Source of the DNA: Curvibacter sp. PAE-UM
GTDB lineage: Bacteria; Pseudomonadota; Gammaproteobacteria; Burkholderiales; Burkholderiaceae_C
Direction: 5' to 3'
Length of the DNA stretch: 64,000 bases
Assembly (NCBI RefSeq): GCF_001432305.1
Contig: NZ_KQ483358.1
Span: forward strand, 1,482,430-1,546,429
Position 1 is the first letter of the stretch, and the number at the start of each line of letters is the position of its first letter. A program made the position numbers and the translations under genes. Below are positions 1-64,000 of this stretch, one piece after another. The notes beneath the pieces are model-generated. The model had not been told where the DNA came from. It ran no database searches and worked only from the letters and a program-made list of their open reading frames with translations.

Positions 1-27
1 AGCGACAAAACACAAACCACCTCACCC

Positions 28-2250
28 TCAAGCAGGTTGCAGCACGCGAACAACGCTACGGCGAATCGAGGCAAGCAAACGCTCATGCCAGCGAGGGTTC
101 TGAACAACTTCAGCCCGATAGAACGAAGGACACAAAGTCGCTGCATGCGCATTGGCCCCGCACAACCCACACCCCACACAGCCATCAATGACAGTAGCCA
201 CAGGATCCACCTTCAAAGGATCCGGGTTGTCCTTGAGAGTGAGCGTCGGGCAACCTGAGAGCCGGATGCAGGCATGGTCGCCGTTGCAGACGTCCTCGTC
301 CACCCCGTACTTCACCCGCTCCACGCGCTTGCCCTTTTTCAGCAGGCCAGCCAGCCAGGGCTTGATGCGCCGCTGCCGTTCCAGCTGGCATTCACCCTCG
401 GCGATGATGACCTTGAGGCCGTTGAAGTCGGAGGTGAAGGCGTCGATCAGCGTGCGGCGCACGTTCTCGACCTCGTAGGTGGTGACGGTGCGCAGCCACT
501 GCACGCCCAGGCCCTTGAGCGTGGTCTCGATGGTCTGGTTGGTGTGCACCACGCTGTCGCGCTTGTCGACGGCGCCATCCTTGGCAGCGTCGCCGGGCGT
601 GGAGATGATGTCCTGCGTGCCGGTGGCCGAGGTGTAGCCGTTCTTGAAGATCAGCAGCACAGCGTCGTCGCCGTTGAATAGCGCGCTCTGCACCCCGGTC
701 AGCAGGCCGTTGTGCCAAAAGCCGCCGTCGCCCATGACGGAAAGCACGCGCCGGTTCATCATGGGCGAGACGCCGGCGCGGCTGGCCAGGCTCATGCCGT
801 AACCCAGGATGGAGTGGCCGAAGGAGAAGGGCTCGAAGGTGGCCAGGGCGTGGCAGCCGATGTCGCCCGCGATGTGCACCTGTCCCACCTGCTCCTGCGC
901 GAGCTTGAGTGCCGAGAACACCGGGCGTTCCGGGCAACCTATGCACATGCCCGGCGGACGGGCCGGCAGGGGCTGGCCGCTGTTCTTCGTGATCTCGGTG
1001 GCGATGGCGGCGCGGCGGTCGCGGTTGCCCTGCAGCCACTGCGGCACGGTGGCGGGCAGCAGTTCGGAGCGGTAGCGGCGCAGGAATTTCTCCAGGCCAC
1101 CGGCCATGACCTCGGCCGAGTACTCGCCGGCCAGGGCCAGCATGTCCTTGCCGTGCAGCGGGGTCTGGATATCGGCGCGGCGCAGCATCGTGGCGAGTTC
1201 CTGCTCGATGTACTCGGGCTGGCCCTCTTCCACCATCAGCACGGCGCGTTTGCCGATGCAGAACTCGCTCAGTTCCTCGGGCACCAGTGGGTAGGTCACG
1301 TTGAGCACCAGCAGCGGGATGTCGGTCTGGCCAAAGGCATCGGCCAGGCCGAACTGCTGCAGGGTGCGGATGAGCGTGTTGTACAGGCCGCCCTGCACCA
1401 CGATGCCCAGATCGCTGTGTTTGCCAGCGAACAGTTCATTGAGCTGGTGTTCGCGGATGTACTGGCGCGCGGCCGGCACGCGTTGTTCGCTCTTGAGCTT
1501 CTCGTGGCGGAAGGTCACGGGCGGATGGGCCAGGCGCTCGTAGTTGAAGGTCGCCGGTTCTTCCATCAGGTCGCGCGTGGACACCTTGGAGATGCGGTTG
1601 TCCTTGGCCTGGAAGCTGCCGCGCACATGGCAGGCGCGGATGCGCAGCTCCAGGATGGCCGGCATGTTGGAGGCCTCGGACAGGGCGAAGCCGTGCTCCA
1701 CCATGTCGACCATACGGCCCAGCTCGGGCCGCGGGTCGAGCAGCACCATGCCGGACTTGAGCGCGTAGGCATGGGTGCGCTCCTGGATCACGCTGGCGCC
1801 TTCGCCGTAGTCCTCGCCCACGACGATGAGCACACCGCCCGTGACGCCCGGCGAAGCCAGGTTGGAAAGCGCATCGGCTGCGACGTTGGTGCCGACGATG
1901 GACTTCCAGGTCACGGCGCCACGCAGGGGGTAATGGATGGAGGCGCCCAGCATGGCGGCAGCGGAGGCTTCGTTGGAGCAGGCCTCGACGTGCACGCCGA
2001 GCTGGTCCATATAGGGCTTGGCCTGCACCATCACGTCCAGCAGGTGCGAGACCGGTGCCCCCTGGTAACCGCCCACATAGGCCACGCCTGACTGCAGCAG
2101 GCCCTTGGTGATGGCCAGAATGCCCTCGCCATGAAAGGTCTGGCCCTGGCCCAGCGCCAGGGACTTGATCTCCTGGCTGAATGAAACTTCCACGTGTCTT
2201 CCTCGGTGTTTTTTGGGGTCAGCGCGTGAGTGTGGCGCCTGGACGGTCAT
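28..2250 (-). CDS. iorA: Indolepyruvate:ferredoxin oxidoreductase, alpha subunit
   Basis: The product is a 740-residue thiamine-diphosphate enzyme that would oxidatively decarboxylate arylpyruvates (indolepyruvate, phenylpyruvate) to aryl-acetyl-CoA, passing electrons to ferredoxin. The N-terminal third carries the pyrimidine-binding half (GGYQGAPVSHLLD near residue 60). A TPP/Mg motif GDGGFWHNG lies near residue 505, with NGYTSATGTQ following. The C-terminus has a ferredoxin-like part: an irregular first cysteine set (C-x5-C-x5-CP) and a canonical CVGCGLC...CP set. The length fits the bacterial alpha subunit, not the ~1,200-residue fused form. The beta subunit is therefore expected just past the left edge, downstream on this strand. 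The gene is divergent from a LysR gene 38 bp away, a typical regulator-target pair. Family assignment is firm; substrate is inferred. Confidence 0.88.
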   Translation of the reverse strand: MTVQAPHSRADPKKHRGRHVEVSFSQEIKSLALGQGQTFHGEGILAITKGLLQSGVAYVGGYQGAPVSHLLDVMVQAKPYMDQLGVHVEACSNEASAAAMLGASIHYPLRGAVTWKSIVGTNVAADALSNLASPGVTGGVLIVVGEDYGEGASVIQERTHAYALKSGMVLLDPRPELGRMVDMVEHGFALSEASNMPAILELRIRACHVRGSFQAKDNRISKVSTRDLMEEPATFNYERLAHPPVTFRHEKLKSEQRVPAARQYIREHQLNELFAGKHSDLGIVVQGGLYNTLIRTLQQFGLADAFGQTDIPLLVLNVTYPLVPEELSEFCIGKRAVLMVEEGQPEYIEQELATMLRRADIQTPLHGKDMLALAGEYSAEVMAGGLEKFLRRYRSELLPATVPQWLQGNRDRRAAIATEITKNSGQPLPARPPGMCIGCPERPVFSALKLAQEQVGQVHIAGDIGCHALATFEPFSFGHSILGYGMSLASRAGVSPMMNRRVLSVMGDGGFWHNGLLTGVQSALFNGDDAVLLIFKNGYTSATGTQDIISTPGDAAKDGAVDKRDSVVHTNQTIETTLKGLGVQWLRTVTTYEVENVRRTLIDAFTSDFNGLKVIIAEGECQLERQRRIKPWLAGLLKKGKRVERVKYGVDEDVCNGDHACIRLSGCPTLTLKDNPDPLKVDPVATVIDGCVGCGLCGANAHAATLCPSFYRAEVVQNPRWHERLLASIRRSVVRVLQPA

Positions 2251-2288
2251 TCATCAATAAAATAACGTGACTATCGTTTATTAGATAT
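2251..2288. promoter_or_regulatory. Divergent promoter region with candidate LysR operator
   Basis: These 38 AT-rich bases separate the oxidoreductase and lysR starts and contrast sharply with the GC-rich flanks. They hold an imperfect inverted repeat, AATAACG (2261-2267) and CGTTTATT (2275-2282), compatible with a LysR-type T-N11-A site. With so little space, both promoters must overlap the operator and probably the 5' ends of the genes. The operator role is inferred from divergent layout and dyad symmetry. Confidence 0.45.
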
Positions 2289-3197
2289 ATGCATATCAAG
2301 GACCTGGACCTGAACCTGCTGCGCGTGTTCGACGCGGTCTACCGCGCGCGCAAGGTGGGCCGGGCCGCCGAGATGCTGGACCTGACCCAGCCCGCCGTGA
2401 GCCAGGGCCTGACGCGCCTGCGCCTGCTGCTGAACGACCCGCTCTTCATGCGCGCAGCGGGCGGCGTGTTGCCCACGCCACGCGCCGAGCGCCTGGCGCC
2501 GGCCGTGCGCAGCGCCCTGGGCCTGCTGGAGCAGGCCCTGGGCGAGGCGGCGCAGTTCGATCCGCTGCTCTCGAACAAGACCTTCCGCATCCACATGAGC
2601 GACATCGGCGAGGGCCGTTTCCTGCCCGACCTCATGGTGGCGCTGCGTGAACGCGCGCCGGGCGTACGCATCGAGACCCTGCCGCTGCCGGCGGCCGGCA
2701 TCGCCGACGCGCTGGACAGCGGGCAGATCGACTTTGCCTTCGGTTTTCTGCCCACCGTCAAGGACACGCAGCGTGTGCAGCTGCTCAAGGACCGCTACAT
2801 CGTCATGCTGCGCGCCGGCCATCCCTTTGCGGTGGCGACGCGCCGGCGCAAGGGGGCGGGCCTGCTGGCCGCCCTGCACGAGCTGGAGTTCGTGGCCGGT
2901 CGCACCCATTCGGACACCCTGCGCATCCTGCAACTGCTCAAGCTGGAAGACCGGGTGCGCTTGACGGCCGAGCACTTCATGGTGCTGCCGGCCATCGTGG
3001 GGGCCACCGATCTGGCGGTGGTGATGCCGCGCAACATCGCCCAGGGTTTTGCGGCCAGCGGCGCCTATACCCTGATCGAGCCGCCCTTTCCCCTGCGCGA
3101 CTTCACGGTCTCGCTGCACTGGAGCCGCCGTTTCGAGACCGATCCGGCCAACCGCTGGCTGCGCGAGACCCTCGTCGAGCTCTTTTCAGTGACCTAA
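2289..3197 (+). CDS. LysR-family transcriptional regulator
   Basis: This 302-residue protein is a standard LysR regulator. A winged helix-turn-helix spans about residues 4-65 ([19 protein letters not shown], then [20 protein letters not shown]). It is followed by a linker helix and a periplasmic-binding-protein-like effector domain from about residue 90 to the end. The HTH is of the LRVFDAVYR subtype seen in regulators of aromatic and amino-acid catabolism. The ATG at 2289 gives the expected short N-terminus before the HTH. Divergence from the indolepyruvate oxidoreductase gene suggests it controls that gene, perhaps with an arylpyruvate-type inducer. The target and ligand are inferred; the family call is secure. 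Confidence 0.9.
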
Positions 3198-3213
3198 GGC
3201 GACTGCCTACAAT
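3185..3213 (+). promoter_or_regulatory. Candidate sigma-70 promoter of dcd
   Basis: A TACAAT -10 box at 3208-3213 lies 24 bp before the dcd ATG. A weak TTCAGT sits 17 bp further upstream (3185-3190), inside the end of lysR. TACAAT -10 boxes recur upstream of several genes here (for example at 15894 and 20082), which supports the reading. The -35 is poor. Confidence 0.45.
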
Positions 3214-3237
3214 TCCGCATTCCCAGGAAAAACCACC

Positions 3238-3813
3238 ATGAGCATCAAGAGCGACAAATGGATCCGCCGCATGGCCGAGCAGCACGGCATGATCGAGCCC
3301 TTCGAGCCGGGCCAGATCCGGCAGGACGCCGCCGGCAACAAGATCGTGAGCTACGGCACCAGCAGCTACGGCTATGACATCCGCTGCGCGCCCGAGTTCA
3401 AGGTCTTCACCAACATCTACAGCACGGTGGTGGACCCGAAGAACTTCGACGAAAAGAGCTTCGTGGACATCGAGAGCGACGTCTGCGTCATTCCGCCCAA
3501 CAGCTTCGCGCTGGCGCGCACCATGGAGTACTTCCGCATCCCGCGCAATGTGCTGACCATCTGCCTGGGCAAAAGCACCTACGCGCGCTGCGGCATCATC
3601 GTCAACGTCACGCCCTTCGAGCCCGAGTGGGAAGGGTATGTCACGCTGGAGTTCTCCAACACCACACCGCTGCCGGCCAAGATCTACGCGGGCGAGGGCT
3701 GTGCCCAGGTGCTGTTCTTCGAGAGCGACAAGGACGATGTCTGCGAGACCAGCTACAAAGATCGTGGCGGCAAGTACCAGGGGCAGCGGGGCGTGACGCT
3801 GCCGAAGACCTAA
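3238..3813 (+). CDS. dcd: dCTP deaminase
   Basis: The 191-residue product deaminates dCTP to dUTP, feeding dTMP synthesis in the cytoplasm. It is a trimeric dUTPase-fold enzyme. Diagnostic segments are SYGYDIR near residue 44, GKSTYARCG near 111, and the catalytic-glutamate region [20 protein letters not shown] near 138, followed by QVLFF. Length and motifs match the monofunctional betaproteobacterial Dcd. The ATG follows CCAGGAAAAACCACC, which supplies a Shine-Dalgarno-like AGGA. It sits behind its own TACAAT promoter and is probably a single-gene unit. Confidence 0.95.
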
Positions 3814-3819
3814 GAGCTT

Positions 3820-4728
3820 TTATGCGGGCAGCGCCAGCCGCGCCGCCGCCAGATCCCAGCCGGCCCAGCCGCAGCTTTTGAACAGAACCGGCCCTGGCGG
3901 CCGGTTTTTCTTTGCCTGCAGCACATCTTGCAGGCTGGCAAAGCGGCTCACGTCCAGCCGGGCCTGCAGCAGATCGCCGGCCTCGTGGTCGGCGTCGCGG
4001 GTGTCCACCACCACCGTTCCGAGTTCCGCCAGGTGGCGACAAAGCTCCGGCGCCAGTTCCACCATGCGCGGCGTGAAGGCGCCGACGGCGGCGATGAAGG
4101 CGTCGGGCCGCGGTTCAGTCCGCAGCACCACGCCGCTGGCCGGGGTGCAGGTGACGACCAGCGGGGCTTCAGCCAGCGCGGCGTTGGGGTTGGCGATCAC
4201 TTCGGCCTGCAGGCCCAGTGTGCGGGCATGGGCGGCCAGGGCTTCGGCGCTGGCCGTGCTGCGCGAGGCGATGAAGACCTCCTTCACACCCAGCCCGGCC
4301 GTAAAGGCTTCCAGATGCGCTTTCCCTTGCACGCCGGCCCCGACGATGAGCAGCGGTCCGTCTGGATTCGGCGCCAGGGTCTGGGCCGCCAGCAGGGAAA
4401 CCGCGGCCGTGCGCCGGGCCGTGACTGTGGGGCCGTCCAGCACCAGGCGGCGTTCGCCGGTGGCGATGTCGAACACCACCACGTCGCCCTGGATGGCCGG
4501 GCGCCCCGTGCCGGCATTGGCGGGCGTGAAAGTGATGAGTTTGGTGATGGCCAGGCGGCCGTCCAGGGCCGGCATCACGAACAGGCTGCCGCCCCCGGGC
4601 AGGGCTTGGACCAGGCGGGCGGGAACCTGGACGGCCGGATCTTCCAGCAGGGCAGCGATTTCGGCCGCCAGGGCCGGGTAGGGCAGGCGCTCGGCCGTCC
4701 GGGCCGGGCTGAGCAGGGTCTCGGTCAT
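3820..4728 (-). CDS. Ornithine cyclodeaminase / mu-crystallin family protein
   Basis: This 302-residue NAD(P)-binding protein belongs to the OCD/mu-crystallin family. Members include ornithine cyclodeaminase, alanine dehydrogenase and Delta1-pyrroline-2-carboxylate (ketimine) reductase. The N-terminal substrate lobe contains LPYPALAAEIAALLEDP. A Rossmann nucleotide site LLIVGAGVQGKAHLEAF lies near residue 130, and the C-terminal half has VAAVGAFTPRMVELAPEL-type substrate residues. It is convergent with dcd (6 bp gap) and divergent from the helicase gene, so it has no operon partner to reveal its substrate. A ketimine reductase role in proline or hydroxyproline metabolism is possible but unproven. 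Confidence 0.85.
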   Translation of the reverse strand: MTETLLSPARTAERLPYPALAAEIAALLEDPAVQVPARLVQALPGGGSLFVMPALDGRLAITKLITFTPANAGTGRPAIQGDVVVFDIATGERRLVLDGPTVTARRTAAVSLLAAQTLAPNPDGPLLIVGAGVQGKAHLEAFTAGLGVKEVFIASRSTASAEALAAHARTLGLQAEVIANPNAALAEAPLVVTCTPASGVVLRTEPRPDAFIAAVGAFTPRMVELAPELCRHLAELGTVVVDTRDADHEAGDLLQARLDVSRFASLQDVLQAKKNRPPGPVLFKSCGWAGWDLAAARLALPA

Positions 4729-4776
4729 AGAGAAGCACTGTAGCCGGGGCGGATGGCCCAGGAACGGGATATCGGG

Positions 4777-4843
4777 GATAATCGGGGTTTGCCCTTGGAT
4801 GCAGGGGTGGCCCGCTATCGGTTAGATAGCACTATTTGGCTAT
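4777..4843 (+). promoter_or_regulatory. Helicase promoter and palindromic leader
   Basis: A GATAAT -10-like box (4777-4782) sits in a GGGGATAATCGGGG context like that upstream of ettA. The predicted leader then contains GCTATC-GGTTA-GATAGC (4814-4830), a perfect 6-bp hairpin. This overlaps ATAGC-N8-GCTAT (4826-4843), so two alternative stems compete for the central ATAGC. If the promoter is right, transcription starts near 4790, ruling out an upstream start codon at 4753 for the helicase. The regulatory role is inferred. Confidence 0.4.
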
Positions 4844-4854
4844 GCCAGACCGAT

Positions 4855-6354
4855 TTGAATACTGAACTGACCACCGCTCCCGTGACTTCGAACGAACTCA
4901 CTGCCGACACCCCCATCATGGCCTTTGCCCAGCTGCAACTGGCCGCTCCGCTGGCCCGCGCTGTGTCGGAGATGGGTTACGAGTCCATGACCCCCATCCA
5001 GGCCCAGGCCATCCCCGTGGTGCTGCAGGGGCGTGACGTCATGGGCGCCGCCCAGACCGGCACCGGCAAGACCGCCGCCTTCGCTCTGCCGCTGCTGCAG
5101 CGCTTGATGAAACACGAGAACAGCTCTACCTCCCCGGCCCGCCACCCCGTGCGCGCCCTGGTGCTGCTGCCCACGCGTGAACTGGCCGACCAGGTGGCCC
5201 AGCAGGTCAAGCTCTACGCCAAGTACACCAATATGCGCAGCACCGTGGTGTTCGGTGGCATGGACATGAAACCCCAGACCCTGGAGCTGAAAAAAGGCGT
5301 CGAGGTGCTGGTGGCCACGCCCGGCCGCCTGCTGGACCACATCGAAGCCAAGAACGCCGTGCTCAACCAGGTCGAGTACGTGGTGCTGGACGAGGCCGAC
5401 CGCATGCTGGACATCGGTTTCCTGCCGGACCTGCAGCGCATCCTGTCCTACCTGCCCAAACAGCGCACCACGCTGCTGTTTTCCGCCACCTTCTCGCCCG
5501 AGATCAAGCGCCTGGCCAACAGCTACCTGCAGGACCCGGTGACCATCGAGGTCGCGCGTTCCAACGCCACGGCCTCCACCGTGGAACAGCACTTCTACAG
5601 CGTGGGCGACGACGACAAGCGCCACGCCCTGCACCAGATCCTGCGCCAGCGCGGCATGAAACAGGCTTTTGTGTTCGTGAACAGCAAGCTGGGCTGCGCC
5701 CGCCTGGCGCGTTCGCTGGAGCGCGAGGGTCTCAAGACCACGGCGCTGCACGGCGACAAGAGCCAGGACGAGCGCCTCAAGGCGCTGGACGCCTTCAAGA
5801 AGGGCGAAGTCGACCTGCTGGTCTGCACCGATGTGGCCGCGCGCGGCCTGGACATCAAGGACGTGCCGGCGGTGTTCAACTTCGACGTGCCCTTCAACGC
5901 CGAAGACTACGTGCACCGCATCGGCCGCACCGGCCGTGCCGGCGCCTCGGGCCTGGCGGTGAGCTTCGTCTCGCCCAAGGACGCTCGCCTGGTGGCCGAT
6001 ATCGAGAAGCTGATCAAGACCAAGATCGAGCTGGAGCCTGTCGAGTACGACGAGGACAAACCCGACATCCGCCGCCAGGGCCGTTTCAACGAAGGCCGGC
6101 GCCTGTACGAGCAGACCGAAGAACGCAGCGAGCCGCGCGGTGAACGCCGCACGGCCCCGCGCGAGAGCCGCCGTCCGTCGGCACCGCCGCAGGACCCCTT
6201 CTTCAACCAGCCCTACGAAAGCACGGAGGCGGCGGCCGAACCGGCGCCGTGGGAAGCGGTGGCCAAGCCGGCCGGCCGTGTGGTGTCGGCCAATATCCGG
6301 CCCAAGCGCAAGGTGGCGGCGCTGTTCAACAAGAGCGAAGAAACGTCGAGCTGA
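4855..6354 (+). CDS. DEAD-box ATP-dependent RNA helicase (RhlE-like)
   Basis: The roughly 500-residue protein unwinds RNA duplexes during ribosome assembly, mRNA turnover or cold growth. All core motifs are present: AQTGTGKT (I), PTRELA (Ia), TPGRLLDH (Ib), DEADRMLD (II), SATF (III), QAFVFVNS (IV), CTDVAARGLDI (V) and HRIGRTGR (VI). The C-terminal ~110 residues are low-complexity, charged and probably disordered, as is usual for RNA-binding tails. The start is uncertain. TTG at 4855 lies inside the predicted transcript; ATG at 4918 begins right at the conserved FAQLQLAAPLARAV; ATG at 4753 precedes the predicted promoter. A second RhlE-like helicase with an RGG tail lies at 46647. The gene is convergent with apaH, with a 6 bp gap. 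Confidence 0.92.
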   Translation: MNTELTTAPVTSNELTADTPIMAFAQLQLAAPLARAVSEMGYESMTPIQAQAIPVVLQGRDVMGAAQTGTGKTAAFALPLLQRLMKHENSSTSPARHPVRALVLLPTRELADQVAQQVKLYAKYTNMRSTVVFGGMDMKPQTLELKKGVEVLVATPGRLLDHIEAKNAVLNQVEYVVLDEADRMLDIGFLPDLQRILSYLPKQRTTLLFSATFSPEIKRLANSYLQDPVTIEVARSNATASTVEQHFYSVGDDDKRHALHQILRQRGMKQAFVFVNSKLGCARLARSLEREGLKTTALHGDKSQDERLKALDAFKKGEVDLLVCTDVAARGLDIKDVPAVFNFDVPFNAEDYVHRIGRTGRAGASGLAVSFVSPKDARLVADIEKLIKTKIELEPVEYDEDKPDIRRQGRFNEGRRLYEQTEERSEPRGERRTAPRESRRPSAPPQDPFFNQPYESTEAAAEPAPWEAVAKPAGRVVSANIRPKRKVAALFNKSEETSS

Positions 6355-6360
6355 TCGGGG

Positions 6361-7212
6361 TCAGTTGCCGCGGCCTGCGGGCGTTTGCGCGGCTTCGCAC
6401 TTCACCTGGACCAGTTCGTGTGCGCGGGCTGGCCCCAGGCGCAGCGCACTGAGGCAACCGCCCCAGACACAGCCCGTGTCCAGCGCCAGCACATCGGGCC
6501 GGTCCAGCCAGCCCAGCGTAGACCAGTGGCCGAAGGCCACGGTGATCCCGGCCGTACGGCGCGCTGGCACCTCGAACCAGGGCTGGTAACCCGCCGGCGC
6601 ACCCTGCGCCCCCTCCTTGCTGGCGAACTCCATCTTCCCTTCAGCGGTGCAGAAACGCAGCCGTGTCAGCGCATTGACGATCACGCGCAGCCGTGCGTCG
6701 CCCTGCAAGCTGTCGTCCCAGCGCGCCGGTTCGTTGCCGTACATGCGACGCAGGAAATCCGGCAGGTCGGGACCGCGCAAGACGCTTTCCAGTTCATGTG
6801 CCAAAGCTATTGTTTTTGTAGCATCCCAGGAGGGCAGAACACCGGCGTGCACCATCAGGATCTCTTCGCCCTCGAAGGTCTCCCGCAGCGCCAGGTGCTG
6901 GTGGCGCAGCCAGTCCAGCAGGGCGGGGCGGTCGGGGGCCTGCAGCACGTCGGCGATCGTGTCGCTGCGGTGCGGCGGCCGTACGCCGTGGGCAATGGCC
7001 AGCAGGTGCAGGTCATGGTTGCCCAGCAGGCAGCGCGCAGCCTCGCCATAGCCCATGAGGCGGCGCAGCACGCCGGCCGAATCCGGCCCGCGGTTGACCA
7101 GATCTCCCAGCAGCCAGAGCGTGTCGCGGCTGGGCGAGAAGGTGATCTCCTCCAGCAGGCGCTGCAGGACGGTGTCGCAGCCTTGCACGTCGCCGATCAG
7201 GTAATGGGCCAT
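6361..7212 (-). CDS. apaH: Symmetrical bis(5'-nucleosyl)-tetraphosphatase (diadenosine tetraphosphatase)
   Basis: ApaH hydrolyses Ap4A to two ADP, removing an alarmone and, in other bacteria, Np4-type RNA caps. The 283-residue calcineurin-like phosphoesterase shows GDVQGC at residue 7, GDLVNRGPDS at residue 36 and GNHDLHLLA near 64, which bind the two metals. VHAGVLPSWD lies near 123 and FGHWSTLGW near 224. Length is normal. The segment encoding DATKTIAL (near 6806-6822) is an AT-rich palindrome inside an otherwise GC-rich gene, described separately. The gene stands alone, convergent with the helicase and divergent from the kinase gene. Confidence 0.94.
   Translation of the reverse strand: MAHYLIGDVQGCDTVLQRLLEEITFSPSRDTLWLLGDLVNRGPDSAGVLRRLMGYGEAARCLLGNHDLHLLAIAHGVRPPHRSDTIADVLQAPDRPALLDWLRHQHLALRETFEGEEILMVHAGVLPSWDATKTIALAHELESVLRGPDLPDFLRRMYGNEPARWDDSLQGDARLRVIVNALTRLRFCTAEGKMEFASKEGAQGAPAGYQPWFEVPARRTAGITVAFGHWSTLGWLDRPDVLALDTGCVWGGCLSALRLGPARAHELVQVKCEAAQTPAGRGN
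6804..6824. repeat. Intragenic AT-rich GCTA...TAGC palindrome in apaH
   Basis: GCTA (6806-6809) and TAGC (6819-6822) flank a T-rich loop inside apaH, giving GCTATTGTTTTTGTAGC on the plus strand. The base composition differs abruptly from the surrounding gene. From memory, elements of this look are dispersed in Comamonadaceae genomes; I could not search for copies. A longer relative lies in waaC (22084-22108) and another in the helicase leader. Confidence 0.45.
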
Positions 7213-7382
7213 GGGGTATTTCTGTGGAGTTACAGGAATTTTCGCATTCCGTGTGCTGCCCCTGTTCCGGGCCCGGCGGCTGCATTAGACTGGACCGCTC
7301 GTGGGTCGATGCGGGCGTACCGCCGGGGGCATCCGTGCATCCGCCGGGCCGCTTATACGAAGACAACAACACAGAGGGCGAC

Positions 7383-9995
7383 ATGAAAAACGCGTCGTTT
7401 TGGCGTAAGGACTGGCTGGTCGGCCTGCTGGTCTCCCTGGTGTTTTTCCTGGCCGCCGGCTCGGACCTGATGCAGAGCCTGGAGCGCAAGGCCTACGACC
7501 TCGGTGTGCTGGCCAGCACGCGGGTGCCCAGCGACAGGATCGCCATCATCGCCATCGACGACCAGAGCATCGCCAACCTGGGGCGCTGGCCCTGGCCGCG
7601 CGAGATCCATGCGCGTTTGATCGACCTGCTGGCCGAAGGGCAGGCCAAGGTGGTGGGCCATACCGTGCTGTTCACCGAGCCCCAGGTCGAGGCCGGTCTG
7701 GGCTATGTCGGCCAGGTCAGCCGCTGGCTCGATGCGTCTTCGATCCGCAACTCCGGCAACCCGGCACACCGCGCCGACCTGGCACGCCTGGAGGCGCTGC
7801 TGGAAGACGCTGCGCGCAAGCTCGACAACGACCGCAAGCTCGGCGAAAGTCTGGGCCGCAACGGCAGGGTGGAGCTGGCCATGTACTTCGAGCCCGGCGA
7901 ACCGCAGGGCAAGCCCGACAAGCCCCTGCCTGACTTTGTGCAACGCAACCGGCTGACCCAGGTTCAGGCCGCGGCCTCGGGCGCACAGCCGGATCCTTCG
8001 CAGGGCGTCTTGCTGCCCATCCCCGTGCTGGGCAGCCAGGCGCAGGCCATCGGTCACCTGAACGTCTCGCGTGACGTGGACGGCGCCGTGCGCAGCGAGC
8101 CGCTGGTCATGGGCCACTACGGCGACTACTACCCGGCGCTCTCGCTGATGCTGGCGGCGCGCAGCCTGAACCTCAAGACCGAAGACATCCGGGTGCAGCT
8201 GGGCAGCGGCGTGCAGCTGGGCCAGCGTTTCATCAGCACCGACCCGACCCTGCGCATGCAGACCTTCTTCTACAGGGACGCCGGCGGCCGGCCGGCCTTC
8301 CCCGTGGATTCCTTCTACGACGTGCTCAGCGGCAAGATCCCGGCGGCCAAGTACCGCGACAAGATCGTGCTCATCGGCGCCTCGGCCGCGGGCGTGGGCA
8401 CGCTGCAGGTCACACCCATCGCATCCAGCATGCCCTCGGTGGTGACATTGGCGCACACGGTCTCCAGCATCCTCAACGGCGACTATTTCCTCACGCCGAC
8501 CTGGGGCACGCTGGCGCAGCTGGGCATCTTCCTGGCCGTGGCGCTTTACCTCATCCTGTTGTTGCCGCGCCTGAGCGCTGCCACCGGCGCGCTGGTGACG
8601 GGAGGCATCTTTGCGGCCCTGCTGCTCGCGCACTTCGGATTGATGACGATGTACGCCACCTGGCTGCCGCTGATGCTGCCAGTCGTGCTGCTGCTGGTGG
8701 GCCACCTGCTGCTGACCTCCAAGCACTTCCTGCTGGCCGAGGCGGGCAAGCAGAAGTCCGATGCCGAGTCTGCCGAGAGCAATCGCATGCTGGGCCTGGC
8801 TTTCCAGGGGCAGGGCCAGCTGGACATGGCTTTCGAGAAGTTCAGCAAGGTGCCGATGGATGACGGCCTGATGGAACTGCTCTACAACCTGGCGCTGGAC
8901 TTCGAGCGCAAGCGCCAGTTCAACAAGGCCGAGGCGGTGTTCCGGCGCATGGCCGAATACAAGCCGAAGTTCCGCGACCTGCAAGCACGGCTGGCCCAGT
9001 CCAAGGCCATGGCCGAGACCGTGATCCTGGGGGGCGCCACTCGTGGCAACGACAGCACCCTGGTGCTGGACCGTCCCGGCGTGGCCAAGCCCATGCTGGG
9101 TCGCTACGAGATCGAGAAGGAGCTGGGCAAGGGCGCCATGGGCGTGGTCTACCTGGGCCGGGACCCGAAGATCGGCCGACTGGTGGCCATCAAGACCCTG
9201 GCCCTGGCGCAGGAGTTCGATGCGGACGTGTTGCAGGAGGTCAAGCAGCGTTTCTTCAGCGAGGCGGAATCGGCCGGGCGCCTGAGCCACCCGAACATCG
9301 TCACCATGTTTGATGCCGGCGAGGAACACGATCTGGCCTACATCGCCATGGAGTACCTCAAGGGCCAGGATCTGACGCCGCACATCAAGCCCGGGGCCCT
9401 GCTGCCGCTGCCGGTGGTGATGGGCATCGTGGCGCGCGTGGCCGAGGCGCTGGACTATGCGCACAAGCAGAACGTGGTGCACCGCGACATCAAACCCGGC
9501 AACATCATGTACGACCCCGCGACCGACACCGTCAAGGTGGCCGACTTCGGGATTGCGCGCATCACCGACTCCAGCAAGACCCGCACCGGCATGGTGATGG
9601 GCACGCCGTCCTATATGTCGCCCGAGCAGCTGGCCGGGCACAAGGTGAGTGGCGCCTCCGATCTTTTTTCGCTGGGGGTCATGCTCTACCAGCTGGCCTG
9701 CGGACGCCTGCCTTTCGATGGCGACTCCATGGCGCAACTGATGTACCGCATTGCCAACGAGGCGCCGGTGGACATCCTGACCGTGCGCGCCGATCTGCCG
9801 CCCTGTCTGGTGGCCATTCTGGACAAGGCCCTGGCCAAGCAAGCCGAGGCGCGTTATGCCAGTGGTGCCGCACTGGCCGAGGCGCTGCGCCAGTGCGCAG
9901 CCACATTGCCCAAGCCGGCCTGGGAGGCAACGGTGCCGGCGACCCCGGGCACGGGACCGGCCTGGTCCGACACGGTGCCTGGGGGGCCGGAGTAG
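7383..9995 (+). CDS. CHASE2-domain transmembrane serine/threonine protein kinase
   Basis: This 870-residue protein would sense an extracytoplasmic signal and phosphorylate cytoplasmic targets. A membrane segment (residues ~10-28) leads into a periplasmic CHASE2 domain (~30-350; IAIIAIDDQSIANLGRWPWPR). Three closely spaced transmembrane helices follow (~378-450). A TPR-like stretch (~470-545) is next, then a complete Hanks-type kinase (~570-840). The kinase has Gly loop GKGAMGVVYLG, AIKTLAL lysine, catalytic HRDIKPGNIMYD, DFGIAR and SPEQLAG. All catalytic residues are present, so activity is expected. The ATG at 7383 has GAGGGCGAC just upstream; the in-frame extension to 7224 lacks conservation and a ribosome site. 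No phosphatase or FHA partner is adjacent. Confidence 0.9.
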   Translation: MKNASFWRKDWLVGLLVSLVFFLAAGSDLMQSLERKAYDLGVLASTRVPSDRIAIIAIDDQSIANLGRWPWPREIHARLIDLLAEGQAKVVGHTVLFTEPQVEAGLGYVGQVSRWLDASSIRNSGNPAHRADLARLEALLEDAARKLDNDRKLGESLGRNGRVELAMYFEPGEPQGKPDKPLPDFVQRNRLTQVQAAASGAQPDPSQGVLLPIPVLGSQAQAIGHLNVSRDVDGAVRSEPLVMGHYGDYYPALSLMLAARSLNLKTEDIRVQLGSGVQLGQRFISTDPTLRMQTFFYRDAGGRPAFPVDSFYDVLSGKIPAAKYRDKIVLIGASAAGVGTLQVTPIASSMPSVVTLAHTVSSILNGDYFLTPTWGTLAQLGIFLAVALYLILLLPRLSAATGALVTGGIFAALLLAHFGLMTMYATWLPLMLPVVLLLVGHLLLTSKHFLLAEAGKQKSDAESAESNRMLGLAFQGQGQLDMAFEKFSKVPMDDGLMELLYNLALDFERKRQFNKAEAVFRRMAEYKPKFRDLQARLAQSKAMAETVILGGATRGNDSTLVLDRPGVAKPMLGRYEIEKELGKGAMGVVYLGRDPKIGRLVAIKTLALAQEFDADVLQEVKQRFFSEAESAGRLSHPNIVTMFDAGEEHDLAYIAMEYLKGQDLTPHIKPGALLPLPVVMGIVARVAEALDYAHKQNVVHRDIKPGNIMYDPATDTVKVADFGIARITDSSKTRTGMVMGTPSYMSPEQLAGHKVSGASDLFSLGVMLYQLACGRLPFDGDSMAQLMYRIANEAPVDILTVRADLPPCLVAILDKALAKQAEARYASGAALAEALRQCAATLPKPAWEATVPATPGTGPAWSDTVPGGPE

Positions 9996-10038
9996 GGGGA
10001 AGGTACAGTCCGGTGATCTCCACTTTGTTACGGGATCC

Positions 10039-11334
10039 ATGGAATTCCTGCTGATCGCCTTGCTGATCGTCCTCAACGGCCTGTTCGCCATGTCCGAGCT
10101 GGCGCTGGCCGCCAGCCGCAAGGCCCGCCTGCTGGCCATGGCCGAGGCCGGGGACGGCGGTGCCCAGAAAGCCCTGGAACTGCTGGACAACCCCAACCAG
10201 TTTCTTTCCACCGTGCAGGTGGGCATCACCTCGATCGGCGTGCTCAACGGCATCGTCGGCGAGGCCGCCTTCAGCATCGACCTGGCGGTCTGGCTGGAGG
10301 AGCTGGGCGCGACCGAACGCGCGGCCGGCATCACCGCCACGGCCCTGGTGGTGGCCATCATCACCTTCCTCACCATCATCTTCGGCGAGCTGGTGCCCAA
10401 GCGCATCGGCCAGCTCTATCCCGAGACGGTGGCGCGCTGGATGTCGCGTCCCATGCACTGGCTGGCCATTGCGGCCAAGCCCTTCGTCAAGCTGCTGGCG
10501 GCTTGCACCCAGGGGGTGCTCAAGCTGCTGCGCATCCCTACCGACGTCAACCGCAGCATGACGGAAGAGGAAATCCGCCACAGCCTGGAGGAGGGCGTGG
10601 ACGCCGGCGTGATCGAACAGCAGGAGCACCAGATGGTGCGCAACGTCTTCCGCCTGGACGACCGCCCGCTGACTTCGCTGATGGTGCCGCGTGCCGACAT
10701 CGACTGGCTGGACGCTTCGCAAAGCGTGGCGCAGAGCCTGCAGCACGTGGGCCAGGCCGGCCAGAGCGGCGCGCATTCCTGGTACCCGGTGTGCCGCTGG
10801 TCGCTCGAAGACGTGGTGGGCGTGATCAGCGTGGGCAAGCTGCTGGCGCTGGGGCCGGCGACCGAGGGCACGATCGAGGCGCATGCGCAGCCCGCCGTCT
10901 TCGTGCCCGAGACGCTCTCGGGCATGGAACTGCTGGAGCAGTTCCGGCAACGCTCCGGGCGCATGGTCTTCGTGGTCGACGAGTATGGTGTGGTGCAGGG
11001 CCTGCTGACGCCGGGCGACCTGTTGGAGGCCATCACCGGCGAATTGCAGCCGGTGGCGCAGGTCGACGCCTGGGCCACCGAGCGTGATGACGGTACCTGG
11101 CTGCTCGACGGCATGATCCCGGTGGACGAACTCAAGAGCCGCCTGGAGATCCGGGACCTGCCGGACGAAGAGCGCGGGCGTTACAACACGGTGGCCGGCC
11201 TGCTGCTGTCCGTCAGCGGCCACCTGCCGCACACGGGCGAGCGCATCGTCTGTGCCGGCTGGGAGTTCGAGGTGGTGGACCTGGACGGCCGGCGCATCGA
11301 CAAGGTGCTGGCCCGGCCCGTTACTGCCAGCTGA
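10039..11334 (+). CDS. CNNM/CorC-type membrane protein with CBS pair (hemolysin family)
   Basis: The 431-residue protein has the CNNM (DUF21) transmembrane domain in its first ~190 residues: MEFLLIALLIVLNGLFAMSE, then VGITSIGVLNGIVGEAAF and ELVPKRIGQLYPE. A CBS-domain pair spans ~205-330 (LMVPRADIDWLD; FVVDEYGVVQGLLTPGDLLE). A C-terminal CorC_HlyC domain with the usual GxxxNTVAGLLL-like stretch completes it. Relatives move Mg2+ or Co2+ or confer resistance to them; the 'hemolysin' label is historical. The ATG at 10039 begins exactly at the first hydrophobic helix. The 3' end overlaps the convergent diguanylate cyclase gene by 14 bp. Confidence 0.9.
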   Translation: MEFLLIALLIVLNGLFAMSELALAASRKARLLAMAEAGDGGAQKALELLDNPNQFLSTVQVGITSIGVLNGIVGEAAFSIDLAVWLEELGATERAAGITATALVVAIITFLTIIFGELVPKRIGQLYPETVARWMSRPMHWLAIAAKPFVKLLAACTQGVLKLLRIPTDVNRSMTEEEIRHSLEEGVDAGVIEQQEHQMVRNVFRLDDRPLTSLMVPRADIDWLDASQSVAQSLQHVGQAGQSGAHSWYPVCRWSLEDVVGVISVGKLLALGPATEGTIEAHAQPAVFVPETLSGMELLEQFRQRSGRMVFVVDEYGVVQGLLTPGDLLEAITGELQPVAQVDAWATERDDGTWLLDGMIPVDELKSRLEIRDLPDEERGRYNTVAGLLLSVSGHLPHTGERIVCAGWEFEVVDLDGRRIDKVLARPVTAS

Positions 11335-12925
11335 CGATGCGATTGCGCCCGGCGCGCTTGGCGGAATAGAGCGCCTCGTCGGCCTGCTTGATCAGCGCCT
11401 GCACGTCGTCCGTTTCGTGCAGCTGGGTCACACCCACGGAGAGGGTGGCCGAGCACCAGGTCTCATTGAAGGGATGCTTGATCTGGCCGAAGTCGTGGCG
11501 GATGCGGTCCAGCACTTCCACGGCCCGCGGCGCGTCCGCCGCCGGCAGCACCACCAGGAACTCCTCGCCGCCGTAGCGGCCGATGATGTCGGTCTTGCGC
11601 AGGCGCTGGCTGAGGAACCAGGACAGGCTGCGGATCACCTGGTCGCCCATGGGGTGGCCGTAGCTGTCGTTGATCTTCTTGAAATGATCGATGTCGATCA
11701 TCGCCACCGCCAGGGGGTGTTGCGCGCTGCGCGCCTGCTGGATGGCCGTGGCCAGTTTGTCCTTGGATGTGCGATGGTTGTACAGGCCCGTGAGGCTGTC
11801 GCGCTCCATGGCCCGGCGCAGGGCCCGGTAACGTTCGATCTTGCTCTGCACGATGGCGTTGAGCACCACCGGGTTGTAGGGCTTGGTGAGGAAGTGGTCG
11901 CCCCCGAGCCGCAGTGCCTCGATCTGCAGCGGCACGTTCGTGTCGCCGGACAGGTAGACGATGGGGATGGAGAGGAACTCCGGGTGCTGGCGTATCACCC
12001 GGGCCGCCTCGACGCCGGTGCAGCCCGGCATGAACATGTCCATCAGGATCAGGTCGGGCTGGAACTGGGCCAGGCAGTCCAGCACCTCATGGGGATGGGC
12101 GATGGCATGGGTCTCGATGTCGCACATGGCCAGGGTGCGCTGGATCGATTTGCTGGCAGTGATGGAGTCTTCCACCACCAGTGCCCGATAAGGGGCTTCC
12201 TGCTTGCCGCTGCACAGTTCGATGAGCTTGGCCAGGATCAGCGGCTGGGCGGTTCCGGCCGGAAAACAGAAGTCGCTGCCGGCCGACAAGGCCAGGCGCA
12301 GGCTGTCGAAGTCGCCCGCGAGCTCGTGCACCAGCAGGGTGCTGGCGGCAAAGCGCCCACGCAGTTGCTGGAGCTGATCGACCGTTTGCTGGGTGCTCTG
12401 GCCGTGGGCGTTGAGCAGGACGATGGCCGGTTCGTCGCCCAGGCCGGGCAGGTTGCGGACCTGATGAAATTCGGCGTCGATGTTGAAGTAGCCCAGTTGC
12501 AGTGCCAGTTCCTGCCACGTGGCACCACTGCTGCCGAACAGCCAGATGCGGTGGCGTGGGGCGACGTCCAGCAGCGGGGTCGTGACGGTCTGGGTACGGC
12601 GCTCCATCACCGGCCGGCGCTGACCGTCGATGAAGTCTGCCACCCGTGCCCCGAGTTCCTGCACGCGCTGGTCCAGGTCGGCCAGGGTGGCCGGCGCGAT
12701 GGTGGCATCGGGGCCGATGTCGAGCAGGGCGAGCGCCTGTTGCTCCAGGCTGCGTGAGATCTGGTTCAGTCCCGACAGTCCCTTGCCATGCAGGAACTCG
12801 GTGAAGCTGGAGAGGGAAACGGCAAACTCAAGCAGCGGGTCAGTGCCGGGCGCGGCCAGGAAGGCCTGCCAGCCGGCCGCCAGGGCCGTGCTGCGTTTCA
12901 GGAGTTCTTCGGGGGAGCAGGACAT
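11321..12925 (-). CDS. Response-regulator diguanylate cyclase with tandem receiver-like domains
   Basis: This 534-residue cytoplasmic protein should make c-di-GMP. The N-terminal ~110 residues are helical and Hpt-like (FLHGKGLSGLNQISRSLE supplies a candidate phospho-histidine). Residues ~120-235 look like a degenerate receiver, with alternating strands and helices but no clear DD/D/K set. Residues ~245-365 form a canonical receiver (RALVVEDS, LILMDMFMPG, SGDTN, KPYNP). The GGDEF domain fills ~370-534 (YGGEEFLVVL, DIDHFKKINDSYGH, GVTQ). The product-inhibition RxxD is not obvious. A candidate -10 (TATACT on the minus strand, 13045-13050) lies ~120 bp upstream. The Hpt and pseudo-receiver assignments are inferred from sequence feel. 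Confidence 0.87.
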   Translation of the reverse strand: MSCSPEELLKRSTALAAGWQAFLAAPGTDPLLEFAVSLSSFTEFLHGKGLSGLNQISRSLEQQALALLDIGPDATIAPATLADLDQRVQELGARVADFIDGQRRPVMERRTQTVTTPLLDVAPRHRIWLFGSSGATWQELALQLGYFNIDAEFHQVRNLPGLGDEPAIVLLNAHGQSTQQTVDQLQQLRGRFAASTLLVHELAGDFDSLRLALSAGSDFCFPAGTAQPLILAKLIELCSGKQEAPYRALVVEDSITASKSIQRTLAMCDIETHAIAHPHEVLDCLAQFQPDLILMDMFMPGCTGVEAARVIRQHPEFLSIPIVYLSGDTNVPLQIEALRLGGDHFLTKPYNPVVLNAIVQSKIERYRALRRAMERDSLTGLYNHRTSKDKLATAIQQARSAQHPLAVAMIDIDHFKKINDSYGHPMGDQVIRSLSWFLSQRLRKTDIIGRYGGEEFLVVLPAADAPRAVEVLDRIRHDFGQIKHPFNETWCSATLSVGVTQLHETDDVQALIKQADEALYSAKRAGRNRIVSWQ

Positions 12926-13090
12926 GGCCGCGGTGGCGTTCAGCGACCCCGCCGGGCGGATGTCGTCGTCGTGCAGTTGGCCATCTCGGCGCAGGCGGGA
13001 CCGGCAAACCGGCGGCGTGGGGCTGGAGACGGCTGCATGGACAAAGTATAGGGCGTGTCCGGGGCCACGCGCAGGCGCCGGCCCGGTGGC

Positions 13091-13552
13091 TCAGTCGGTG
13101 CCGGAGGGCTTGCGCAGGCTGTCGAGCAGCGGCTCCAGGTGTTGATAAAGGGACAGCACGAGCCAGATCGCCGCTGCCAGCGTACCCAGGATGAAGAGCC
13201 AGTCGTAGATCTTGCGCAACTCGGCGCCGAGCAGGCCGCCGAGCAGCAGCAGCAGCACGGGATGCGCCGCCGGCACGATGATGACGGTGGCCAGCGGCAG
13301 CACGAAGCGGCCGGCCTGCAAGTGCCAGCCCCCTTGTTTGTCCAGTTCCAGCGCGGCGCGTTGGCTCAGCAGCCAGAGCAGCATCAGGGCGCTGCCATAT
13401 CCGAGAAAGCGCACCAGATTGGCGGCCGTGAGCTTGAGCGCGGTGATGCTGGTTTTCTGGAAGAAGGCCAGCTCACCGAGGGCGGCACCCAGGACCAGGG
13501 TGACCACGATGACCAGCAGGTAGCGGATCCACCAGGCGGCGTTGTTGTTCAT
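13091..13552 (-). CDS. Small four-helix membrane protein, unknown function
   Basis: I do not recognise a named family. The 153-residue protein has four hydrophobic segments: WIRYLLVIVVTLVLGAALGE, NLVRFLGYGSALMLLWLL, the long FVLPLATVIIVPAAHPVLLLLLGG, and LFILGTLAAAIWLVLSLY. The C-terminal tail is short and polar. ATG at 13552 gives an N-terminus directly before the first helix. A minus-strand TACAAT -10 (13584-13589) lies ~35 bp upstream, so it probably has its own promoter. It sits downstream of the YdcF-like gene on the same strand. An envelope-associated role is only a guess from context. Confidence 0.75.
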   Translation of the reverse strand: MNNNAAWWIRYLLVIVVTLVLGAALGELAFFQKTSITALKLTAANLVRFLGYGSALMLLWLLSQRAALELDKQGGWHLQAGRFVLPLATVIIVPAAHPVLLLLLGGLLGAELRKIYDWLFILGTLAAAIWLVLSLYQHLEPLLDSLRKPSGTD

Positions 13553-13613
13553 TTCATTGCTCCGAGACGTTTGCACCGGCGCGATTGTAGGGACCAGATG
13601 TAGCAGATTTGTA

Positions 13614-14381
13614 TCAGGCGCGACCGGTGAGTCGGTAGACCCACAGGCCCAGGTATTCGTGCAGGGCGGTGTGCCAGCGGGCGGCCCCGTCGGCCAGCCC
13701 GTACTGTGTCCAGGGGGTGGCCTGGCCGGTGCGGTAGTCGGCCGGCCAGGGCGTGACGTTCCAGCCGGCCTTCTCGAAGGTGGCCATGGAGCGCGGCATG
13801 TGCCAGGCCGAGGTGAGCAGCAGCCAGGGGCGGGTCTTGTCCACCCCCGGTACGGCAGCACTGAGCACGGCGTTCTCGTAGGTGGTGCGTGAGGCCGACT
13901 CCAGGATCAGCCGCTGCGCTGGCACACCCATGCTGTCGTAGAAGCGGCGGGCCCGCTCGGCTTCGGTCAGGCCCTTGAAGATCAGTTCACCTTCGCCACC
14001 GGTATAGAGCAGCTTGAGTTGCGGCGCCCGCTGCAGCAGGGGCAGGGCGGCAGTCAGGCGCTCGGCCGCGTCATTGAGCGCGGGTTGCGTGTGGCCTTGC
14101 CAGACATAGGACGACTCCGTGGCGCCGCCCAGCACGATGACGCCGGCATAACGGCTCAGGTCGATGTCGACGGGTGCCGGGTACTGCACTTCTAGGCGGC
14201 GCAGCAGCGCATCCGGCAGCGGCGCCCAGCCCTGCAGCAGCAGCACGGCCAGCGCGCTCCACAGCAGGGTCGTGCCCGTGCGGCGCCAGCGCTGCTGCAG
14301 GAGCAGGCCCAGCGCGAGCAGGGCGACAACCCAGGCCAGGGGCTGGGTGAGGAAGGCGAGCAGTTTGGCGAGAACGAACAT
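13614..14381 (-). CDS. YdcF/ElyC family (DUF218) membrane protein
   Basis: The 255-residue protein has two N-terminal transmembrane helices (FVLAKLLAFLTQPLAWVVAL; GTTLLWSALAVLLLQGW) and a periplasmic DUF218 domain. Typical motifs are GVIVLGGATESS, NDAAERLTAALPLL, LLYTGGEGE and ESASRTTYENAVLS, ending with a helical tail. Its architecture matches ElyC, which supports peptidoglycan and undecaprenyl-carrier homeostasis in E. coli; equivalence here is inferred. ATG at 14381 opens the protein right before the first helix. It is divergent from chrA with 33 bp between starts, so promoters must overlap. Confidence 0.88.
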   Translation of the reverse strand: MFVLAKLLAFLTQPLAWVVALLALGLLLQQRWRRTGTTLLWSALAVLLLQGWAPLPDALLRRLEVQYPAPVDIDLSRYAGVIVLGGATESSYVWQGHTQPALNDAAERLTAALPLLQRAPQLKLLYTGGEGELIFKGLTEAERARRFYDSMGVPAQRLILESASRTTYENAVLSAAVPGVDKTRPWLLLTSAWHMPRSMATFEKAGWNVTPWPADYRTGQATPWTQYGLADGAARWHTALHEYLGLWVYRLTGRA

Positions 14382-14414
14382 GAGACGGGTTAGTTGGTGG
14401 CTATGATCGGTGCG

Positions 14415-15764
14415 ATGAGCAAGACAGCAGTCGAGGATAGCGCCCCGTCGCCCGTGAGTTTCTGGCAGGCCCTGCGCTTCTGGTTCAAGCTGGGGTTCAT
14501 CAGCTTCGGCGGGCCGGCCGGGCAGATCGCCATCATGCACGAGGAGCTGGTGGAACGGCGGCGCTGGATTTCCGAGCGGCGTTTCCTGCATGCGCTGAAT
14601 TACTGCATGGTGTTGCCCGGCCCCGAAGCACAGCAGTTGGCCACCTACCTGGGCTGGCTGATGCACCGGACCTGGGGCGGCATCGTGGCCGGCGTGCTCT
14701 TCGTGCTGCCCTCGCTTTTCATCCTCATTGCGCTGTCCTGGATCTACATCGCTTTCGGGCAGACGCCGCTGGTGGCCGGCCTGTTCTACGGCATCAAGCC
14801 GGCGGTCACGGCCATCGTGCTGCAGGCGGCCTGGCGCATCGGCTCGCGCGCGCTGAAGAACGGTGCGCTGTGGGCCATCGCCGCGGCCTCTTTCGTAGCG
14901 ATCTTTGCGCTGAACGTGCCCTTTCCGGCCATCGTGGCTGCCGCGGCCTTGATCGGTTACCTCGGCGGGCGTTTCGCGCCGGCGCGCTTCCGCACCGGAG
15001 GCGGACACAGCGGCCAGCAGAAGTCCTACGGCCCGGCGCTGATCGACGACGACACGCCTACCCCGGCGCACGCGCGCTTTCACTGGCCGCACACCCTGCG
15101 CGTGCTGCTGGTTGCTGGCCTGCTGTGGGTCGTGCCCATGGCCTTGTTGGCGGCAGTCTGGGGCTGGGGCCATGGCTACACCCAGATGGGCTGGTTCTTC
15201 ACCAAGGCGGCCTTGCTGACCTTTGGCGGTGCCTACGCGGTATTGCCCTATGTGTACCAGGGGGCGGTGGGCCACTACGGCTGGCTCACGCCCGAGCAGA
15301 TGATCGACGGCCTGGCCCTGGGCGAGACCACGCCCGGGCCGCTGATCATGGTGGTGGCCTTCGTCGGTTTCGTCGGCGGCTACGGCCAGGCCCTGCTGGG
15401 GCCGGATGCGCTCTTCCTGGCCGGGGCGCTGGCGGCCGTGCTGGTGACCTGGTTCACCTTCCTGCCCTCCTTCCTTTTTATCCTGGCCGGCGGGCCGCTG
15501 GTGGAGTCCACCCACGGTGACCTCAAGTTCACCGCGCCGCTGACCGCCATCACGGCGGCCGTGGTGGGCGTGGTGCTGAACCTGGCGCTGTTCTTCGGCT
15601 ACCACGTGCTCTGGCCGCAGGGCCTGGGCGGGCGTTTCGACTTCGTGTCGGCTGCGATTGCCCTGGCGGCGGCCGTGGCACTGCTGCGCTACCAGCGCAA
15701 TGTCATGCACGTCATCGGCGTGTGCGCCTTGCTGGGCCTGCTGCTCAAGAGTGCGGGCGCCTGA
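14415..15764 (+). CDS. chrA: Chromate transporter, ChrA/CHR family (fused two-domain form)
   Basis: The ~449-residue inner-membrane protein has the two homologous halves of long-chain CHR transporters. The first half carries FGGPAGQIAIMHEE and PGPEAQQLATYLG; the second carries FGGAYAVLPYVYQ and GETTPGPLIMVVAFVG. About ten hydrophobic segments are visible. The family exports chromate, but in non-polluted-soil bacteria the true substrate is often unknown. ATG at 14415 is preferred, although ATG at 14403 is possible. No chrB regulator is adjacent. Confidence 0.9.
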   Translation: MSKTAVEDSAPSPVSFWQALRFWFKLGFISFGGPAGQIAIMHEELVERRRWISERRFLHALNYCMVLPGPEAQQLATYLGWLMHRTWGGIVAGVLFVLPSLFILIALSWIYIAFGQTPLVAGLFYGIKPAVTAIVLQAAWRIGSRALKNGALWAIAAASFVAIFALNVPFPAIVAAAALIGYLGGRFAPARFRTGGGHSGQQKSYGPALIDDDTPTPAHARFHWPHTLRVLLVAGLLWVVPMALLAAVWGWGHGYTQMGWFFTKAALLTFGGAYAVLPYVYQGAVGHYGWLTPEQMIDGLALGETTPGPLIMVVAFVGFVGGYGQALLGPDALFLAGALAAVLVTWFTFLPSFLFILAGGPLVESTHGDLKFTAPLTAITAAVVGVVLNLALFFGYHVLWPQGLGGRFDFVSAAIALAAAVALLRYQRNVMHVIGVCALLGLLLKSAGA

Positions 15765-15845
15765 GCCTGCGCTCACTTTCTACCCCCCCGATCTCCCCAG
15801 CCCTCCCCCGGACCGCCCCTTTTGGTGCGGCGCAATAAAACTTTC

Positions 15846-15899
15846 CTATCGTTAGTATTGTTAAATCAACAATAAATTTCGATAGATAAAGACTACAAT
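15846..15899 (+). promoter_or_regulatory. ahpC promoter with OxyR-like palindrome
   Basis: A strikingly AT-rich region holds a near-palindrome from CTATCG (15846-15851) to CGATAG (15880-15885), with inner arms ATTGTT (15857-15862) and AACAAT (15868-15873). A TACAAT -10 box lies at 15894-15899 with no recognisable -35, as expected for an activator-dependent promoter. Position and symmetry suit a peroxide regulator such as OxyR. The match to ATAG-N7-CTAT spacing is imperfect, so the factor is inferred. Confidence 0.5.
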
Positions 15900-15966
15900 G
15901 TTGTCATCGGTTCAAAAAACCGGTCGATTTAATAAATCCCCTTTATCAATCAACAGGAGTTAATTC

Positions 15967-16530
15967 ATGTCCCTGATCAACACCCAAGTCCAGCCCTTCA
16001 AGGCCGAAGCCTTCCACAACGGCCGTTTCGTGCAGGTCAGCAACGAGACGCTCAAGGGCGAGTGGTCCGTGCTGATCTTCATGCCGGCTGCCTTCACCTT
16101 CAACTGCCCGACCGAAGTGGAAGACGCCGCTGACAACTACGCCGAGTTCCAGAAGGCCGGCGCCGAGGTCTACATCGTCACCACCGACACCCACTTCGCC
16201 CACAAGGTGTGGCACGAGACCTCGCCGGCTGTCGGCAAGGCCAAGTTCCCGCTGATCGGCGACCCGACCCACCAGCTGACCCGCGCTTTCGGCGTGCACA
16301 TCGAAGAAGAAGGCCTGGCCCTGCGCGGCACCTTCATCATCAACCCCGAAGGCCAGATCAAGACCGCCGAAGTGCATGACAACGCCATCGCCCGCGACGT
16401 CAAGGAAACCCTGCGCAAGCTCAAGGCCGCCCAGTACGTGGCCAAGAACCCCGGCCAGGTCTGCCCCGCCAAGTGGAACGAAGGCGCCAAGACCCTGACC
16501 CCGTCCCTGGACCTGGTCGGCAAGATCTGA
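15967..16530 (+). CDS. ahpC: Alkyl hydroperoxide reductase subunit C (peroxiredoxin)
   Basis: AhpC reduces H2O2 and organic peroxides to water and alcohols. The 187-residue typical 2-Cys peroxiredoxin has the peroxidatic cysteine in FTFNCPTEVEDAAD near residue 47. The resolving cysteine is in GQVCPAKWNEG near 166. The GGLG-like and C-terminal segments fit the AhpC1 type recycled by AhpF. An ideal AGGAG precedes the ATG. It leads an operon with ahpF, behind an AT-rich operator and before a strong intercistronic hairpin. Codon use is that of a highly expressed gene (almost all C/G third positions). Confidence 0.97.
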   Translation: MSLINTQVQPFKAEAFHNGRFVQVSNETLKGEWSVLIFMPAAFTFNCPTEVEDAADNYAEFQKAGAEVYIVTTDTHFAHKVWHETSPAVGKAKFPLIGDPTHQLTRAFGVHIEEEGLALRGTFIINPEGQIKTAEVHDNAIARDVKETLRKLKAAQYVAKNPGQVCPAKWNEGAKTLTPSLDLVGKI

Positions 16531-16556
16531 TCGTTCAGCTGACAGTACCGCAGCCC

Positions 16557-16591
16557 GATGGGCCGCGGTCCCACGAGGACCCCGGCCCATC
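16557..16591 (+). other. Strong ahpC-ahpF intercistronic hairpin
   Basis: A 15-bp stem with one C-C mismatch joins GATGGGCCGCGGTCC (16557-16571) and GGACCCCGGCCCATC (16577-16591) around a 5-base loop. No T-run follows, so it is not a classic intrinsic terminator. It is well placed to protect the ahpC 3' end or to reduce ahpF expression. Function is inferred. Confidence 0.6.
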
Positions 16592-16633
16592 CCACAGCGG
16601 CATTGAATGCCCAACCCCAACCAGGAGAACCCC

Positions 16634-18211
16634 ATGCTCGACGACACCATGAAGCAACAGCTGCAGGCCTACCTGGGCAAGCTGCAGCGTCCGATCCGCC
16701 TGATCGCCTCGCTGGACGATGGTGCCAGTTCGGCCGAACTGCGCGCCCTGCTGCAGGACATCGCCAGCCTGTCGGACCAGGTGACGTTCGACGAGAGCGG
16801 CAGCGATGCGCGCAAGCCCTCCTTCCTGATCGCCCGCGAAGGCGAGACCCGCGGTGTGCGTTTTGCCGGCATTCCCCTGGGCCACGAGTTCACCTCCCTG
16901 GTGCTGGCCCTGCTGTGGACCGGCGGCCACCCGCCGAAGGTCGAGGCCGACGTCATCGAACAGATCAAGGGTCTGGACGGCGACTTCAAGTTCGAGGTCT
17001 ACATGTCCCTGAGCTGCCACAACTGCCCGGACGTGGTGCAGGCGGCCAGCCTGATGGCCATCCTGAACCCGCGCGTGCAGACCACGGTGATCGATGGCGC
17101 CCTGTTCCAGGCCGAAGTGGACGAGCGCCAGATCATGGCTGTGCCCATGACCTACCTGAACGGCCAGGTCTTCGCCTCGGGCCGCATGACGGTGGAAGAA
17201 ATCGTCGCCAAGCTCGACGTGAAGTCCGAAGCGCGCGAGGCGGCCAAGCTGTCCGCCAAGGATCCGTTTGACGTGCTGATCGTCGGCGGCGGCCCGGCCG
17301 GTGCCGCGGCGGCCGTGTACGCGGCGCGCAAGGGCATCCGCGTGGGCGTGGCGGCCGAGCGTTTCGGCGGCCAGGTCAACGACACCATGGCCATCGAGAA
17401 CTACATCTCGGTACTGGAGACCGACGGCCCCAAGTTCGCCGCGGCGCTGGAAGCCCAGGTGCGCCATTACGAGGTGGACATCATGAACCTGCAGCGCGCC
17501 GACAAGCTGATCCCGGCCAGCGAGCCCGGCGGTCTGGTCGAGCTGCAGATGGCCAATGGCGGCAGCCTCAAGGCGCGCAGTGTCATCCTCTCCACCGGCG
17601 CGCGCTGGCGCAACGTCAACGTGCCGGGCGAGCAGGAGTACAAGAACCGCGGCGTGGCCTACTGCCCGCACTGCGACGGCCCGCTCTTCAAGGGCAAGCG
17701 CGTGGCGGTGATCGGCGGCGGCAACTCGGGTGTGGAAGCGGCCATCGACCTGGCCGGCATCGTGCAGCACGTGACACTGATCGAGTTTGCCGACGCGCTC
17801 AAGGCCGACGCCGTGCTGGTCAGCAAGCTCAAGAGCCTGCCCAATGTGAGCATCCACCTCAATGCGCAGACGACCGAGATCACCGGTGACGGCGCACGAG
17901 TCAACGGCCTGGGCTACAAGGACCGCGTCAGCGGCGAAGTGAAACACGTGGAACTCGAAGGCGTGTTCGTACAGATCGGCCTGGTGCCCAACACCGAGTG
18001 GCTCAAGGGCACGCTGGAGCTCAGCCGCTACGGCGAGATCGTGGTCGACGCCAAGGGCCACACCAATGTGGCGGGCGTGTTCGCGGCCGGCGACTGCACC
18101 ACCGTGCCCTACAAGCAGATCGTGATCGCCGCGGGTGACGGCGCCAAGGCCGCACTCAGCGCCTTTGACCACCTGATCCGCACGCCGGTGGCTGAGGCCG
18201 TGACCGCCTGA
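16634..18211 (+). CDS. ahpF: Alkyl hydroperoxide reductase subunit F
   Basis: AhpF is the NADH:disulfide oxidoreductase that re-reduces AhpC. The 525-residue protein has two N-terminal thioredoxin folds with the redox pair [10 protein letters not shown] near residue 130. The FAD site [17 protein letters not shown] is near 215, the second redox pair [12 protein letters not shown] near 345, NADH site [12 protein letters not shown], and C-terminal FAD loop [12 protein letters not shown]. Length is standard. ATG at 16634 follows CCAGGAGAACCCC, an ideal ribosome site; an in-frame ATG at 16607 is not supported. It is co-transcribed with ahpC and closed by the terminator at 18225. Confidence 0.97.
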
Positions 18212-18224
18212 CCTGGCCGTCGCC

Positions 18225-18260
18225 AAAAAGGGACAGTGCCGTGAGGCCTGTCCCTTTTTT
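18225..18260 (+). terminator. Intrinsic terminator of ahpCF
   Basis: AAAAAGGGACAG (18225-18236) pairs perfectly with CTGTCCCTTTTT (18248-18259) around an 11-base loop, and the stem ends in a T-run. It lies 13 bp after the ahpF stop. Confidence 0.9.
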
Positions 18261-18331
18261 CATGGGTGCGCCTCGCCGTGCCGGGGAAGCTACTCGTATG
18301 ATGGCCTGCCAACAAAAGTGGAGGGCAGTTC

Positions 18332-18907
18332 ATGTCTATCGGTTCCGCGATCTTCTGGGGTGTGGTCGTCATCGTCGGCGTCTACGTCGTCATGCTCTAC
18401 AACGGCCTGGTGCAGCTCAAGCACAACGTGGCCAAGGCCTGGGCCAATATCGACGTGTCGCTCAAGCAGCGTCATGACGAGCTGCCCAAGCTGGTCGAGG
18501 TCTGCAGGCAGTACAAGCAGTTCGAGCAGGCCACCTTGCAGTCGGTCATCGAAGCGCGCAGCCGCGTGCAGAGCGCGCGCGAGGCGCACGACGTGCCGGC
18601 GCTCAGCCGGGCCGAAGGCGCGCTGCGCACCGGCCTGGGCCAGATCTTCGCCGTGGCCGAGGCCTACCCCGAACTCAAGGCCAACGAGCACTTCATGCAA
18701 CTGCAGCAGCGCATCAGCTCGCTGGAGAGCCTGATCTCCGATCGCCGCGAGCTCTACAACGAATCGGTCAACCTGAACAATGTGCGGGTCGACTCCTTCC
18801 CCGACGCGCTGGTCGCGCATCTCTTCCGTTTCCCGCACCACCCGCTGCTCGAATTCGCCGACCACGAGAAAGCCGACGTCGACGTGCGCCAGCTCTTCAA
18901 CAGCTGA
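18332..18907 (+). CDS. lemA: LemA family protein
   Basis: The 191-residue protein has one N-terminal membrane helix (IFWGVVVIVGVYVVMLYNGL) followed by the long helical LemA domain. Hallmarks are LKHNVAKAWANIDVSLKQRHDELPKLVEV, spread over ~30-60, and a C-terminal ESVNLNNVRVDSFPDALVA-type segment. Topology is N-out short, with a coiled helical body. Its molecular role in bacteria is unsettled; homologues sit beside membrane proteases and GIDE-domain proteins. GGAGGG upstream of the ATG is a good ribosome site. It is 23 bp from the next gene, so they are probably one operon. Confidence 0.93.
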   Translation: MSIGSAIFWGVVVIVGVYVVMLYNGLVQLKHNVAKAWANIDVSLKQRHDELPKLVEVCRQYKQFEQATLQSVIEARSRVQSAREAHDVPALSRAEGALRTGLGQIFAVAEAYPELKANEHFMQLQQRISSLESLISDRRELYNESVNLNNVRVDSFPDALVAHLFRFPHHPLLEFADHEKADVDVRQLFNS

Positions 18908-18930
18908 GACGCTGAGCGCCGTCGGCTGCC

Positions 18931-19842
18931 ATGCGCTGGCCTATGTCCTTTGGGCGCTTCGGCGGTTCGCTGCATGCCGGCCTGGCCTTCGGGCAGTTCG
19001 TGCTGCTGGCCGTGGGCTTCAAGGCCGGGCGGCGCGAAGTCTGGCTCGGGGTGCTGGCCGGCATGGCCCTGCTGGCCCTCCTGGGCTGGGTGGGCGCCCT
19101 GCGGCGGCGCCATGCCATCACGGGCATGCCGACGTCGCGCATCGCCAGCGCGGCCCAGGGGTATGTGGAACTGCACGGCCAGGGCCGGCCGCTGGACCTC
19201 AACCCCCTGCATTCACCGCTGAGCGGCGCGGCCTGCCTCTGGTACCGCTACCAGGTCGAGCACAAGACCAACGAGGACAAATGGGAGACGGTGGAGCAGG
19301 CCGAGAGCCAGACCAGCTTCGTGCTCGACGACGGCAGCGGCCAGTGCCTGGTCGATCCCGAGGGCGCCGAGATCGTGACGCGGCATTGCCGGCGCTGGAA
19401 CGAGGGGGACTACCGTTATGTGGAGTGGACGCTGCAGCAGCGGGACCGCATCTACGTGCTCGGCAATTTCCTGACGCGCCACCCCAGCCAGGGCCTCGAT
19501 GCCGGCGCCGACGTGCGCGAACTGCTGGCGGAGTGGAAGGCCGACCAGACAGGCCTGCTGCGTCGATTCGATCTCGATCGCGACGGGCAACTGGACGAGC
19601 GCGAGTGGAATCTGGCAAGACGCCTGGCACGCGGCGAGGTCGAGAAACGTCACCGCGAACTGCGACGCCAGCCCGAGCTGCATCTGGTCGAGGGCGCGCC
19701 TTCCAGCCTCTACCTGATCAGCAACCACGAACCCGACAAGCTGGCGCGGCGCTTCCTCTGGATGGCCGCGGGCCAGCTGCTGGTGTTTTTCGCTGCCCTG
19801 GGCTGGCTGGCCTGGTGGTGGCAACGACCGCCCGCGCTGTGA
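18931..19842 (+). CDS. GIDE-domain membrane protein with EF-hand loop
   Basis: The 303-residue protein has two N-terminal helices (~10-60) and one C-terminal helix (FLWMAAGQLLVFFAALGWLAWWW). The soluble middle resembles the GIDE/BAM domain of MUL1-like proteins (GYVELHGQGRPLDLNPLHSPLSG, CLWYRYQVE). It also holds a canonical EF-hand calcium loop, DLDRDGQLDERE, near residue 215. No RING domain is present, so a ubiquitin-ligase role does not apply. Pairing with lemA suggests the two work together at the inner membrane. GIDE assignment is by recognition without a search; the EF-hand is read directly. Confidence 0.8.
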   Translation: MRWPMSFGRFGGSLHAGLAFGQFVLLAVGFKAGRREVWLGVLAGMALLALLGWVGALRRRHAITGMPTSRIASAAQGYVELHGQGRPLDLNPLHSPLSGAACLWYRYQVEHKTNEDKWETVEQAESQTSFVLDDGSGQCLVDPEGAEIVTRHCRRWNEGDYRYVEWTLQQRDRIYVLGNFLTRHPSQGLDAGADVRELLAEWKADQTGLLRRFDLDRDGQLDEREWNLARRLARGEVEKRHRELRRQPELHLVEGAPSSLYLISNHEPDKLARRFLWMAAGQLLVFFAALGWLAWWWQRPPAL

Positions 19843-19849
19843 GCACGGA

Positions 19850-20011
19850 TCAGGCGTTCAACTCGCGTTTCAGCGCCCTTTGCTGGGCCTGGCGTTCGCT
19901 CTTGTGCGATTTGCGGTGTGAGCCCGCCTTGCGCTGCAGGGCCGGCGCCACCAGGGGGTTGCGCGGCTTGTGCTGCTTCAGCTTGAGTTTGGTCTTGCGG
20001 GCGGAGTTCAT
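19850..20011 (-). CDS. Small highly basic conserved protein, unknown function
   Basis: A 53-residue, Lys/Arg-rich peptide (MNSARKTKLKLKQHKPRNPL at the start, ending ALKRELNA) with no membrane segment. Composition suggests nucleic-acid or ribosome association. ATG at 20011 excludes an upstream extension that reads through the 14-bp tandem repeat at 20017-20048. A minus-strand GATAAT box (20054-20059) could be its promoter. It converges on the GIDE gene with a 7 bp gap. I recall similar short ORFs annotated in Comamonadaceae but could not verify this. Confidence 0.6.
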   Translation of the reverse strand: MNSARKTKLKLKQHKPRNPLVAPALQRKAGSHRKSHKSERQAQQRALKRELNA

Positions 20012-20148
20012 GGGCAGGGCTCTGGGGCCAGGGCTCTGGGGCCAGGGCCTTGCCATTATCGCGTCCGCCCCCCTGGCCGCCTACAATGGCCCACCTGTGC
20101 ATCACCCCCTGCCGAGTGGGGCGCGCGTCCCGTACCTCCTGATCCACC

Positions 20149-21531
20149 ATGCAAGTTTCCGCCTCGATCTTCAAGGCCTATGACATCCGCGGCATCGTGC
20201 CGTCCACCCTCGATGAAAACCTGGCCCTGGCCCTGGGCCGCGCCTTCGGCAGCGCCGCGCGCCAGGCCGGCGAAACGCGCGTGGCCGTGGGGCGCGACGG
20301 CCGCCTGAGTGGCCCGGCCCTGAGTGCCGCGCTGATCCGCGGCTTGATGGAAGCTGGCATCGAGGTCATCGATGTCGGCATGGTCACCACACCCATGCTG
20401 TATTTCGCCGCCAGCACGGTGTGCAGCAGCGGCATCCAGGTCACGGGCAGCCACAACCCGGCGGACTACAACGGCTTCAAGATGGTGCTGGCTGGCCGCG
20501 CCATTTACGGCGAAGAAATCCAGGGCCTGCGCCGTTGCATGGAAGACGAGTCCTGGACCTTGCAGGCCGGCGGCTCTGTGCGCAATCTCAACGTCTACGC
20601 GCCCTACCGCGACCGCATCGTGGGTGACATCAAGCTGGCGCGCCCCATGAAGATCGTGGTGGACTCGGGCAACGGCGTGGCCGGTGCCTCGGCGCCGGCC
20701 ATCCTGCGCGCCATCGGCTGCGAGGTGACCGAACTGCACAGCGCGGTCGACGGCACTTTCCCGAATCACCACCCGGACCCGAGCAAGCCCGAGAACCTGC
20801 GCGACGTGATCGCCGCGCTCAAGAGCGGCGATGCCGAGCTGGGCCTGGCCTTCGATGGCGACGGCGACCGCCTGGGCATCGTGACCAAGGACGGCAGCAA
20901 TATCTACCCCGACCGCCAGATGATGCTGTTCGCACAGGACGTGCTCTCGCGCGTGCCCGGCGGCACCATCGTCTATGACGTCAAGTGCTCGCAGCGCCTG
21001 GCGCCGGCGATTGAAGCCGCAGGCGGCCAGCCCCTGATGTTCAAGACCGGCCACTCGCTGATCAAGGCCCGGATGAAGGAGATCGATTCTCCGCTGGGCG
21101 GCGAGATGAGCGGCCACATCTTCTTCAAGGAACGCTGGTTCGGTTTCGACGACGGCACTTACGCCGCCTGCCGCCTGCTGGAGATCCTGAGCCGCTCACC
21201 TGATGCCAGCGTGGTGCTCCATGCGTTGCCGACCAGCCACTCCACCCCCGAGCTCAATGTCAAATGTGCTGAGGGCGAGCCGCATCGCCTGGTGGCCGAG
21301 CTGGTGGCCAAGGCGTCGTTCAAGGCGCCGGCCACGGTCAACACCATCGACGGCGTGCGCGTGGACTGGCCCGACGGTTTCGGCCTGATCCGCGCCTCCA
21401 ACACCACGCCGGTGCTGGTGCTGCGTTTCGAAGGCCATACCCCTGAGGCGCTGCAGCGCATCGAAGGCGAGATGCTGACCCTGCTGCGCAGCGTCAAGCC
21501 GGATGCTTCCTTCGCTGAGGCGGCACACTGA
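20149..21531 (+). CDS. Phosphomannomutase/phosphoglucomutase
   Basis: This 460-residue alpha-D-phosphohexomutase interconverts hexose-6-P and hexose-1-P to supply sugar nucleotides for LPS or exopolysaccharide. Active-site phosphoserine loop TGSHNPADYNGFK is near residue 105, the metal loop DGDGDRLGI near 242, sugar-binding GEMSGHIFF near 323 and phosphate-binding RASNTTPVLVLRFE near 420. This is the AlgC/ManB subfamily. A TACAAT -10 lies at 20082-20087. It is followed after 19 bp by waaC, so an LPS operon is likely. Confidence 0.93.
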   Translation: MQVSASIFKAYDIRGIVPSTLDENLALALGRAFGSAARQAGETRVAVGRDGRLSGPALSAALIRGLMEAGIEVIDVGMVTTPMLYFAASTVCSSGIQVTGSHNPADYNGFKMVLAGRAIYGEEIQGLRRCMEDESWTLQAGGSVRNLNVYAPYRDRIVGDIKLARPMKIVVDSGNGVAGASAPAILRAIGCEVTELHSAVDGTFPNHHPDPSKPENLRDVIAALKSGDAELGLAFDGDGDRLGIVTKDGSNIYPDRQMMLFAQDVLSRVPGGTIVYDVKCSQRLAPAIEAAGGQPLMFKTGHSLIKARMKEIDSPLGGEMSGHIFFKERWFGFDDGTYAACRLLEILSRSPDASVVLHALPTSHSTPELNVKCAEGEPHRLVAELVAKASFKAPATVNTIDGVRVDWPDGFGLIRASNTTPVLVLRFEGHTPEALQRIEGEMLTLLRSVKPDASFAEAAH

Positions 21532-21550
21532 GCGGGACAGGGTTCACCTC

Positions 21551-22564
21551 TTGAACATCCTGATCGTCAAGCTGTCTTCCCTGGGGGATGTCGTGCACAG
21601 CATGCCTGCCGTGCAGGACATCCGGCGCGCCTTGCCGCAGGCGCAGATCGACTGGGTGGTCGAGAAAAGCTTTGCACCGCTGGTGCAGCGTTGTGCCGGT
21701 GTGCGGCGTGTGATCCCCTGTGAACTGCGGCGCTGGCGCAAGGCGCCTTTTGCGATGACCACGCGTGCCGAATGGGCCGCGTTCAAGAGCGAGCTGCAGC
21801 GCGAGGCCTACGATGCCGTGATCGACCTGCAGGGTTTGACCAAGTCGGCCCTGGTCGCCTGGCTCGCGCGCCTGGCACCGGGCGGCCAGCGTTATGCCCT
21901 GGCCAATCGCACCGAGGGATCGGGTTACGAGGCGCCGACGCGCTGGGTGGCCGATGTGGCCATCCGCATCGAACCCCATGTGCATGCGGTCCGGCGCTCG
22001 CGCGAGCTGTGCGCCCGGGCCCTGGGCTATACCGTGCCGGCCGAGGAAATCTTTGGCCTGCAACCGCACCTGGGGCAAGGTGAAATTGCTCCTGAAAAGA
22101 TAGCAATTGGCATGCTGTCGGTTCGTCCCTGCGTGGCCCTGGTGCACGGCAGTTCGCGCGCCGACAAGCAGTGGCCGGCTTCGCATTGGCTGGCACTCGC
22201 AGACAAGCTCGATGCCGCCGGTTTTGACGTGGCCCTGCTGCACGGGACCGACGAGGAGCAGCGTCGCAGCGAGACCCTGGCCCGTGAGATGCCGCATGCC
22301 GTGGTCTGGCCACGCCTGGCGCTGGACGCGCTGACCGATGCCCTGGCCAGCTGCGCCGGCGTGATCGGTGTGGACAGCGGGCTGAGCCACATCGCCGTGG
22401 CGCTGGACCTGCCCCACGTGCAGATCTACAACTTCGATACCGCCTGGCGCACCGGGCCCCAGGGCCGCGCCCGCCAGCGTTGCGTTTATGGGCAGCCCGT
22501 ACCCACGGTGGGGGCTGTCTGGCTGGCCTGGGCCCAGGTGCAGCCAGCGGGTGGGACCGCCTGA
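21551..22564 (+). CDS. waaC: Lipopolysaccharide heptosyltransferase I
   Basis: The 337-residue GT9 enzyme adds the first L-glycero-D-manno-heptose to Kdo2-lipid A at the cytoplasmic face. The start MNILIVKLSSLGDVVHSMPA is the classic N-terminus and implies a TTG start at 21551. C-terminal donor-site signatures ALVHGSSRADKQWP and GVIGVDSGLSHIAVAL are present. The stop overlaps the next ATG (ATGA), indicating translational coupling to waaA. Codons for EIAPEKIAI (22084-22108) form an AT-rich perfect-armed palindrome unlike the rest of the gene. Confidence 0.94.
   Translation: MNILIVKLSSLGDVVHSMPAVQDIRRALPQAQIDWVVEKSFAPLVQRCAGVRRVIPCELRRWRKAPFAMTTRAEWAAFKSELQREAYDAVIDLQGLTKSALVAWLARLAPGGQRYALANRTEGSGYEAPTRWVADVAIRIEPHVHAVRRSRELCARALGYTVPAEEIFGLQPHLGQGEIAPEKIAIGMLSVRPCVALVHGSSRADKQWPASHWLALADKLDAAGFDVALLHGTDEEQRRSETLAREMPHAVVWPRLALDALTDALASCAGVIGVDSGLSHIAVALDLPHVQIYNFDTAWRTGPQGRARQRCVYGQPVPTVGAVWLAWAQVQPAGGTA
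22084..22108. repeat. Intragenic AT-rich palindrome in waaC
   Basis: AATTGCT (22084-22090) and AGCAATT (22102-22108) are perfect 7-bp arms around an A-rich 11-base loop. The element is read in frame as EIAPEKIAI between two conserved domains. It resembles the element in apaH (6806-6822) and looks like a dispersed repeat tolerated in coding sequence. Confidence 0.55.
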
Positions 22565-23838
22565 TGGCGCGCTTGCTCTATTCCCTGCTGGCCTGGCTGG
22601 TGCAGCCCCTGTTGCGGCGCAAGTTGATGCGCCGCGGCCGCCAGGAGCCGGGTTATCTGGTCGCGGTGGAGGAGCGGTTCGGGCAGTACGCCATGCCGGC
22701 CTTGCCGGACGATGGCCGCACGCTCTGGGTGCATGCGGTCTCGCTGGGCGAGACGCGTGCTGCGGCCGTGCTGCTGGCCACGCTGCGCGAGCAGTGGCCG
22801 GCGTATCGCCTGCTGCTCACGCACGGGACGGCTACCGGCCGTGCCGAGGGCGTGGGTCTGTTGCGTGAAGGGGATGTGCAGGTCTGGTTGCCCTGGGACA
22901 CGCCTGCGGCCGTGCAGTCCTTTCTCGATCATTTCCATCCGCGCCTGGGCATCCTGCTGGAGACCGAGGTCTGGCCCAATCTGGCGGCTGGCTGTGAACG
23001 CGCCGGTGTGCCGCTGGTGCTGGCCAATGCGCGCCTGAGCGAGAAATCGCTGCGCAAGGCTCAGCGACTGGCCTGGCTGTCCGTGCCGGTCTACCGCAGC
23101 CTCGCCGCGGTGTGGGCGCAGACGCAGGACGACGCGACGCGCCTGGCTGCCATCGGTGCGCCGGTACAGGGCGTGTTCGGCAACCTGAAGTTCGATGCCA
23201 CACCCGATGCCGGGCAGGTGGCGCGCGGCCAGGCCTGGCGCACGGCGCTGGGCCGCCCGGTCATCATGTTCGCCAGTTCGCGCGAGGGCGAGGAGGCTGA
23301 GTTATTGCAGTGTCTTCGGCAGGCCGGTGAGGCCGCGCGCGCGATCCAGTGGCTGATCGTGCCGCGCCATCCGCAGCGCTTCGACGAGGTGGCCGAACTG
23401 GTGACCCGCCAGGGCTTCAGCCTGGCGCGGCGCAGCCAGTGGGACAGCGCACCGGGTCTGGTCGAGATGTCGACCGACGTCTGGCTGGGCGATACGCTGG
23501 GCGAGATGGCGCTGTACTACGGCCTGAGCGACGCGGCCCTGCTGGGGGGCAGCTTCGCACCGCTGGGCGGGCAGAACCTGATCGAGGCCGCCGCCTGTGC
23601 CTGTCCGGTCTTCATGGGGCCGCACACCTTCAATTTCGACGAGGCGGCCAGCCTGGCACAGGAAGCCGGCGCGGCCCAGCGCTGCAGCGACCTGGCCAGC
23701 GCCGTGGCGGCGGCGCAGCGCCTGGTGCAGCAGCCCGGGCGTCAGCAGGCCATGGCACGCGAGGCCTGCCGATTCGCCAAGGCGCACCGTGGCGCTGCCC
23801 TGCGCACACGAGAGGCGCTGGCGGTTTACCTGGGTTGA
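22564..23838 (+). CDS. waaA: 3-deoxy-D-manno-octulosonic acid (Kdo) transferase
   Basis: The 424-residue WaaA transfers Kdo from CMP-Kdo to lipid IVA. An N-terminal membrane anchor (ARLLYSLLAWLVQPLLRRKL) is followed by the Kdo-transferase fold with VHAVSLGETRAA, LLTHGTATGR, ILLETEVWPNL, LANARLSEKS, VFGNLKFDA and the donor-site LLGGSFAPLGGQNLIEAAA. The start overlaps the waaC stop as ATGA. The 3' end overlaps the convergent tolC gene by 13 bp. Confidence 0.95.
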   Translation: MARLLYSLLAWLVQPLLRRKLMRRGRQEPGYLVAVEERFGQYAMPALPDDGRTLWVHAVSLGETRAAAVLLATLREQWPAYRLLLTHGTATGRAEGVGLLREGDVQVWLPWDTPAAVQSFLDHFHPRLGILLETEVWPNLAAGCERAGVPLVLANARLSEKSLRKAQRLAWLSVPVYRSLAAVWAQTQDDATRLAAIGAPVQGVFGNLKFDATPDAGQVARGQAWRTALGRPVIMFASSREGEEAELLQCLRQAGEAARAIQWLIVPRHPQRFDEVAELVTRQGFSLARRSQWDSAPGLVEMSTDVWLGDTLGEMALYYGLSDAALLGGSFAPLGGQNLIEAAACACPVFMGPHTFNFDEAASLAQEAGAAQRCSDLASAVAAAQRLVQQPGRQQAMAREACRFAKAHRGAALRTREALAVYLG

Positions 23839-25211
23839 GTGCTTGCGGGGGCCGCCGGCGCCGGTGCCGTGATGGCGGGTGCCGCTGGTGCGAGCAGGGC
23901 GTTTACCCCCTGCAGATCCTCGCTCTTGAGCGTACCGCTGGCCTGGCGCAGCTTGAGCCCCCCCACCAGCACGTCGTAGCGGGCCTTGGCCAGCTTGGCC
24001 TTGGTGTCGAACAACTGGCTCTGCGAGTTCAGCACATCGATGTTGATGCGCACGCCGACCTGGTAGCCCAGCTTGTTGGCGTCCAGCGCGCTCTGGCTGG
24101 AGGCCTCGGCCGCTTCCAGCGCCTTGACCTGGCCCAGACCCGAGACCACACCAAAATAGGAGGCGCGCGTGCCCTGTGCCACGTTGCGCTGGGCGGCGTC
24201 CAGGTCGGCGCGGGCCTTGTCTTCCAGGGCCAGCGTTTCCTTGAGGCGGTTCTGCGTGGCGAAACCGGCAAACAGCGGCAGGACGAATTGAACGCCCACG
24301 GTCGTGTTGTAGGTGCGCGAGTCGGTGGTCGAGATGGCCGAGCCGCCGACGTTGCGGTTCAAGGTGTGGCTGGCCGTGAGGTCCAGCGTGGGCTTGTGGC
24401 CGGCCTTGGCCTTGTCGGTTTCCAGGGTGGCCACTTCCAGGCCGATACGCGCCTGGCGGATCGCCGGATGCTGGTCCTGACTCTGCTGCACCCATGTGTT
24501 CACGTCATCGGGCGCCAGCGCGGGCAGCGTCGTGGCCGGGGCCAGAGGGTAAGGCGCCGTGTCGACCTTGCCCACCAGCTGGTTCAGGGCCAGCTTCTTC
24601 ACGCGCAGGTCGTTGTCGGCGGCGATTTCCTGGGCCGTCACCAGGTCGAAGCGGGCCTGCGCCTCGCGCGTGTCGGTGATGGTCGCGGTGCCCACCTCGA
24701 AGTTGCGGCGTGCCGATGCCAGCTGCTCGGCCACGGCGGTCTTCTGGGCCTGCACGAAGGTCAGGCTGTCCTGTGAGGCCAGCACGTCGAAGTAGGCCTG
24801 GCTGACGCGCACGATCAGGTCCTGCTCGGCGGTGAGCAGCTGGGCTTCGGCCAGATCGGTCTGGAGCGTGCCCTGCTGGTAACTGGCGAAGTTGGCCGCG
24901 CGGTACAGCGGCTGGGTGGCATTGACGCCGACGTTCTGGTTCTCGAAGCTGCGGTCGCTCGTGTTGCCGCCGCTTTCGGTGCGCAGCTGCGTGCTGGAGG
25001 CGCCGGCCGTCAGGTTGACCGTGGGCAGCAGGGCGGCCTTGGCCTGGTCGGCCTTGGACAGGTTGGCTTCGTACTGCGACTTGGCCGCCTGGTAGGCCGC
25101 ATCATGGCCGCGTGCCGCGTCGTAGAGCTCCAGCAGGCTCTGGGCGCGCACAGGGAGGGCCAGCGCGGCGCCGATGGCCAGGGTCAGGGGCAGCAGTCGG
25201 TAGGTTTTCAT
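23826..25211 (-). CDS. tolC: TolC-family outer-membrane efflux channel
   Basis: This 461-residue protein forms the outer-membrane duct for tripartite efflux or type I secretion. A signal peptide (MKTYRLLPLTLAIGAALALP, cut after VRA) is followed by the paired OEP repeats: SLLELYDAARGHDAAYQAAK near residue 25 and a second half from ~235 with NTWVQQSQDQHPAIRQARI. LVRVSQAYFDVLASQDSL and GTRASYFGVVSGLGQVKALE helices match TolC rather than OprM lipoproteins. The last ~25 residues are Ala/Pro-rich. It lies 44 bp downstream of the rhodanese gene and probably belongs to the efflux block. Confidence 0.93.
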   Translation of the reverse strand: MKTYRLLPLTLAIGAALALPVRAQSLLELYDAARGHDAAYQAAKSQYEANLSKADQAKAALLPTVNLTAGASSTQLRTESGGNTSDRSFENQNVGVNATQPLYRAANFASYQQGTLQTDLAEAQLLTAEQDLIVRVSQAYFDVLASQDSLTFVQAQKTAVAEQLASARRNFEVGTATITDTREAQARFDLVTAQEIAADNDLRVKKLALNQLVGKVDTAPYPLAPATTLPALAPDDVNTWVQQSQDQHPAIRQARIGLEVATLETDKAKAGHKPTLDLTASHTLNRNVGGSAISTTDSRTYNTTVGVQFVLPLFAGFATQNRLKETLALEDKARADLDAAQRNVAQGTRASYFGVVSGLGQVKALEAAEASSQSALDANKLGYQVGVRINIDVLNSQSQLFDTKAKLAKARYDVLVGGLKLRQASGTLKSEDLQGVNALLAPAAPAITAPAPAAPASTQPR

Positions 25212-25255
25212 GGTGGCGGGTACTCCGGGGGTGTAGGCGGGAAATGCGGGTTATC

Positions 25256-25600
25256 TCAATAGCGCGGCACGGTCGGGTCTACCTGCAGGGACCAGGCATT
25301 GATGCCACCGCTGATGTTGGCCACGTGTTTGAAACCCTGATACTCCAGAAACTGGGCCACGCGCATGCTGCGCCCGCCGTGGTGGCACATGCAGGCCACC
25401 GGGCGCGTGGGGTCGAGTTCATTGAGCCGCGGGGGGATCACCCCCATGGGGATGGCCACCAGATCGTAGGCGGCATCCGGCTTGATGCTGGCGTGCTGCA
25501 GCTCGGACGGTTCACGCACATCCAGCACGAGCGGGCGGCCGTGCGCCTGGGCTTTCGCTGCCCAGTCCTTGATATCTCCGGGGTGGATGTGTTCGATCAT
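25256..25600 (-). CDS. Rhodanese-like sulfurtransferase domain protein
   Basis: This 114-residue single-domain cytoplasmic protein has the active-site loop CHHGGRS near residue 71 and preceding PLVLDVREPSELQHASI (CH2A-like motif). It would transfer sulfane sulfur to an unknown acceptor. Its position between pcm and tolC in an efflux gene block is unexplained. The active-site Cys is intact. Confidence 0.88.
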   Translation of the reverse strand: MIEHIHPGDIKDWAAKAQAHGRPLVLDVREPSELQHASIKPDAAYDLVAIPMGVIPPRLNELDPTRPVACMCHHGGRSMRVAQFLEYQGFKHVANISGGINAWSLQVDPTVPRY

Positions 25601-25623
25601 GGTGCTTGTCGCCAGAGGGCGAC

Positions 25624-26289
25624 TCAGAAGTTGAAGCGGGAATGTTCGGGGAAGCTCAGCAGGCGCGGCGCCAGCGTGTCCCAGCCCTGGCTGGTCAGGT
25701 ATTCGACGGCGCTGGTGCGGGTGATCAGGGTGGCGCGCATGACGGGTGCGTCGCCCACGATGGCCATCAGGCGCCCGCCGGTCTTGAGCAGCTCCAGCAG
25801 CTTGTGCGGCACTTCGGCGACCGAGCCGCTGAGCACGATGACGTCGAAGGGCGCCTCGACCGGCAGGCCCTTGGCGCCGTCGGCCTGGCGCACTTCCACA
25901 TTGGAGACGCCGGCTTTCTGCAGATTGGTGCGCGCCAGGGTGGCGAGCCCGGGATCGATCTCCAGCGAGATCACGCGCTGGGCACGCTGCGCCAGCAGGG
26001 CGGCCATGTAGCCGGAGCCGGTGCCGATCTCCAGCACCTTTTCATGTTTCTGCACGGCCAGGTCCTGCAGCATGCGGGCCTCGACCTTGGGCGCCAGCAT
26101 GCACTGGCCCGGCTCGCCGCCGGTGCGCAGGGGCAGTTCCATGTCGGCGAAAGCCAGGGCCTTGTGGGCAGCCGGGACGAAGTCCTCGCGGTGCACGACG
26201 GAGAGGATGTCCAGCACGGCGGCATCGAGCACGTTCCAGGGGCGGATCTGCTGCTCGATCATGTTGAAACGGGCTTGTTCGAAGTTCAT
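25624..26289 (-). CDS. pcm: Protein-L-isoaspartate O-methyltransferase-like protein
   Basis: The 221-residue SAM-dependent methyltransferase has the N-terminal MIEQQIRPWNVLDAAVLD, motif I VLEIGTGSGYMAALLA near residue 80 and VISLEIDPG. This is the Pcm family, which repairs isoaspartyl residues. This subgroup has MIEQQIRPW in place of the Enterobacterial N-terminus, so a different protein substrate is possible. A minus-strand TACAAT box (26309-26314) lies ~20 bp upstream and could drive pcm-rhodanese-tolC independently of the RND genes. Confidence 0.87.
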   Translation of the reverse strand: MNFEQARFNMIEQQIRPWNVLDAAVLDILSVVHREDFVPAAHKALAFADMELPLRTGGEPGQCMLAPKVEARMLQDLAVQKHEKVLEIGTGSGYMAALLAQRAQRVISLEIDPGLATLARTNLQKAGVSNVEVRQADGAKGLPVEAPFDVIVLSGSVAEVPHKLLELLKTGGRLMAIVGDAPVMRATLITRTSAVEYLTSQGWDTLAPRLLSFPEHSRFNF

Positions 26290-26331
26290 TTCTTATACTC
26301 CATGGGGTATTGTAGAGGATCCTGGAAAATT

Positions 26332-29300
26332 TTACTTGGCAGGCGATTTTTCACCGCGCCAGCGCCGTCCCAGCCACTGGCTGAAGTCGTCCATATAACA
26401 GTAGACCACAGGCACCACCACCAGCGTCAGCAGGGAAGAGGTGATGACGCCGCCGATCACGGCCTGGCCCATGGGGGCGCGCTGCTCGGAGCCCTCGGTC
26501 AGGGCAAAGGCCAGCGGCACCATGCCGAAGATCATGGCCAGGGTGGTCATCAGGATGGGGCGCAGCCGCACCCGCGCCGCCATCAGCAGGGCTTCGGCGC
26601 GCTCCATGCCTTCTTCGCGGGCCCGGATGGCAAAGTCCACCAGCAGGATGGCGTTCTTGGTCACCAGGCCCATGAGCATGACCACGCCGATGATGGAGAA
26701 CATGGACAGGGTGGAGCGGAACATGAGCAGGGCCAGCACCACGCCGATCAGCGTGAGCGGCAGCGAGGTCATGAGCGCCAGCGGCTGGAAGAAGCTCTTG
26801 AACTGGCTGGCCAGGATCATGTAGATGAAGATGACGGCCATGGCCAGCGCGGAGATCGCGTAACCGAAGGACTCCTGCATGTTCTTGGTCGAGCCGCCGA
26901 ACTGGTAGCGGTAGCCCGGCGGGAAGGCGATGCTGTCCAGCGCCTTGCGGATGTCGGCCGAGATCTCGCCGGCCGAGCGGTTGTAGACGTTGGCGTTGAT
27001 GGCCACCTCGCGCATCAGGTCGCGCCGGTTGATCTGGTTGGAGCCGGTGTCCTCGACCAGCGCGGCGACCTGGTTCAGGCGGATCACGCGCGAACTGCCG
27101 TCGCTGTTGGCCCCCAGCGCGAAGGGCAGGCGCTCCAGGTCGCCCATGCTGTTGCGCGACTCGGGTGCCAGGCGCACATTGACGTCGTAGGTCTGGTCGT
27201 CACTGGCGCGCCAGTTGCCCACGGTCTGCCCGGCCACCAGCGTGCGCAGCGAGGTGGCGATCTGGTTCACGTTCAGGCCCAGGTCGGCGGCCGCCTCGCG
27301 CCCGACCTGCACGGCGATGGTCGGTTTGCCCGGCTTGACGCTGGAATCGAGGTCGACCAGGCCGGGAACGTCGCGCACCTTCTCCATCACCAGCAGGCTC
27401 AGGCGTTCGAGTTCCTGCAGGTCATTGCCCTGCAGCGAGAACTCGATCTGCTTCTGCCCGCCCACCGGGTCGAGCAGGCCCACGTGCGTGACGGTCATAC
27501 CCGGCACCTGGCGCAGGCGCTCGCGCAGCACAGCGGACATCTGGTCCACGTTGCGTTGCCGGTCCTTGCGGTCGACCAGGCGCACGTAGACGCTTGCATA
27601 GTTCTTGCCCAGCGCGTTGCCGGTGTTGAGCGTGGCCAGCGAGTAGCGCACCTCGGGGAAGGTGCGCAGGATGTCCTGCACCTGGCGCGCCTTGGTCTCG
27701 GTGGCCTCGATGGAGGAGCCCACCGGCGTGTAGAAGCTGACCGTGGTTTCCGAGAAGTCGGCCTTAGGCACGAACTCGGTGCCCAGCAGCGGCACCATCA
27801 CGATGCTGAGTACGAAGATGGCAAAGGCGATCCCCAGCGTCGTCAGCTTGTGCTTCAACGACCAGCGCAGGATGGACTGGTAGCTCTCGGCCAGGCTGTC
27901 GGTGGCATGGTCGAACCAGCCGGTCACGCGGCCGATGGTCTTGTCATAGAGGTTGCGGGGCTCGGTCTTCTGGCCGTGCGCATGGATGCTGGGGTCGTGC
28001 CACAGGCTGGAGAGCATGGGGTCGAGCGTGAAGCTCACGAACATCGAGATCAGCACCGCCGCCACGATGGTGATGCCGAACTCGTGGAAGAACTTGCCGA
28101 TGATGCCGCCCATGAAACCGATGGGCAAAAACACCGCCACGATGGAGAAGGTGGTGGCCAGCACGGCCAGGCCGATCTCCTGCGTGCCGTCCAGCGAGGC
28201 CTGGTAGGCGGGCTTGCCCATCTGGACGTGGCGCACGATGTTCTCGCGCACCACGATGGCATCGTCGATCAGCAGGCCCACGCACAGGGAGAGCGCCATC
28301 AGCGTGATCATGTTGATGGTGAAGCCGAACCAGTACATGAACAGGAAGGTGCCGATCAGCGCGATGGGGAGCGTCAGGCCGGTGATGACGGTGGAACGCC
28401 AGGAGTTCAGGAAGAGAAAGACGATGAGCACGGTCAGCAGGGCGCCCTCGATGAGGGTGCGGCGCACGTTGTCCACCGCCACGCGGATCGGGCGCGAGCC
28501 GTCGAAGATGGGCTCCAGCCGCACGCCCGCCGGCAGCTGGGTCTTGAGTTCGGCCACGGTGCGCGCAAGTCCGTCGATGACGGCGATGGTGTTCTCGTCC
28601 TGCGCCTTCTGCACCGACATCAGCAGCGTGCGCTGGCCGTTGTGCAGGGCGAGGGTCTCGACCTCCTGCGGGCCGTCCTGCACGGTGGCGACCTGGGCCA
28701 GGCGGATCGGCGTGTTGCCCTTGCGAGTGACGATGATGCGGCCGAAGTCCTCGGGGCGCTGCATGCGCGCGTCGATCTGCACCACCAGCTCCTGCGCGCT
28801 GGAGCGCACCGCACCCACCGGCAGTTCCTGGTTCTCGCTCTTGACGGCGGCCACCACCTGTTCGGGCGTGATGCCGTAGGCCTCCAGCGCTTCGGGGCGC
28901 AGGTAGAGGTTGATCTCGCGCTTGGTCGCGCCCACCAGGGTCACGGCGCCGACGCCGCGCACATTTTCCAGGCGCTTCTTGAGCACCTGGTCGGCCCAGC
29001 TGGTGAGTTCCACCGCACTGAGCGCTTTGCCCGCCTGGTCATCGGGCAGCACAGCCAGTGACCAGATCGCGCGGCTGGCGGGGTCGAAGCGCAGCACGCG
29101 CGGCTCCTTGACCTCGGTGCGCAGGCTGGGGCGGATGGCGGCCACCTTCTCGCGCACGTCCTCGGCGGCCTTGCGGCCGTCGATGTGCAGCTGGAATTCG
29201 ATGATGACCAGCGACTGGTTTTCGTAGCTGCGCGAGGTCAGGGCATTGATGCCGGCGATGGAGTTGACGCCTTCCTCGACCTTCTTGGTGACCTCGCTCT

Positions 29301-29478
29301 CCACGATTTCGGGCGAGGCGCCGGGGTACTCGGTGCTGATCACCACCACCGGAAAGTCGACGTTGGGGAATTGGTCGACCTGCAGGCGCTGGTAGGAGAA
29401 CAGGCCCAGCACCACGAAGGCCAGCATGACCATGGTGGCGAAGACCGGGTTCTTGAGACTGACTTGGGTGAACCACAT
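26332..29478 (-). CDS. RND efflux transporter, inner-membrane pump (HAE-1 type)
   Basis: This 1,048-residue proton-driven pump exports hydrophobic or amphiphilic compounds. It has the standard twelve-helix plan with two large periplasmic loops. It begins [19 protein letters not shown], with the TM4 proton-relay aspartates in [13 protein letters not shown] near residue 405. The C-half signature is [18 protein letters not shown] near 930. It falls in the MdtB/MdtC-MexF-like branch by sequence feel. Only 3 bp separate it from the MFP gene upstream, so they are coupled. Confidence 0.94.
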
Positions 29479-29481
29479 GGC

Positions 29482-30636
29482 TCAGCGTCCCTGGCTGCTG
29501 GCAGCGGCCGGTGCTGCCGCCGTGGTGCGCACGGCCGTGCCTTCACGCAAGGGGCCGACCACACCGGCCAGCACCCGGCTGCCTTCGGCCAGGCCGGTGA
29601 TCGCCACCATGTCCAGGCCACCGGCCTGGCCACGCGCGCCCAGCGTGACGCTGACGTGGCGCACCTGCTGGTTCTCGACCACCTGCACATAGGGCTGGGG
29701 TTTGTCGCTGCGCACGGCCTGCAGCGGCACGGCCAGCGTCTTGAGCTTCTCGGTCCCCAGCGAGCCCTGCACGAACAGGCCCTGGCGCAGGCCGGGCGCC
29801 GGCTTGAGCTGCAGATAGACCAGCACGCTGCGGCTGCCGGCCTGGGTGCTGGGGTTGATGCGTGCCACGCGTGCCGGCACCGGCTGGGCGTGGCCTTCGA
29901 CCTGCAGCAGGGCCTGCTGGCCCACGCGCACGCCCACCGAATCGGCGGCGCTCAGCGCGGCCTCGATCTCCATGCGTGAGAGGTCGACGATCTCGACGAT
30001 GCGCGTGTCCACCGCCACGCGCTCACCCGGCTGGGCCAGGCGCTGCGCGATGAACCCGGCCATGGGGGCCTTGAGCACGGTGTCGGCCATGCTCTTGCGC
30101 GCCACATCGGCGGCCGCCCCGGCGGCCTCGAAGCTGGCGCGGGCGCCGTTCAGGTTGGCCAGGGAGGTGTCCAGCGCGGTTTTGGAGATGAAACCCCGGT
30201 CGACCAGGGCCTTGTTGTTGTCGTACTGGCGCTGCGCGATGTCGATCTGCGCCTTGGCCGCGTCGGCCTGCAGCTGGGCCTGGCGCAGCCGGGCCTCGTA
30301 CTCGGCCGGGTCGATGCGTGCAATGACCTGACCGGCTTTCACGGCATCACCCTCGCGCACGCTCAGGCCCTGCAGTTCGCCCGGTACACGGGCCTTCACA
30401 AAGGCCGTGTTGGCCGCCTTGAGCGTGCCCGAGACCGGCAGGCCCCGTTGCAGCTCCTGCATCTGCAGCGGCAGCAGGTCGCCCGCTGCGAGTTCGATCA
30501 CGGTCTGCGTTCCGCGCGCGGTCTGTTCGGCCAGTGCCGCCTGCTGGGCCTTGCGTGCGCCCAGGGCGCGCAGCACGGCGATGGCCAGCAGGGCCACGAC
30601 CAGGGCCACCAGGCCCCATTTGATCCAGCGTTTCAT
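29482..30636 (-). CDS. RND efflux periplasmic adaptor (membrane fusion protein)
   Basis: The 384-residue adaptor links the RND pump to TolC. An N-terminal signal-anchor (KWGLVALVVALLAIAVLRAL) precedes a lipoyl/barrel-sandwich half (VSGTLKAANTAFVKARVPG; GDAVKAGQVIARID). An alpha-hairpin spans ~110-185 (KAQIDIAQRQYDNNKALVDR). The second lipoyl half (VLKAPMAGFIAQR) and beta-barrel (ARVARINPSTQAGSRSVLVY) follow. The Ala/Ser-rich C-terminus is flexible. It is 6 bp after tetR and 3 bp before the pump gene. Confidence 0.93.
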   Translation of the reverse strand: MKRWIKWGLVALVVALLAIAVLRALGARKAQQAALAEQTARGTQTVIELAAGDLLPLQMQELQRGLPVSGTLKAANTAFVKARVPGELQGLSVREGDAVKAGQVIARIDPAEYEARLRQAQLQADAAKAQIDIAQRQYDNNKALVDRGFISKTALDTSLANLNGARASFEAAGAAADVARKSMADTVLKAPMAGFIAQRLAQPGERVAVDTRIVEIVDLSRMEIEAALSAADSVGVRVGQQALLQVEGHAQPVPARVARINPSTQAGSRSVLVYLQLKPAPGLRQGLFVQGSLGTEKLKTLAVPLQAVRSDKPQPYVQVVENQQVRHVSVTLGARGQAGGLDMVAITGLAEGSRVLAGVVGPLREGTAVRTTAAAPAAASSQGR

Positions 30637-30642
30637 CGTCTT

Positions 30643-31335
30643 CTACTTTCCATTCACAAGAGGGTTGGCGGCAGCGCCGGTCGGGCACAGGCCGTACAGC
30701 AGGGTCTGTACCTGCAGTTCGAGGTATTTCTCCGGGTCCAGGATGGCCGAAGGGCTGGCGCAGGCGCCGAAGGAGTGCTTCCAGGACATCAGGAAGATCA
30801 TCGGGGCCAGCACCACATAGATGGCGTGTTCCATGTCGACGGGGCGGAACTCGCCGCGGTCCACGCCGCGCTGCAGGATGCGCCGGACCAGCTCGTGGCC
30901 GGGCTCGATGACTTCCTGCTGGTAGAAGGCCGCGAGTTCGGGGAAGTTGCTGGCCTCGCTCATCATCAGCTTGGTGATGCCCGCCGCCGGGGTGTTGCCC
31001 ACGCGCTGCCACCACATCATCAGGGCGTAGCGCAGCATCTCCGGTGTGCTGCCGGGGAAGGTGTCGAACTCGGCGTTCCACTCGGCAAAGCGGCCGGCCA
31101 GGTTCTCGCGCACCACGGCCTTGAACAGTTCTTCCTTGCTGGCGAAGTAGAGAAAGAGCGTGCCCTTGGAGACGCCGGCGCGCCGTGCCACTTCCTCGGA
31201 GCGCGTCGCGGCATAACCCTTCTCGACGAAGAGCTCCAGCGCGGCGGCCAGCAATTCGCCCGGACGGGCTTCCTTGCGCCGTTCGCGTTTGGCCTGCACC
31301 TTGGCGCAGGTCTCGGAAAGCAGCTTGGTGATCAT
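30643..31335 (-). CDS. TetR-family repressor of the efflux operon
   Basis: This 230-residue regulator has a long basic N-terminus and a TetR HTH at ~25-75 (LLAAALELFVEKGYAATRSE, VARRAGVSKGTLFLYFASKE). The ligand-binding C-domain is hydrophobic. It heads the operon tetR-MFP-RND and is followed by the adaptor gene after 6 bp. A dyad TTAATGAC...GTTATTAA starts 10 bp before its ATG, which suits autorepression with relief by a pump substrate. The ligand is unknown. Confidence 0.92.
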   Translation of the reverse strand: MITKLLSETCAKVQAKRERRKEARPGELLAAALELFVEKGYAATRSEEVARRAGVSKGTLFLYFASKEELFKAVVRENLAGRFAEWNAEFDTFPGSTPEMLRYALMMWWQRVGNTPAAGITKLMMSEASNFPELAAFYQQEVIEPGHELVRRILQRGVDRGEFRPVDMEHAIYVVLAPMIFLMSWKHSFGACASPSAILDPEKYLELQVQTLLYGLCPTGAAANPLVNGK

Positions 31336-31344
31336 GAACAGGCG

Positions 31345-31366
31345 TTAATGACTGACGGGTTATTAA
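31345..31366. promoter_or_regulatory. Candidate TetR operator
   Basis: TTAATGAC (31345-31352) and GTTATTAA (31359-31366) are inverted repeats matching at 7 of 8 positions, spaced by 6 bp. They lie 10-31 bp upstream of the tetR start in an otherwise GC-rich region. Binding by the adjacent TetR protein is inferred. Confidence 0.5.
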
Positions 31367-31507
31367 TGTAATCCCGCAGCCCCGGGTCCGTCAAGCCGCA
31401 TCCTGCCCTTGCTGTGTGAGGCGGGGCCCCGGAATGGGTAAAGCCGGAGTAAAGGGCAGGACGGGATGGCCTGATTAAGATGCGGGGTCATCCTGGCGAA
31501 AAGCTTC

Positions 31508-32062
31508 ATGTCCAACGATCCTCCCATTCTTGTCCTAGGCGGCGGCTGTTTCTGGTGCACCGAGGCGGTGTTCGACCGGGTGCGTGGTGTGCTCGACGTC
31601 GAGAGCGGCTACAGCAACGGCCACGTCCAGCAGCCCAGCTACGAACAGGTTTGCAGCGGCCACACCGGGCACAACGAGGTGGTGCGCCTGGTCTACGATC
31701 CGGCGCAGGTGAGCGTGCGCCAACTGCTGGGCATCTTCTTTGCCACGCACGACCCCACCACGCCCAACCGCCAGGGCAATGACGTGGGCACCCAGTACCG
31801 CAGCGCCATCTACACCACCCGCCCCGAGCAGGAGCAGGCAGCGCGCGAACTGATCGCGGAGCTGGAGCAGGCGAAATTGTTCGGTGCGCCCATCGTCACC
31901 GAGGTGCTGCCGCTGGCCAACTACTGGCCGGCCGAGGCCTACCACCAGGACTATTACCAGCAGCACCCCGACCAGGGTTACTGCGCCTACGTGGTCGGCC
32001 CCAAGGTGGCCAAGTTCCGCAAGCAGTTCAGCGAACTGCTCAAGCCGGAGGTCGGCGCGTGA
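31508..32062 (+). CDS. msrA: Peptide methionine-(S)-sulfoxide reductase A
   Basis: The 184-residue MsrA repairs methionine-S-sulfoxide. The catalytic motif GGGCFWCTEAVFDRV is near residue 11. The family blocks YSNGHVQQPSYEQVCSGHTGHNEVV and DVGTQYRSAIY are spread over ~35-105. The C-terminus FRKQFSELLKPE is of the shorter cytoplasmic type. Its stop overlaps the next gene's GTG start (GTGA), which couples it to the ABC transporter genes. Confidence 0.95.
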   Translation: MSNDPPILVLGGGCFWCTEAVFDRVRGVLDVESGYSNGHVQQPSYEQVCSGHTGHNEVVRLVYDPAQVSVRQLLGIFFATHDPTTPNRQGNDVGTQYRSAIYTTRPEQEQAARELIAELEQAKLFGAPIVTEVLPLANYWPAEAYHQDYYQQHPDQGYCAYVVGPKVAKFRKQFSELLKPEVGA

Positions 32063-32715
32063 TCGTCACGCGGGGCCTGGCCTGCCAGTACCCCGGCGGC
32101 GCGGCCTTGCGCTTCCCCGATGTGTCCGTGCCCCAGGGCGGCACCCTGCTGCTGCGCGGGCGCTCGGGCAGCGGCAAGTCGAGCTGGCTGGCGCTGGCCG
32201 CCGGCCTGATGGCGCCCAGCGCCGGCGAGATCGCGGTGGCCGGCCAGGCGCTGCGCGCGCTCAGCCCGGTGCAGCGCGATGCCTGGCGCGCGCGCCACCT
32301 CGGTTTCCTTCCGCAGAAACTGCACCTGAGCGCGGCGCTCACCGTCGCGGGCAATCTGGAACTGGTCTACTTTGCCGCCGGCCTGCCGGTGGACCGCGCT
32401 GCCATCGCCGCCGCCTTGCTGGCCCTGGGCGTGGCCGAACTGGCCGAACGCCGGCCCCGGCAGCTGTCGGGCGGGCAGGCCCAGCGCGTGGCGCTGGCGC
32501 GCGCTATCCTGCTGAACCCCCAGGTCATCCTGGCCGACGAGCCCACGGCCAGCCTGGACGATGCAGCCGCGCGCGAGGCGCTGGCCCTGCTGCTGGGCAC
32601 GGCGCAAGGCTGTGGCGCCACGCTGGTGATCGCTACGCACGATGCGCGCGTGGTGGTGGCCTTGCCCCAGGCGCAGGTGCTGGACCTGGACCGGCTGCCG
32701 GAGACCGCGGTATGA
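32059..32715 (+). CDS. ABC transporter ATP-binding protein (LolD/MacB-like)
   Basis: This 218-residue ATPase has Walker A GRSGSGKSS near residue 36, signature LSGGQAQRVALARAI near 136, Walker B VILADEPTASLDD and the H-loop VIATHDARV. It is of the small lipoprotein-export/macrolide class that pairs with FtsX-like permeases. The start is GTG overlapping the msrA stop, and its own stop overlaps the permease ATG (ATGA), so three genes are translationally linked. Confidence 0.93.
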   Translation: MIVTRGLACQYPGGAALRFPDVSVPQGGTLLLRGRSGSGKSSWLALAAGLMAPSAGEIAVAGQALRALSPVQRDAWRARHLGFLPQKLHLSAALTVAGNLELVYFAAGLPVDRAAIAAALLALGVAELAERRPRQLSGGQAQRVALARAILLNPQVILADEPTASLDDAAAREALALLLGTAQGCGATLVIATHDARVVVALPQAQVLDLDRLPETAV

Positions 32716-33923
32716 AATTGCTGCAACTCTCCTGGCGCTACCTGTGGGCGCGCCCGCTGGCCACGGTGCTCAACCTGCTGCTGCTCACGCTGGGCCTGGC
32801 CGCCATCACCCTGGTGTTGCTGACGCGTGCGCAGCTGGACCGCGCCTTCGAGCGTGACCTGGCCGGCATCGACGCCGTGGTCGGGGCCAAAGGCAGCCCG
32901 CTGCAGCTCATCCTCTCGGGTGTGTTCCACCTGGACGTGCCCCCGGGCAACATCCTGTTGCGCGATGCCCAGGCCCTGGCCAGGGACGCGCGCGTGGCCC
33001 AGCTCATCCCCCTGAGCCTGGGCGACAGCTACCGCGGCTTTCGCATCGTCGGCACCACACACGACTACCCCGCGCACTACGGCGCGCAGCTGGCACAGGG
33101 TCGGCTCTGGCAGCAGCCCATGGAAGTGGTGCTGGGTCACCAGGCGGCGCAGGCCACCGGCTTGCAGCCGGGCCAGCCCTTTGCCGGGTCGCACGGCCTG
33201 GCCGATGGAGGCGCTGCCGGCACGCATGCCGCGCACCCCTATGTGGTCAGCGGCGTGCTGGCGCCGTGCGCCTGCGTGCTGGACCGGCTGCTGCTGACGG
33301 CCACCGAATCGGTCTGGGAAGTGCACGAGGTAGCCCACGGCAAGGACGACGACCATGACGCGGCGCACGAAGACGAGAAGCGCGAAATCACGCTGGCCCT
33401 GGTGCGCTACCGCAGCCCGCTGGCCGCGGCCACTTTCCCGCGCCATGTGAACACCACGACCAATATGCAGGCGGCAGCACCCGCGCTGGAGATCACGCGC
33501 CTGCTGCGCATGGTGGGCGTGGGTGCCGACGTGCTGCGCGGTTTTGCGCTGGTCCTGCTGCTGTCGGCGGGCCTGAGTGTCTTCATCGCCTTGTGGAGCG
33601 CGGTGCGCGAGCGGCGTGAGGACCTGGCCCTGCTGCGCATGCTGGGGGCGCCACCGCGCCGCCTGGCCGCGCTGCTGCTGTGCGAGGCGTTCTGGCTGGC
33701 CGCGCTGGCCACCGGGCTGGGCCTGCTGGGCGGACACCTCTTGACAGGCCTGCTAGGCTATCTCCTGGCGGCCGAGCAATCCCTGCCCATGACGGGCTGG
33801 CTCTGGCTGGGCGTGGAACTCTGGGTGCCCGCCCTGGCTCTGACCGTGGCGGTGCTGGCGGCCTTGCTGCCGGCACTGGGTGCCTACCGCATGGAAGCGG
33901 GACAACTCTTGAATTCGAGATAA
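32712..33923 (+). CDS. FtsX-like ABC transporter permease with His/Asp-rich loop
   Basis: This 403-residue permease has one N-terminal helix (ATVLNLLLLTLGLAAITLVLL), a ~220-residue periplasmic domain and three C-terminal helices with the FtsX-type ALLRMLGAPPRRLAALLLCE loop. The periplasmic domain includes an acidic, histidine-bearing segment HGKDDDHDAAHEDEKRE near residue 215, a plausible metal-binding patch. A PCACVL Cys pair lies shortly before it. It overlaps the ATPase gene and is followed after 3 bp by the DUF3299 gene. Homologous gene sets in other Proteobacteria are linked to zinc limitation; that link is inferred here. Confidence 0.87.
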   Translation: MKLLQLSWRYLWARPLATVLNLLLLTLGLAAITLVLLTRAQLDRAFERDLAGIDAVVGAKGSPLQLILSGVFHLDVPPGNILLRDAQALARDARVAQLIPLSLGDSYRGFRIVGTTHDYPAHYGAQLAQGRLWQQPMEVVLGHQAAQATGLQPGQPFAGSHGLADGGAAGTHAAHPYVVSGVLAPCACVLDRLLLTATESVWEVHEVAHGKDDDHDAAHEDEKREITLALVRYRSPLAAATFPRHVNTTTNMQAAAPALEITRLLRMVGVGADVLRGFALVLLLSAGLSVFIALWSAVRERREDLALLRMLGAPPRRLAALLLCEAFWLAALATGLGLLGGHLLTGLLGYLLAAEQSLPMTGWLWLGVELWVPALALTVAVLAALLPALGAYRMEAGQLLNSR

Positions 33924-33926
33924 ATC

Positions 33927-34430
33927 ATGCGCAAGCTTCTCCTGGTCCTTGTTCTTTCGCTCACTTCTGTGGCACAGGCCCAGCTGGATGCCCCCATCGC
34001 TGGCGGCATCCCCAGCGGCAGCGGTGCCGGCGTGCACAGCCCGCAAAGCCCCATTGCGCCCCTGAAGGAGCGCGCCGACGTGCTGCCCTGGTCCTTCCTG
34101 ACCAACGTCAAGACCAAGGTCGAGAAGAACCGTGTGCTGCCGGTGTTCCCGCCCGAGATCCTGGTGCTGGACGGGAAACAGCAGCGCGTGCAGGGTTTCA
34201 TGATGCCGCTGGAGCCGGGCGAGAAGCAGACGCACTTCCTGCTCAGTTCGGTGCCGCTGTCCTGCTCGTTCTGCCTGCCCGGCGGGCCCGAGAGCATGAT
34301 CGAGGTGAAAACGAAAACGCCGATCCGCTACGGCATGGAGCCGCTGGTGGTGCAGGGGCGCCTGGCCGTCTTGCATGACGACCAGTACGGCCTGTACTAC
34401 CGCATCACCGATGCCGTGCCGGTGAAATAA
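33927..34430 (+). CDS. DUF3299 periplasmic protein
   Basis: The 167-residue protein has a signal peptide (MRKLLLVLVLSLTSVAQAQ) and a DUF3299 domain: LPWSFLTNVKTKVEKNRVLP, VQGFMMPLEPGEKQTHFLLS and the Cys-bearing PLSCSFCLPGGPESMIEV. The C-x2-C pair could bind a metal or be redox-active. Biochemical function of the family is unknown. Its place directly behind an FtsX-like ABC permease and ahead of a ZnuD-like receptor suggests metal homeostasis. Confidence 0.82.
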   Translation: MRKLLLVLVLSLTSVAQAQLDAPIAGGIPSGSGAGVHSPQSPIAPLKERADVLPWSFLTNVKTKVEKNRVLPVFPPEILVLDGKQQRVQGFMMPLEPGEKQTHFLLSSVPLSCSFCLPGGPESMIEVKTKTPIRYGMEPLVVQGRLAVLHDDQYGLYYRITDAVPVK

Positions 34431-34453
34431 TCACCGCCTAAGCTATCCGTCTC

Positions 34454-34831
34454 ATGTCGTACGCGCGTCCTTTGCATCAGCACACGCTCCGGTCCCTGCC
34501 GGGCGTGATGCTGCTCGTGATGGCGCTGCTGTGGGCCCAGCTGCTGGGTCTGGCGCACGGTGTCTTGCACGCCCATGTGGCGCACAACAGCCCGGCTGTC
34601 GGGGCGCAGGCCCAGCCGGCGCAGGATCTGCTGGCCCACCTGCTGGCGCCTGCCAGTGACGAAAACGAGTGCCGCCTGTACGACCAGCTGGGTCAGGGCG
34701 GCCCGCTGCTGCCGGTGCTGGCAGCGCCGGCCCTGGCCCTGCCGCTGGTGCCGGCCTGGGTCGTGCTGCAGTCGCTGCAGCAGCGCCCCTGCGCCGCCTT
34801 CGCGGCGCGCGCACCCCCAACGTCCCGCTGA
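34454..34831 (+). CDS. Small exported/membrane protein with His motifs
   Basis: I do not recognise a firm family; it resembles the short DUF2946-like proteins found beside TonB receptors for metals. The 125-residue protein has an N-terminal hydrophobic helix (LPGVMLLVMALLWAQLLGLA). HGVLHAHVAHN then offers clustered histidines, followed by a conserved-looking DENECRLYDQL and a second hydrophobic stretch near residue 90. It lies 23 bp after the DUF3299 gene and 72 bp before the TonB receptor. Confidence 0.65.
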   Translation: MSYARPLHQHTLRSLPGVMLLVMALLWAQLLGLAHGVLHAHVAHNSPAVGAQAQPAQDLLAHLLAPASDENECRLYDQLGQGGPLLPVLAAPALALPLVPAWVVLQSLQQRPCAAFAARAPPTSR

Positions 34832-34903
34832 ACCTCCTTAGCTGATCCGCCGCGTCGTCCTTTAGGCCGCGCGGTGTTTTCTGTTGGATTCAACGAGACG
34901 ACG

Positions 34904-36919
34904 ATGAAACACGAACACAAGACCCCTGATTTTTTCCGCCGCAGCACGCTGGCGACGCTGACCCTGCTGGCCTGCAGCGCCTGGTCCCAGGAAAATGCCA
35001 CGCTGGCGCCCGTGGTGGTGACTGGCAACCCGCTGGGCGCCACCGAGCTGATCGCCCCGACCGAACAGCTCTCGGGCACCGAGCTGCTGCTGCGCAGCCA
35101 GCCCACCCTGGGTGAAACGCTCAACGGCCTGCCCGGCGTGAGCAGTACCTACTTCGGCCCCAACGCGAGCCGGCCCGTGATCCGTGGCCTGGACGGCGAC
35201 CGCATCCGCATCCTCAACAACGGCGGGGCCAGCGAAGACCTGTCCAGCCTGAGCTATGACCACGCGGTGACGCTGGACCCGCTGCTGATCGAACGCGTCG
35301 AGGTGCTGCGCGGCCCGGGCGTGCTGCAGTACGGCGGCAGCGCCGTGGGCGGTGTGGTCAATGTGATCGACGGGCGCATCCAGCGCGAGCCTCTGTTCGG
35401 CCCGCAAGGCGGTGTGGCCGGCAAGCTCGACGCCGGTCTGGCCACCGGCAACCAGGAGCGGGGCGGCACCGTGCTGCTGGACGGCGGGAACGATCGCTAC
35501 TCCCTGCACATCGACGCCATGTCGCGCAAGACCGAGGACGTGGCCGTGCCCGTCGACCTGTCCTGCACGCGCGGCGGTGTCACGAGCACGGCGCGCCGCA
35601 TCTGCAACTCGGCCAGCGAGAGCATGGGCGGGGCGCTGGGGGGCACGCTGTTTTTCGATCGCGGCTACCTGGGTGCTTCGCTCTCCACCTACGACACCCA
35701 CTACGGTTCGGTGGCCGAGGACGAGGTGGACATCCGCATGCGCTCCAGCCGCCTGGCGCTGGAAGGCGAGCTGCGCGAACTGGGCGGGTGGCTGCAAAGC
35801 CTCAAGGCCCAGTTCAGCCGCAACGACTACCAGCACACCGAGTTCAATGCCGGCGTGCCCGGCACCCTGTTCAAGACCCAGGGCAACGACCTGCGCCTGC
35901 AGGCCCGTCACGCCCGCCTGGGCGCGCTCGACGGTGTGATCGGCCTGCAGTTCGATGACAGCGAGTTCTCGGCCGACGGCACCGAAGCCTACGCACCCTA
36001 CAGCCGCACGCGCAGCAGCGCGGCCTTCGCGCACGAGGAGCTGGCCACGGCCTGGGGCAAGCTCAGCGCCGGGGCGCGGCTGGAGGCTGTGCAGGTCGAG
36101 TCCTTCGGTACGCCCGGCGTGGCGCGTTTCACGCCGGCAACGCGCAGCTTCAACCCGGGCAGTTATGCCCTGGGCGCGCTGTGGAACGTGGCGTCCGAGT
36201 GGCAGCTCACGTCCAACCTGTCGTGGAACGAGCGTGCGCCCAAGCATTACGAGCTCTACGCCAACGGCGAGCACGTGGCGACCAAGGCCGAGGAGATCGG
36301 CAACCCGGAGCTGGGCAAGGAGCGCTCGACCAACTTCGACCTGGGTGCCGCCTGGAAACGCGGGGCCCACCGGGCGCAGCTGCAGCTGTTCCAGCACCAG
36401 TTCAGCAACTACATCTCGCTCGAAGGGACCGACCTCACGACCTCGCCGCCGCAGTACACCTACACCCAGGTGCAGGCGCGTTTCATCGGTGCCGAGGCCA
36501 GCGGCAATGTGCGTCTGCTGGACGCACAGCACAAGCTGGACCTGACCCTGCGCGCCGACACCGTACGTGCCGAGAACACCAGCACCGGCCAGCCCCTGCC
36601 GCGCATTGCGCCGCAACGCGTGGGCGCCACGCTGGTGTGGAGCCGCGCGGCCTGGGGTGCGCGCCTGGGGGTGGACCGGTATGCGGGGCAGGACCGTGTG
36701 CCCGAGGGGCAACTGGCCACCGGGGGCTATACCTTGTGGAATGCGGCGCTGAGTTTGCGTGACAAGGTGAGTGGGTTGCCGGCGCTTTGGTATGCGTGGG
36801 TGGACAACATCGGCAACACGCTGGCTTATTCGTCTTCGTCGATCCTGACGCAGACGGCGCCGGGGAGGGTGCCCTTGCCGGGGCGGAGTTTGAAGGTGGG
36901 GTTGCAGTTGAGCTTCTGA
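34904..36919 (+). CDS. TonB-dependent receptor, ZnuD-like
   Basis: This 671-residue outer-membrane receptor has a signal peptide, a plug domain and a 22-strand barrel ending in LKVGLQLSF, with the C-terminal Phe needed for insertion. The plug shows SRPVIRGLDGDRIRILNNGG, YDHAVTLDPLLIERVEVLRG and GGSAVGGVVNVID, typical of the zinc-receptor branch containing neisserial ZnuD. A loop holds the C-x11-C pair of SCTRGGVTSTARRICNS. ATG at 34904 precedes a signal sequence; the upstream ATG at 34874 gives an unlikely extension. Zinc specificity is inferred from plug similarity and neighbours. Confidence 0.9.
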   Translation: MKHEHKTPDFFRRSTLATLTLLACSAWSQENATLAPVVVTGNPLGATELIAPTEQLSGTELLLRSQPTLGETLNGLPGVSSTYFGPNASRPVIRGLDGDRIRILNNGGASEDLSSLSYDHAVTLDPLLIERVEVLRGPGVLQYGGSAVGGVVNVIDGRIQREPLFGPQGGVAGKLDAGLATGNQERGGTVLLDGGNDRYSLHIDAMSRKTEDVAVPVDLSCTRGGVTSTARRICNSASESMGGALGGTLFFDRGYLGASLSTYDTHYGSVAEDEVDIRMRSSRLALEGELRELGGWLQSLKAQFSRNDYQHTEFNAGVPGTLFKTQGNDLRLQARHARLGALDGVIGLQFDDSEFSADGTEAYAPYSRTRSSAAFAHEELATAWGKLSAGARLEAVQVESFGTPGVARFTPATRSFNPGSYALGALWNVASEWQLTSNLSWNERAPKHYELYANGEHVATKAEEIGNPELGKERSTNFDLGAAWKRGAHRAQLQLFQHQFSNYISLEGTDLTTSPPQYTYTQVQARFIGAEASGNVRLLDAQHKLDLTLRADTVRAENTSTGQPLPRIAPQRVGATLVWSRAAWGARLGVDRYAGQDRVPEGQLATGGYTLWNAALSLRDKVSGLPALWYAWVDNIGNTLAYSSSSILTQTAPGRVPLPGRSLKVGLQLSF

Positions 36920-36989
36920 GCTTTTCTTCTTTGTTGCCTGTCCTGGGCTTTCGTTGCAGGCCGGGTCTCGCCCCGGCGGGCGAGGTACT

Positions 36990-37417
36990 TTTCTTTGCTT
37001 CGCCAAAGCAGAGTACCCAAAAGAAAGGCGAGCCGAAGTCAGGGCCGCTACGCGGTTCCTTGCGCTGCTCGCACCGGGCGGGGTCGGGCTAAACTCGCTA
37101 CGCTCAAACAACGCCCGCCCTGATCCGCCCGCTGCTGCGCTGCTCAGCCCTGCCACACGGCGAGGGGACCCAACAGCCGGACCCCACAAGGACGCGCCAT
37201 GGCGCGTCCTTGTTGTCTTTGGTACCCGGTCTCCGGCTCCCCCGCCGTCATGAGGAGGCGAGTAGCGCAGGGCTGAGCGGAAAAAGGGGCGCGCATGTTT
37301 GAGCGCAGCGAGTTTGCGCGCACCCCGCTCAGGCCGAGCAACGCAGCGTGCCCGCGCAGCGGGTCGACGAATCCGGCTCGCCTTTCTTTGCTTACTTTCT
37401 TTGGCGAAGCAAAGAAA
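36990..37417. repeat. Giant nested palindromic intergenic repeat
   Basis: The 601-bp gap between the TonB receptor and the AEC transporter contains no gene. It holds one large inverted repeat. The outer 19-bp arms are identical (36990-37008 and 37399-37417). Middle arms 37091-37110 and 37296-37315 match 19 of 20, and GCTCAGCCCTGC (37142-37153) pairs with 37267-37278. A perfect 28-bp palindrome (37186-37213, half-site ACAAGGACGCGCCA) sits at the centre. All arms share a centre near 37203, so it could fold as a single ~430-bp cruciform or hairpin. It looks like a non-coding dispersed repeat; translations such as FERSEF from similar DNA are familiar in this family. Confidence 0.8.
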
Positions 37418-37520
37418 GTGAGTGCGCTGTCGGGCGCATCACCCGACACCAAACCCGCCGTCGGAGCGAGACCCGTCACACCACACCGGGTCGTGCAGTC
37501 CATGAACTAGCATAGGCACC

Positions 37521-38459
37521 ATGAACCATCCAGTTTTCTCCGCCCTGATCCCCGTCGTGCTGCTGGTGGCCCTGGGTTATGTCGCTGGCCGCCTGCGCTG
37601 GATGCGCGCCGATTCGGTCAAGGACCTTTCCAACCTCGTCTTTCTGGTCCTGACACCCGCCCTGATGTTCCGCACCATGGGCAAGGTGGATGTGAAGCAG
37701 CTGGAATTGCTGCCGCTGGCAACCTACTTTGTGGCCGTGTTCATACTCTTCGGTGTGAACCTGCTGTGGCAGGGGCTCAACCGGCGTGCCGCCGTGCTGG
37801 CCCTGGCCTCCACCTTCAGCAACACGGTGATGATCGGCATCGCCTTCATCGGCCTGGCCTATGGCGAGGCCGGTCTGGTGGTGCTGCTGGCCCTGCTGTC
37901 TTTGCATGCCGTGGTGTTGCTGACGGCCGGCACGGTGATCCTGGAGCTGGCCGTGGCGCGTGAGGCCGCGGTGGCCGAGCCCCGCGCCATGTGGCGCACG
38001 GTGCTCAGCGCGGTGCGCAACGCCGTGATCCATCCGGTGCCCCTGCCCATCATCGCCGGCCTGCTGTTCGCCCAGACCGGCTGGGCCATCCCCGAAGTGG
38101 TGGACCGGCCCCTGCAGTGGCTGGGCAACGCCTTCGGTCCGCTGGCCCTGCTGCTGGTGGGCGTGACCCTGGCCGGCACCACCGTGGGGCCGCATCTGCG
38201 CGGCGCGCTGAGCCTCACCCTGGTCAAGAACCTGTTGATGCCGGCCCTGGTGGCGGGCCTGGGCCTGCTCATGGGCCTGTCGGGCTTGCCGCTGGTGGTC
38301 ATGATCGTGACGGCGGCCCTGCCCATGGGGGCCAACGTCTTCCTGTTCTCGCAGCGTTATGCGGTGGCGGAGGAGTTGGTGACGGCCAGTGTCATCGTCT
38401 CCAATGCGGTGGCGCTGCTGACCTTGCCGCTGGTGATGTGGCTGGTCGGTCTGCTGTGA
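37521..38459 (+). CDS. AEC (auxin efflux carrier) family transporter
   Basis: The 312-residue protein has ten hydrophobic segments in two five-helix halves. The first half starts FSALIPVVLLVALGYVAGRL with SNLVFLVLTPALMFRTMG. The second half ends in GANVFLFSQRYAVAEELVT and SVIVSNAVALLTLPLVMWLV, both typical of AEC carriers. Members move organic acids such as malate or malonate; the substrate here is unknown. It converges with pdxH, 9 bp apart. Confidence 0.9.
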   Translation: MNHPVFSALIPVVLLVALGYVAGRLRWMRADSVKDLSNLVFLVLTPALMFRTMGKVDVKQLELLPLATYFVAVFILFGVNLLWQGLNRRAAVLALASTFSNTVMIGIAFIGLAYGEAGLVVLLALLSLHAVVLLTAGTVILELAVAREAAVAEPRAMWRTVLSAVRNAVIHPVPLPIIAGLLFAQTGWAIPEVVDRPLQWLGNAFGPLALLLVGVTLAGTTVGPHLRGALSLTLVKNLLMPALVAGLGLLMGLSGLPLVVMIVTAALPMGANVFLFSQRYAVAEELVTASVIVSNAVALLTLPLVMWLVGLL

Positions 38460-38468
38460 GCTGAGGCC

Positions 38469-39107
38469 TCAGGGCGCGAGGCGCTCGCGCGTCCACCCGC
38501 CCTTTGCGTCGGGCAGATAACGCAGCCGGTCGTGCAGGCGGCTGGGCCGGCCCTGCCAGAACTCCCAGCGCTCGGGCGCCAGGCGGTAGCCACCCCAGTG
38601 CGGCGGGCGCGGCGGTTGCAGCAGGAACTGCGCGGCATAACGCGCGGCGTTGGCCACCAGCACACCCCGTCCGCTGATGACCTGGCTTTGCGGGCTGGCC
38701 CAGGCGCCGATGCGTGAATCGAGCGGACGGCTCTGGAAGTACTCGTCGCTTTCCTCGGCACTCACCCGCTCCACCCGGCCTTCGATGCGCACCACGCGCT
38801 CCAGCTCCACCCAGTGGAACTGCAGCGCGGCAAACGGGTTGCCGGCCAGTTCGCGGCCCTTGCGGCTCTCGTAGTTGCTGTACCAGACGATGCCGCGCGT
38901 GTCATAACCCTTGATCAGCACCACGCGCGTGGAGGGCCGCAGGTCGCTGGCCACGGTGGCCACGGTCATGGCGTTGGGCTCGGGAATTTCGGTCTTGATC
39001 GCTTCGTGCAGCCACTGGTCGAACTGCTGCAGCGGGTCGGCGTGCGAGGCGTCCTCGCTGAGTTCGGCGCGTTCGTAGCTTTTGCGGAGATTGGCAATCG
39101 AGGACAT
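38469..39107 (-). CDS. pdxH: Pyridoxamine 5'-phosphate oxidase
   Basis: PdxH is the FMN enzyme that makes pyridoxal 5'-phosphate from PNP or PMP. The 212-residue sequence has the diagnostic [19 protein letters not shown], then [36 protein letters not shown] and, at the C-terminus, the PNPOx dimerisation block [20 protein letters not shown]. All conserved FMN/PLP contacts appear present. It appears to be a single-gene unit. Confidence 0.96.
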
Positions 39108-39297
39108 AGGTACAAGAGTATAGGCAGGACCCCGATCGGGGCTGGCCGGTCACGGGCCCTGTCGCAAATTGCAACTATCCCGCGCCGGCCTAGGGCTAAC
39201 CCGCATGGTGGCGCAGAGGCATGTGACTACGCTGAAACGCTGTCATTCCAACACGGTCGGCATGTTTCATGTCCGGCTTATATAGAGGAGCCTCGCG

Positions 39298-39765
39298 ATG
39301 AGTACCACGATGAACGTCAACGGCAAGGCGGTCACCGCCCGGTCCGAGCCCGATACCCCCCTGCTGTGGGTGATCCGCGATGAACTGGGCCTGAGCGGCA
39401 CCAAGTTCGGCTGCGGCGCGGCCCTGTGCGGCGCCTGCACCGTGCACGTCAATGGCCAGCCGGTGCGTTCCTGCCAGACGCCGGTGGCATCGGTGGCCGG
39501 CAAGCGGGTGGCCACGGTGGAAAGCCTCTCGAAGAACAACAGCCATCCGCTGCAGAAGGCCTGGATCAAGCACGATGTGCCGCAGTGCGGCTACTGCCAG
39601 TCCGGCCAGCTTATGAGCGCGGCCGCCCTGCTGACCAAGAACAAGAACCCCAGCGATGCGGACATCGATGCCGCCATGAGCGGCAACATCTGCCGCTGCG
39701 GCGCCTACCCCCGCATCAAGGCCGCCATCAAGGATGCGGCTGCCACCATGCGCAAGACCGTCTGA
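39298..39765 (+). CDS. Mo-hydroxylase small subunit, (2Fe-2S)2 protein (isoquinoline 1-oxidoreductase alpha type)
   Basis: This 155-residue electron-transfer subunit has the plant-type ferredoxin motif [16 protein letters not shown] near residue 42, with Cys also at ~59. The C-terminal four-helix cluster has [10 protein letters not shown] near 100 and CRCGAYPRI near 135. GAGGAG precedes the ATG. The next gene follows after 11 bp and encodes the Mo subunit, so the pair forms a two-subunit hydroxylase lacking a FAD subunit; isoquinoline 1-oxidoreductase and aldehyde dehydrogenases of this type share that plan. The electron acceptor would be a cytochrome or quinone. Confidence 0.92.
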
Positions 39766-39776
39766 GGAGACACACC

Positions 39777-41915
39777 ATGACCACGAACCAGACTTCCCGT
39801 CGTGATTTCCTGAAGACCTCTTCGCTGGCCGCTGGCGGCCTGCTGATGGGTTTTGCCCTGCCGGGCGCCAAGGTCGAGGCCCAGGCCGCCGGCACCGTCT
39901 ACACGCCCAATGCCTGGGTGCACATTGCCGACGACAACACCATCACGCTGATCTCGGCGCGTTCCGAAATGGGCCAGGGGGTCTACACCTCCATGCCCAT
40001 GCTGATTGCCGAAGAGCTCAACGTCGACATCCACCAGATCAAGGTTGACATCGCGCCGCCGGCCGCCGTCTACGTCAACGCCTTGCTGGGTGCGCAGATC
40101 ACCGGCGGCTCGACCTCGGTGCGTGACGGCTGGGAGAAGCTGCGCGTGGGCGGTGCCCAGGTGCGCGAGATGCTGATCTCCGCTGCGGCCGACGAGTGGA
40201 AGGTGGACCGGAGCAAGCTCAGGGCCGAGCGCGGCATGGTGCTGGGCCCCAAGGGCAAGAAGGCCAGTTATGGCTCGCTCGCCGCGGCGGCCGCCAGGCT
40301 GCCGGTGCCCGAGAAGGTGGCGCTCAAGGACCCGAAGGACTTCAAGATCGTGGGCAAGCGTGTCAAGCGCCTGGACACACCGTCCAAGGTCAACGGCACG
40401 GCCGAGTTCGGCATCGACGTCAAGCTGCCGGGCATGGTCTACGCCAGCCTGGAGCAGTGCCCGGTGATCGGCGGCACGGTCAGGAGCTTCGATGCCTCCA
40501 AAGCCAAGGGCATGCCGGGTGTGATCGACGTGGTGCAGATCAGCGACGGCGTGGCCGTGGTGGCCGACAGCTACTGGCATGCGGTCAAGGCGCGCCAGGC
40601 CCTGAGCGTTCAGTGGGACGAAGGGGCCGGGGCCGCGCTGGACCACAACAAGGTGCTGGCCAGCACACGCGCCGCGGCCGACAGCGGCAAGGTGCTGCCC
40701 ATAGGCAAGCCCATGGGCAATGTGGCCGATGCCATGAAGGGTGCGGCCAGGGTGCTCAAGGCCGAGTACATCACGCCCATGCAGGCCCATGCGCCGCTGG
40801 AGCCCATGAACTTCACGGCCAGCTTCGAGAACGGCAAGATCCTGCTGATCGGCCCGACCCAGTTCCAGCAGGGCGCGCATGGCGCCGTGGCCGGTGCGCT
40901 GGGGCTGAAGCCCGAAGACGTCACGCTCAAGACCACCTTCCTCGGCGGGGGCTTCGGCCGCCGCCTGGAGCTGGACTTCGTGATCCAGGCCGCGCAGATC
41001 TCCAAGGCCGTGGGCAAGCCCGTCAAGCTGCTGTGGACGCGCGAAGACGACATGACACACGACTACTACCGTCCCCTGGGCCTGAACCAGTTGCAGGCCG
41101 GCCTGGACGCCAAGGGCATGCCGGTGGCCCTGTCGCACAAGGTCACCTCGCAGTCCATCACGCAGCGCGCCTTCGGCCTGCCCAAGGAGACGCTGGACCC
41201 TTTCATGGCCGAGGCCGCCGTGGGACCCTATGCCATCGCCAACACGCAGCACGACCTGGTCATCCACGACAGCGGCATGCGCGTGGGTTACTGGCGCGCG
41301 GTGAGTCACAACATGAACGCCTTCGCCAACGAGAGCTTCATGGACGAGCTGGCCGCCTCCGCCGGCAAGGACCCTTACCGGTACCGCATGGCGCTGCTGA
41401 AAGACAAGCCGCGTTTTGCCCGCGTGCTCAAGCTGGCGGCCGAGAAGTCCGGCTGGGGCAAGCCGCTGCCCAAGGGGCGTGCGCGCGGCATCGCCCTGAT
41501 GGAGGGCTACGACACCTATATGGCGCAGGTGGCCGAGGTCTCGGTCAAGAACGGCGAAGTCAAGGTGCACCGCGTCACCGTGGCGGCCGACCTGGGCCGC
41601 ATGGTGAACCCGGATACGGTGGAGGCGCAGATCCAGTCCAGCATCGTGTTCGGCATGTCGGCCGCGCTGATGCAGGAGATCACCCTGGCCCAGGGCCGCG
41701 TGCAGCAGACCAACTACAACAACTATCCGGTGGTGCGCATGCACGAGTCGCCGAAGATTGATATCGTGCTGGTTCCGAGCAAGGAAAAGCCCGGAGGCAT
41801 CGGTGAACCGGCCACCGCCCTGGTGGTGCCGGCCATTGCGAACGCCGTGGCGGCCGCGACCGGCAAGCGCGTGCGCAAGCTGCCTTTGAGCCCAGAGGCG
41901 ATCCGCGCGGCCTGA
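39777..41915 (+). CDS. Mo-hydroxylase large (molybdopterin) subunit, IorB-like
   Basis: The 712-residue protein is the catalytic subunit with molybdopterin cytosine dinucleotide. A Tat signal (TSRRDFLKTSSLAAGGLLMG) indicates export folded with its partner to the periplasm. Family motifs include SARSEMGQGVYTSMPMLIAE, QITGGSTSVRDGW, APLEPMNFTA, GGGFGRRLELDFV and the C-terminal GGIGEPATALVVPAIANA containing the active-site Glu. Isoquinoline, aldehydes or other N-heterocycles are possible substrates. It is co-transcribed with the Fe-S subunit and xdhC. Confidence 0.92.
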   Translation: MTTNQTSRRDFLKTSSLAAGGLLMGFALPGAKVEAQAAGTVYTPNAWVHIADDNTITLISARSEMGQGVYTSMPMLIAEELNVDIHQIKVDIAPPAAVYVNALLGAQITGGSTSVRDGWEKLRVGGAQVREMLISAAADEWKVDRSKLRAERGMVLGPKGKKASYGSLAAAAARLPVPEKVALKDPKDFKIVGKRVKRLDTPSKVNGTAEFGIDVKLPGMVYASLEQCPVIGGTVRSFDASKAKGMPGVIDVVQISDGVAVVADSYWHAVKARQALSVQWDEGAGAALDHNKVLASTRAAADSGKVLPIGKPMGNVADAMKGAARVLKAEYITPMQAHAPLEPMNFTASFENGKILLIGPTQFQQGAHGAVAGALGLKPEDVTLKTTFLGGGFGRRLELDFVIQAAQISKAVGKPVKLLWTREDDMTHDYYRPLGLNQLQAGLDAKGMPVALSHKVTSQSITQRAFGLPKETLDPFMAEAAVGPYAIANTQHDLVIHDSGMRVGYWRAVSHNMNAFANESFMDELAASAGKDPYRYRMALLKDKPRFARVLKLAAEKSGWGKPLPKGRARGIALMEGYDTYMAQVAEVSVKNGEVKVHRVTVAADLGRMVNPDTVEAQIQSSIVFGMSAALMQEITLAQGRVQQTNYNNYPVVRMHESPKIDIVLVPSKEKPGGIGEPATALVVPAIANAVAAATGKRVRKLPLSPEAIRAA

Positions 41916-41944
41916 GGGCGTGGAAACCGAGGAGGAGCAAGAAG

Positions 41945-42946
41945 ATGGAAAGTCTTGATCTGCGTGTGCTGGCCGATGCACTGGCCTGGAAGCGTTCCGG
42001 CCGCGCCGTCTCGCTGGTCACGGTGGTGCAGACCTGGGGCAGCGCGCCGCGCCCGCCCGGGGCGCTGCTGGCCGTGCGCGAGGACGGCGTGGTCAGCGGC
42101 TCGGTTTCGGGTGGTTGTGTCGAGGACGACCTGATCGCGCGCGCCAAGGCGGCCCTGGCCGAAGGCCGGCAGGATCCGGCGGCGGCCAGACCCGCGCTCA
42201 TCGTCTACGGCGTCAACAAGGAAGAGGCGGCGCGTTTCGGTCTGCCCTGTGGCGGCACCCTGCGCCTGGTGCAGGAGCCCTTGCAGGATGCGGGCTGGGT
42301 CGAGCAGCTGCTGGCGCGCACGGCCGAACACCGTCTGGTGGCGCGCACGCTGGACCTGGCCACGGGCCAGGTGACGCTGGCCGATGCGGTGCGGGGCCAG
42401 TCCATGAGCTTCGACGACCAGCGTCTGACCACGGTTTTCGGCCCCAAGTGGCGCCTGCTGCTGATCGGCGCCGGCCAGCTCTCGCAGGCGGTGGCCAGCA
42501 TGGCCAGCCTGCTCGATTTCGAGGTGCTGGTCTGCGACCCGCGTGAGGAATACGCGGCCACGCTGGGCCTGGCTGGCGTGCAGCGGGTGCCGGGCATGCC
42601 CGATGACGTGGTGCGCGAGATGCTGCCCGATGCGCACACCGCCATCGTGGCGCTCACGCACGATCCCAAGCTCGACGACATGGCGCTGCTGGAGGCGCTG
42701 AAGTCCGCCGCCTTTTATGTGGGTGCGCTGGGTTCGCGCCGCAACCAGGACGCGCGCAAGCAGCGCCTGGCCGAGCACTTCGACCTCAGCGCCGAAGAGC
42801 TGGCCCGCCTGCACGGCCCGGTGGGCCTGGACATCGGCGCGCGCACGCCAGCCGAGATCGCCGTCTCCGTGCTGGCGGAGATCGTGCAGGTCAAGAACGC
42901 GGCCAGCCGGCGCGTGGCCAACGCGCCGGGCTGCATCACGGCCTGA
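41945..42946 (+). CDS. XdhC/CoxF family molybdenum-cofactor insertion protein
   Basis: The 333-residue chaperone binds and modifies Moco for insertion into Mo-hydroxylases. The XdhC N-domain shows TWGSAPRPPGALLAV, SGSVSGGCVEDDL and GLPCGGTLRL. The C-terminal Rossmann domain shows LLIGAGQLSQAVASMA, GALGSRRNQDARKQRLAE and GLDIGARTPAEIAVSVLAEI. It follows the large subunit by 29 bp with GAGGAGCAAGA as ribosome site, and should mature that enzyme. Confidence 0.93.
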   Translation: MESLDLRVLADALAWKRSGRAVSLVTVVQTWGSAPRPPGALLAVREDGVVSGSVSGGCVEDDLIARAKAALAEGRQDPAAARPALIVYGVNKEEAARFGLPCGGTLRLVQEPLQDAGWVEQLLARTAEHRLVARTLDLATGQVTLADAVRGQSMSFDDQRLTTVFGPKWRLLLIGAGQLSQAVASMASLLDFEVLVCDPREEYAATLGLAGVQRVPGMPDDVVREMLPDAHTAIVALTHDPKLDDMALLEALKSAAFYVGALGSRRNQDARKQRLAEHFDLSAEELARLHGPVGLDIGARTPAEIAVSVLAEIVQVKNAASRRVANAPGCITA

Positions 42947-42962
42947 GAGTCTTGCCCAGGGC

Positions 42963-43571
42963 TCAGCGGCCCAGGCGGGCGGGGGCGTGCGCCAGCAGTT
43001 GTTCCAGCGCCCGGTCGTGGATGCCGTGGGCCTGCAGGCTCACATAGGTCTGGTGCGCATAGTCATGCGTGCTGCCGTAACGACCGCAGGCCTGCGCGAA
43101 GATCTGGCGGTACTGCTCCGGGCTCAGTGCCCCGGTGTAGTTGGGGCTGCGGCGTGACAGCGTGAAAGCCAGGGCCGAGACCGGGCCGTGTGGCGTTTCG
43201 CAGCGCAGCCAGCGCGGGTCGTAGACGCCGGTGGGCATCTCGCGTTCCCACAGGGTGGCCAGCACGGCCGGGGCCTGCTGCCGGTGCACCCGGAACACCA
43301 CACCATGACAACTGCCGCCCGTGAGCAGGCCGAAGACCAGGCCGGGCTGCTCCGGCGTGCCGCGGTTCACCCGGCTCCACATCTTCAGCGCACGGTGCCA
43401 GCCGCGCACATGGGCCGGCCGCCGTTCCTCGAAATCGAAGTCGGGCCGCCAGATGAGCGAGGCGTAGCCGAAGATCCAGAGATCGCCGTGGCCGCCCCAT
43501 TGCGTCAGCGTCGCGGCCAGCATGGGGGCCGGATCACGCAGTGGCGGGGGGAGCTTGAAGGTCGGGTTCAC
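42963..43571 (-). CDS. ChaC-like gamma-glutamylcyclotransferase
   Basis: The ~202-residue protein would cleave glutathione's gamma-glutamyl bond to 5-oxoproline and Cys-Gly. The substrate-binding start DLWIFGYASLIWRPDFDFEE matches ChaC's YGSL-type loop. The catalytic Glu is probably in REMPTGVYDPRW, followed by LAFTLSRRSPNYTG. I prefer GTG at 43571, whose bases overlap the stop of the upstream GGDEF-EAL gene as GTGA; ATG at 43523 is the alternative. The upstream ATG at 43616 would overlap the neighbour by 49 bp. Confidence 0.88.
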   Translation of the reverse strand: MNPTFKLPPPLRDPAPMLAATLTQWGGHGDLWIFGYASLIWRPDFDFEERRPAHVRGWHRALKMWSRVNRGTPEQPGLVFGLLTGGSCHGVVFRVHRQQAPAVLATLWEREMPTGVYDPRWLRCETPHGPVSALAFTLSRRSPNYTGALSPEQYRQIFAQACGRYGSTHDYAHQTYVSLQAHGIHDRALEQLLAHAPARLGR

Positions 43572-45547
43572 AAGGGGCCGAAGAGGCTCGAACTGCGATG
43601 GGTGACACGCAGCCACGCGTCCAGGGGTTGCGGATGCGAGTAGAGAAAACCTTGCATGGCGTGGCAGCCGTGGGCTGCCAGGAAGTCGGCCTGCGCGCGC
43701 GTCTCCACACCCTCGGCCACCACCTTGAGGCCCAGGTGTTGGGCCATGGAGAGGATCATCGCAACGATGGCGGTATCGCCCGGGTCATGCGGCGTGTCCT
43801 GGATGAAGCTGCGGTCGATCTTGAGTTCGTGCAGCGGCAGGCGCTTGAGGTAGGCGAGGCTGGAATAGCCGGTGCCGAAGTCGTCGATCGAGAAGCGGAT
43901 GCCGCGCGCGGCCAGCGCGTTCATGCGCGGGATGGTGTGCTCCAGATTCTCCAGCAGCAGGCCTTCGGTGACCTCGAAGACCAGCAGGTCGGCCCGGGCG
44001 CCGCTGCGATCGAGCACGGCCAGGACCTGTTCGACAAAATCAGCCTGGTGGAACTGGCGCGGGCTGACGTTGAGCGAGACCGGGATGGCGTGTCCTGCGG
44101 CCAGCAACTGTCGCTGGGTGTGGCAGGCCTGTTCCAGCACCCAGTTGCCCAGGCGCAGGATCAGGCTACTCTCTTCGGCGATGGGGATGAAACGCGATGG
44201 CGCTACCGCGCCGTGCAGCGGGTGCGTCCAGCGCAGCAGCACCTCCACCCCGACCACCGTGCCGGTCGCGTTCACCTGGGACTGCAGGTGCAGCGCCAGC
44301 TGCTCCTGGTCGATCGAGCGCGCCAGCTCGCTCTCCAGTGCCAGCTGCTCTTCGACTTCCTTCTGCATGGCCGCTTCGAAGAAGGCGATGCGGTTGCGGC
44401 CCGCGGCCTTGGCGCGGTACATGGCGGTGTCGGCGTTGCGCAGCAGGTCCTCGGTGCCCTGTGTGGCAGGCCCCAGCACGACCACGCCGATGCTGGCGCT
44501 GGCGCTGTAGGGCTGGCCGTCGAGGATGAAGGGCTGCTCGAAGGCTTCGCGCACCTTGCTCGCCACGACCCTGGCGGCGCGCGCATCGCTGTCGTGTTCC
44601 TGCGCCGGGCGGGTCGAGAGGATCACGAACTCGTCGCCGCCCAGGCGCGCCACGGTGTCCTCTTCGCGCATCAGGCCGCCCAGGCGCTGCGCCACGGCCA
44701 GCAGCAGGGCATCGCCGGCGGCGTGACCGCGCGCATCGTTGATGTTCTTGAAACGGTCCAGGTCCAGGTAGAGCAGGATGCCGCTCATCGGGCTGCGCCG
44801 GGCGATGGCCAGGGCCTGGCCCAGGCGGTCCATCAGCATGCGGCGGTTGGGCAGGCCGGTGAGTTCGTCGAAATAGGCCAGGCGGTTGAGTGCGGAGGCG
44901 GTGCGCTGCAACTCCTCGTTGACGCGCTTCAGGTCCTCCTGGCCTTGTGCCAGCGAGCGCGAGATGACCAGCTGGTGCTCGAGCGAGCGTTCGAGCTGCT
45001 GCAGCAGCACGGCGCAGGAAATGGTGATGATGGCGTTGATGAAGATGAAGTTGATCGTGATCACGATCCATTCGACGAAGGGCCTGGCCTCGAAGCCGGG
45101 TACGTGCAGATCGGTGTTGGCCAGGTAACCCACGGTCATCAGCGTGAGGGCGTTGATCCCGAGCGCCAGCAGGGCCGGACGCAGGCCCAGCAACAGTGCG
45201 GCCATGACGGGGAAGGCCATCAGGTAGATCTGGCTGACCGGTCCGATGTGCACCAGGAACCAGACACCCATCAGGTAGATCAGGGCCAGCAGGTTCGAGG
45301 CGCGGAAGCGGTAGGGCAGGCTCTTGCGGCGCCACAGGACCAGTACCCAGGCCAGGGCCGCGATGTCGATCCAGGCAATGGCCCACAGCTCGTGGCGCAA
45401 GGCCAGCCAGACGCTGGGCACGGCCGTCAGGGCTCCCAGCACGGCGATGAACATCAGGATGGTCGAGAGGATGCGGGCTCGCCAGTCGTGCAGAACTTCA
45501 GGCTCCGCCGACGTGGAGGAGAGCATGCCTCGCAGCTTCGCAAACAT
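43568..45547 (-). CDS. Membrane GGDEF-EAL (c-di-GMP) protein
   Basis: This 659-residue protein has six N-terminal transmembrane helices (MASE-like sensor, ~25-190), a short coiled coil, then GGDEF (~220-390) and EAL (~400-650) domains. The cyclase site RLGGDEFVIL is intact. The EAL site reads VGVEVLLRW (EVL), keeping the essential Glu. NVSPRQFHQ, DDFGTGYSSLAYL and KIDRSFIQ are all present, so phosphodiesterase activity is expected and bifunctionality possible. ATG at 45547 starts just before the first helices. It is translationally coupled to the ChaC-like gene. Confidence 0.92.
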   Translation of the reverse strand: MFAKLRGMLSSTSAEPEVLHDWRARILSTILMFIAVLGALTAVPSVWLALRHELWAIAWIDIAALAWVLVLWRRKSLPYRFRASNLLALIYLMGVWFLVHIGPVSQIYLMAFPVMAALLLGLRPALLALGINALTLMTVGYLANTDLHVPGFEARPFVEWIVITINFIFINAIITISCAVLLQQLERSLEHQLVISRSLAQGQEDLKRVNEELQRTASALNRLAYFDELTGLPNRRMLMDRLGQALAIARRSPMSGILLYLDLDRFKNINDARGHAAGDALLLAVAQRLGGLMREEDTVARLGGDEFVILSTRPAQEHDSDARAARVVASKVREAFEQPFILDGQPYSASASIGVVVLGPATQGTEDLLRNADTAMYRAKAAGRNRIAFFEAAMQKEVEEQLALESELARSIDQEQLALHLQSQVNATGTVVGVEVLLRWTHPLHGAVAPSRFIPIAEESSLILRLGNWVLEQACHTQRQLLAAGHAIPVSLNVSPRQFHQADFVEQVLAVLDRSGARADLLVFEVTEGLLLENLEHTIPRMNALAARGIRFSIDDFGTGYSSLAYLKRLPLHELKIDRSFIQDTPHDPGDTAIVAMILSMAQHLGLKVVAEGVETRAQADFLAAHGCHAMQGFLYSHPQPLDAWLRVTHRSSSLFGPL

Positions 45548-45712
45548 TCTCAAGGTGCGGGACCTCGTTGGGGATGGTTCACGTCGATGCGGACCGACCG
45601 GCCCGCATGACTGCATCCTAGCGTGTGTCGGTACTGGCGGGCTGACGCCAGGCCGGATGTTTCGTGACTTGTCCCGGAAAAGTCACGCCTTGCGCACCCG
45701 GCAGCGCCAGCC

Positions 45713-46099
45713 TCAGGCGTCGCGCTGGATCAACTCGATCTTGTAGCCGTCGGGATCGGTGATGAAGGCGATCAGCGTGTTGCCGCCCTGGACCGGGCCA
45801 GGTTCGCGCGTGATGTTGCCGCCCTTGGCACGGATATGCTCGCAGGTGGCGTAGATATCCTCCACGCCCAAAGCGACGTGGCCGTAGGCCCCGCCCATGT
45901 CGTAGGTGTCGACGCCGTAGTTGTAGGTCAGCTCGAGCTCGGCCTGATCGGGGTTGCTGGCGTAGCCGACGAAGGCCAGTGTGTACTTCTGCTCGGGACG
46001 GTCGGTGGTGCGCAGCAGTTGCATGCCCATGACACGGGTGTAGAAGTCGATGGAGCGCTGCATGTCGCCAACGCGCAGCATGGTGTGCAGGAATCTCAT
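45713..46099 (-). CDS. gloA: Lactoylglutathione lyase (glyoxalase I)
   Basis: GloA isomerises the methylglyoxal-glutathione hemithioacetal. The 128-residue Ni/Co-type enzyme starts [21 protein letters not shown] (metal His-5) and contains [20 protein letters not shown] with the Glu ligand, [11 protein letters not shown] with the His ligand, and [11 protein letters not shown] with the last Glu. Length is the minimal bacterial form. A perfect hairpin without a T-run, CGTGACTT/AAGTCACG (45663-45687), follows the stop and may end its transcript. Confidence 0.96.
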
Positions 46100-46204
46100 G
46101 GCAGTGGTGTAGCGGGGTTGAAACGGCTTTGAGCATACCGCTTCCCCGATCCAGCTGTGCCGCTGGGGAATAATCAGCGGCTGGACACCTCAGCGGGAAT
46201 CTTC

Positions 46205-46588
46205 ATGGCCACTTTCACCCAAGTCATCCTCTATACCGACACCGACGGCCGCGCCCGTTTCCGCGAGGAGCAGCTGCCACTGGCACAAGGCACGCCGCAA
46301 TCCATGCTGTCCGAGGTGTTTGCCTCGGGCGGTTATCAGCTGCGCCACAGCCCGGTGGGTTTCCGCAGCAGCTTTCACTGCACCGGGGCGCCGCAGTGGT
46401 GTTTCATCCTGCAGGGACAGATGGAAATCGGTTTGCAGGGCGGGGTGTCGCGTGTGTTCGGCCCGGGGCAGCACTTCTACTCGGCCGATCTGCTGCCCGA
46501 AGGCGCCCTCTTCGATCCGGCCGTGCACGGCCACTGGAGCCGCCAGGTCGGCCCGGACCCGCTGATCACCCTGTTCGTGCGCGGCTGA
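46205..46588 (+). CDS. Cupin-like small protein, unknown function
   Basis: The 127-residue protein appears to be a single beta-barrel cupin: GFRSSFHCTGAPQWCFILQG and MEIGLQGGVSRVFGPGQHFY resemble the two cupin motifs, though metal ligands are partly replaced. No enzymatic role can be assigned. ATG at 46205 begins MATFTQVILYTD and lies behind an AATAAT box (46169-46174). It converges on the RhlE gene through a shared terminator region. Confidence 0.7.
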   Translation: MATFTQVILYTDTDGRARFREEQLPLAQGTPQSMLSEVFASGGYQLRHSPVGFRSSFHCTGAPQWCFILQGQMEIGLQGGVSRVFGPGQHFYSADLLPEGALFDPAVHGHWSRQVGPDPLITLFVRG

Positions 46589-46593
46589 GGCCC

Positions 46594-46624
46594 AAGAAAA
46601 AAGGCCTGCACGAGGCAGGCCTTT
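46594..46624 (-). terminator. Intrinsic terminator between cupin and RhlE genes
   Basis: GGCCTGC (46603-46609) and GCAGGCC (46615-46621) form a perfect stem around ACGAG, extended by A/T pairs. On the minus strand it is followed by a run of six Ts, so it chiefly ends the helicase transcript; on the plus strand it ends in TTT and may work for the cupin gene. Confidence 0.88.
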
Positions 46625-46646
46625 GTCAGGGACGGGACACGCCTGC

Positions 46647-48323
46647 TCAATGGCTGATGCGGCCGTAGTTGGTGCGCAGCGGATCGACGCCACCGGGGAC
46701 CCTGTCGCCACCACCACCGCCCTGGCCACCGCCAGAACGGCCGCGTCCACCACCACCGCCGCCGCCACCACCACGGCGGCGACCGCCCTGGCTCAGGGCA
46801 TCGGTACCGGTGCGCAGCGGATCGGGCTGGCCGCCGTTGCCGCCGCCCTGGCCCTGACCCCGAGGGCCGTTGTTGCCACGGCGCGGCTCGTTGTTGCGGC
46901 CCTGACCGCCTTGACCTTGGCCCTGACCCTGGGCACGTTGGCCCTGGGGTTTGGCCTGGCCGCGCGGCTGACTCTGACCACCACCGGCGCGCTGGCCCTG
47001 ACCCTGGCCGCCGCTCCTGCTGCGGTCCCCCTGGCCGGCCTTGTTGTCACGCACGCGCTGCAGCATTTCCGTACGCGCAGCCTTGGCCGCAGCGGCCATG
47101 ACTTCGCGGCTCGGCGGCTTGCCGGCGCCGCCCCAGATGGTCTGGCGGCCCATGGCGATGGGTTCGGCGCGCTCGCCCGGCTCGGGGGCAAAACCCTCGA
47201 CGACCCGCACTTCAATCTTCTGCTTGGTGAAGCGCTCGATGTCGGCCATGAAGCCTTCTTCGTCCAGACAGACCAGGTTGATGGCGGCGCCATCAGAGCC
47301 GGCACGGCCGGTACGGCCGATGCGGTGCACATAGTCTTCGCTGACGTTGGGGATCTCGTAGTTCACCACGTGCGGCAGCTCGTCGATGTCGATGCCGCGC
47401 GCGGCGATGTCGGTGGCCACCAGGGCGCGGACGTCGCCGCTCTTGAAGCCGGCCAGCGCCTGGGTGCGGGCACCCTGGCTCTTGTTGCCGTGCAGGGCCA
47501 TGGCGGTGATGCCGTTCTTTTCCAGGTATTCGGCCACGTTGTTGGCGCCGAACTTGGTGCGCACGAACACCAGCACCTGGCTCCAGTTGTGCTCCTGGAT
47601 GATGTGGGCCAGCAGGGCTTTCTTCTTGCCGCGGCCCACCGGGTGGATGACCTGGGTGATGCGCTGCACCGTGGTGTTGCGCGGCGTGACCTGCACGCTC
47701 TGCGGGTTCTTGAGCAGGCCGTTGGCCAGCTCGCGGATCTCGTCGCTGAAGGTGGCCGAGAACAGCAGGCTCTGCTTGTCCTTGGGCACCAGGGCCAGCA
47801 CCTTCTTCACGTCGTGGATGAAGCCCATGTCCAGCATGCGGTCGGCTTCGTCCAGCACCAGGGTCTGCACGGTGGACAGGTCCAGGAAACCCTGCTGCTG
47901 CAGGTCGAGCAGGCGGCCCGGGGTGGCCACCAGGATGTCGACGCCCTTTTTCAGGCGGCTGATCTGCGGGTTCATGCCGACACCGCCGAAGACGACGGTG
48001 GAGGTCAGTTGCAGGTACTTGCCGTAGGTCTGGACCGATTCCTCGACCTGGGCGGCCAGCTCGCGCGTGGGGGTGAGCACCAGGGCGCGGATGCCGGTGC
48101 CGCCCCATTTGTTCTGCGCGCTGCGGCTCATGGTGAGGCGGTGCAGCAGGGGCAGGGTGAAGGCGGCGGTCTTGCCGGTGCCGGTCTGGGCGCCGCCAAG
48201 CAGGTCGTGGCCCTCGAGCACCAGCGGAATCGCCTGGGCCTGGATGGCCGTGGGGGTCTCATAGCCCTGCTCGCGCACAGCCTTCAGGATGGCCGGAGCC
48301 AATTTCAGATCTTCAAAGTTCAT
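46647..48323 (-). CDS. rhlE: DEAD-box RNA helicase RhlE with RGG-type tail
   Basis: The 558-residue helicase starts [20 protein letters not shown], the classic RhlE start. It has [34 protein letters not shown] and HRIGRTGR. The last ~150 residues are extraordinarily Gly/Arg/Gln-rich (repeated GQGQ, RGG and GGGG runs), forming a low-complexity RNA-binding tail that may drive condensate formation. ATG at 48323 is preferred over the ATG five codons upstream. The long leader upstream suggests post-transcriptional control such as cold-shock regulation. Confidence 0.93.
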
Positions 48324-48674
48324 GTAGATGGCGCCCATCCGGGCGCTGGGATATCGGCCAGTACAGGTACCTGGGGTACCTGGCCAGTCAAAGGCAGATA
48401 GGGTTCAAGGGTGGGACCGTCGGTCCGCGGGACGCGGTGACAAAGCCCCCAGCAGTGTGCTGATGTTGCGCGCAACTGAACGGCAACGGACATCATTGTC
48501 GCATGCTTCGGCGGATGGCGCTTGCCAAGCGACGTTATTTGACGGAAATTGTTCCTTCTCGCCATTTTTGTCATACCCGTAACAAAATGTTGTCAGGGCG
48601 TGGGCGCTGTCATGTCCTCGGTGGAAAATGTAACAAGCACCGGACCCGAGCCCGGGCAATGATCAATTGAATCC
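48324..48674. promoter_or_regulatory. Divergent leader region of rhlE and DUF1631 gene
   Basis: This 351-bp gap contains no convincing gene. Near the rhlE side is a perfect 8-bp inverted repeat, CAGGTACC-TGG-GGTACCTG (48364-48382), inside the predicted rhlE leader. The middle is unremarkable. An AT-rich zone at 48531-48600 with TTGACG (48539-48544) and TTGTTC-N17-CATACC (48549-48577) is the most likely promoter of the plus-strand gene, leaving a ~90-base leader. No Shine-Dalgarno is evident before the ATG at 48675. Confidence 0.4.
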
Positions 48675-50960
48675 ATGAAAAAGTTTCGCATGCGGCGCCT
48701 GGGCGTGTCGGATGATCCGACCCTCGAGAAGCCGTCCCTGCACGATTGCATCGAGGCGGTGCTGGAGCAGTCCGGCCCGCTGATCGACGACGTGATCAAG
48801 GGCCTGGACCTGGCCATGCAGCAGGTGGGCGGCAAGGTCTCCAAGGTCAACGAGCGCGGCCTGAGCCTGCCCATCGTCGAGGAATTGCGCCGCCAGGCCG
48901 AGGCCGTGCGCGCCACCTTCGGCGTGCAGCTGCGCCTGGCGATCTACCGCAGCGGCAGCCATGCCAGCGACCCGGAGGCGCTGGTGCGCTTCGAGGACAT
49001 CCAGCTGCTCGACGAGGGCCAGCTCGACGCCAACATCGAGTTCGCCATGGCGCAGCAGGAGATCCAGATGGCGGTGGACGAGGTGATGCCGCCGCTCAAT
49101 GCCCTGATCAGCAGCCTGATGGGCTGGATGTCGGTGCAGGCCCACCTCAACCCCCTGCGCCCCGAGACCTTTGCGCGTGCCCTGCGCGAGACCCTGCTGC
49201 AGCACGTGCCCAGCGAGCAGGCGCGCACCGCGCTGATCACCCCGGCCGCCGGCATCCTGGGCCACAGCCTGCGCACGCTCTACAAGGAACTGGGCGACTG
49301 GCTGCGTTCGCAAGGGATCGAGCCGGTGGTGCCGCTGCTGACCTCCGCCGCGCCGGCGCCGGGCGGCACGCCGGTCGAGCACCCGGTCACCCGCACCATG
49401 CTGACGCTGGACAAGCTGCGTCGCCTGTTGACTGCAGAGATCGATCTCAGCGGCGGGGCCAACCGGAGAACGGATTTCCTGCACACGGTGCCGGCCTCCA
49501 TGGTGGCGCTGGAAGACCTGCGCATGGTCGAGCCCATGATCAAGCGCCTGAGTGAACGCGCCCTCACGGAGGCCAAGGCCGCGGCCAAGGGACCTGGCAA
49601 GAACATGAATCGTGAGCTGGGCCAGCAACTGGGCGAGGAGGTGGTGCGTCTCATGCTGGAGAACCTGGGCAAGGATCAGCGCCTGTTGCCACCGGTGCGG
49701 GCCCAGGTCAAGGAGCTGGAGCCTCTGCTGTTGCGCCTGGCCCAGGCTGACCCGCGCTTTTTTAGCGAGCGCAAGCACCCGGCGCGCCAGTTCCTGGACC
49801 GCATCACGCACCAGAGCCTGGGTTACAAGACCGAGAACGACGAGCGTTTCCAGCGCTTTCTCAAGATGGTGTCATCGTCGGTGCTCGAACTGCTGGGCAG
49901 CGACGGTGAACCCGAGTCCTTTGCCCGGGCGCTGACCATGCTGGATGCCCAGTGGTCGCGAGTGGACCTGGCGCTGCGGGCCAAACAGGAAGATGCGGCG
50001 CGTGCCCTGATGCACGCCGAGCAGCGCAACATGCTGGCCCAGCGGCTTTCGGCAGACTTTCAGGAACGCCTGCGCGAGAAGAAGGTCCCGGATTTCGTGG
50101 CGGCCTTCCTGTGCGGCCCCTGGGCCCAGGTGGTGGCCGAATCGCAGCTGCGCAACGCCGACGGCACGACCGACGCCCAGGGCTACCTGGACCTGGTGGA
50201 TGACCTGATCTGGAGCGTGCAGGTCAAGCTGGCGCGACGCAACCGGGACCGCCTGGTGCAGCTGGTGCCCAATCTGCTGGTCAAGCTGCGCCATGGCTTG
50301 CTGCTCATCGAATACCCGCCGGAGCGCATCCCGCGTTTCCTGGACCAGCTGATCGCCCTGCACGAGAAAGCCTTCGAGCCGCCCAAGGTCCTGCCGGCCC
50401 CGACGCCCACGCCGGCCCAAGCGGCCCGGCCCATGGTGCTGCCCGAGGAGCTGGGCGGTCCGGTCGAAGGCCTGGAAGTGACCGAGCTGGACGGATTTCC
50501 CGACGAGCTGCCCCAGGAGTTTTCCCAGGAGACCGGGGAGGAAAGTACCGGTTTCGGCGTGATCGAGGCGGCCGATGCCGACCAGATCTGGATGGCTGGC
50601 CACGAGGCCGACGAGGCCGGTTACCTGCCCGAGGGCGATGTCATGCCGGATGCGGCGCCGGCCGGCGCACCGGTGTCCGGCGCCTGGAACGCAGCCGATC
50701 TGGCCATCGGCTGCTGGGTCGAGTTGCAGCTCAAGGGCGAGTGGGTGCGCGCCCAGCTGACCTGGGCCAGCCCGCACGGCACCCTCTTCATGTTCATCTC
50801 GGGCAAGGGGCTGGCCCACTCCATGTCGCGTCGCACCATGGAGCAGCTGCGCACGCGCGGCCTGATGCGCATCGTGTCCGAGCGCCACATGGTGGACAAC
50901 GCGCTGGACGCCGTGGCCCAGACGGCCCTGCTCAACGCCCGCAACCAGTCCAAAACCTGA
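48675..50960 (+). CDS. DUF1631 domain protein (paralogue 1)
   Basis: The 761-residue, mostly helical cytoplasmic protein is of unknown function. It contains the DUF1631 hallmarks DVIKGLDLAMQQ near residue 38, LLPPVRAQVKELEPLLLRLA near 340 and FFSERKHPARQFLDRITHQS just after. The C-terminal ~80 residues (GCWVELQLKGEWVRAQLTW, FMFISGKGLAHSMSRRTMEQ) look PilZ-like, suggesting a c-di-GMP-related or degenerate PilZ fold. A Pro/acidic linker (~560-650) joins the two. A paralogue follows ettA at 52719, making a duplicated pair around ettA. Confidence 0.85.
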   Translation: MKKFRMRRLGVSDDPTLEKPSLHDCIEAVLEQSGPLIDDVIKGLDLAMQQVGGKVSKVNERGLSLPIVEELRRQAEAVRATFGVQLRLAIYRSGSHASDPEALVRFEDIQLLDEGQLDANIEFAMAQQEIQMAVDEVMPPLNALISSLMGWMSVQAHLNPLRPETFARALRETLLQHVPSEQARTALITPAAGILGHSLRTLYKELGDWLRSQGIEPVVPLLTSAAPAPGGTPVEHPVTRTMLTLDKLRRLLTAEIDLSGGANRRTDFLHTVPASMVALEDLRMVEPMIKRLSERALTEAKAAAKGPGKNMNRELGQQLGEEVVRLMLENLGKDQRLLPPVRAQVKELEPLLLRLAQADPRFFSERKHPARQFLDRITHQSLGYKTENDERFQRFLKMVSSSVLELLGSDGEPESFARALTMLDAQWSRVDLALRAKQEDAARALMHAEQRNMLAQRLSADFQERLREKKVPDFVAAFLCGPWAQVVAESQLRNADGTTDAQGYLDLVDDLIWSVQVKLARRNRDRLVQLVPNLLVKLRHGLLLIEYPPERIPRFLDQLIALHEKAFEPPKVLPAPTPTPAQAARPMVLPEELGGPVEGLEVTELDGFPDELPQEFSQETGEESTGFGVIEAADADQIWMAGHEADEAGYLPEGDVMPDAAPAGAPVSGAWNAADLAIGCWVELQLKGEWVRAQLTWASPHGTLFMFISGKGLAHSMSRRTMEQLRTRGLMRIVSERHMVDNALDAVAQTALLNARNQSKT

Positions 50961-51015
50961 AGGAGCCCGGCAGGCGGGGATAATGCGGGTTTTACCCCCG
51001 CAGAATCCACCGTCC

Positions 51016-52677
51016 ATGGCCCAATACGTCTTTTCCATGAACCGCCTCGGCAAGATCGTGCCGCCGAAGCGTTACATCCTCAAGGACATCTCCCTGTCCT
51101 TCTTCCCCGGTGCCAAGATCGGCGTGCTCGGTCTCAACGGCTCGGGCAAGTCCACGCTGCTCAAGATCATGGCCGGCGTCGACAAGGAGTTCGAGGGCGA
51201 AGCCATCCCCATGGCTGGCCTGAAGATCGGTTACCTGCCGCAGGAACCGCAGCTCGACCCCAATGAAACCGTGCGCCAGGCCGTCGAAGGCGGCATGGGC
51301 GAATCCAAGGCCGCGCAGGCGCGCCTGGAAGAGGTGTACGCGGCCTATGCCGACGAGAACGCCGATTTCGACGCCCTGGCGGCCGAGCAGGCCAAGCTCG
51401 AAGCCATCATCGCCACCGCCGGCGATGGCGGTGAGCACCAGTTGGAGATTGCCGCCGACGCACTGCGCCTGCCGCCCTGGGACGCCGTCATCGGCCAGCT
51501 CTCCGGTGGCGAAAAGCGCCGTGTGGCCCTGTGCCGCCTGCTGCTCTCCAAGCCCGACATGCTGCTGCTGGACGAACCCACCAACCACCTGGACGCCGAA
51601 TCGGTGGACTGGCTGGAGCAGTTCCTGCAGCGTTACTCCGGCACCGTGGTGGCCATCACCCACGACCGCTACTTCCTGGACAACGCGGCCGAATGGATCC
51701 TGGAAATGGACCGGGGCTCGGGCATCCCCTACAAGGGCAACTACAGCGAATGGCTGCAGCAGAAGCAGGCCCGCCTGGAGCAGGAGCAGAAGGGCGAAGA
51801 GTCCCGCGCCAAGGCGCTGAAGAAAGAGCTGGAATGGTCGCGCCAGAACCCGAAGGCGCGCCAGGCCAAGAGCAAGGCCCGTCTGGCCCGCTTCGAGGAG
51901 CTGTCCGATTTTGAATACCAGAAGCGCAACGAGACCAATGAAATCTTCATCCCGGTGGCCGATCGCCTGGGCAATGAAGTCATCGAGTTCGTCAACGTGA
52001 CCAAGTCCTTTGGCGATCGCGTGCTGATCGACAACCTCAGCTTCAAGGTGCCGGCCGGCGCCATTGTCGGCATCATCGGCCCCAACGGTGCCGGTAAGTC
52101 GACCTTGTTCAAGCTGATTGCCGGCAAGGAAAAGCCGGACAGCGGTGAGGTCAAAATTGGCTCGACCGTGAAGATGGCTTTTGTCGACCAGCACCGGGAC
52201 GAACTGTCCAACGAAAAAACCGTGTGGGAAGACGTCTCGGGTGGCCTGGACATCCTGAACGTGGGCAAGTTCCAGATGGCCAGCCGCGCCTATTGCGGAC
52301 GCTTCAACTTCAACGGCGGCGACCAGCAGAAACGCGTGGGCACGCTGTCGGGTGGCGAGCGCGGGCGCCTGCACCTGGCCAAGACCCTGATCGCCGGTGG
52401 CAACGTGCTGATGCTGGACGAACCCTCCAACGACCTGGACGTGGAAACCCTGCGCGCGCTGGAAGACGCGCTGCTGGAATTCGCCGGCTCGATCCTGGTC
52501 ATCAGCCACGACCGCTGGTTCCTGGACCGCATCGCCACCCACATCCTGGCGGCCGAAGGCGACAGCCAGTGGACCTTCTTCGACGGCAACTACCAGGAGT
52601 ACGAAGCCGACAAGAAGAAACGTCTGGGTGAAGAAGGCGCCAAACCGCATCGCGTGCGCTTCAAGGCCCTCAAATAG
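51016..52677 (+). CDS. ettA: Energy-dependent translational throttle protein EttA
   Basis: This 553-residue ABC-F ATPase binds the ribosomal E site and gates the first elongation steps according to ATP/ADP ratio. It has two ABC domains: Walker A GLNGSGKST and GPNGAGKST, signatures LSGGEKRRVALCR and LSGGERGRLHLAK. Walker B reads LLLDEPTNHLDAE and LMLDEPSNDLDVE; both catalytic Glu residues are intact. The P-site tRNA-interaction linker (RAKALKKELEWSRQNPKARQ) lies between them. ATG at 51016 begins MAQYVFSMNRLGK, and a GATAAT -10 (50979-50984) sits upstream with a GCGGG...CCCGC hairpin in the leader. Confidence 0.97.
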   Translation: MAQYVFSMNRLGKIVPPKRYILKDISLSFFPGAKIGVLGLNGSGKSTLLKIMAGVDKEFEGEAIPMAGLKIGYLPQEPQLDPNETVRQAVEGGMGESKAAQARLEEVYAAYADENADFDALAAEQAKLEAIIATAGDGGEHQLEIAADALRLPPWDAVIGQLSGGEKRRVALCRLLLSKPDMLLLDEPTNHLDAESVDWLEQFLQRYSGTVVAITHDRYFLDNAAEWILEMDRGSGIPYKGNYSEWLQQKQARLEQEQKGEESRAKALKKELEWSRQNPKARQAKSKARLARFEELSDFEYQKRNETNEIFIPVADRLGNEVIEFVNVTKSFGDRVLIDNLSFKVPAGAIVGIIGPNGAGKSTLFKLIAGKEKPDSGEVKIGSTVKMAFVDQHRDELSNEKTVWEDVSGGLDILNVGKFQMASRAYCGRFNFNGGDQQKRVGTLSGGERGRLHLAKTLIAGGNVLMLDEPSNDLDVETLRALEDALLEFAGSILVISHDRWFLDRIATHILAAEGDSQWTFFDGNYQEYEADKKKRLGEEGAKPHRVRFKALK

Positions 52678-52718
52678 GGTACAAAGCGGGCATCGTCCAT
52701 CTGGCAGGAACCGCACAC

Positions 52719-54872
52719 ATGAGCACACGCCCACAACCGGTCGCCCGCAGTGCCCAGCTCGATGGTCTGATACACGAGGCGTCGCGCCGGGGCCTGGACA
52801 TCATGGACGGCGTGTTGCGCCAGACACGCGAGACCCTGCAACAGCAGATCGACCAGACGCGCGACCTGCTGGCGCGCGATGCCCGCTCCCGCGTGGTCTC
52901 GGTCCTGGTGCAGTCCGCGCCGGAGATGCGCGCGCGTTTCCCCGAGACCCTGCAACGCGCCTTCGAGCGTGAACTGGGCGACAACCCCGTGACCACCACC
53001 CTGGACGCGGGCCCGTCCAGCATCAAGTTCGAGCAGCTGGAACTCATGGACGAGCAGGACGTGCAGGTGCGCATCAGTGCGGCACGTGGCCTGCAGCAGG
53101 CGCTGCAGGACGCCGAGCAGGAGCTGACCGAGCTCAACACCCTGGTCAGTTCCATCCTGGGCTTCGACCAGGTGCGCCCGGAACGCAATCCCTTCCGGCC
53201 CGAGATCTACGTCGAGGCCCTGCAGGGCCTGATCAGCGAGATGCAGGGCGACAGCGCGGCGCAGACCCAGTGCCGTCAGATCATGGTGCCTCTGCTGGGC
53301 AAGAGCCTGCGCCCGGTCTATCAGGAGCTGCTGGCCTATCTGAAGATGCAGAAAGTCCAGCCGGTGCGTTATGCCATCCAGCGTGGGGCCTTCTCCGGCG
53401 CGCCCGTCGTGGGGCATGAGCCTGGCCAGGTCTCGCCCATCCAGACCGCCATGGCGAACGGGCCGGCACCTGTGCCGCCGCCGCAGGGCGGACTCGCGCA
53501 GCAGGTCTATGCCGGCCAGCTGACCGTGCAGCAGCTGCACGGCCTCGTCTCGGGTGCGACGCCGGACGCCGACCAGCTGGTGCAGGAAGTGGTCAAGCTC
53601 ATACTCGCCAGCATCACCGGCGATGAGCGCATCCTGCCGCCGGTGCGCGAGCTCATTGCCGGGCTCAAGCCGGCCCTGCTGCAACTGGCCCGCAGCGACC
53701 TGCATTTCTTCAGCGACAAGCAGCATCCGGCACGCCAGCTGCTTGAGGAACTGGCTCAGCACAGCTTTGCGTACGACCGGGCCGAGGCCGAGGGTTTCGC
53801 CGAATTCCTGTCGGAGATGCGACAGGCGCTGGCGCACCTGACCCCGGCAGCCGGTGGTGCGCCCGAGACCTTCGAGCGCGTGCTCGTGCGCCTGCGTCAG
53901 CGCTGGTCACAGGCCGACAAGCGCCGCCTGGCGCAGCAGCAGGCGGCCGTGCAGGCCCTGCAACAGGCCGAGAAGCGCAACCAGCTGGCGCGCCAGATTG
54001 CCGAGCACATCCGCAAGCAACCGGGCACCGTGCTGGTGCCCGACCTCATGGTGGACTTCGCCTGTGGTCCCTGGGCCCAGGTCATGGCGCAGGCCCAGAT
54101 CGACGGCAAGGTCGAGCAGCCGGGCGCGCCCGACTACGTGGCCCTGCTCGAAGACCTGTTCTGGAGCGTGCGCCCTGACCAGGCGCGCCAGCAGCCGGGG
54201 CAACTGGTCAAGATCATTCCGCAACTGGTGAAGGGCCTGCGCCAGGGGCTGGAGAGCATCCACTACCCACCCGAGCAGCTGCAGAATTTTCTCGATCAGC
54301 TGTTCGCCCTGCACCAGGGCGGCCTGGACAGCGGGTCCGCCGCACGCAGTCTGAAGCCGGCCGCCCCACCCGTGGCCAGGACCTGGCTGGCGCCCGAGGA
54401 AGCGCGCGATTCCGGCTTCATGGACGACCTGGGGGCGGAAGAAACTCCCGACTTTGCCTCCACGGTGCCGGCAGAGTTCCCGGCCGAATTCCCGGCGACC
54501 GAGCCCATGGGCCTGGTGGAAGGGGAAAACGACGACGGCCAGGTGCTCCCCGACGAGGGGCCGGCAACGGCGGTGCCGGCGCTCTCACTGGACCAGCTGC
54601 AGCCGGGGAGCTGGGTCGAATTGCTGGTCAGCGGGCATTGGATGCGCCTGCAACTGGCCTGGCTGAGCGACAACGCGAGCCTGTGTCTTTTTTCCAGCGC
54701 GGGTGGTTCCAACCACTCCATGACACGGCGCATGTTCGACCGCCTGGTCGTTCGGGAGCATCTGCGCCTGGTGACGCAGGGGCCCGTGGTCGAGCGCGCC
54801 TTCGATGCCGTGGCCGAACTGGCCATGCGCAACAGCGTCTACATGGATATCCAGGCCGATCCGCCGGCCTGA
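52719..54872 (+). CDS. DUF1631 domain protein (paralogue 2)
   Basis: The 717-residue protein is a diverged paralogue of the one at 48675. Shared blocks include DGVLRQTRETLQQQIDQTRD at the N-terminus, ILPPVRELIAGLKPALLQLA, FFSDKQHPARQLLEELAQHS, CGPWAQVMAQAQ, and a PilZ-like end GSWVELLVSGHWMRLQLAWL. A Pro/Gln-rich linker occurs around residue 235 and an acidic linker around 560-640. Function is unknown. It sits 41 bp after ettA; the stop overlaps the edge of a hairpin repeat. Confidence 0.85.
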   Translation: MSTRPQPVARSAQLDGLIHEASRRGLDIMDGVLRQTRETLQQQIDQTRDLLARDARSRVVSVLVQSAPEMRARFPETLQRAFERELGDNPVTTTLDAGPSSIKFEQLELMDEQDVQVRISAARGLQQALQDAEQELTELNTLVSSILGFDQVRPERNPFRPEIYVEALQGLISEMQGDSAAQTQCRQIMVPLLGKSLRPVYQELLAYLKMQKVQPVRYAIQRGAFSGAPVVGHEPGQVSPIQTAMANGPAPVPPPQGGLAQQVYAGQLTVQQLHGLVSGATPDADQLVQEVVKLILASITGDERILPPVRELIAGLKPALLQLARSDLHFFSDKQHPARQLLEELAQHSFAYDRAEAEGFAEFLSEMRQALAHLTPAAGGAPETFERVLVRLRQRWSQADKRRLAQQQAAVQALQQAEKRNQLARQIAEHIRKQPGTVLVPDLMVDFACGPWAQVMAQAQIDGKVEQPGAPDYVALLEDLFWSVRPDQARQQPGQLVKIIPQLVKGLRQGLESIHYPPEQLQNFLDQLFALHQGGLDSGSAARSLKPAAPPVARTWLAPEEARDSGFMDDLGAEETPDFASTVPAEFPAEFPATEPMGLVEGENDDGQVLPDEGPATAVPALSLDQLQPGSWVELLVSGHWMRLQLAWLSDNASLCLFSSAGGSNHSMTRRMFDRLVVREHLRLVTQGPVVERAFDAVAELAMRNSVYMDIQADPPA

Positions 54873-55015
54873 GAACTTACGAATAAATCTACTGCGCGAC
54901 CCGATCGCGGCGTTGGGCGGTGCTCGGAATCCTCACGTACATTGAGTACGTTCCGGTTCCTGCGCTCCGTCCGCCTTGCGCTAGGGTCGCTCGCTACGAT
55001 TTCTTCGCAAGTTCT
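54872..55015. repeat. 144-bp imperfect hairpin repeat between convergent genes
   Basis: The gap between the DUF1631 and TAXI genes is filled by a long inverted repeat. Ends AGAACTTACGAATAAATC and GATTTCTTCGCAAGTTCT match 16 of 18. Internal arms GCGACCC / GGGTCGC and ACGTAC / GTACGT (loop ATTGA) continue the stem. It may be a dispersed repeat acting as a bidirectional terminator. It differs in sequence from the 36990 element. Confidence 0.7.
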
Positions 55016-55027
55016 GAGTGGCGATGT

Positions 55028-56338
55028 TCAGCTTAGCCGCTTGCGTACCATCTCGATGTAGTTGCGCAGCGCGTAGAGCTCGTCGGTATACGACAGTGGC
55101 ACCTTCACCCTGGCCGCGCGCCCTTCGAGCTGGTTCAGCGCCTGAAGCAGTTCCTCGCGGCTGCCGTTGCCGGACTGCATGCGTTCCTCGATCTGGCGCA
55201 GCTGCCCGTACCAGCGGAACACGCGGGAGCGGATGCGGAATTCGTACAGCGGCGGCACGATGCGGCTCAGCGGCAGCAGGATCGCGATGATGATGCCCAG
55301 CGCCAGCCACATGCGTTCCAGCAGATTGGCCAGCGTGAAGGACAGGTAACGCTGCAGCAGTGGTACGCCGTTCTTGAGCGCGCGCTCGGCTTCCTGGGCC
55401 AGTGGGAACTCGGTCTGCCCGGCGTTCGGAAATTCGCGGGCCCGGTTGAACCAGCCGGCCGGTCCGTGCAGCTTGAGTGCGGCCTGCGAGAACAGCTGCA
55501 GCAGCGCCGGGTGCACGTCGGGCCTGGCCAGCAGGGTGGTGGTGGTGGCGATCAGGTGCACATCCTGGGCCGGAATGTCCCGCGCCAGGTCCACCACGCC
55601 GCGTGGCAGCGTGACCGGTGTGAGAAAGGGAAAGCGGCGCGCATAGGCCTCACTCTGGCTGAAGTCCATCAGCCGCACGTCCGGGGTCTGCAGCAGCATC
55701 TGCACCATCAGGGATTCGGGCGCCGAGGCCAGCACCAGCGCGTCGATCTCGCCGGCCAGCAGCGCCATCACCGCCGGGGTCTGGTCCAGGCGCGAGAGCC
55801 GCATGCTGGCGGGGGCTATGCGGTTGGCCTCGAACAGCCGGTCCATCAGGCGTGGTACGCCACTGCCCTCGGCACCGACGTTCAGGCGCAGGCCCTTGAG
55901 CTCGCCCAGCGCGGTCAGCTTGCCCTGGCGGTTCACCTTGCGCGCGGCGTCGGCGCGGTAGAACAGCCAGACCGGTTCGACGAACAGGCTGCCCAGCGAT
56001 TCGAGTTCATCGTCTTCCGTCGGCGTGGCCGTGCCCCCCTGCACGAAGCCGATGTCCACCTCGCCCGCGCGCAGCAGGGCCAGGTTGTCCGCCGCGCCCT
56101 GGCTGGGCCGCAGCGTCACCTGGATGCCGTAGCCCGCCAGCGACTGGGCATAACGCTTGCCCAGCTCGTCATAGGCACTTTGGGCCGGCCCGGTGGCCAG
56201 CGTGATGCGCCGCGGCGGCATCGGGTCCAGCCACCAGTAGGCCAGCGTCAGCAGCAGCAGGGCCAGCAGCACAAAGGGCGCGGCCGAGGCCCAGAGGTCG
56301 CGCAGCGAGAGCAGGGTGTGGCGCAGGACAGCCGGCAT
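55028..56338 (-). CDS. Membrane-anchored TAXI-type TRAP solute-binding protein
   Basis: This 436-residue protein has an N-terminal membrane anchor (FVLLALLLLTLAYWWLDPMP) and a TAXI-type binding domain (ITLATGPAQSAYDELGKRYA, DNLALLRAGEVDIGFVQGG, GSGVPRLMDRLFEANRI). A second transmembrane helix near residue 340 (MWLALGIIIAILLPLSRIVP) leads into a cytoplasmic helical tail. There is no DctM/DctQ-like permease nearby, so it is an orphan and may signal rather than transport. ATG at 56338 avoids overlapping the next gene. Confidence 0.83.
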   Translation of the reverse strand: MPAVLRHTLLSLRDLWASAAPFVLLALLLLTLAYWWLDPMPPRRITLATGPAQSAYDELGKRYAQSLAGYGIQVTLRPSQGAADNLALLRAGEVDIGFVQGGTATPTEDDELESLGSLFVEPVWLFYRADAARKVNRQGKLTALGELKGLRLNVGAEGSGVPRLMDRLFEANRIAPASMRLSRLDQTPAVMALLAGEIDALVLASAPESLMVQMLLQTPDVRLMDFSQSEAYARRFPFLTPVTLPRGVVDLARDIPAQDVHLIATTTTLLARPDVHPALLQLFSQAALKLHGPAGWFNRAREFPNAGQTEFPLAQEAERALKNGVPLLQRYLSFTLANLLERMWLALGIIIAILLPLSRIVPPLYEFRIRSRVFRWYGQLRQIEERMQSGNGSREELLQALNQLEGRAARVKVPLSYTDELYALRNYIEMVRKRLS

Positions 56339-56351
56339 GCGTATGTATGCT

Positions 56352-57356
56352 TCAGCTCGCTGCAAGTTCGGCCGCGCTGGGCCAGTGCTGCTCGCTAACC
56401 GTCAGGCCCTGCGCTGCGTGCACCGCATTGACCACGGCGCGTGCCGTCGCTTCGGCGGCCAGCGTGGCCAGCAGCAACATGTCGGCCTCCTTGCCGCTGG
56501 TGCCGGTGCCCAGGGCGAACAAGGTGTCGCCGTCGAGCATGGTGTGCACGGGGTTGATGCTGCGGGCCAGCCCGTCGTGGGCCACCTGGGCCAGGCGCTG
56601 GGCCTGGGTCTTGCTCAGTACGGCATCGGTGGCGATCACGCCGATGGTGGTGTTGTTGCCGGCCAGCAGGTGCTGCGGCATGTGCCCGTCCAGCAGTGCG
56701 TCACGGGTGTTCTGCAGGGCGTGGCCATCGACCGTGCGGGCGCCGGCGATCACCTGTCCGGTGGCCGGGTCCAGCACGTCGCCCACGGCATTGCAGACCA
56801 CCAGCGCGCCCACGGTGAAACCGCTGGCACGGACCGAGGCCGTGCCCACGCCGCCTTTCATGGCGCGCGCCATGCCCAGCAGCTTGCCCACCAGCGCCCC
56901 GCTGCCTGCGCCCACATTGCCCTGGGCCGGCGTGCTGCGGCTGGCGGCCACGCAAGCGCGGTGGCCGGATGAGGCGTCGGGGCGGATGCGTCCGTCGCCC
57001 ACGCCCAGGTCGAACACCACGGCCGCCGGCACGATGGGCACCAGGCCGTGGCCGGTGTCCAGGCCGATGTCGTTCTCTTCCAGCCAGCGCATCACGCCGC
57101 CGGCTGCGTCCAGGCCCCAGGCGCTGCCGCCGGCCAGCAGCACGGCGTGGACATGGGGCACCAGGTTGCCGGGGTGCAGCAGATCGGTTTCGCGTGTGCC
57201 GGGAGCCGCACCACGCACGTCGACGCCACCGATGGCACCATCGCGTGCGATCACGACGCTGCAGCCGGTGGGACGACGTGGATCGGAGTCATGACCGACT
57301 TCGATGCCGGCCACGTCGGTGATGGCGCCCGGGTAGGGCAGGTGTAGTGAAGTCAT
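56352..57356 (-). CDS. P1/S58 (DmpA/NylC-type) N-terminal nucleophile peptidase
   Basis: The 334-residue protein belongs to the self-processing S58 family of aminopeptidases and nylon-oligomer hydrolases. Typical stretches are DVAGIEVGHDSDPRRPTGCS, GVDVRGAAPGTRETDLLHPG, HAVLLAGGSAWGLDAAGGVM and GNNTTIGVIATDAVLSK; the Asn-Thr in the last is where NylC-like enzymes autocleave. Physiological substrate is unknown. A CATAAT box lies just 6 bp before the ATG with no ribosome site, so the mRNA may be leaderless. Confidence 0.87.
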   Translation of the reverse strand: MTSLHLPYPGAITDVAGIEVGHDSDPRRPTGCSVVIARDGAIGGVDVRGAAPGTRETDLLHPGNLVPHVHAVLLAGGSAWGLDAAGGVMRWLEENDIGLDTGHGLVPIVPAAVVFDLGVGDGRIRPDASSGHRACVAASRSTPAQGNVGAGSGALVGKLLGMARAMKGGVGTASVRASGFTVGALVVCNAVGDVLDPATGQVIAGARTVDGHALQNTRDALLDGHMPQHLLAGNNTTIGVIATDAVLSKTQAQRLAQVAHDGLARSINPVHTMLDGDTLFALGTGTSGKEADMLLLATLAAEATARAVVNAVHAAQGLTVSEQHWPSAAELAAS

Positions 57357-57388
57357 GCGCCAATTATGCGCAGCACAGACACGTGGGT

Positions 57389-57826
57389 CTAATCGACGAC
57401 CTGGATGCGCACCGGCGCCACGCCGGCGTTGATGCTGGCGATGGTCTTGAAGGCCGAACTGGAGAGATCAATGATGCGGCCCTTCACGAAAGGCCCACGG
57501 TCGTTCACGCGCACCTGCACGCTCTTGCCGTTCTGCGTGTTGGTGACCTTGAGCCGCGTGCCGAAGGGCAGGGTGCGGTGCGCCGCCGTCAGCTTGGCCT
57601 GGTCAAAGCGCTCGCCGTTGGCCGTCTTGCGGCCGTGGAACTCATTGCCGTAATAGGAAGCCTGGCCCGTTTCGCTGTGGCCGCTGGCTGCGGATGCGCC
57701 ACCCCCGCTGCCGGACTTGGGCGTGCTGCTGCAGCCGGCCAGAGCCAGCAGGACGACGGCGCAGAGCCAGCCGGCCAGCAGGCGCAGCGGCGGTGAGGGG
57801 GGGACGGTGGCAAGGGTCTGGGACAT
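57389..57826 (-). CDS. rlpA: RlpA-family septal ring lipoprotein
   Basis: RlpA is a lytic transglycosylase that cleaves stem-less glycan strands. The 145-residue protein has a lipoprotein signal ([10 protein letters not shown]) and the double-psi barrel: [38 protein letters not shown] and [18 protein letters not shown], holding the catalytic Glu/Asp set. No SPOR domain follows, so it is a short form. It stands alone, 32 bp downstream of the P1 peptidase. Confidence 0.92.
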
Positions 57827-57958
57827 GGGGTGCTCCGTGGTCGCGATTCACTATACCGAGCCATGCACCTGGGTGGCCCTGCGCAGGCCCCCGGCGCGAC
57901 GGATTGCCGCATGGACGCGACAGACGGCGTTGCTCTGTGGCGCGGGCCCGATACCGGC

Positions 57959-58336
57959 TCAGGCGAACCGTGGCCAGAGATGGGGGCCGAAGACCAGCAG
58001 CCCGATGACCAGGGCCCCGATGGCGGCGATCAGCACGGCGGCCGCGGCCACGTCCTTGGCCTGCAGGATCAGGGGGTGGAATTCCTGCGTGACGGCATCG
58101 GCCAGGAACTCCAGCGCGGTGTTGAGGGCCTCGGCCATCCAGACCAGCGTCATGGCCAGCACCAGCCAGCACCATTCGGCCAGGCTCAGCCCGAAGTACA
58201 GGCCGGCGCCGGTCACCAGCACCGTGGCAGCGGCATGGAGCCACGCGTTGTGCTGGGTCAGCAGCAGGGTGCGCAGGCCGGCCAGCGCATAACGAAAGCT
58301 GTGCAGGCGCGCGGTGAAGCTGAAGGGCTGGTGCAT
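57959..58336 (-). CDS. dgkA: Diacylglycerol kinase
   Basis: The 125-residue integral membrane kinase recycles diacylglycerol, released by envelope glycan modification, to phosphatidate. Three transmembrane helices are visible. The active-site block ALNTALEFLADAV has the catalytic Glu, and AKDVAAAAVLIAAIGALVIG is the conserved C-terminal signature. The start lies 20 bp from a perfect SOS box, which could repress this gene as well as the divergent radical SAM gene. In E. coli dgkA lies beside lexA, a suggestive parallel. Confidence 0.93.
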   Translation of the reverse strand: MHQPFSFTARLHSFRYALAGLRTLLLTQHNAWLHAAATVLVTGAGLYFGLSLAEWCWLVLAMTLVWMAEALNTALEFLADAVTQEFHPLILQAKDVAAAAVLIAAIGALVIGLLVFGPHLWPRFA

Positions 58337-58355
58337 GGGGTGGGATCGTTCTATA

Positions 58356-58371
58356 CTGTATTTATGTACAG
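58356..58371. promoter_or_regulatory. Perfect LexA (SOS) box
   Basis: CTGT-N8-ACAG occurs at 58356-58371 with an AT-rich core (ATTTATGT), matching the LexA consensus of gamma- and betaproteobacteria. It lies in an AT-rich 145-bp gap between dgkA and the radical SAM gene, overlapping a TATACT -10-like box (58352-58357). LexA binding is inferred from this match. Confidence 0.75.
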
Positions 58372-58481
58372 TTATGTTTCAGGGCATGTTCTGACGCTAC
58401 GGTCCGTCACTCTAACGAGCCGGTGGACGGGCCCGCTCGGGACTTACCCGCGCGGGCGCGGGCCGCAGGGCAGGCCGGACC

Positions 58482-59570
58482 ATGGGTGACTTCAAGATCC
58501 CCCTGCAGACCCTCAAGGGGCGGGGTGCGGCCACGCGCAACGCGCATCGCTTCGAGACGGATGCCCGCGCAGCGTTTGACGATGGCTGGTCGACCTGGGA
58601 CGAGGCCTTGTCGGGGGAGGCGCCGAAACTGCAGACGGAAGTCCGCTGGGAGGATGCGCGCAGCGCGCTGGTCAGCAACGACTCGCCCGACATCGCCTTC
58701 GACCAGTCCATCAACCCCTACCGCGGTTGCGAGCATGGCTGCAGCTACTGTTACGCCCGGCCCACGCACAGTTACCTGGGCCTGTCGCCGGGGCTGGATT
58801 TCGAGCGCGTGATCATCGCCAAGCGCGGTCTGGCCGAACTGTTGCGGCAGGAACTTTCGGCCAGGGCCTACCAGCCCAGCATGATCGTCATCGGTTCGGT
58901 CACCGATGCCTACCAGCCGGTGGAGCGCGAGTTGAAGATCACGCGCTCGCTCATCGAGGTGCTGCGCGACACGCGCCACCCCTTCTCGCTGGTCACCAAG
59001 TCCAGCGGCGTGGAGCGTGATCTGGACCTGATCGCGCCCATGGCGCAAGAGCATCTGGCGGCGGTGTACGTGACCATCACCACGCTGGACGGCGAACTCG
59101 CACGCCAGCTGGAGCCGCGCGCCGCCTCGCCGCAGCGCCGCCTGCGCACCATTCGCGCCCTGGCCGAGGCCGGCGTGCCGGTGGGTGTGAGCGTGGCGCC
59201 GCAGATCCCCTTCATCAACGAAGACATGGAGCAGGTGCTGGAGGCGGCTGCAGCGGCGGGCGCCCAAAGCGCCTTCTACACCGTGCTGCGCCTGCCCTGG
59301 GAACTCAACGAGGTGTTCCAGCAGTGGCTCAGCCTTCACTACCCGCAGCGCGCGGCGCGCGTGATGGCGCGCATCCAGGAGATGCGCGGCGGCAAGGACT
59401 ACGACAGCAACTACGCCACGCGCATGAAAGGCAGCGGCCTGTGGGCCGACCTGATACGCCAGCGTTTCCACAAGGCCTGCGCCCGCCACGGCCTGAACCG
59501 CGGGCGCGTGGAACTCGACCTCTCCTTGTTCCGCCCGGGGCTGGCGCGCGGGCAGGGCAGCCTGTTCTAG
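58482..59570 (+). CDS. SplB/PA0069-family radical SAM protein
   Basis: This 362-residue protein has a radical SAM cluster-binding motif CEHGCSYCYARP near residue 82, preceded by SINPYRGC. It belongs to the family related to spore photoproduct lyase (COG1533) that is widespread and uncharacterised. A further conserved block, GSVTDAYQPVERELKITRS, follows near 140, then HPFSLVTKSSGVERDLDL. The extreme C-terminus QGSLF resembles the QxSLF/QLxLF motif by which repair proteins bind the beta sliding clamp. An SOS box lies ~110 bp upstream, so a role in DNA damage response is plausible. Confidence 0.88.
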   Translation: MGDFKIPLQTLKGRGAATRNAHRFETDARAAFDDGWSTWDEALSGEAPKLQTEVRWEDARSALVSNDSPDIAFDQSINPYRGCEHGCSYCYARPTHSYLGLSPGLDFERVIIAKRGLAELLRQELSARAYQPSMIVIGSVTDAYQPVERELKITRSLIEVLRDTRHPFSLVTKSSGVERDLDLIAPMAQEHLAAVYVTITTLDGELARQLEPRAASPQRRLRTIRALAEAGVPVGVSVAPQIPFINEDMEQVLEAAAAAGAQSAFYTVLRLPWELNEVFQQWLSLHYPQRAARVMARIQEMRGGKDYDSNYATRMKGSGLWADLIRQRFHKACARHGLNRGRVELDLSLFRPGLARGQGSLF

Positions 59571-59586
59571 GCGCCTGCCTTACGCC

Positions 59587-59943
59587 TTACTTCTGCACCG
59601 GCTCGATGGTCAGCACCGTGTAGGCGCCCTTGATCTGGTCGGCGGTGAAGCGCACGGTGTCGCCGGCCTTGACCTTGTCCAGCAAGGCGGGGTCCTGGAC
59701 CTGGAACACCATGGTCATCGGTCCCATGTCGAGGTTGGGGATCTCGCCGTGCCTGAGGGTGATCTTCTTCGCCGACTTGTCCACCGTGCGCACGACGGCT
59801 TCGACCTGGGGCCGTGCGGCCGCAGCCGCCTGGGCGACCTGGACCGGGGCGGCATGGCTGTCATGGCTGGCGCCATGGTTGTGGGCCAGGGCGGAGCCAG
59901 CCAGCGTCAGCAGGGTGGCGAGCAGGGCAGTGGTTTTTTTCAT
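59587..59943 (-). CDS. CusF-like periplasmic copper-binding protein
   Basis: The 118-residue protein has a signal peptide and a His-rich linker (AHNHGASHDSHA), followed by a CusF OB-fold domain. Metal site residues occur in LRHGEIPNLDMGPMTMVFQV: the His and two Met ligands are present, but the Trp of E. coli CusF (position 44) is replaced by Met. It would shuttle Cu(I)/Ag(I) in the periplasm. It is the last gene of the copper operon, 28 bp after the DUF411 gene. Confidence 0.9.
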   Translation of the reverse strand: MKKTTALLATLLTLAGSALAHNHGASHDSHAAPVQVAQAAAAARPQVEAVVRTVDKSAKKITLRHGEIPNLDMGPMTMVFQVQDPALLDKVKAGDTVRFTADQIKGAYTVLTIEPVQK

Positions 59944-59971
59944 GGTGTGCTCAAGGTTGGGTTGACATGAA

Positions 59972-60445
59972 TTATCGATAAGTCTGGAAAACACGGGCCG
60001 TGCCGCCGCGCTGCACCAGCAGCACGTCGTAAGCATCCTTCAGGCCGCCATACTCGGGGCCGTCCATGCCAGGCGAACCCACGGGCATGCCGGGCACGGC
60101 CAGGCCCACGGCGATGGGCTTGTCTTTCAGCAGACGCTGGATCTCGCGCGCCGGCACATGGCCTTCGATCACATAACCGTTCACCAGGGCGGTGTGGCAG
60201 GAGCCGAACTTCTCGGCCAGGCCCAGGCGCTGGCGGATCTCGTTCTTGCGGTCGTTGCTGACGTCATGCGTCTTCACTTCGAAGCCGCTGGCCTGCAGGT
60301 GCTTGATCCAGTCCTTGCAGCAGCCGCAGCTGGCGGTTTTCCAGACCTCGACCATGGGGCGCGGGGGCTGGGCGGCCAGCCCCAGGCCGGCCAGCGCTCC
60401 GGCCGCGAGGGCGACCGAGGTGTGCAAAAGCTTGCGTCGATTCAT
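59972..60445 (-). CDS. DUF411 metal-binding protein
   Basis: The 157-residue protein has a twin-Arg-like signal (MNRRKLLHTSVALAAGALAG) and a DUF411 domain with the CGCC motif (SCGCCKDWIKHL). FGSCHTALVNGYVIEGHVP and the Gly/Met-rich loop AVPGMPVGSPGMDGPEYG follow. The family occurs beside copper- and silver-resistance genes. Its place between a cupredoxin and CusF-like protein supports copper handling; a chaperone or redox role is not established. Confidence 0.9.
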   Translation of the reverse strand: MNRRKLLHTSVALAAGALAGLGLAAQPPRPMVEVWKTASCGCCKDWIKHLQASGFEVKTHDVSNDRKNEIRQRLGLAEKFGSCHTALVNGYVIEGHVPAREIQRLLKDKPIAVGLAVPGMPVGSPGMDGPEYGGLKDAYDVLLVQRGGTARVFQTYR

Positions 60446-60457
60446 GACATGCTCCTT

Positions 60458-60943
60458 TCAGCGTGGTCGGACGGTGATGCTGCCCTTCATGCCGGCCTGG
60501 AAGTGGCCGGCGATCAGGCAGGCGAAATCGAACTGGCCGGCGCGGTTGAAGGTCCAGATGATCTCGCCGCGCTGGGCGGGCGGCACGTGCGCCATATACG
60601 GCTCATCGTGTTCCATGGCCGGATGCTTGAGCATCTGCTCGGCGTGGGCGGCGAGCTCCTTGGGTGTACCGAGCACCAGCTCGTGCATGATTTTTCCGTC
60701 ATTACGCAGGCGCAGGCGCACGGTCTCGCCCTGCTTCACCTCGATGCGGTCGGGTGTGAAACGCATGTCGTCGGTCATGCGCAGCGTGATGGTGCGCTTG
60801 ACGTCCTTCGCGTCGCCCGCGATGCCCCAGTCCTTCTGCTCCTTGATCACGGCTTGCGGGGTCGCGTGGGGCTTCTCGCCATGGGCCCAGGCCGGGCTGA
60901 CGGCCAGCAGGGCCGCGCTGATGATGAATGCTGCTTGTTTCAT
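60458..60943 (-). CDS. Cupredoxin (plastocyanin-like copper protein)
   Basis: The 161-residue periplasmic protein has a signal peptide (ALLAVSPAWA) and a type-1 copper site. The first His is in KIMHELVLG near residue 90, and Cys-His-Met ligands are in CLIAGHFQAGMKG at the C-terminus. Such proteins donate electrons to or accept them from multicopper oxidases. Met/His residues near 105-115 may bind extra copper. GAGGACACC precedes the ATG at 60943. It lies 7 bp after the oxidase stop. Confidence 0.92.
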   Translation of the reverse strand: MKQAAFIISAALLAVSPAWAHGEKPHATPQAVIKEQKDWGIAGDAKDVKRTITLRMTDDMRFTPDRIEVKQGETVRLRLRNDGKIMHELVLGTPKELAAHAEQMLKHPAMEHDEPYMAHVPPAQRGEIIWTFNRAGQFDFACLIAGHFQAGMKGSITVRPR

Positions 60944-60950
60944 GGTGTCC

Positions 60951-62333
60951 TCAGTGATGTGCATCGTGTGAATTCGGTTTGACGGCCTTGAGCTCGACCG
61001 CTGGCTGGCCGCTGTCCGGTGCGTCAGCGCGGGGTGCCGCGGGCGATTCGCCGGTCCACTCGTAGGCCTGTGTGCCGGCGGGCTGCTGGAACCAGCCCGG
61101 ATCGCTGTAGTCGCCGGCTTTCTGGGTGCGGCGTACCTTCAGCATCGAGAACATACCGCCCATCTCCACCGGTCCATAGGGGCCGGTGCCCGTCATCATG
61201 GGCAGGGTGTTCTCGGGCAGGGGCATTTCCATCTCGCCCATGTCGGCCATGCCGCGTTCGCCCATGACCATGTAATCGGGCACCAGCTTCTGCATCTTCT
61301 GCACCAGGCCGCGATGGTCCACGCCGATCATGGTGGGCACGGCGTGGCCCATGGGGTTCATGGTGTGGTGGCTCTTGTGGCAGTGGAAGGCCCAGTCGCC
61401 TTCCTCGTCGGCGACGAACTCCACCTGCCGCATCTGGCCCACGGCCACATCGGTGGTCACCTCCGGTGCGCGCGCCGCCAGCGGCCAGGGGCCGCCATCG
61501 CTGCCCGTCACCACGAACTCGTGGCCGTGCAGGTGGATGGGGTGGTTGGTCATGGTCAGGTTGCCCACGCGGATGCGCACCTTGTCGCCCAGGCGCACGT
61601 TGAGCGTGTCGATGCCAGGGAAGGCGCGGCTGTTCCAGGTCCAGAGGTTGAAGTCCAGCATGGTGTTGATCTTCGGCGTGGCGCTGCCGGGTTCGATGTC
61701 AAAGGCATTGAGCAGGAAGCAGAAGTCGCGTTGCACCTCGCTGATGAGCGGATGCTTCGCCTTCGGGTGCGTGACCCAGAAGCCCATCATGCCCATGGCC
61801 ATCTGCGTCATCTCGTCGGCATGCGGGTGGTACATGAAGGTGCCGGGCCGCCGTGCCACGAACTCGTAGACAAAGGTCTTGCCCACCGGGATCTGCGGCT
61901 GGTTCAGCCCGCCCACGCCGTCCATGCCATTGGGCAGGCGCTGGCCATGCCAGTGGATGGTGGTGTGCTCGGGCAGCCGGTTGGTGACGAAGATGCGCAC
62001 GCGGTCGCCCTCCACCACCTCGATGGTCGGCCCCGGGCTCTGGCCGTTGTAGCCCCACAGGTGTGCCTTCATGCCCGGCGCGATCTCGCGCACCACGGGC
62101 TCGGCCACCAGGTGGAATTCCTTGACGCCCTGGTTCATGCGCCAGGGCAGGGTCCAGCCGTTGAGCGTGACCACCGGGTTGTAGGGGCGGCCAGTCTGCG
62201 GGACCAGCGGCGGCGCGGTGTCGGCTTTGTCCATCAGCACCGGTTCGGGCAGCGCGGCCATGGCTACCTTGCTGACCGAGGCCGCGGCCACGGCGGTGAG
62301 GGCGGCGCCGCTGAAAAAATTGCGTCGGTTCAT
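60951..62333 (-). CDS. Multicopper oxidase (periplasmic copper detoxification)
   Basis: The 460-residue oxidase converts Cu(I) to Cu(II) with O2. A Tat signal (NRRNFFSGAALTAVAAASVS) leads it. All four copper-ligand blocks are present: HWHGQRLPNG, YHPHADEMTQM, HPIHLHGHEF and HCHKSHHTMNPM. The long Met-rich tail resembles CopA/CueO, ending in His-rich DAHH. ATG at 62333 lies 2 bases after the TolC stop (TGAAAATG). Confidence 0.95.
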   Translation of the reverse strand: MNRRNFFSGAALTAVAAASVSKVAMAALPEPVLMDKADTAPPLVPQTGRPYNPVVTLNGWTLPWRMNQGVKEFHLVAEPVVREIAPGMKAHLWGYNGQSPGPTIEVVEGDRVRIFVTNRLPEHTTIHWHGQRLPNGMDGVGGLNQPQIPVGKTFVYEFVARRPGTFMYHPHADEMTQMAMGMMGFWVTHPKAKHPLISEVQRDFCFLLNAFDIEPGSATPKINTMLDFNLWTWNSRAFPGIDTLNVRLGDKVRIRVGNLTMTNHPIHLHGHEFVVTGSDGGPWPLAARAPEVTTDVAVGQMRQVEFVADEEGDWAFHCHKSHHTMNPMGHAVPTMIGVDHRGLVQKMQKLVPDYMVMGERGMADMGEMEMPLPENTLPMMTGTGPYGPVEMGGMFSMLKVRRTQKAGDYSDPGWFQQPAGTQAYEWTGESPAAPRADAPDSGQPAVELKAVKPNSHDAHH

Positions 62334-62335
62334 TT

Positions 62336-63754
62336 TCAATGTCCTCCTGCGGCCGGGGCCGCAGCGCTGGTGCTTCCACGCAGCTGGGTGAGCGCCCCAG
62401 GCGAGGTGGCGGTCAGGGTGAGTTGCAGGTCGGCGTCGGCCAGCCAGAAGTCGCGCTGGGCTTCCAGCGCCTGGTTCACGCTCAGGCTTTGCTGGCGGAT
62501 CTCGCCCAGCAGGTCCCAGACGCTGGAGAGCATGCCGTTGTAGCGCAGCAGCATTTCATCACCGATGAAACGCCGCAGTGGCACCACTTCCTCGCGGTAA
62601 TGACGTGCCAGGTCGTATGCCGTACGCCAGCCGAAGTAGGCTTCGCGGGCCTCGCTGCGCGCCAGCACGGCCACGTTGCGCACGCGCACAGCCGACTGCA
62701 GGTAGAGCGCCTCGGCCCGGGCGTTGCGTGCGCTGCCCCCGTCGAAGATCGGCAGCGGCAGCTCCAGCTCCCAGCCATGCTTCTGTTCGCGCTCGCCGGC
62801 GCCGTCCACGGTGCTGCTGTGCTTGTAGGCCAGCGTCATGCCGTCCAGGTACCCCGTGGCCTTCACCAGGCCCAGGGAGTCGGCGACCCAGCCGGTCTCG
62901 GTGACGGCCAGGCGCACGTCCAGGCGCTCGCGCAACGCACGGGCTTCCACGTCGTTCTGCGCGGGGGGCCTGGCGGGCATGTCGGGCAGGCGGGGGCTGA
63001 GGGTGAACTGAGCCTGCACCCCCCACAGCCCCAGCAGGCGTGTGAGCTTCTCGCGCTCGCCGTGGGCGCGCTGCTGCGCGCGCGCCACCTGGGCCGCAGC
63101 GTCGGCCACCAACACCTGCTCGCGCGCCTGTTGCAGTTTGCTGAAGTTGCCCACGCGGGTCATGCGCCGGGCCAGCTCGGCGCCGGCTTCGGCAGCGTCC
63201 TGGACGTCGCGCAGATAACGCAGGCTCTGCTCGGCCGCCACGGCGTTGATCCAGGCCTTGCGTACCTCGGTGGCCAGGCGGGCGATGTCCTGGGCCGCCT
63301 GCAGCTTGGCCAGTTCGTGCTGGCGGCTCTGCCACTCGCTCTTCCAGGGCAGGAAGAGCAGGCCCACCAGATCGAAGCGCAGGGCGCGTTCGATCTCGCG
63401 CTTGTCGCCTTCGGCCAGCTCGGCGATGGAGAAATGCGGGTTGGGCAGCCGGCCGGCCTGTACGCGCAGCGCGTCGCTGAGGTCCAGCGTGACCAGCGCC
63501 TGCTGCACGGCCGGGCTGCCCAGCAGCGCGATGCGCACGGCGTTTTCGGCGCTGAGCGGCTGCCTGAGCAGTTCGGCGACCACGGCTTCGTGGTCCTTGC
63601 CGGGGCGTTGCAGCTCCACCGCCACACCGGCCGTGCGGCCCTCGGTGAGTTGCTGCACATCGGCCAGGTTCTTTTCGGGCGCCAGCGTGGCGCAGCCGGA
63701 CAGCAGCAAGGCGGCCAGGGCCAGGCTGCTGTGGTGCAAGGGGCGGCGTTTCAT
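62336..63754 (-). CDS. TolC-family outer-membrane lipoprotein (copper cluster)
   Basis: This 472-residue protein has a lipoprotein signal (LALAALLLSGCATLA) and the paired OEP fold: AVRIALLGSPAVQQALVTLD, LARLATEVRKAWINAVAAEQ and SARNARAEALYLQSAVRVRN. It would be the outer-membrane channel of a Cus-like copper efflux system, though no RND pump gene is visible inside the window. Its start overlaps the stop of the edge gene (ATGA). Confidence 0.9.
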   Translation of the reverse strand: MKRRPLHHSSLALAALLLSGCATLAPEKNLADVQQLTEGRTAGVAVELQRPGKDHEAVVAELLRQPLSAENAVRIALLGSPAVQQALVTLDLSDALRVQAGRLPNPHFSIAELAEGDKREIERALRFDLVGLLFLPWKSEWQSRQHELAKLQAAQDIARLATEVRKAWINAVAAEQSLRYLRDVQDAAEAGAELARRMTRVGNFSKLQQAREQVLVADAAAQVARAQQRAHGEREKLTRLLGLWGVQAQFTLSPRLPDMPARPPAQNDVEARALRERLDVRLAVTETGWVADSLGLVKATGYLDGMTLAYKHSSTVDGAGEREQKHGWELELPLPIFDGGSARNARAEALYLQSAVRVRNVAVLARSEAREAYFGWRTAYDLARHYREEVVPLRRFIGDEMLLRYNGMLSSVWDLLGEIRQQSLSVNQALEAQRDFWLADADLQLTLTATSPGALTQLRGSTSAAAPAAGGH

Positions 63755-64000
63755 CGCGGTGCCTCCGGTGGCGGCTTGGCTGCGGCAGGGGCCGGTGGCT
63801 GTGCCTTTTCCCACTTGACGATGTCCCTGTGACCGCGCGGGTACTGGCCGACCGCCGCATTGGCGGCCTTCCAGTCCTGCACCTCCTGGACCAGCGCGCT
63901 GGCACCCACGGGCGCCATGGGCTGGTAGCGCAGGGGGGATGCGCTGGCCTGCGGCCTGGCAGCCGCAGCCGCCTGCTGCGGCACGGTCTGCGCCGCACCC
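63751..64000 (-). CDS. Ala/Pro-rich protein, C-terminus only (truncated by window edge)
   Basis: Only the last ~83 codons are present; the start lies beyond 64000. The tail is Ala/Pro/Gln-rich (QAAAAARPQASASPL; AQPPAPAAAKPPPEAPR) with a more ordered middle, SALVQEVQDWKAANAAVGQYP, so it is probably periplasmic. It overlaps the TolC gene by 4 bp and so belongs to the copper operon. I do not recognise the family. Confidence 0.65.
   Translation of the reverse strand, partial: GAAQTVPQQAAAAARPQASASPLRYQPMAPVGASALVQEVQDWKAANAAVGQYPRGHRDIVKWEKAQPPAPAAAKPPPEAPR

Follow-up and report, generated by a model that had tools for sequence, protein, structure and literature searches.

A PA0069-family radical SAM gene of Curvibacter sp. 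PAE-UM with a LexA-type box and a conserved clamp-binding-type C-terminal peptide

Rv2578c is a LexA target, and PA0069 is reportedly among the genes listed by Cirz 2006. SOS control of splB has already been described. In the available excerpts of the literature, it was predicted for splB genes of alpha- and betaproteobacteria in 2012 (PMC3323433) and has been reported, in other groups too, for SplB-like or radical SAM genes in PMC8565304, PMC7739468, PMC9380542, and PMC3765255; for SOS-regulated splB, the excerpt of PMC8565304 refers to Cirz 2006 (Pseudomonas aeruginosa), to a 2016 paper on Verrucomicrobia, and to PMC7739468. The radical SAM gene vnz_31145 of Streptomyces venezuelae is given as a LexA target upregulated 19.97-fold with mitomycin C (PMC9380542, in part). 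A Streptomyces gene of the Rv2578c family was inactivated without a clear fitness cost, and its link to repair was termed speculative in the available part of that study (PMC12924846, 2026), a finding that makes a major role less likely in the conditions of that study. In a preliminary description of the present locus, the DNA-repair role was called undescribed, which has to be corrected: SOS control of splB is in print (PMC3323433, PMC8565304, and PMC9380542, as excerpted), while the clamp-binding-type tail appears to be new.

The nearest idea found to a link between this family and the clamp comes from archaea, in which SplB-like genes are located beside nreB and crosslink repair has been speculated upon; in the excerpt of that paper (PMC4929162), a possible PCNA-binding motif belongs to the neighboring protein, whereas here the clamp-type motif is on the enzyme. 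Literature connecting the PA0069 family, or its C-terminal peptide, with the clamp was not found among the open-licence papers covered. The beta-clamp clients Pol II, Pol IV, Pol V, MutS, and Pol III alpha likewise carry a Qxx[LM][FL] peptide at or close to an end of the chain, and the SOS polymerases likewise have a LexA box, as does the gene at 58482–59570; none of these clients, however, is a radical SAM protein, and the present protein is a predicted client. The canonical clamp motif is QL[S/D]LF; as revised, it reads Q-phi-x-[L/M]-[F/L] or Q-phi-x-[L/M]-x-[F/L], where phi stands for L, I, V, or A, and QADMF is named as a motif of Pol III (PMC13254535, in the part available).

The window, the whole stretch of DNA analyzed here, comprises 64,000 nt of Curvibacter sp. 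PAE-UM, and all positions are given in its coordinates (Table 1). With moderate confidence, we interpret the product of the radical SAM gene as an enzyme of DNA repair that is induced in the SOS response and recruited by the clamp. LexA would repress the gene via the box at 58356–58371, and damage would lead to LexA cleavage and production of the enzyme. The short flexible C-terminal tail would then insert QGSLF in the clamp's hydrophobic pocket, in the manner of Pol III alpha, MutS, and the polymerases of the SOS response, and the beta clamp would take the enzyme to damaged replication sites. There, a barrel similar to that of spore photoproduct lyase (SPL), together with the 5'-deoxyadenosyl radical, would reverse a covalent base lesion (for instance a dimer or a crosslink) on clamp-loaded DNA. 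Of this picture, the sequences themselves show the conserved LexA-type boxes, the conserved tail, and the radical SAM motif, and the SPL-like fold is predicted, whereas repression by LexA in Curvibacter, binding to the clamp, and a DNA lesion as substrate are inferred.

Table 1. Features of the radical SAM locus in window coordinates.
Feature	Position	Strand	Evidence or remark
Divergent diacylglycerol-kinase gene (dgkA), shares upstream region	57959..58336	-	PF01219; probably outside the conserved unit
LexA-type box CTGTATTTATGTACAG, palindromic	58356..58371		Sole perfect CTGTN8ACAG of the window; conservation
PA0069-family radical SAM protein, 362 aa	58482..59570	+	NF033668, 456.1 bits (cut-off 360); PF04055
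N-terminal segment, residues 12–36 (KGRGA...DDGW), conserved, poorly predicted in the model	58515..58589	+	
Radical SAM cluster motif C83-x3-C87-x2-C90	58728..58751	+	Sole invariant cysteines in 75 aligned sequences
Linker, residues 351–357	59532..59552	+	Variable length; pLDDT 64 for residues 351–360
Clamp-binding-type C-terminal peptide QGSLF	59553..59567	+	Conservation in homologues; neighboring-ORF control

The open reading frame opens with ATG, and its stop codon, TAG, directly follows the QGSLF codons. The encoded protein is a full-length member of the PA0069 family (NF033668 rSAM_PA0069, "SplB-like", model name "hypoth_equivalog"): the profile search covered positions 1–348 of 348 at a score above the family cut-off. 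A perfect CTGT-N8-ACAG box ahead of a SplB/PA0069-like radical SAM gene whose product ends in QGSLF had been pointed out in the preliminary description, and each of these points was borne out; the start given there, 58356, marks the box and not the gene, whose reading frame begins at 58482. The CxxxCxxC motif of the radical SAM cluster is present. The AlphaFold model of the protein had a mean pLDDT of 78.6 and a pTM of 0.81, with pLDDT below 50 for residues 1–48. Residues G13, R14, G15, R23, D33, D34, G35, and W36 of the N-terminal segment were kept in 71–74 of the 75 aligned sequences; as a guess, this segment might serve as a DNA arm. Neither a sigma-70 promoter nor an intrinsic terminator was found within 58250–59700.

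Homologues were taken from three overlapping sets. In the host-family set (same taxonomic family, 200 genomes searched), 143 genomes had a match; the set drew 140 loci from 139 of them and left out partial or split matches of G057, G136, G101, and G031 as well as extra pieces in G016. The phylum set consisted of 89 loci, 30 top-scoring and 59 hand-picked for family spread, out of 172 matching genomes among the 398 searched, and the named set was the best 80 of at least 595 relatives. Together, these 309 loci yielded 304 distinct proteins; alignment-based residue counts refer to 75 sequences. Ten records of phage homologues were retrieved, none of which covered 80% of the query.

The predicted model has an SPL-like fold: its six best matches among solved structures were all SPL (PDB 4fhc and others), with E values from 4.8e-9 to 2.8e-8 and TM scores of 0.48–0.56, which upholds the relation to photoproduct lyase suggested earlier. 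SPL is the nearest solved fold for the modeled protein (TM about 0.5), having the CxxxCxxC cluster in common with it, but SPL is without a clamp-type tail, whereas the PA0069-family protein has one. The catalytic cysteine of SPL beyond the cluster is Cys140 of the solved enzyme; a fourth invariant cysteine as its counterpart was not found in the 75 sequences. Together with a score of only 21.8 bits against the cut-off of 400 for the SPL family (TIGR04070), this rules out a true spore photoproduct lyase. The chemistry of the enzyme may be related to that of SPL but is not that of SPL as known.

The same missing cysteine fits an alternative that we regard as rather unlikely, namely that the protein is clamp-bound and SOS-induced but takes no part in repair, either acting at the fork to modify a nucleotide or another protein, or competing for the clamp pocket and thereby modulating polymerase exchange. 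The evidence from the tail and the box, presented below, suits this alternative equally well, and SkfB and viperin, radical SAM enzymes acting on a peptide or a nucleotide, were among the structure matches. However, the six best of these matches are to a DNA-lesion enzyme, and a purely competitive role disagrees with the invariance of all the catalytic-core residues of the cluster. For the repair enzyme preferred here, a DNA lesion is the likely substrate.

A clamp-type peptide of the form Qxx[LM][FLI] or QxxLx[FLVI] was found in the last 40 residues of 302 of the 304 distinct homologues, so that the C-terminal motif seen in the window protein is close to universal among them. With L or M accepted at position 4, the tails were assigned to QxxLF (261 proteins), QxxLL (34), QxxLI (3), and the six-residue form QxxLx[FLVI] (4). 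Two proteins were tail-less: L095, cut by a contig end, and L138, out of frame. Qxx[LM][FL] was the exact C-terminus in 261 of the distinct proteins and, in the control comparison, in 262 of 305 radical SAM proteins, which was the case for none of the 2083 flanking ORFs (at least 80 residues long, spurious ORFs and ORFs cut at locus ends included). Within the last 5, 8, 12, and 25 residues, the motif occurred in 262, 288, 294, and 295 of 305 radical SAM proteins and in 0, 3, 5, and 13 of the 2083 neighboring ORFs, respectively; a tail arising by chance was rejected on this control (262/305 vs 0/2083 at the exact end). The linker from the last invariant core residue (the equivalent of F350) to the Q of the motif varied from 6 to 29 residues in the 75 sequences, and in the model pLDDT fell from the linker value in Table 1, which holds up to residue 360, to 56 for residues 361–362. 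This combination, a short invariant peptide that follows a poorly predicted linker of variable length, is what one sees in docking motifs.

The preliminary description had placed QGSLF close to QLSLF/QxxLF, which is correct for the Q, [L/M], and [F/L] positions of the clamp motif, present as QxxLF or QxxLL in 295 of the 304 homologues, but not for position 2, where Gly departs from the L, I, V, or A of the published consensus. Among these 295 five-residue motifs, the residues at position 2 included G (109), L (77), M (31), and A (30), with L, I, V, and A together making up 111. Those at position 3 included S (116), E (44), and D (36); in these 196 motifs, position 3 is as in the published QL[S/D]LF (PMC13254535, in part). 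Textbook tails also occurred among the homologues: QLSLF in 26, QLDLF in 10, and QLSLL in 12.

Known and presumed clients in the same genome were compared. Pol III alpha has QGGLF at an aligned internal position, which we take to be its clamp site from the alignment and from the known site of E. coli. The same QGGLF was present in all eight host-family genomes read; across 54 genomes, with the Pol III alpha frame chosen by similarity, all 54 had F at position 5, 42 had Q at position 1, and 12 had QGGLF, these eight included. Across the 54 genomes, the residue at position 2 of the tail was not seen to co-vary with its counterpart in the Pol III alpha motif. MutS of Curvibacter contains QVDLF 45 residues from its end, and a terminal motif of the Qxx[LM][FL] form was not found in the DinB frame read from the same genome.

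That the tail is not meant for the clamp, but packs on the protein's own core or binds another partner, with its likeness to clamp peptides being coincidental, would explain the Gly at position 2 in the window protein and in 109 of 295 homologues. We find this improbable in view of the variable linker, the low model confidence of the tail, the agreement of the five- and six-residue variants with the published range of clamp motifs (PMC13254535, as excerpted), the QGGLF of Pol III alpha in the same genome, and the retention of the peptide by a sister family past the end of its family model. We judge binding of the QGSLF protein to the clamp to be very likely.

The box CTGTATTTATGTACAG lies in the context TACTGTATTTATGTACAGTT, and 110 bp separate it from the start codon of the radical SAM gene. 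With up to one mismatch allowed, 13 CTGTN8ACAG sites were counted in the 64,000 bases, fewer than the mean of 22.8 in shuffled sequence, and the genome as a whole contained 19 perfect sites compared with 7 for a reversed-pattern control. A lone perfect site is therefore weak proof, and the case is carried by conservation. In the region from -450 to +60 of the aligned start, perfect CTGTN8ACAG boxes were present in 107 of 140 host-family loci, 25 of 89 phylum loci, and 37 of the 80 named loci (the best 80 of at least 595). In controls of equal length, they numbered 1, 0, and 0 inside the gene and 0, 0, and 0 downstream for the same three sets. Of these 169 perfect boxes, 87 extended to TA-CTGTN8ACAG-TA, the spacer was on average 89% A+T, and half of the boxes started 29–64 bases ahead of the aligned start. 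Of the host-family loci deviating from the perfect box, 24 had a single mismatch, which gave CTGG-N8-ACAG in 14 cases, and 9 had neither form. The two checks in homologues suggested in the preliminary description, for the C-terminal motif and for the upstream box, were thus both passed, with class-specific boxes taking the place of CTGTN8ACAG elsewhere.

The site GTTCN7GTTC is recognized by alphaproteobacterial LexA, and CTGTN8ACAG by LexA of beta- and gammaproteobacteria. GTTCN7GTTC or GAACN7GAAC was found upstream in 1 of 140 host-family loci, 47 of 89 phylum loci, and 17 of the 80 named loci (the best 80 of at least 595); the controls gave 0, 0, and 0 inside the gene and 3, 1, and 0 downstream. 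Shuffled upstream regions contained CTGTN8ACAG in 42 and the GTTC/GAAC patterns in 75 of 6180 cases. Among the best 80 of at least 595 relatives, the named loci with GTTC sites were mostly labeled as alphaproteobacterial (Bradyrhizobium, Hyphomonas, Methylocapsa, Microvirga, Thalassospira, and others). The class of the box hence switches with the class of the host, deduced for genomes outside the named set, which indicates that control of the gene by LexA persists through changes in the LexA site. The same argument was made for splB in 2012 (PMC3323433, in the part available).

Some loci had neither a box nor a near-box: 9 of 140 in the host family, 16 of 88 distinct loci in the phylum set, and 20 of the named 80 (the best of at least 595). 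All eight Xanthomonadales-type loci among the named 80 (L280, L285, L286, L293, L295, L298, L300, and L301; best 80 of at least 595 relatives) kept the tail, and a recognizable LexA site was not found upstream of the gene. The Xanthomonas-type LexA site is TTAGN6TACTA; with one mismatch allowed, it was matched at a single locus of the best 80 of at least 595 (L305), which also has a GTTC box. The box-less loci, the Xanthomonadales-type ones included, speak against a strict coupling of the gene to LexA. On the evidence of the conserved boxes, LexA (SOS) control of the radical SAM gene is nonetheless almost certain.

Some other boxes in the Curvibacter genome look, from their neighbors, like those of real SOS targets, such as one at a gene for an S24 peptidase near a Y-family polymerase (box at G000:C1:1378599, polymerase at 1379072). 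Another perfect LexA-type box covers the start of a tyrosine recombinase gene (L177, G000:C1:1644191; PF00589, PF13495), which looks like an integron integrase, and two more lie near genes that, from their Pfam domains, we read as RadA-like and YifB/ComM-like (L171, G000:C1:561852, and L172, G000:C1:587822).

In the window, the box is closer to the ATG of the divergent dgkA (19 bp) than to that of the radical SAM gene, yet control of dgkA by the box, with the radical SAM gene only incidentally nearby, is scarcely credible and was rejected, since dgkA adjoins the gene in 1 of 309 loci, that of the window itself, and most host-family loci have a box ahead of the radical SAM gene, half of the 169 perfect boxes lying at the short distance given above. 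The conserved target of regulation is thus the radical SAM gene, and dgkA may have been brought under SOS control in this genome only. A conserved neighborhood was likewise rejected: the largest neighbor cluster was found in 13 of 81 neighborhoods (the best 80 of at least 595 named relatives plus the window), and none of the window's neighbors belonged to the 25 largest clusters of these 81. A match to RNase HII was obtained in 47 of the 309 loci; in 45 of them, the gene was located downstream on the same strand, at varying distance, namely among L141–L169, L224, L225, L231, L234, L242, and L296–L324 (PF01351 in the copy of L315), and all but a few of these loci had a GTTC box. A DNA methylase gene followed in seven loci (PF01555 in the L296 copy). 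Such DNA-metabolism neighbors fit a role in DNA and prove nothing.

The actinobacterial Rv2578c family (NF038135) is a sister family with the same type of tail, to which the window protein itself does not belong (204.7 bits, cut-off 430). All four of its proteins read ended in a clamp-type peptide: QESLF, QEPLF, QLRLL, and QLTLL. Three of the four showed 30–37% identity to the window protein, and the three scored against NF038135 all passed. In the Tsukamurella protein, the NF038135 match stopped 33 residues before the C-terminus, so that the motif is retained although it lies outside the family model. GAACN4GTTC was present shortly upstream in two of the four relatives. The tail motif was not found in six distant homologues, those of Paenibacillus, Bacteroides (mobile pair B), Runella, Monoglobus, Haloarcula, and Natribaculum, nor in the neighboring radical SAM protein of the Haloarcula record; for the two haloarchaeal homologues, its absence is expected, as their hosts use PCNA. 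A Gemmatimonadota protein ends in QLSLGI, possibly the six-residue form of the motif. The gene of the tail-less relative on a Runella slithyformis plasmid (L331) overlaps a gene for a UvrD-type helicase, another repair-like setting.

The interpretation as a clamp-recruited, SOS-induced repair enzyme draws on the conservation of the tail, its variable and low-confidence linker, S, E, or D at position 3, and the QGGLF of the genome's own Pol III alpha; the replacement of LexA sites, the actinobacterial tails, SPL as the top structure match, and RNase HII downstream point in the same direction. Gly at position 2, the lack of tracking with Pol III alpha, the box-less loci, the SPL catalytic cysteine without an invariant counterpart, and the Streptomyces inactivation report, as far as excerpted (PMC12924846), weigh against it.

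Radical SAM genes of the SplB-like type are a recurrent component of SOS regulons. A clamp-type tail that is near-universal would link the PA0069 family physically to replication and repair. Tentatively, and with somewhat less than even confidence, we propose a widespread, unrecognized branch of the SOS response in Pseudomonadota (PA0069 family) and Actinomycetota (Rv2578c family), in which clamp-riding radical SAM enzymes would act at forks or gaps and reverse a DNA lesion, perhaps a crosslink, that is not the spore photoproduct. We know of no earlier radical SAM client of the sliding clamp; this protein would be the first, and, if the proposal is true, a radical enzyme would join the list of clamp clients.
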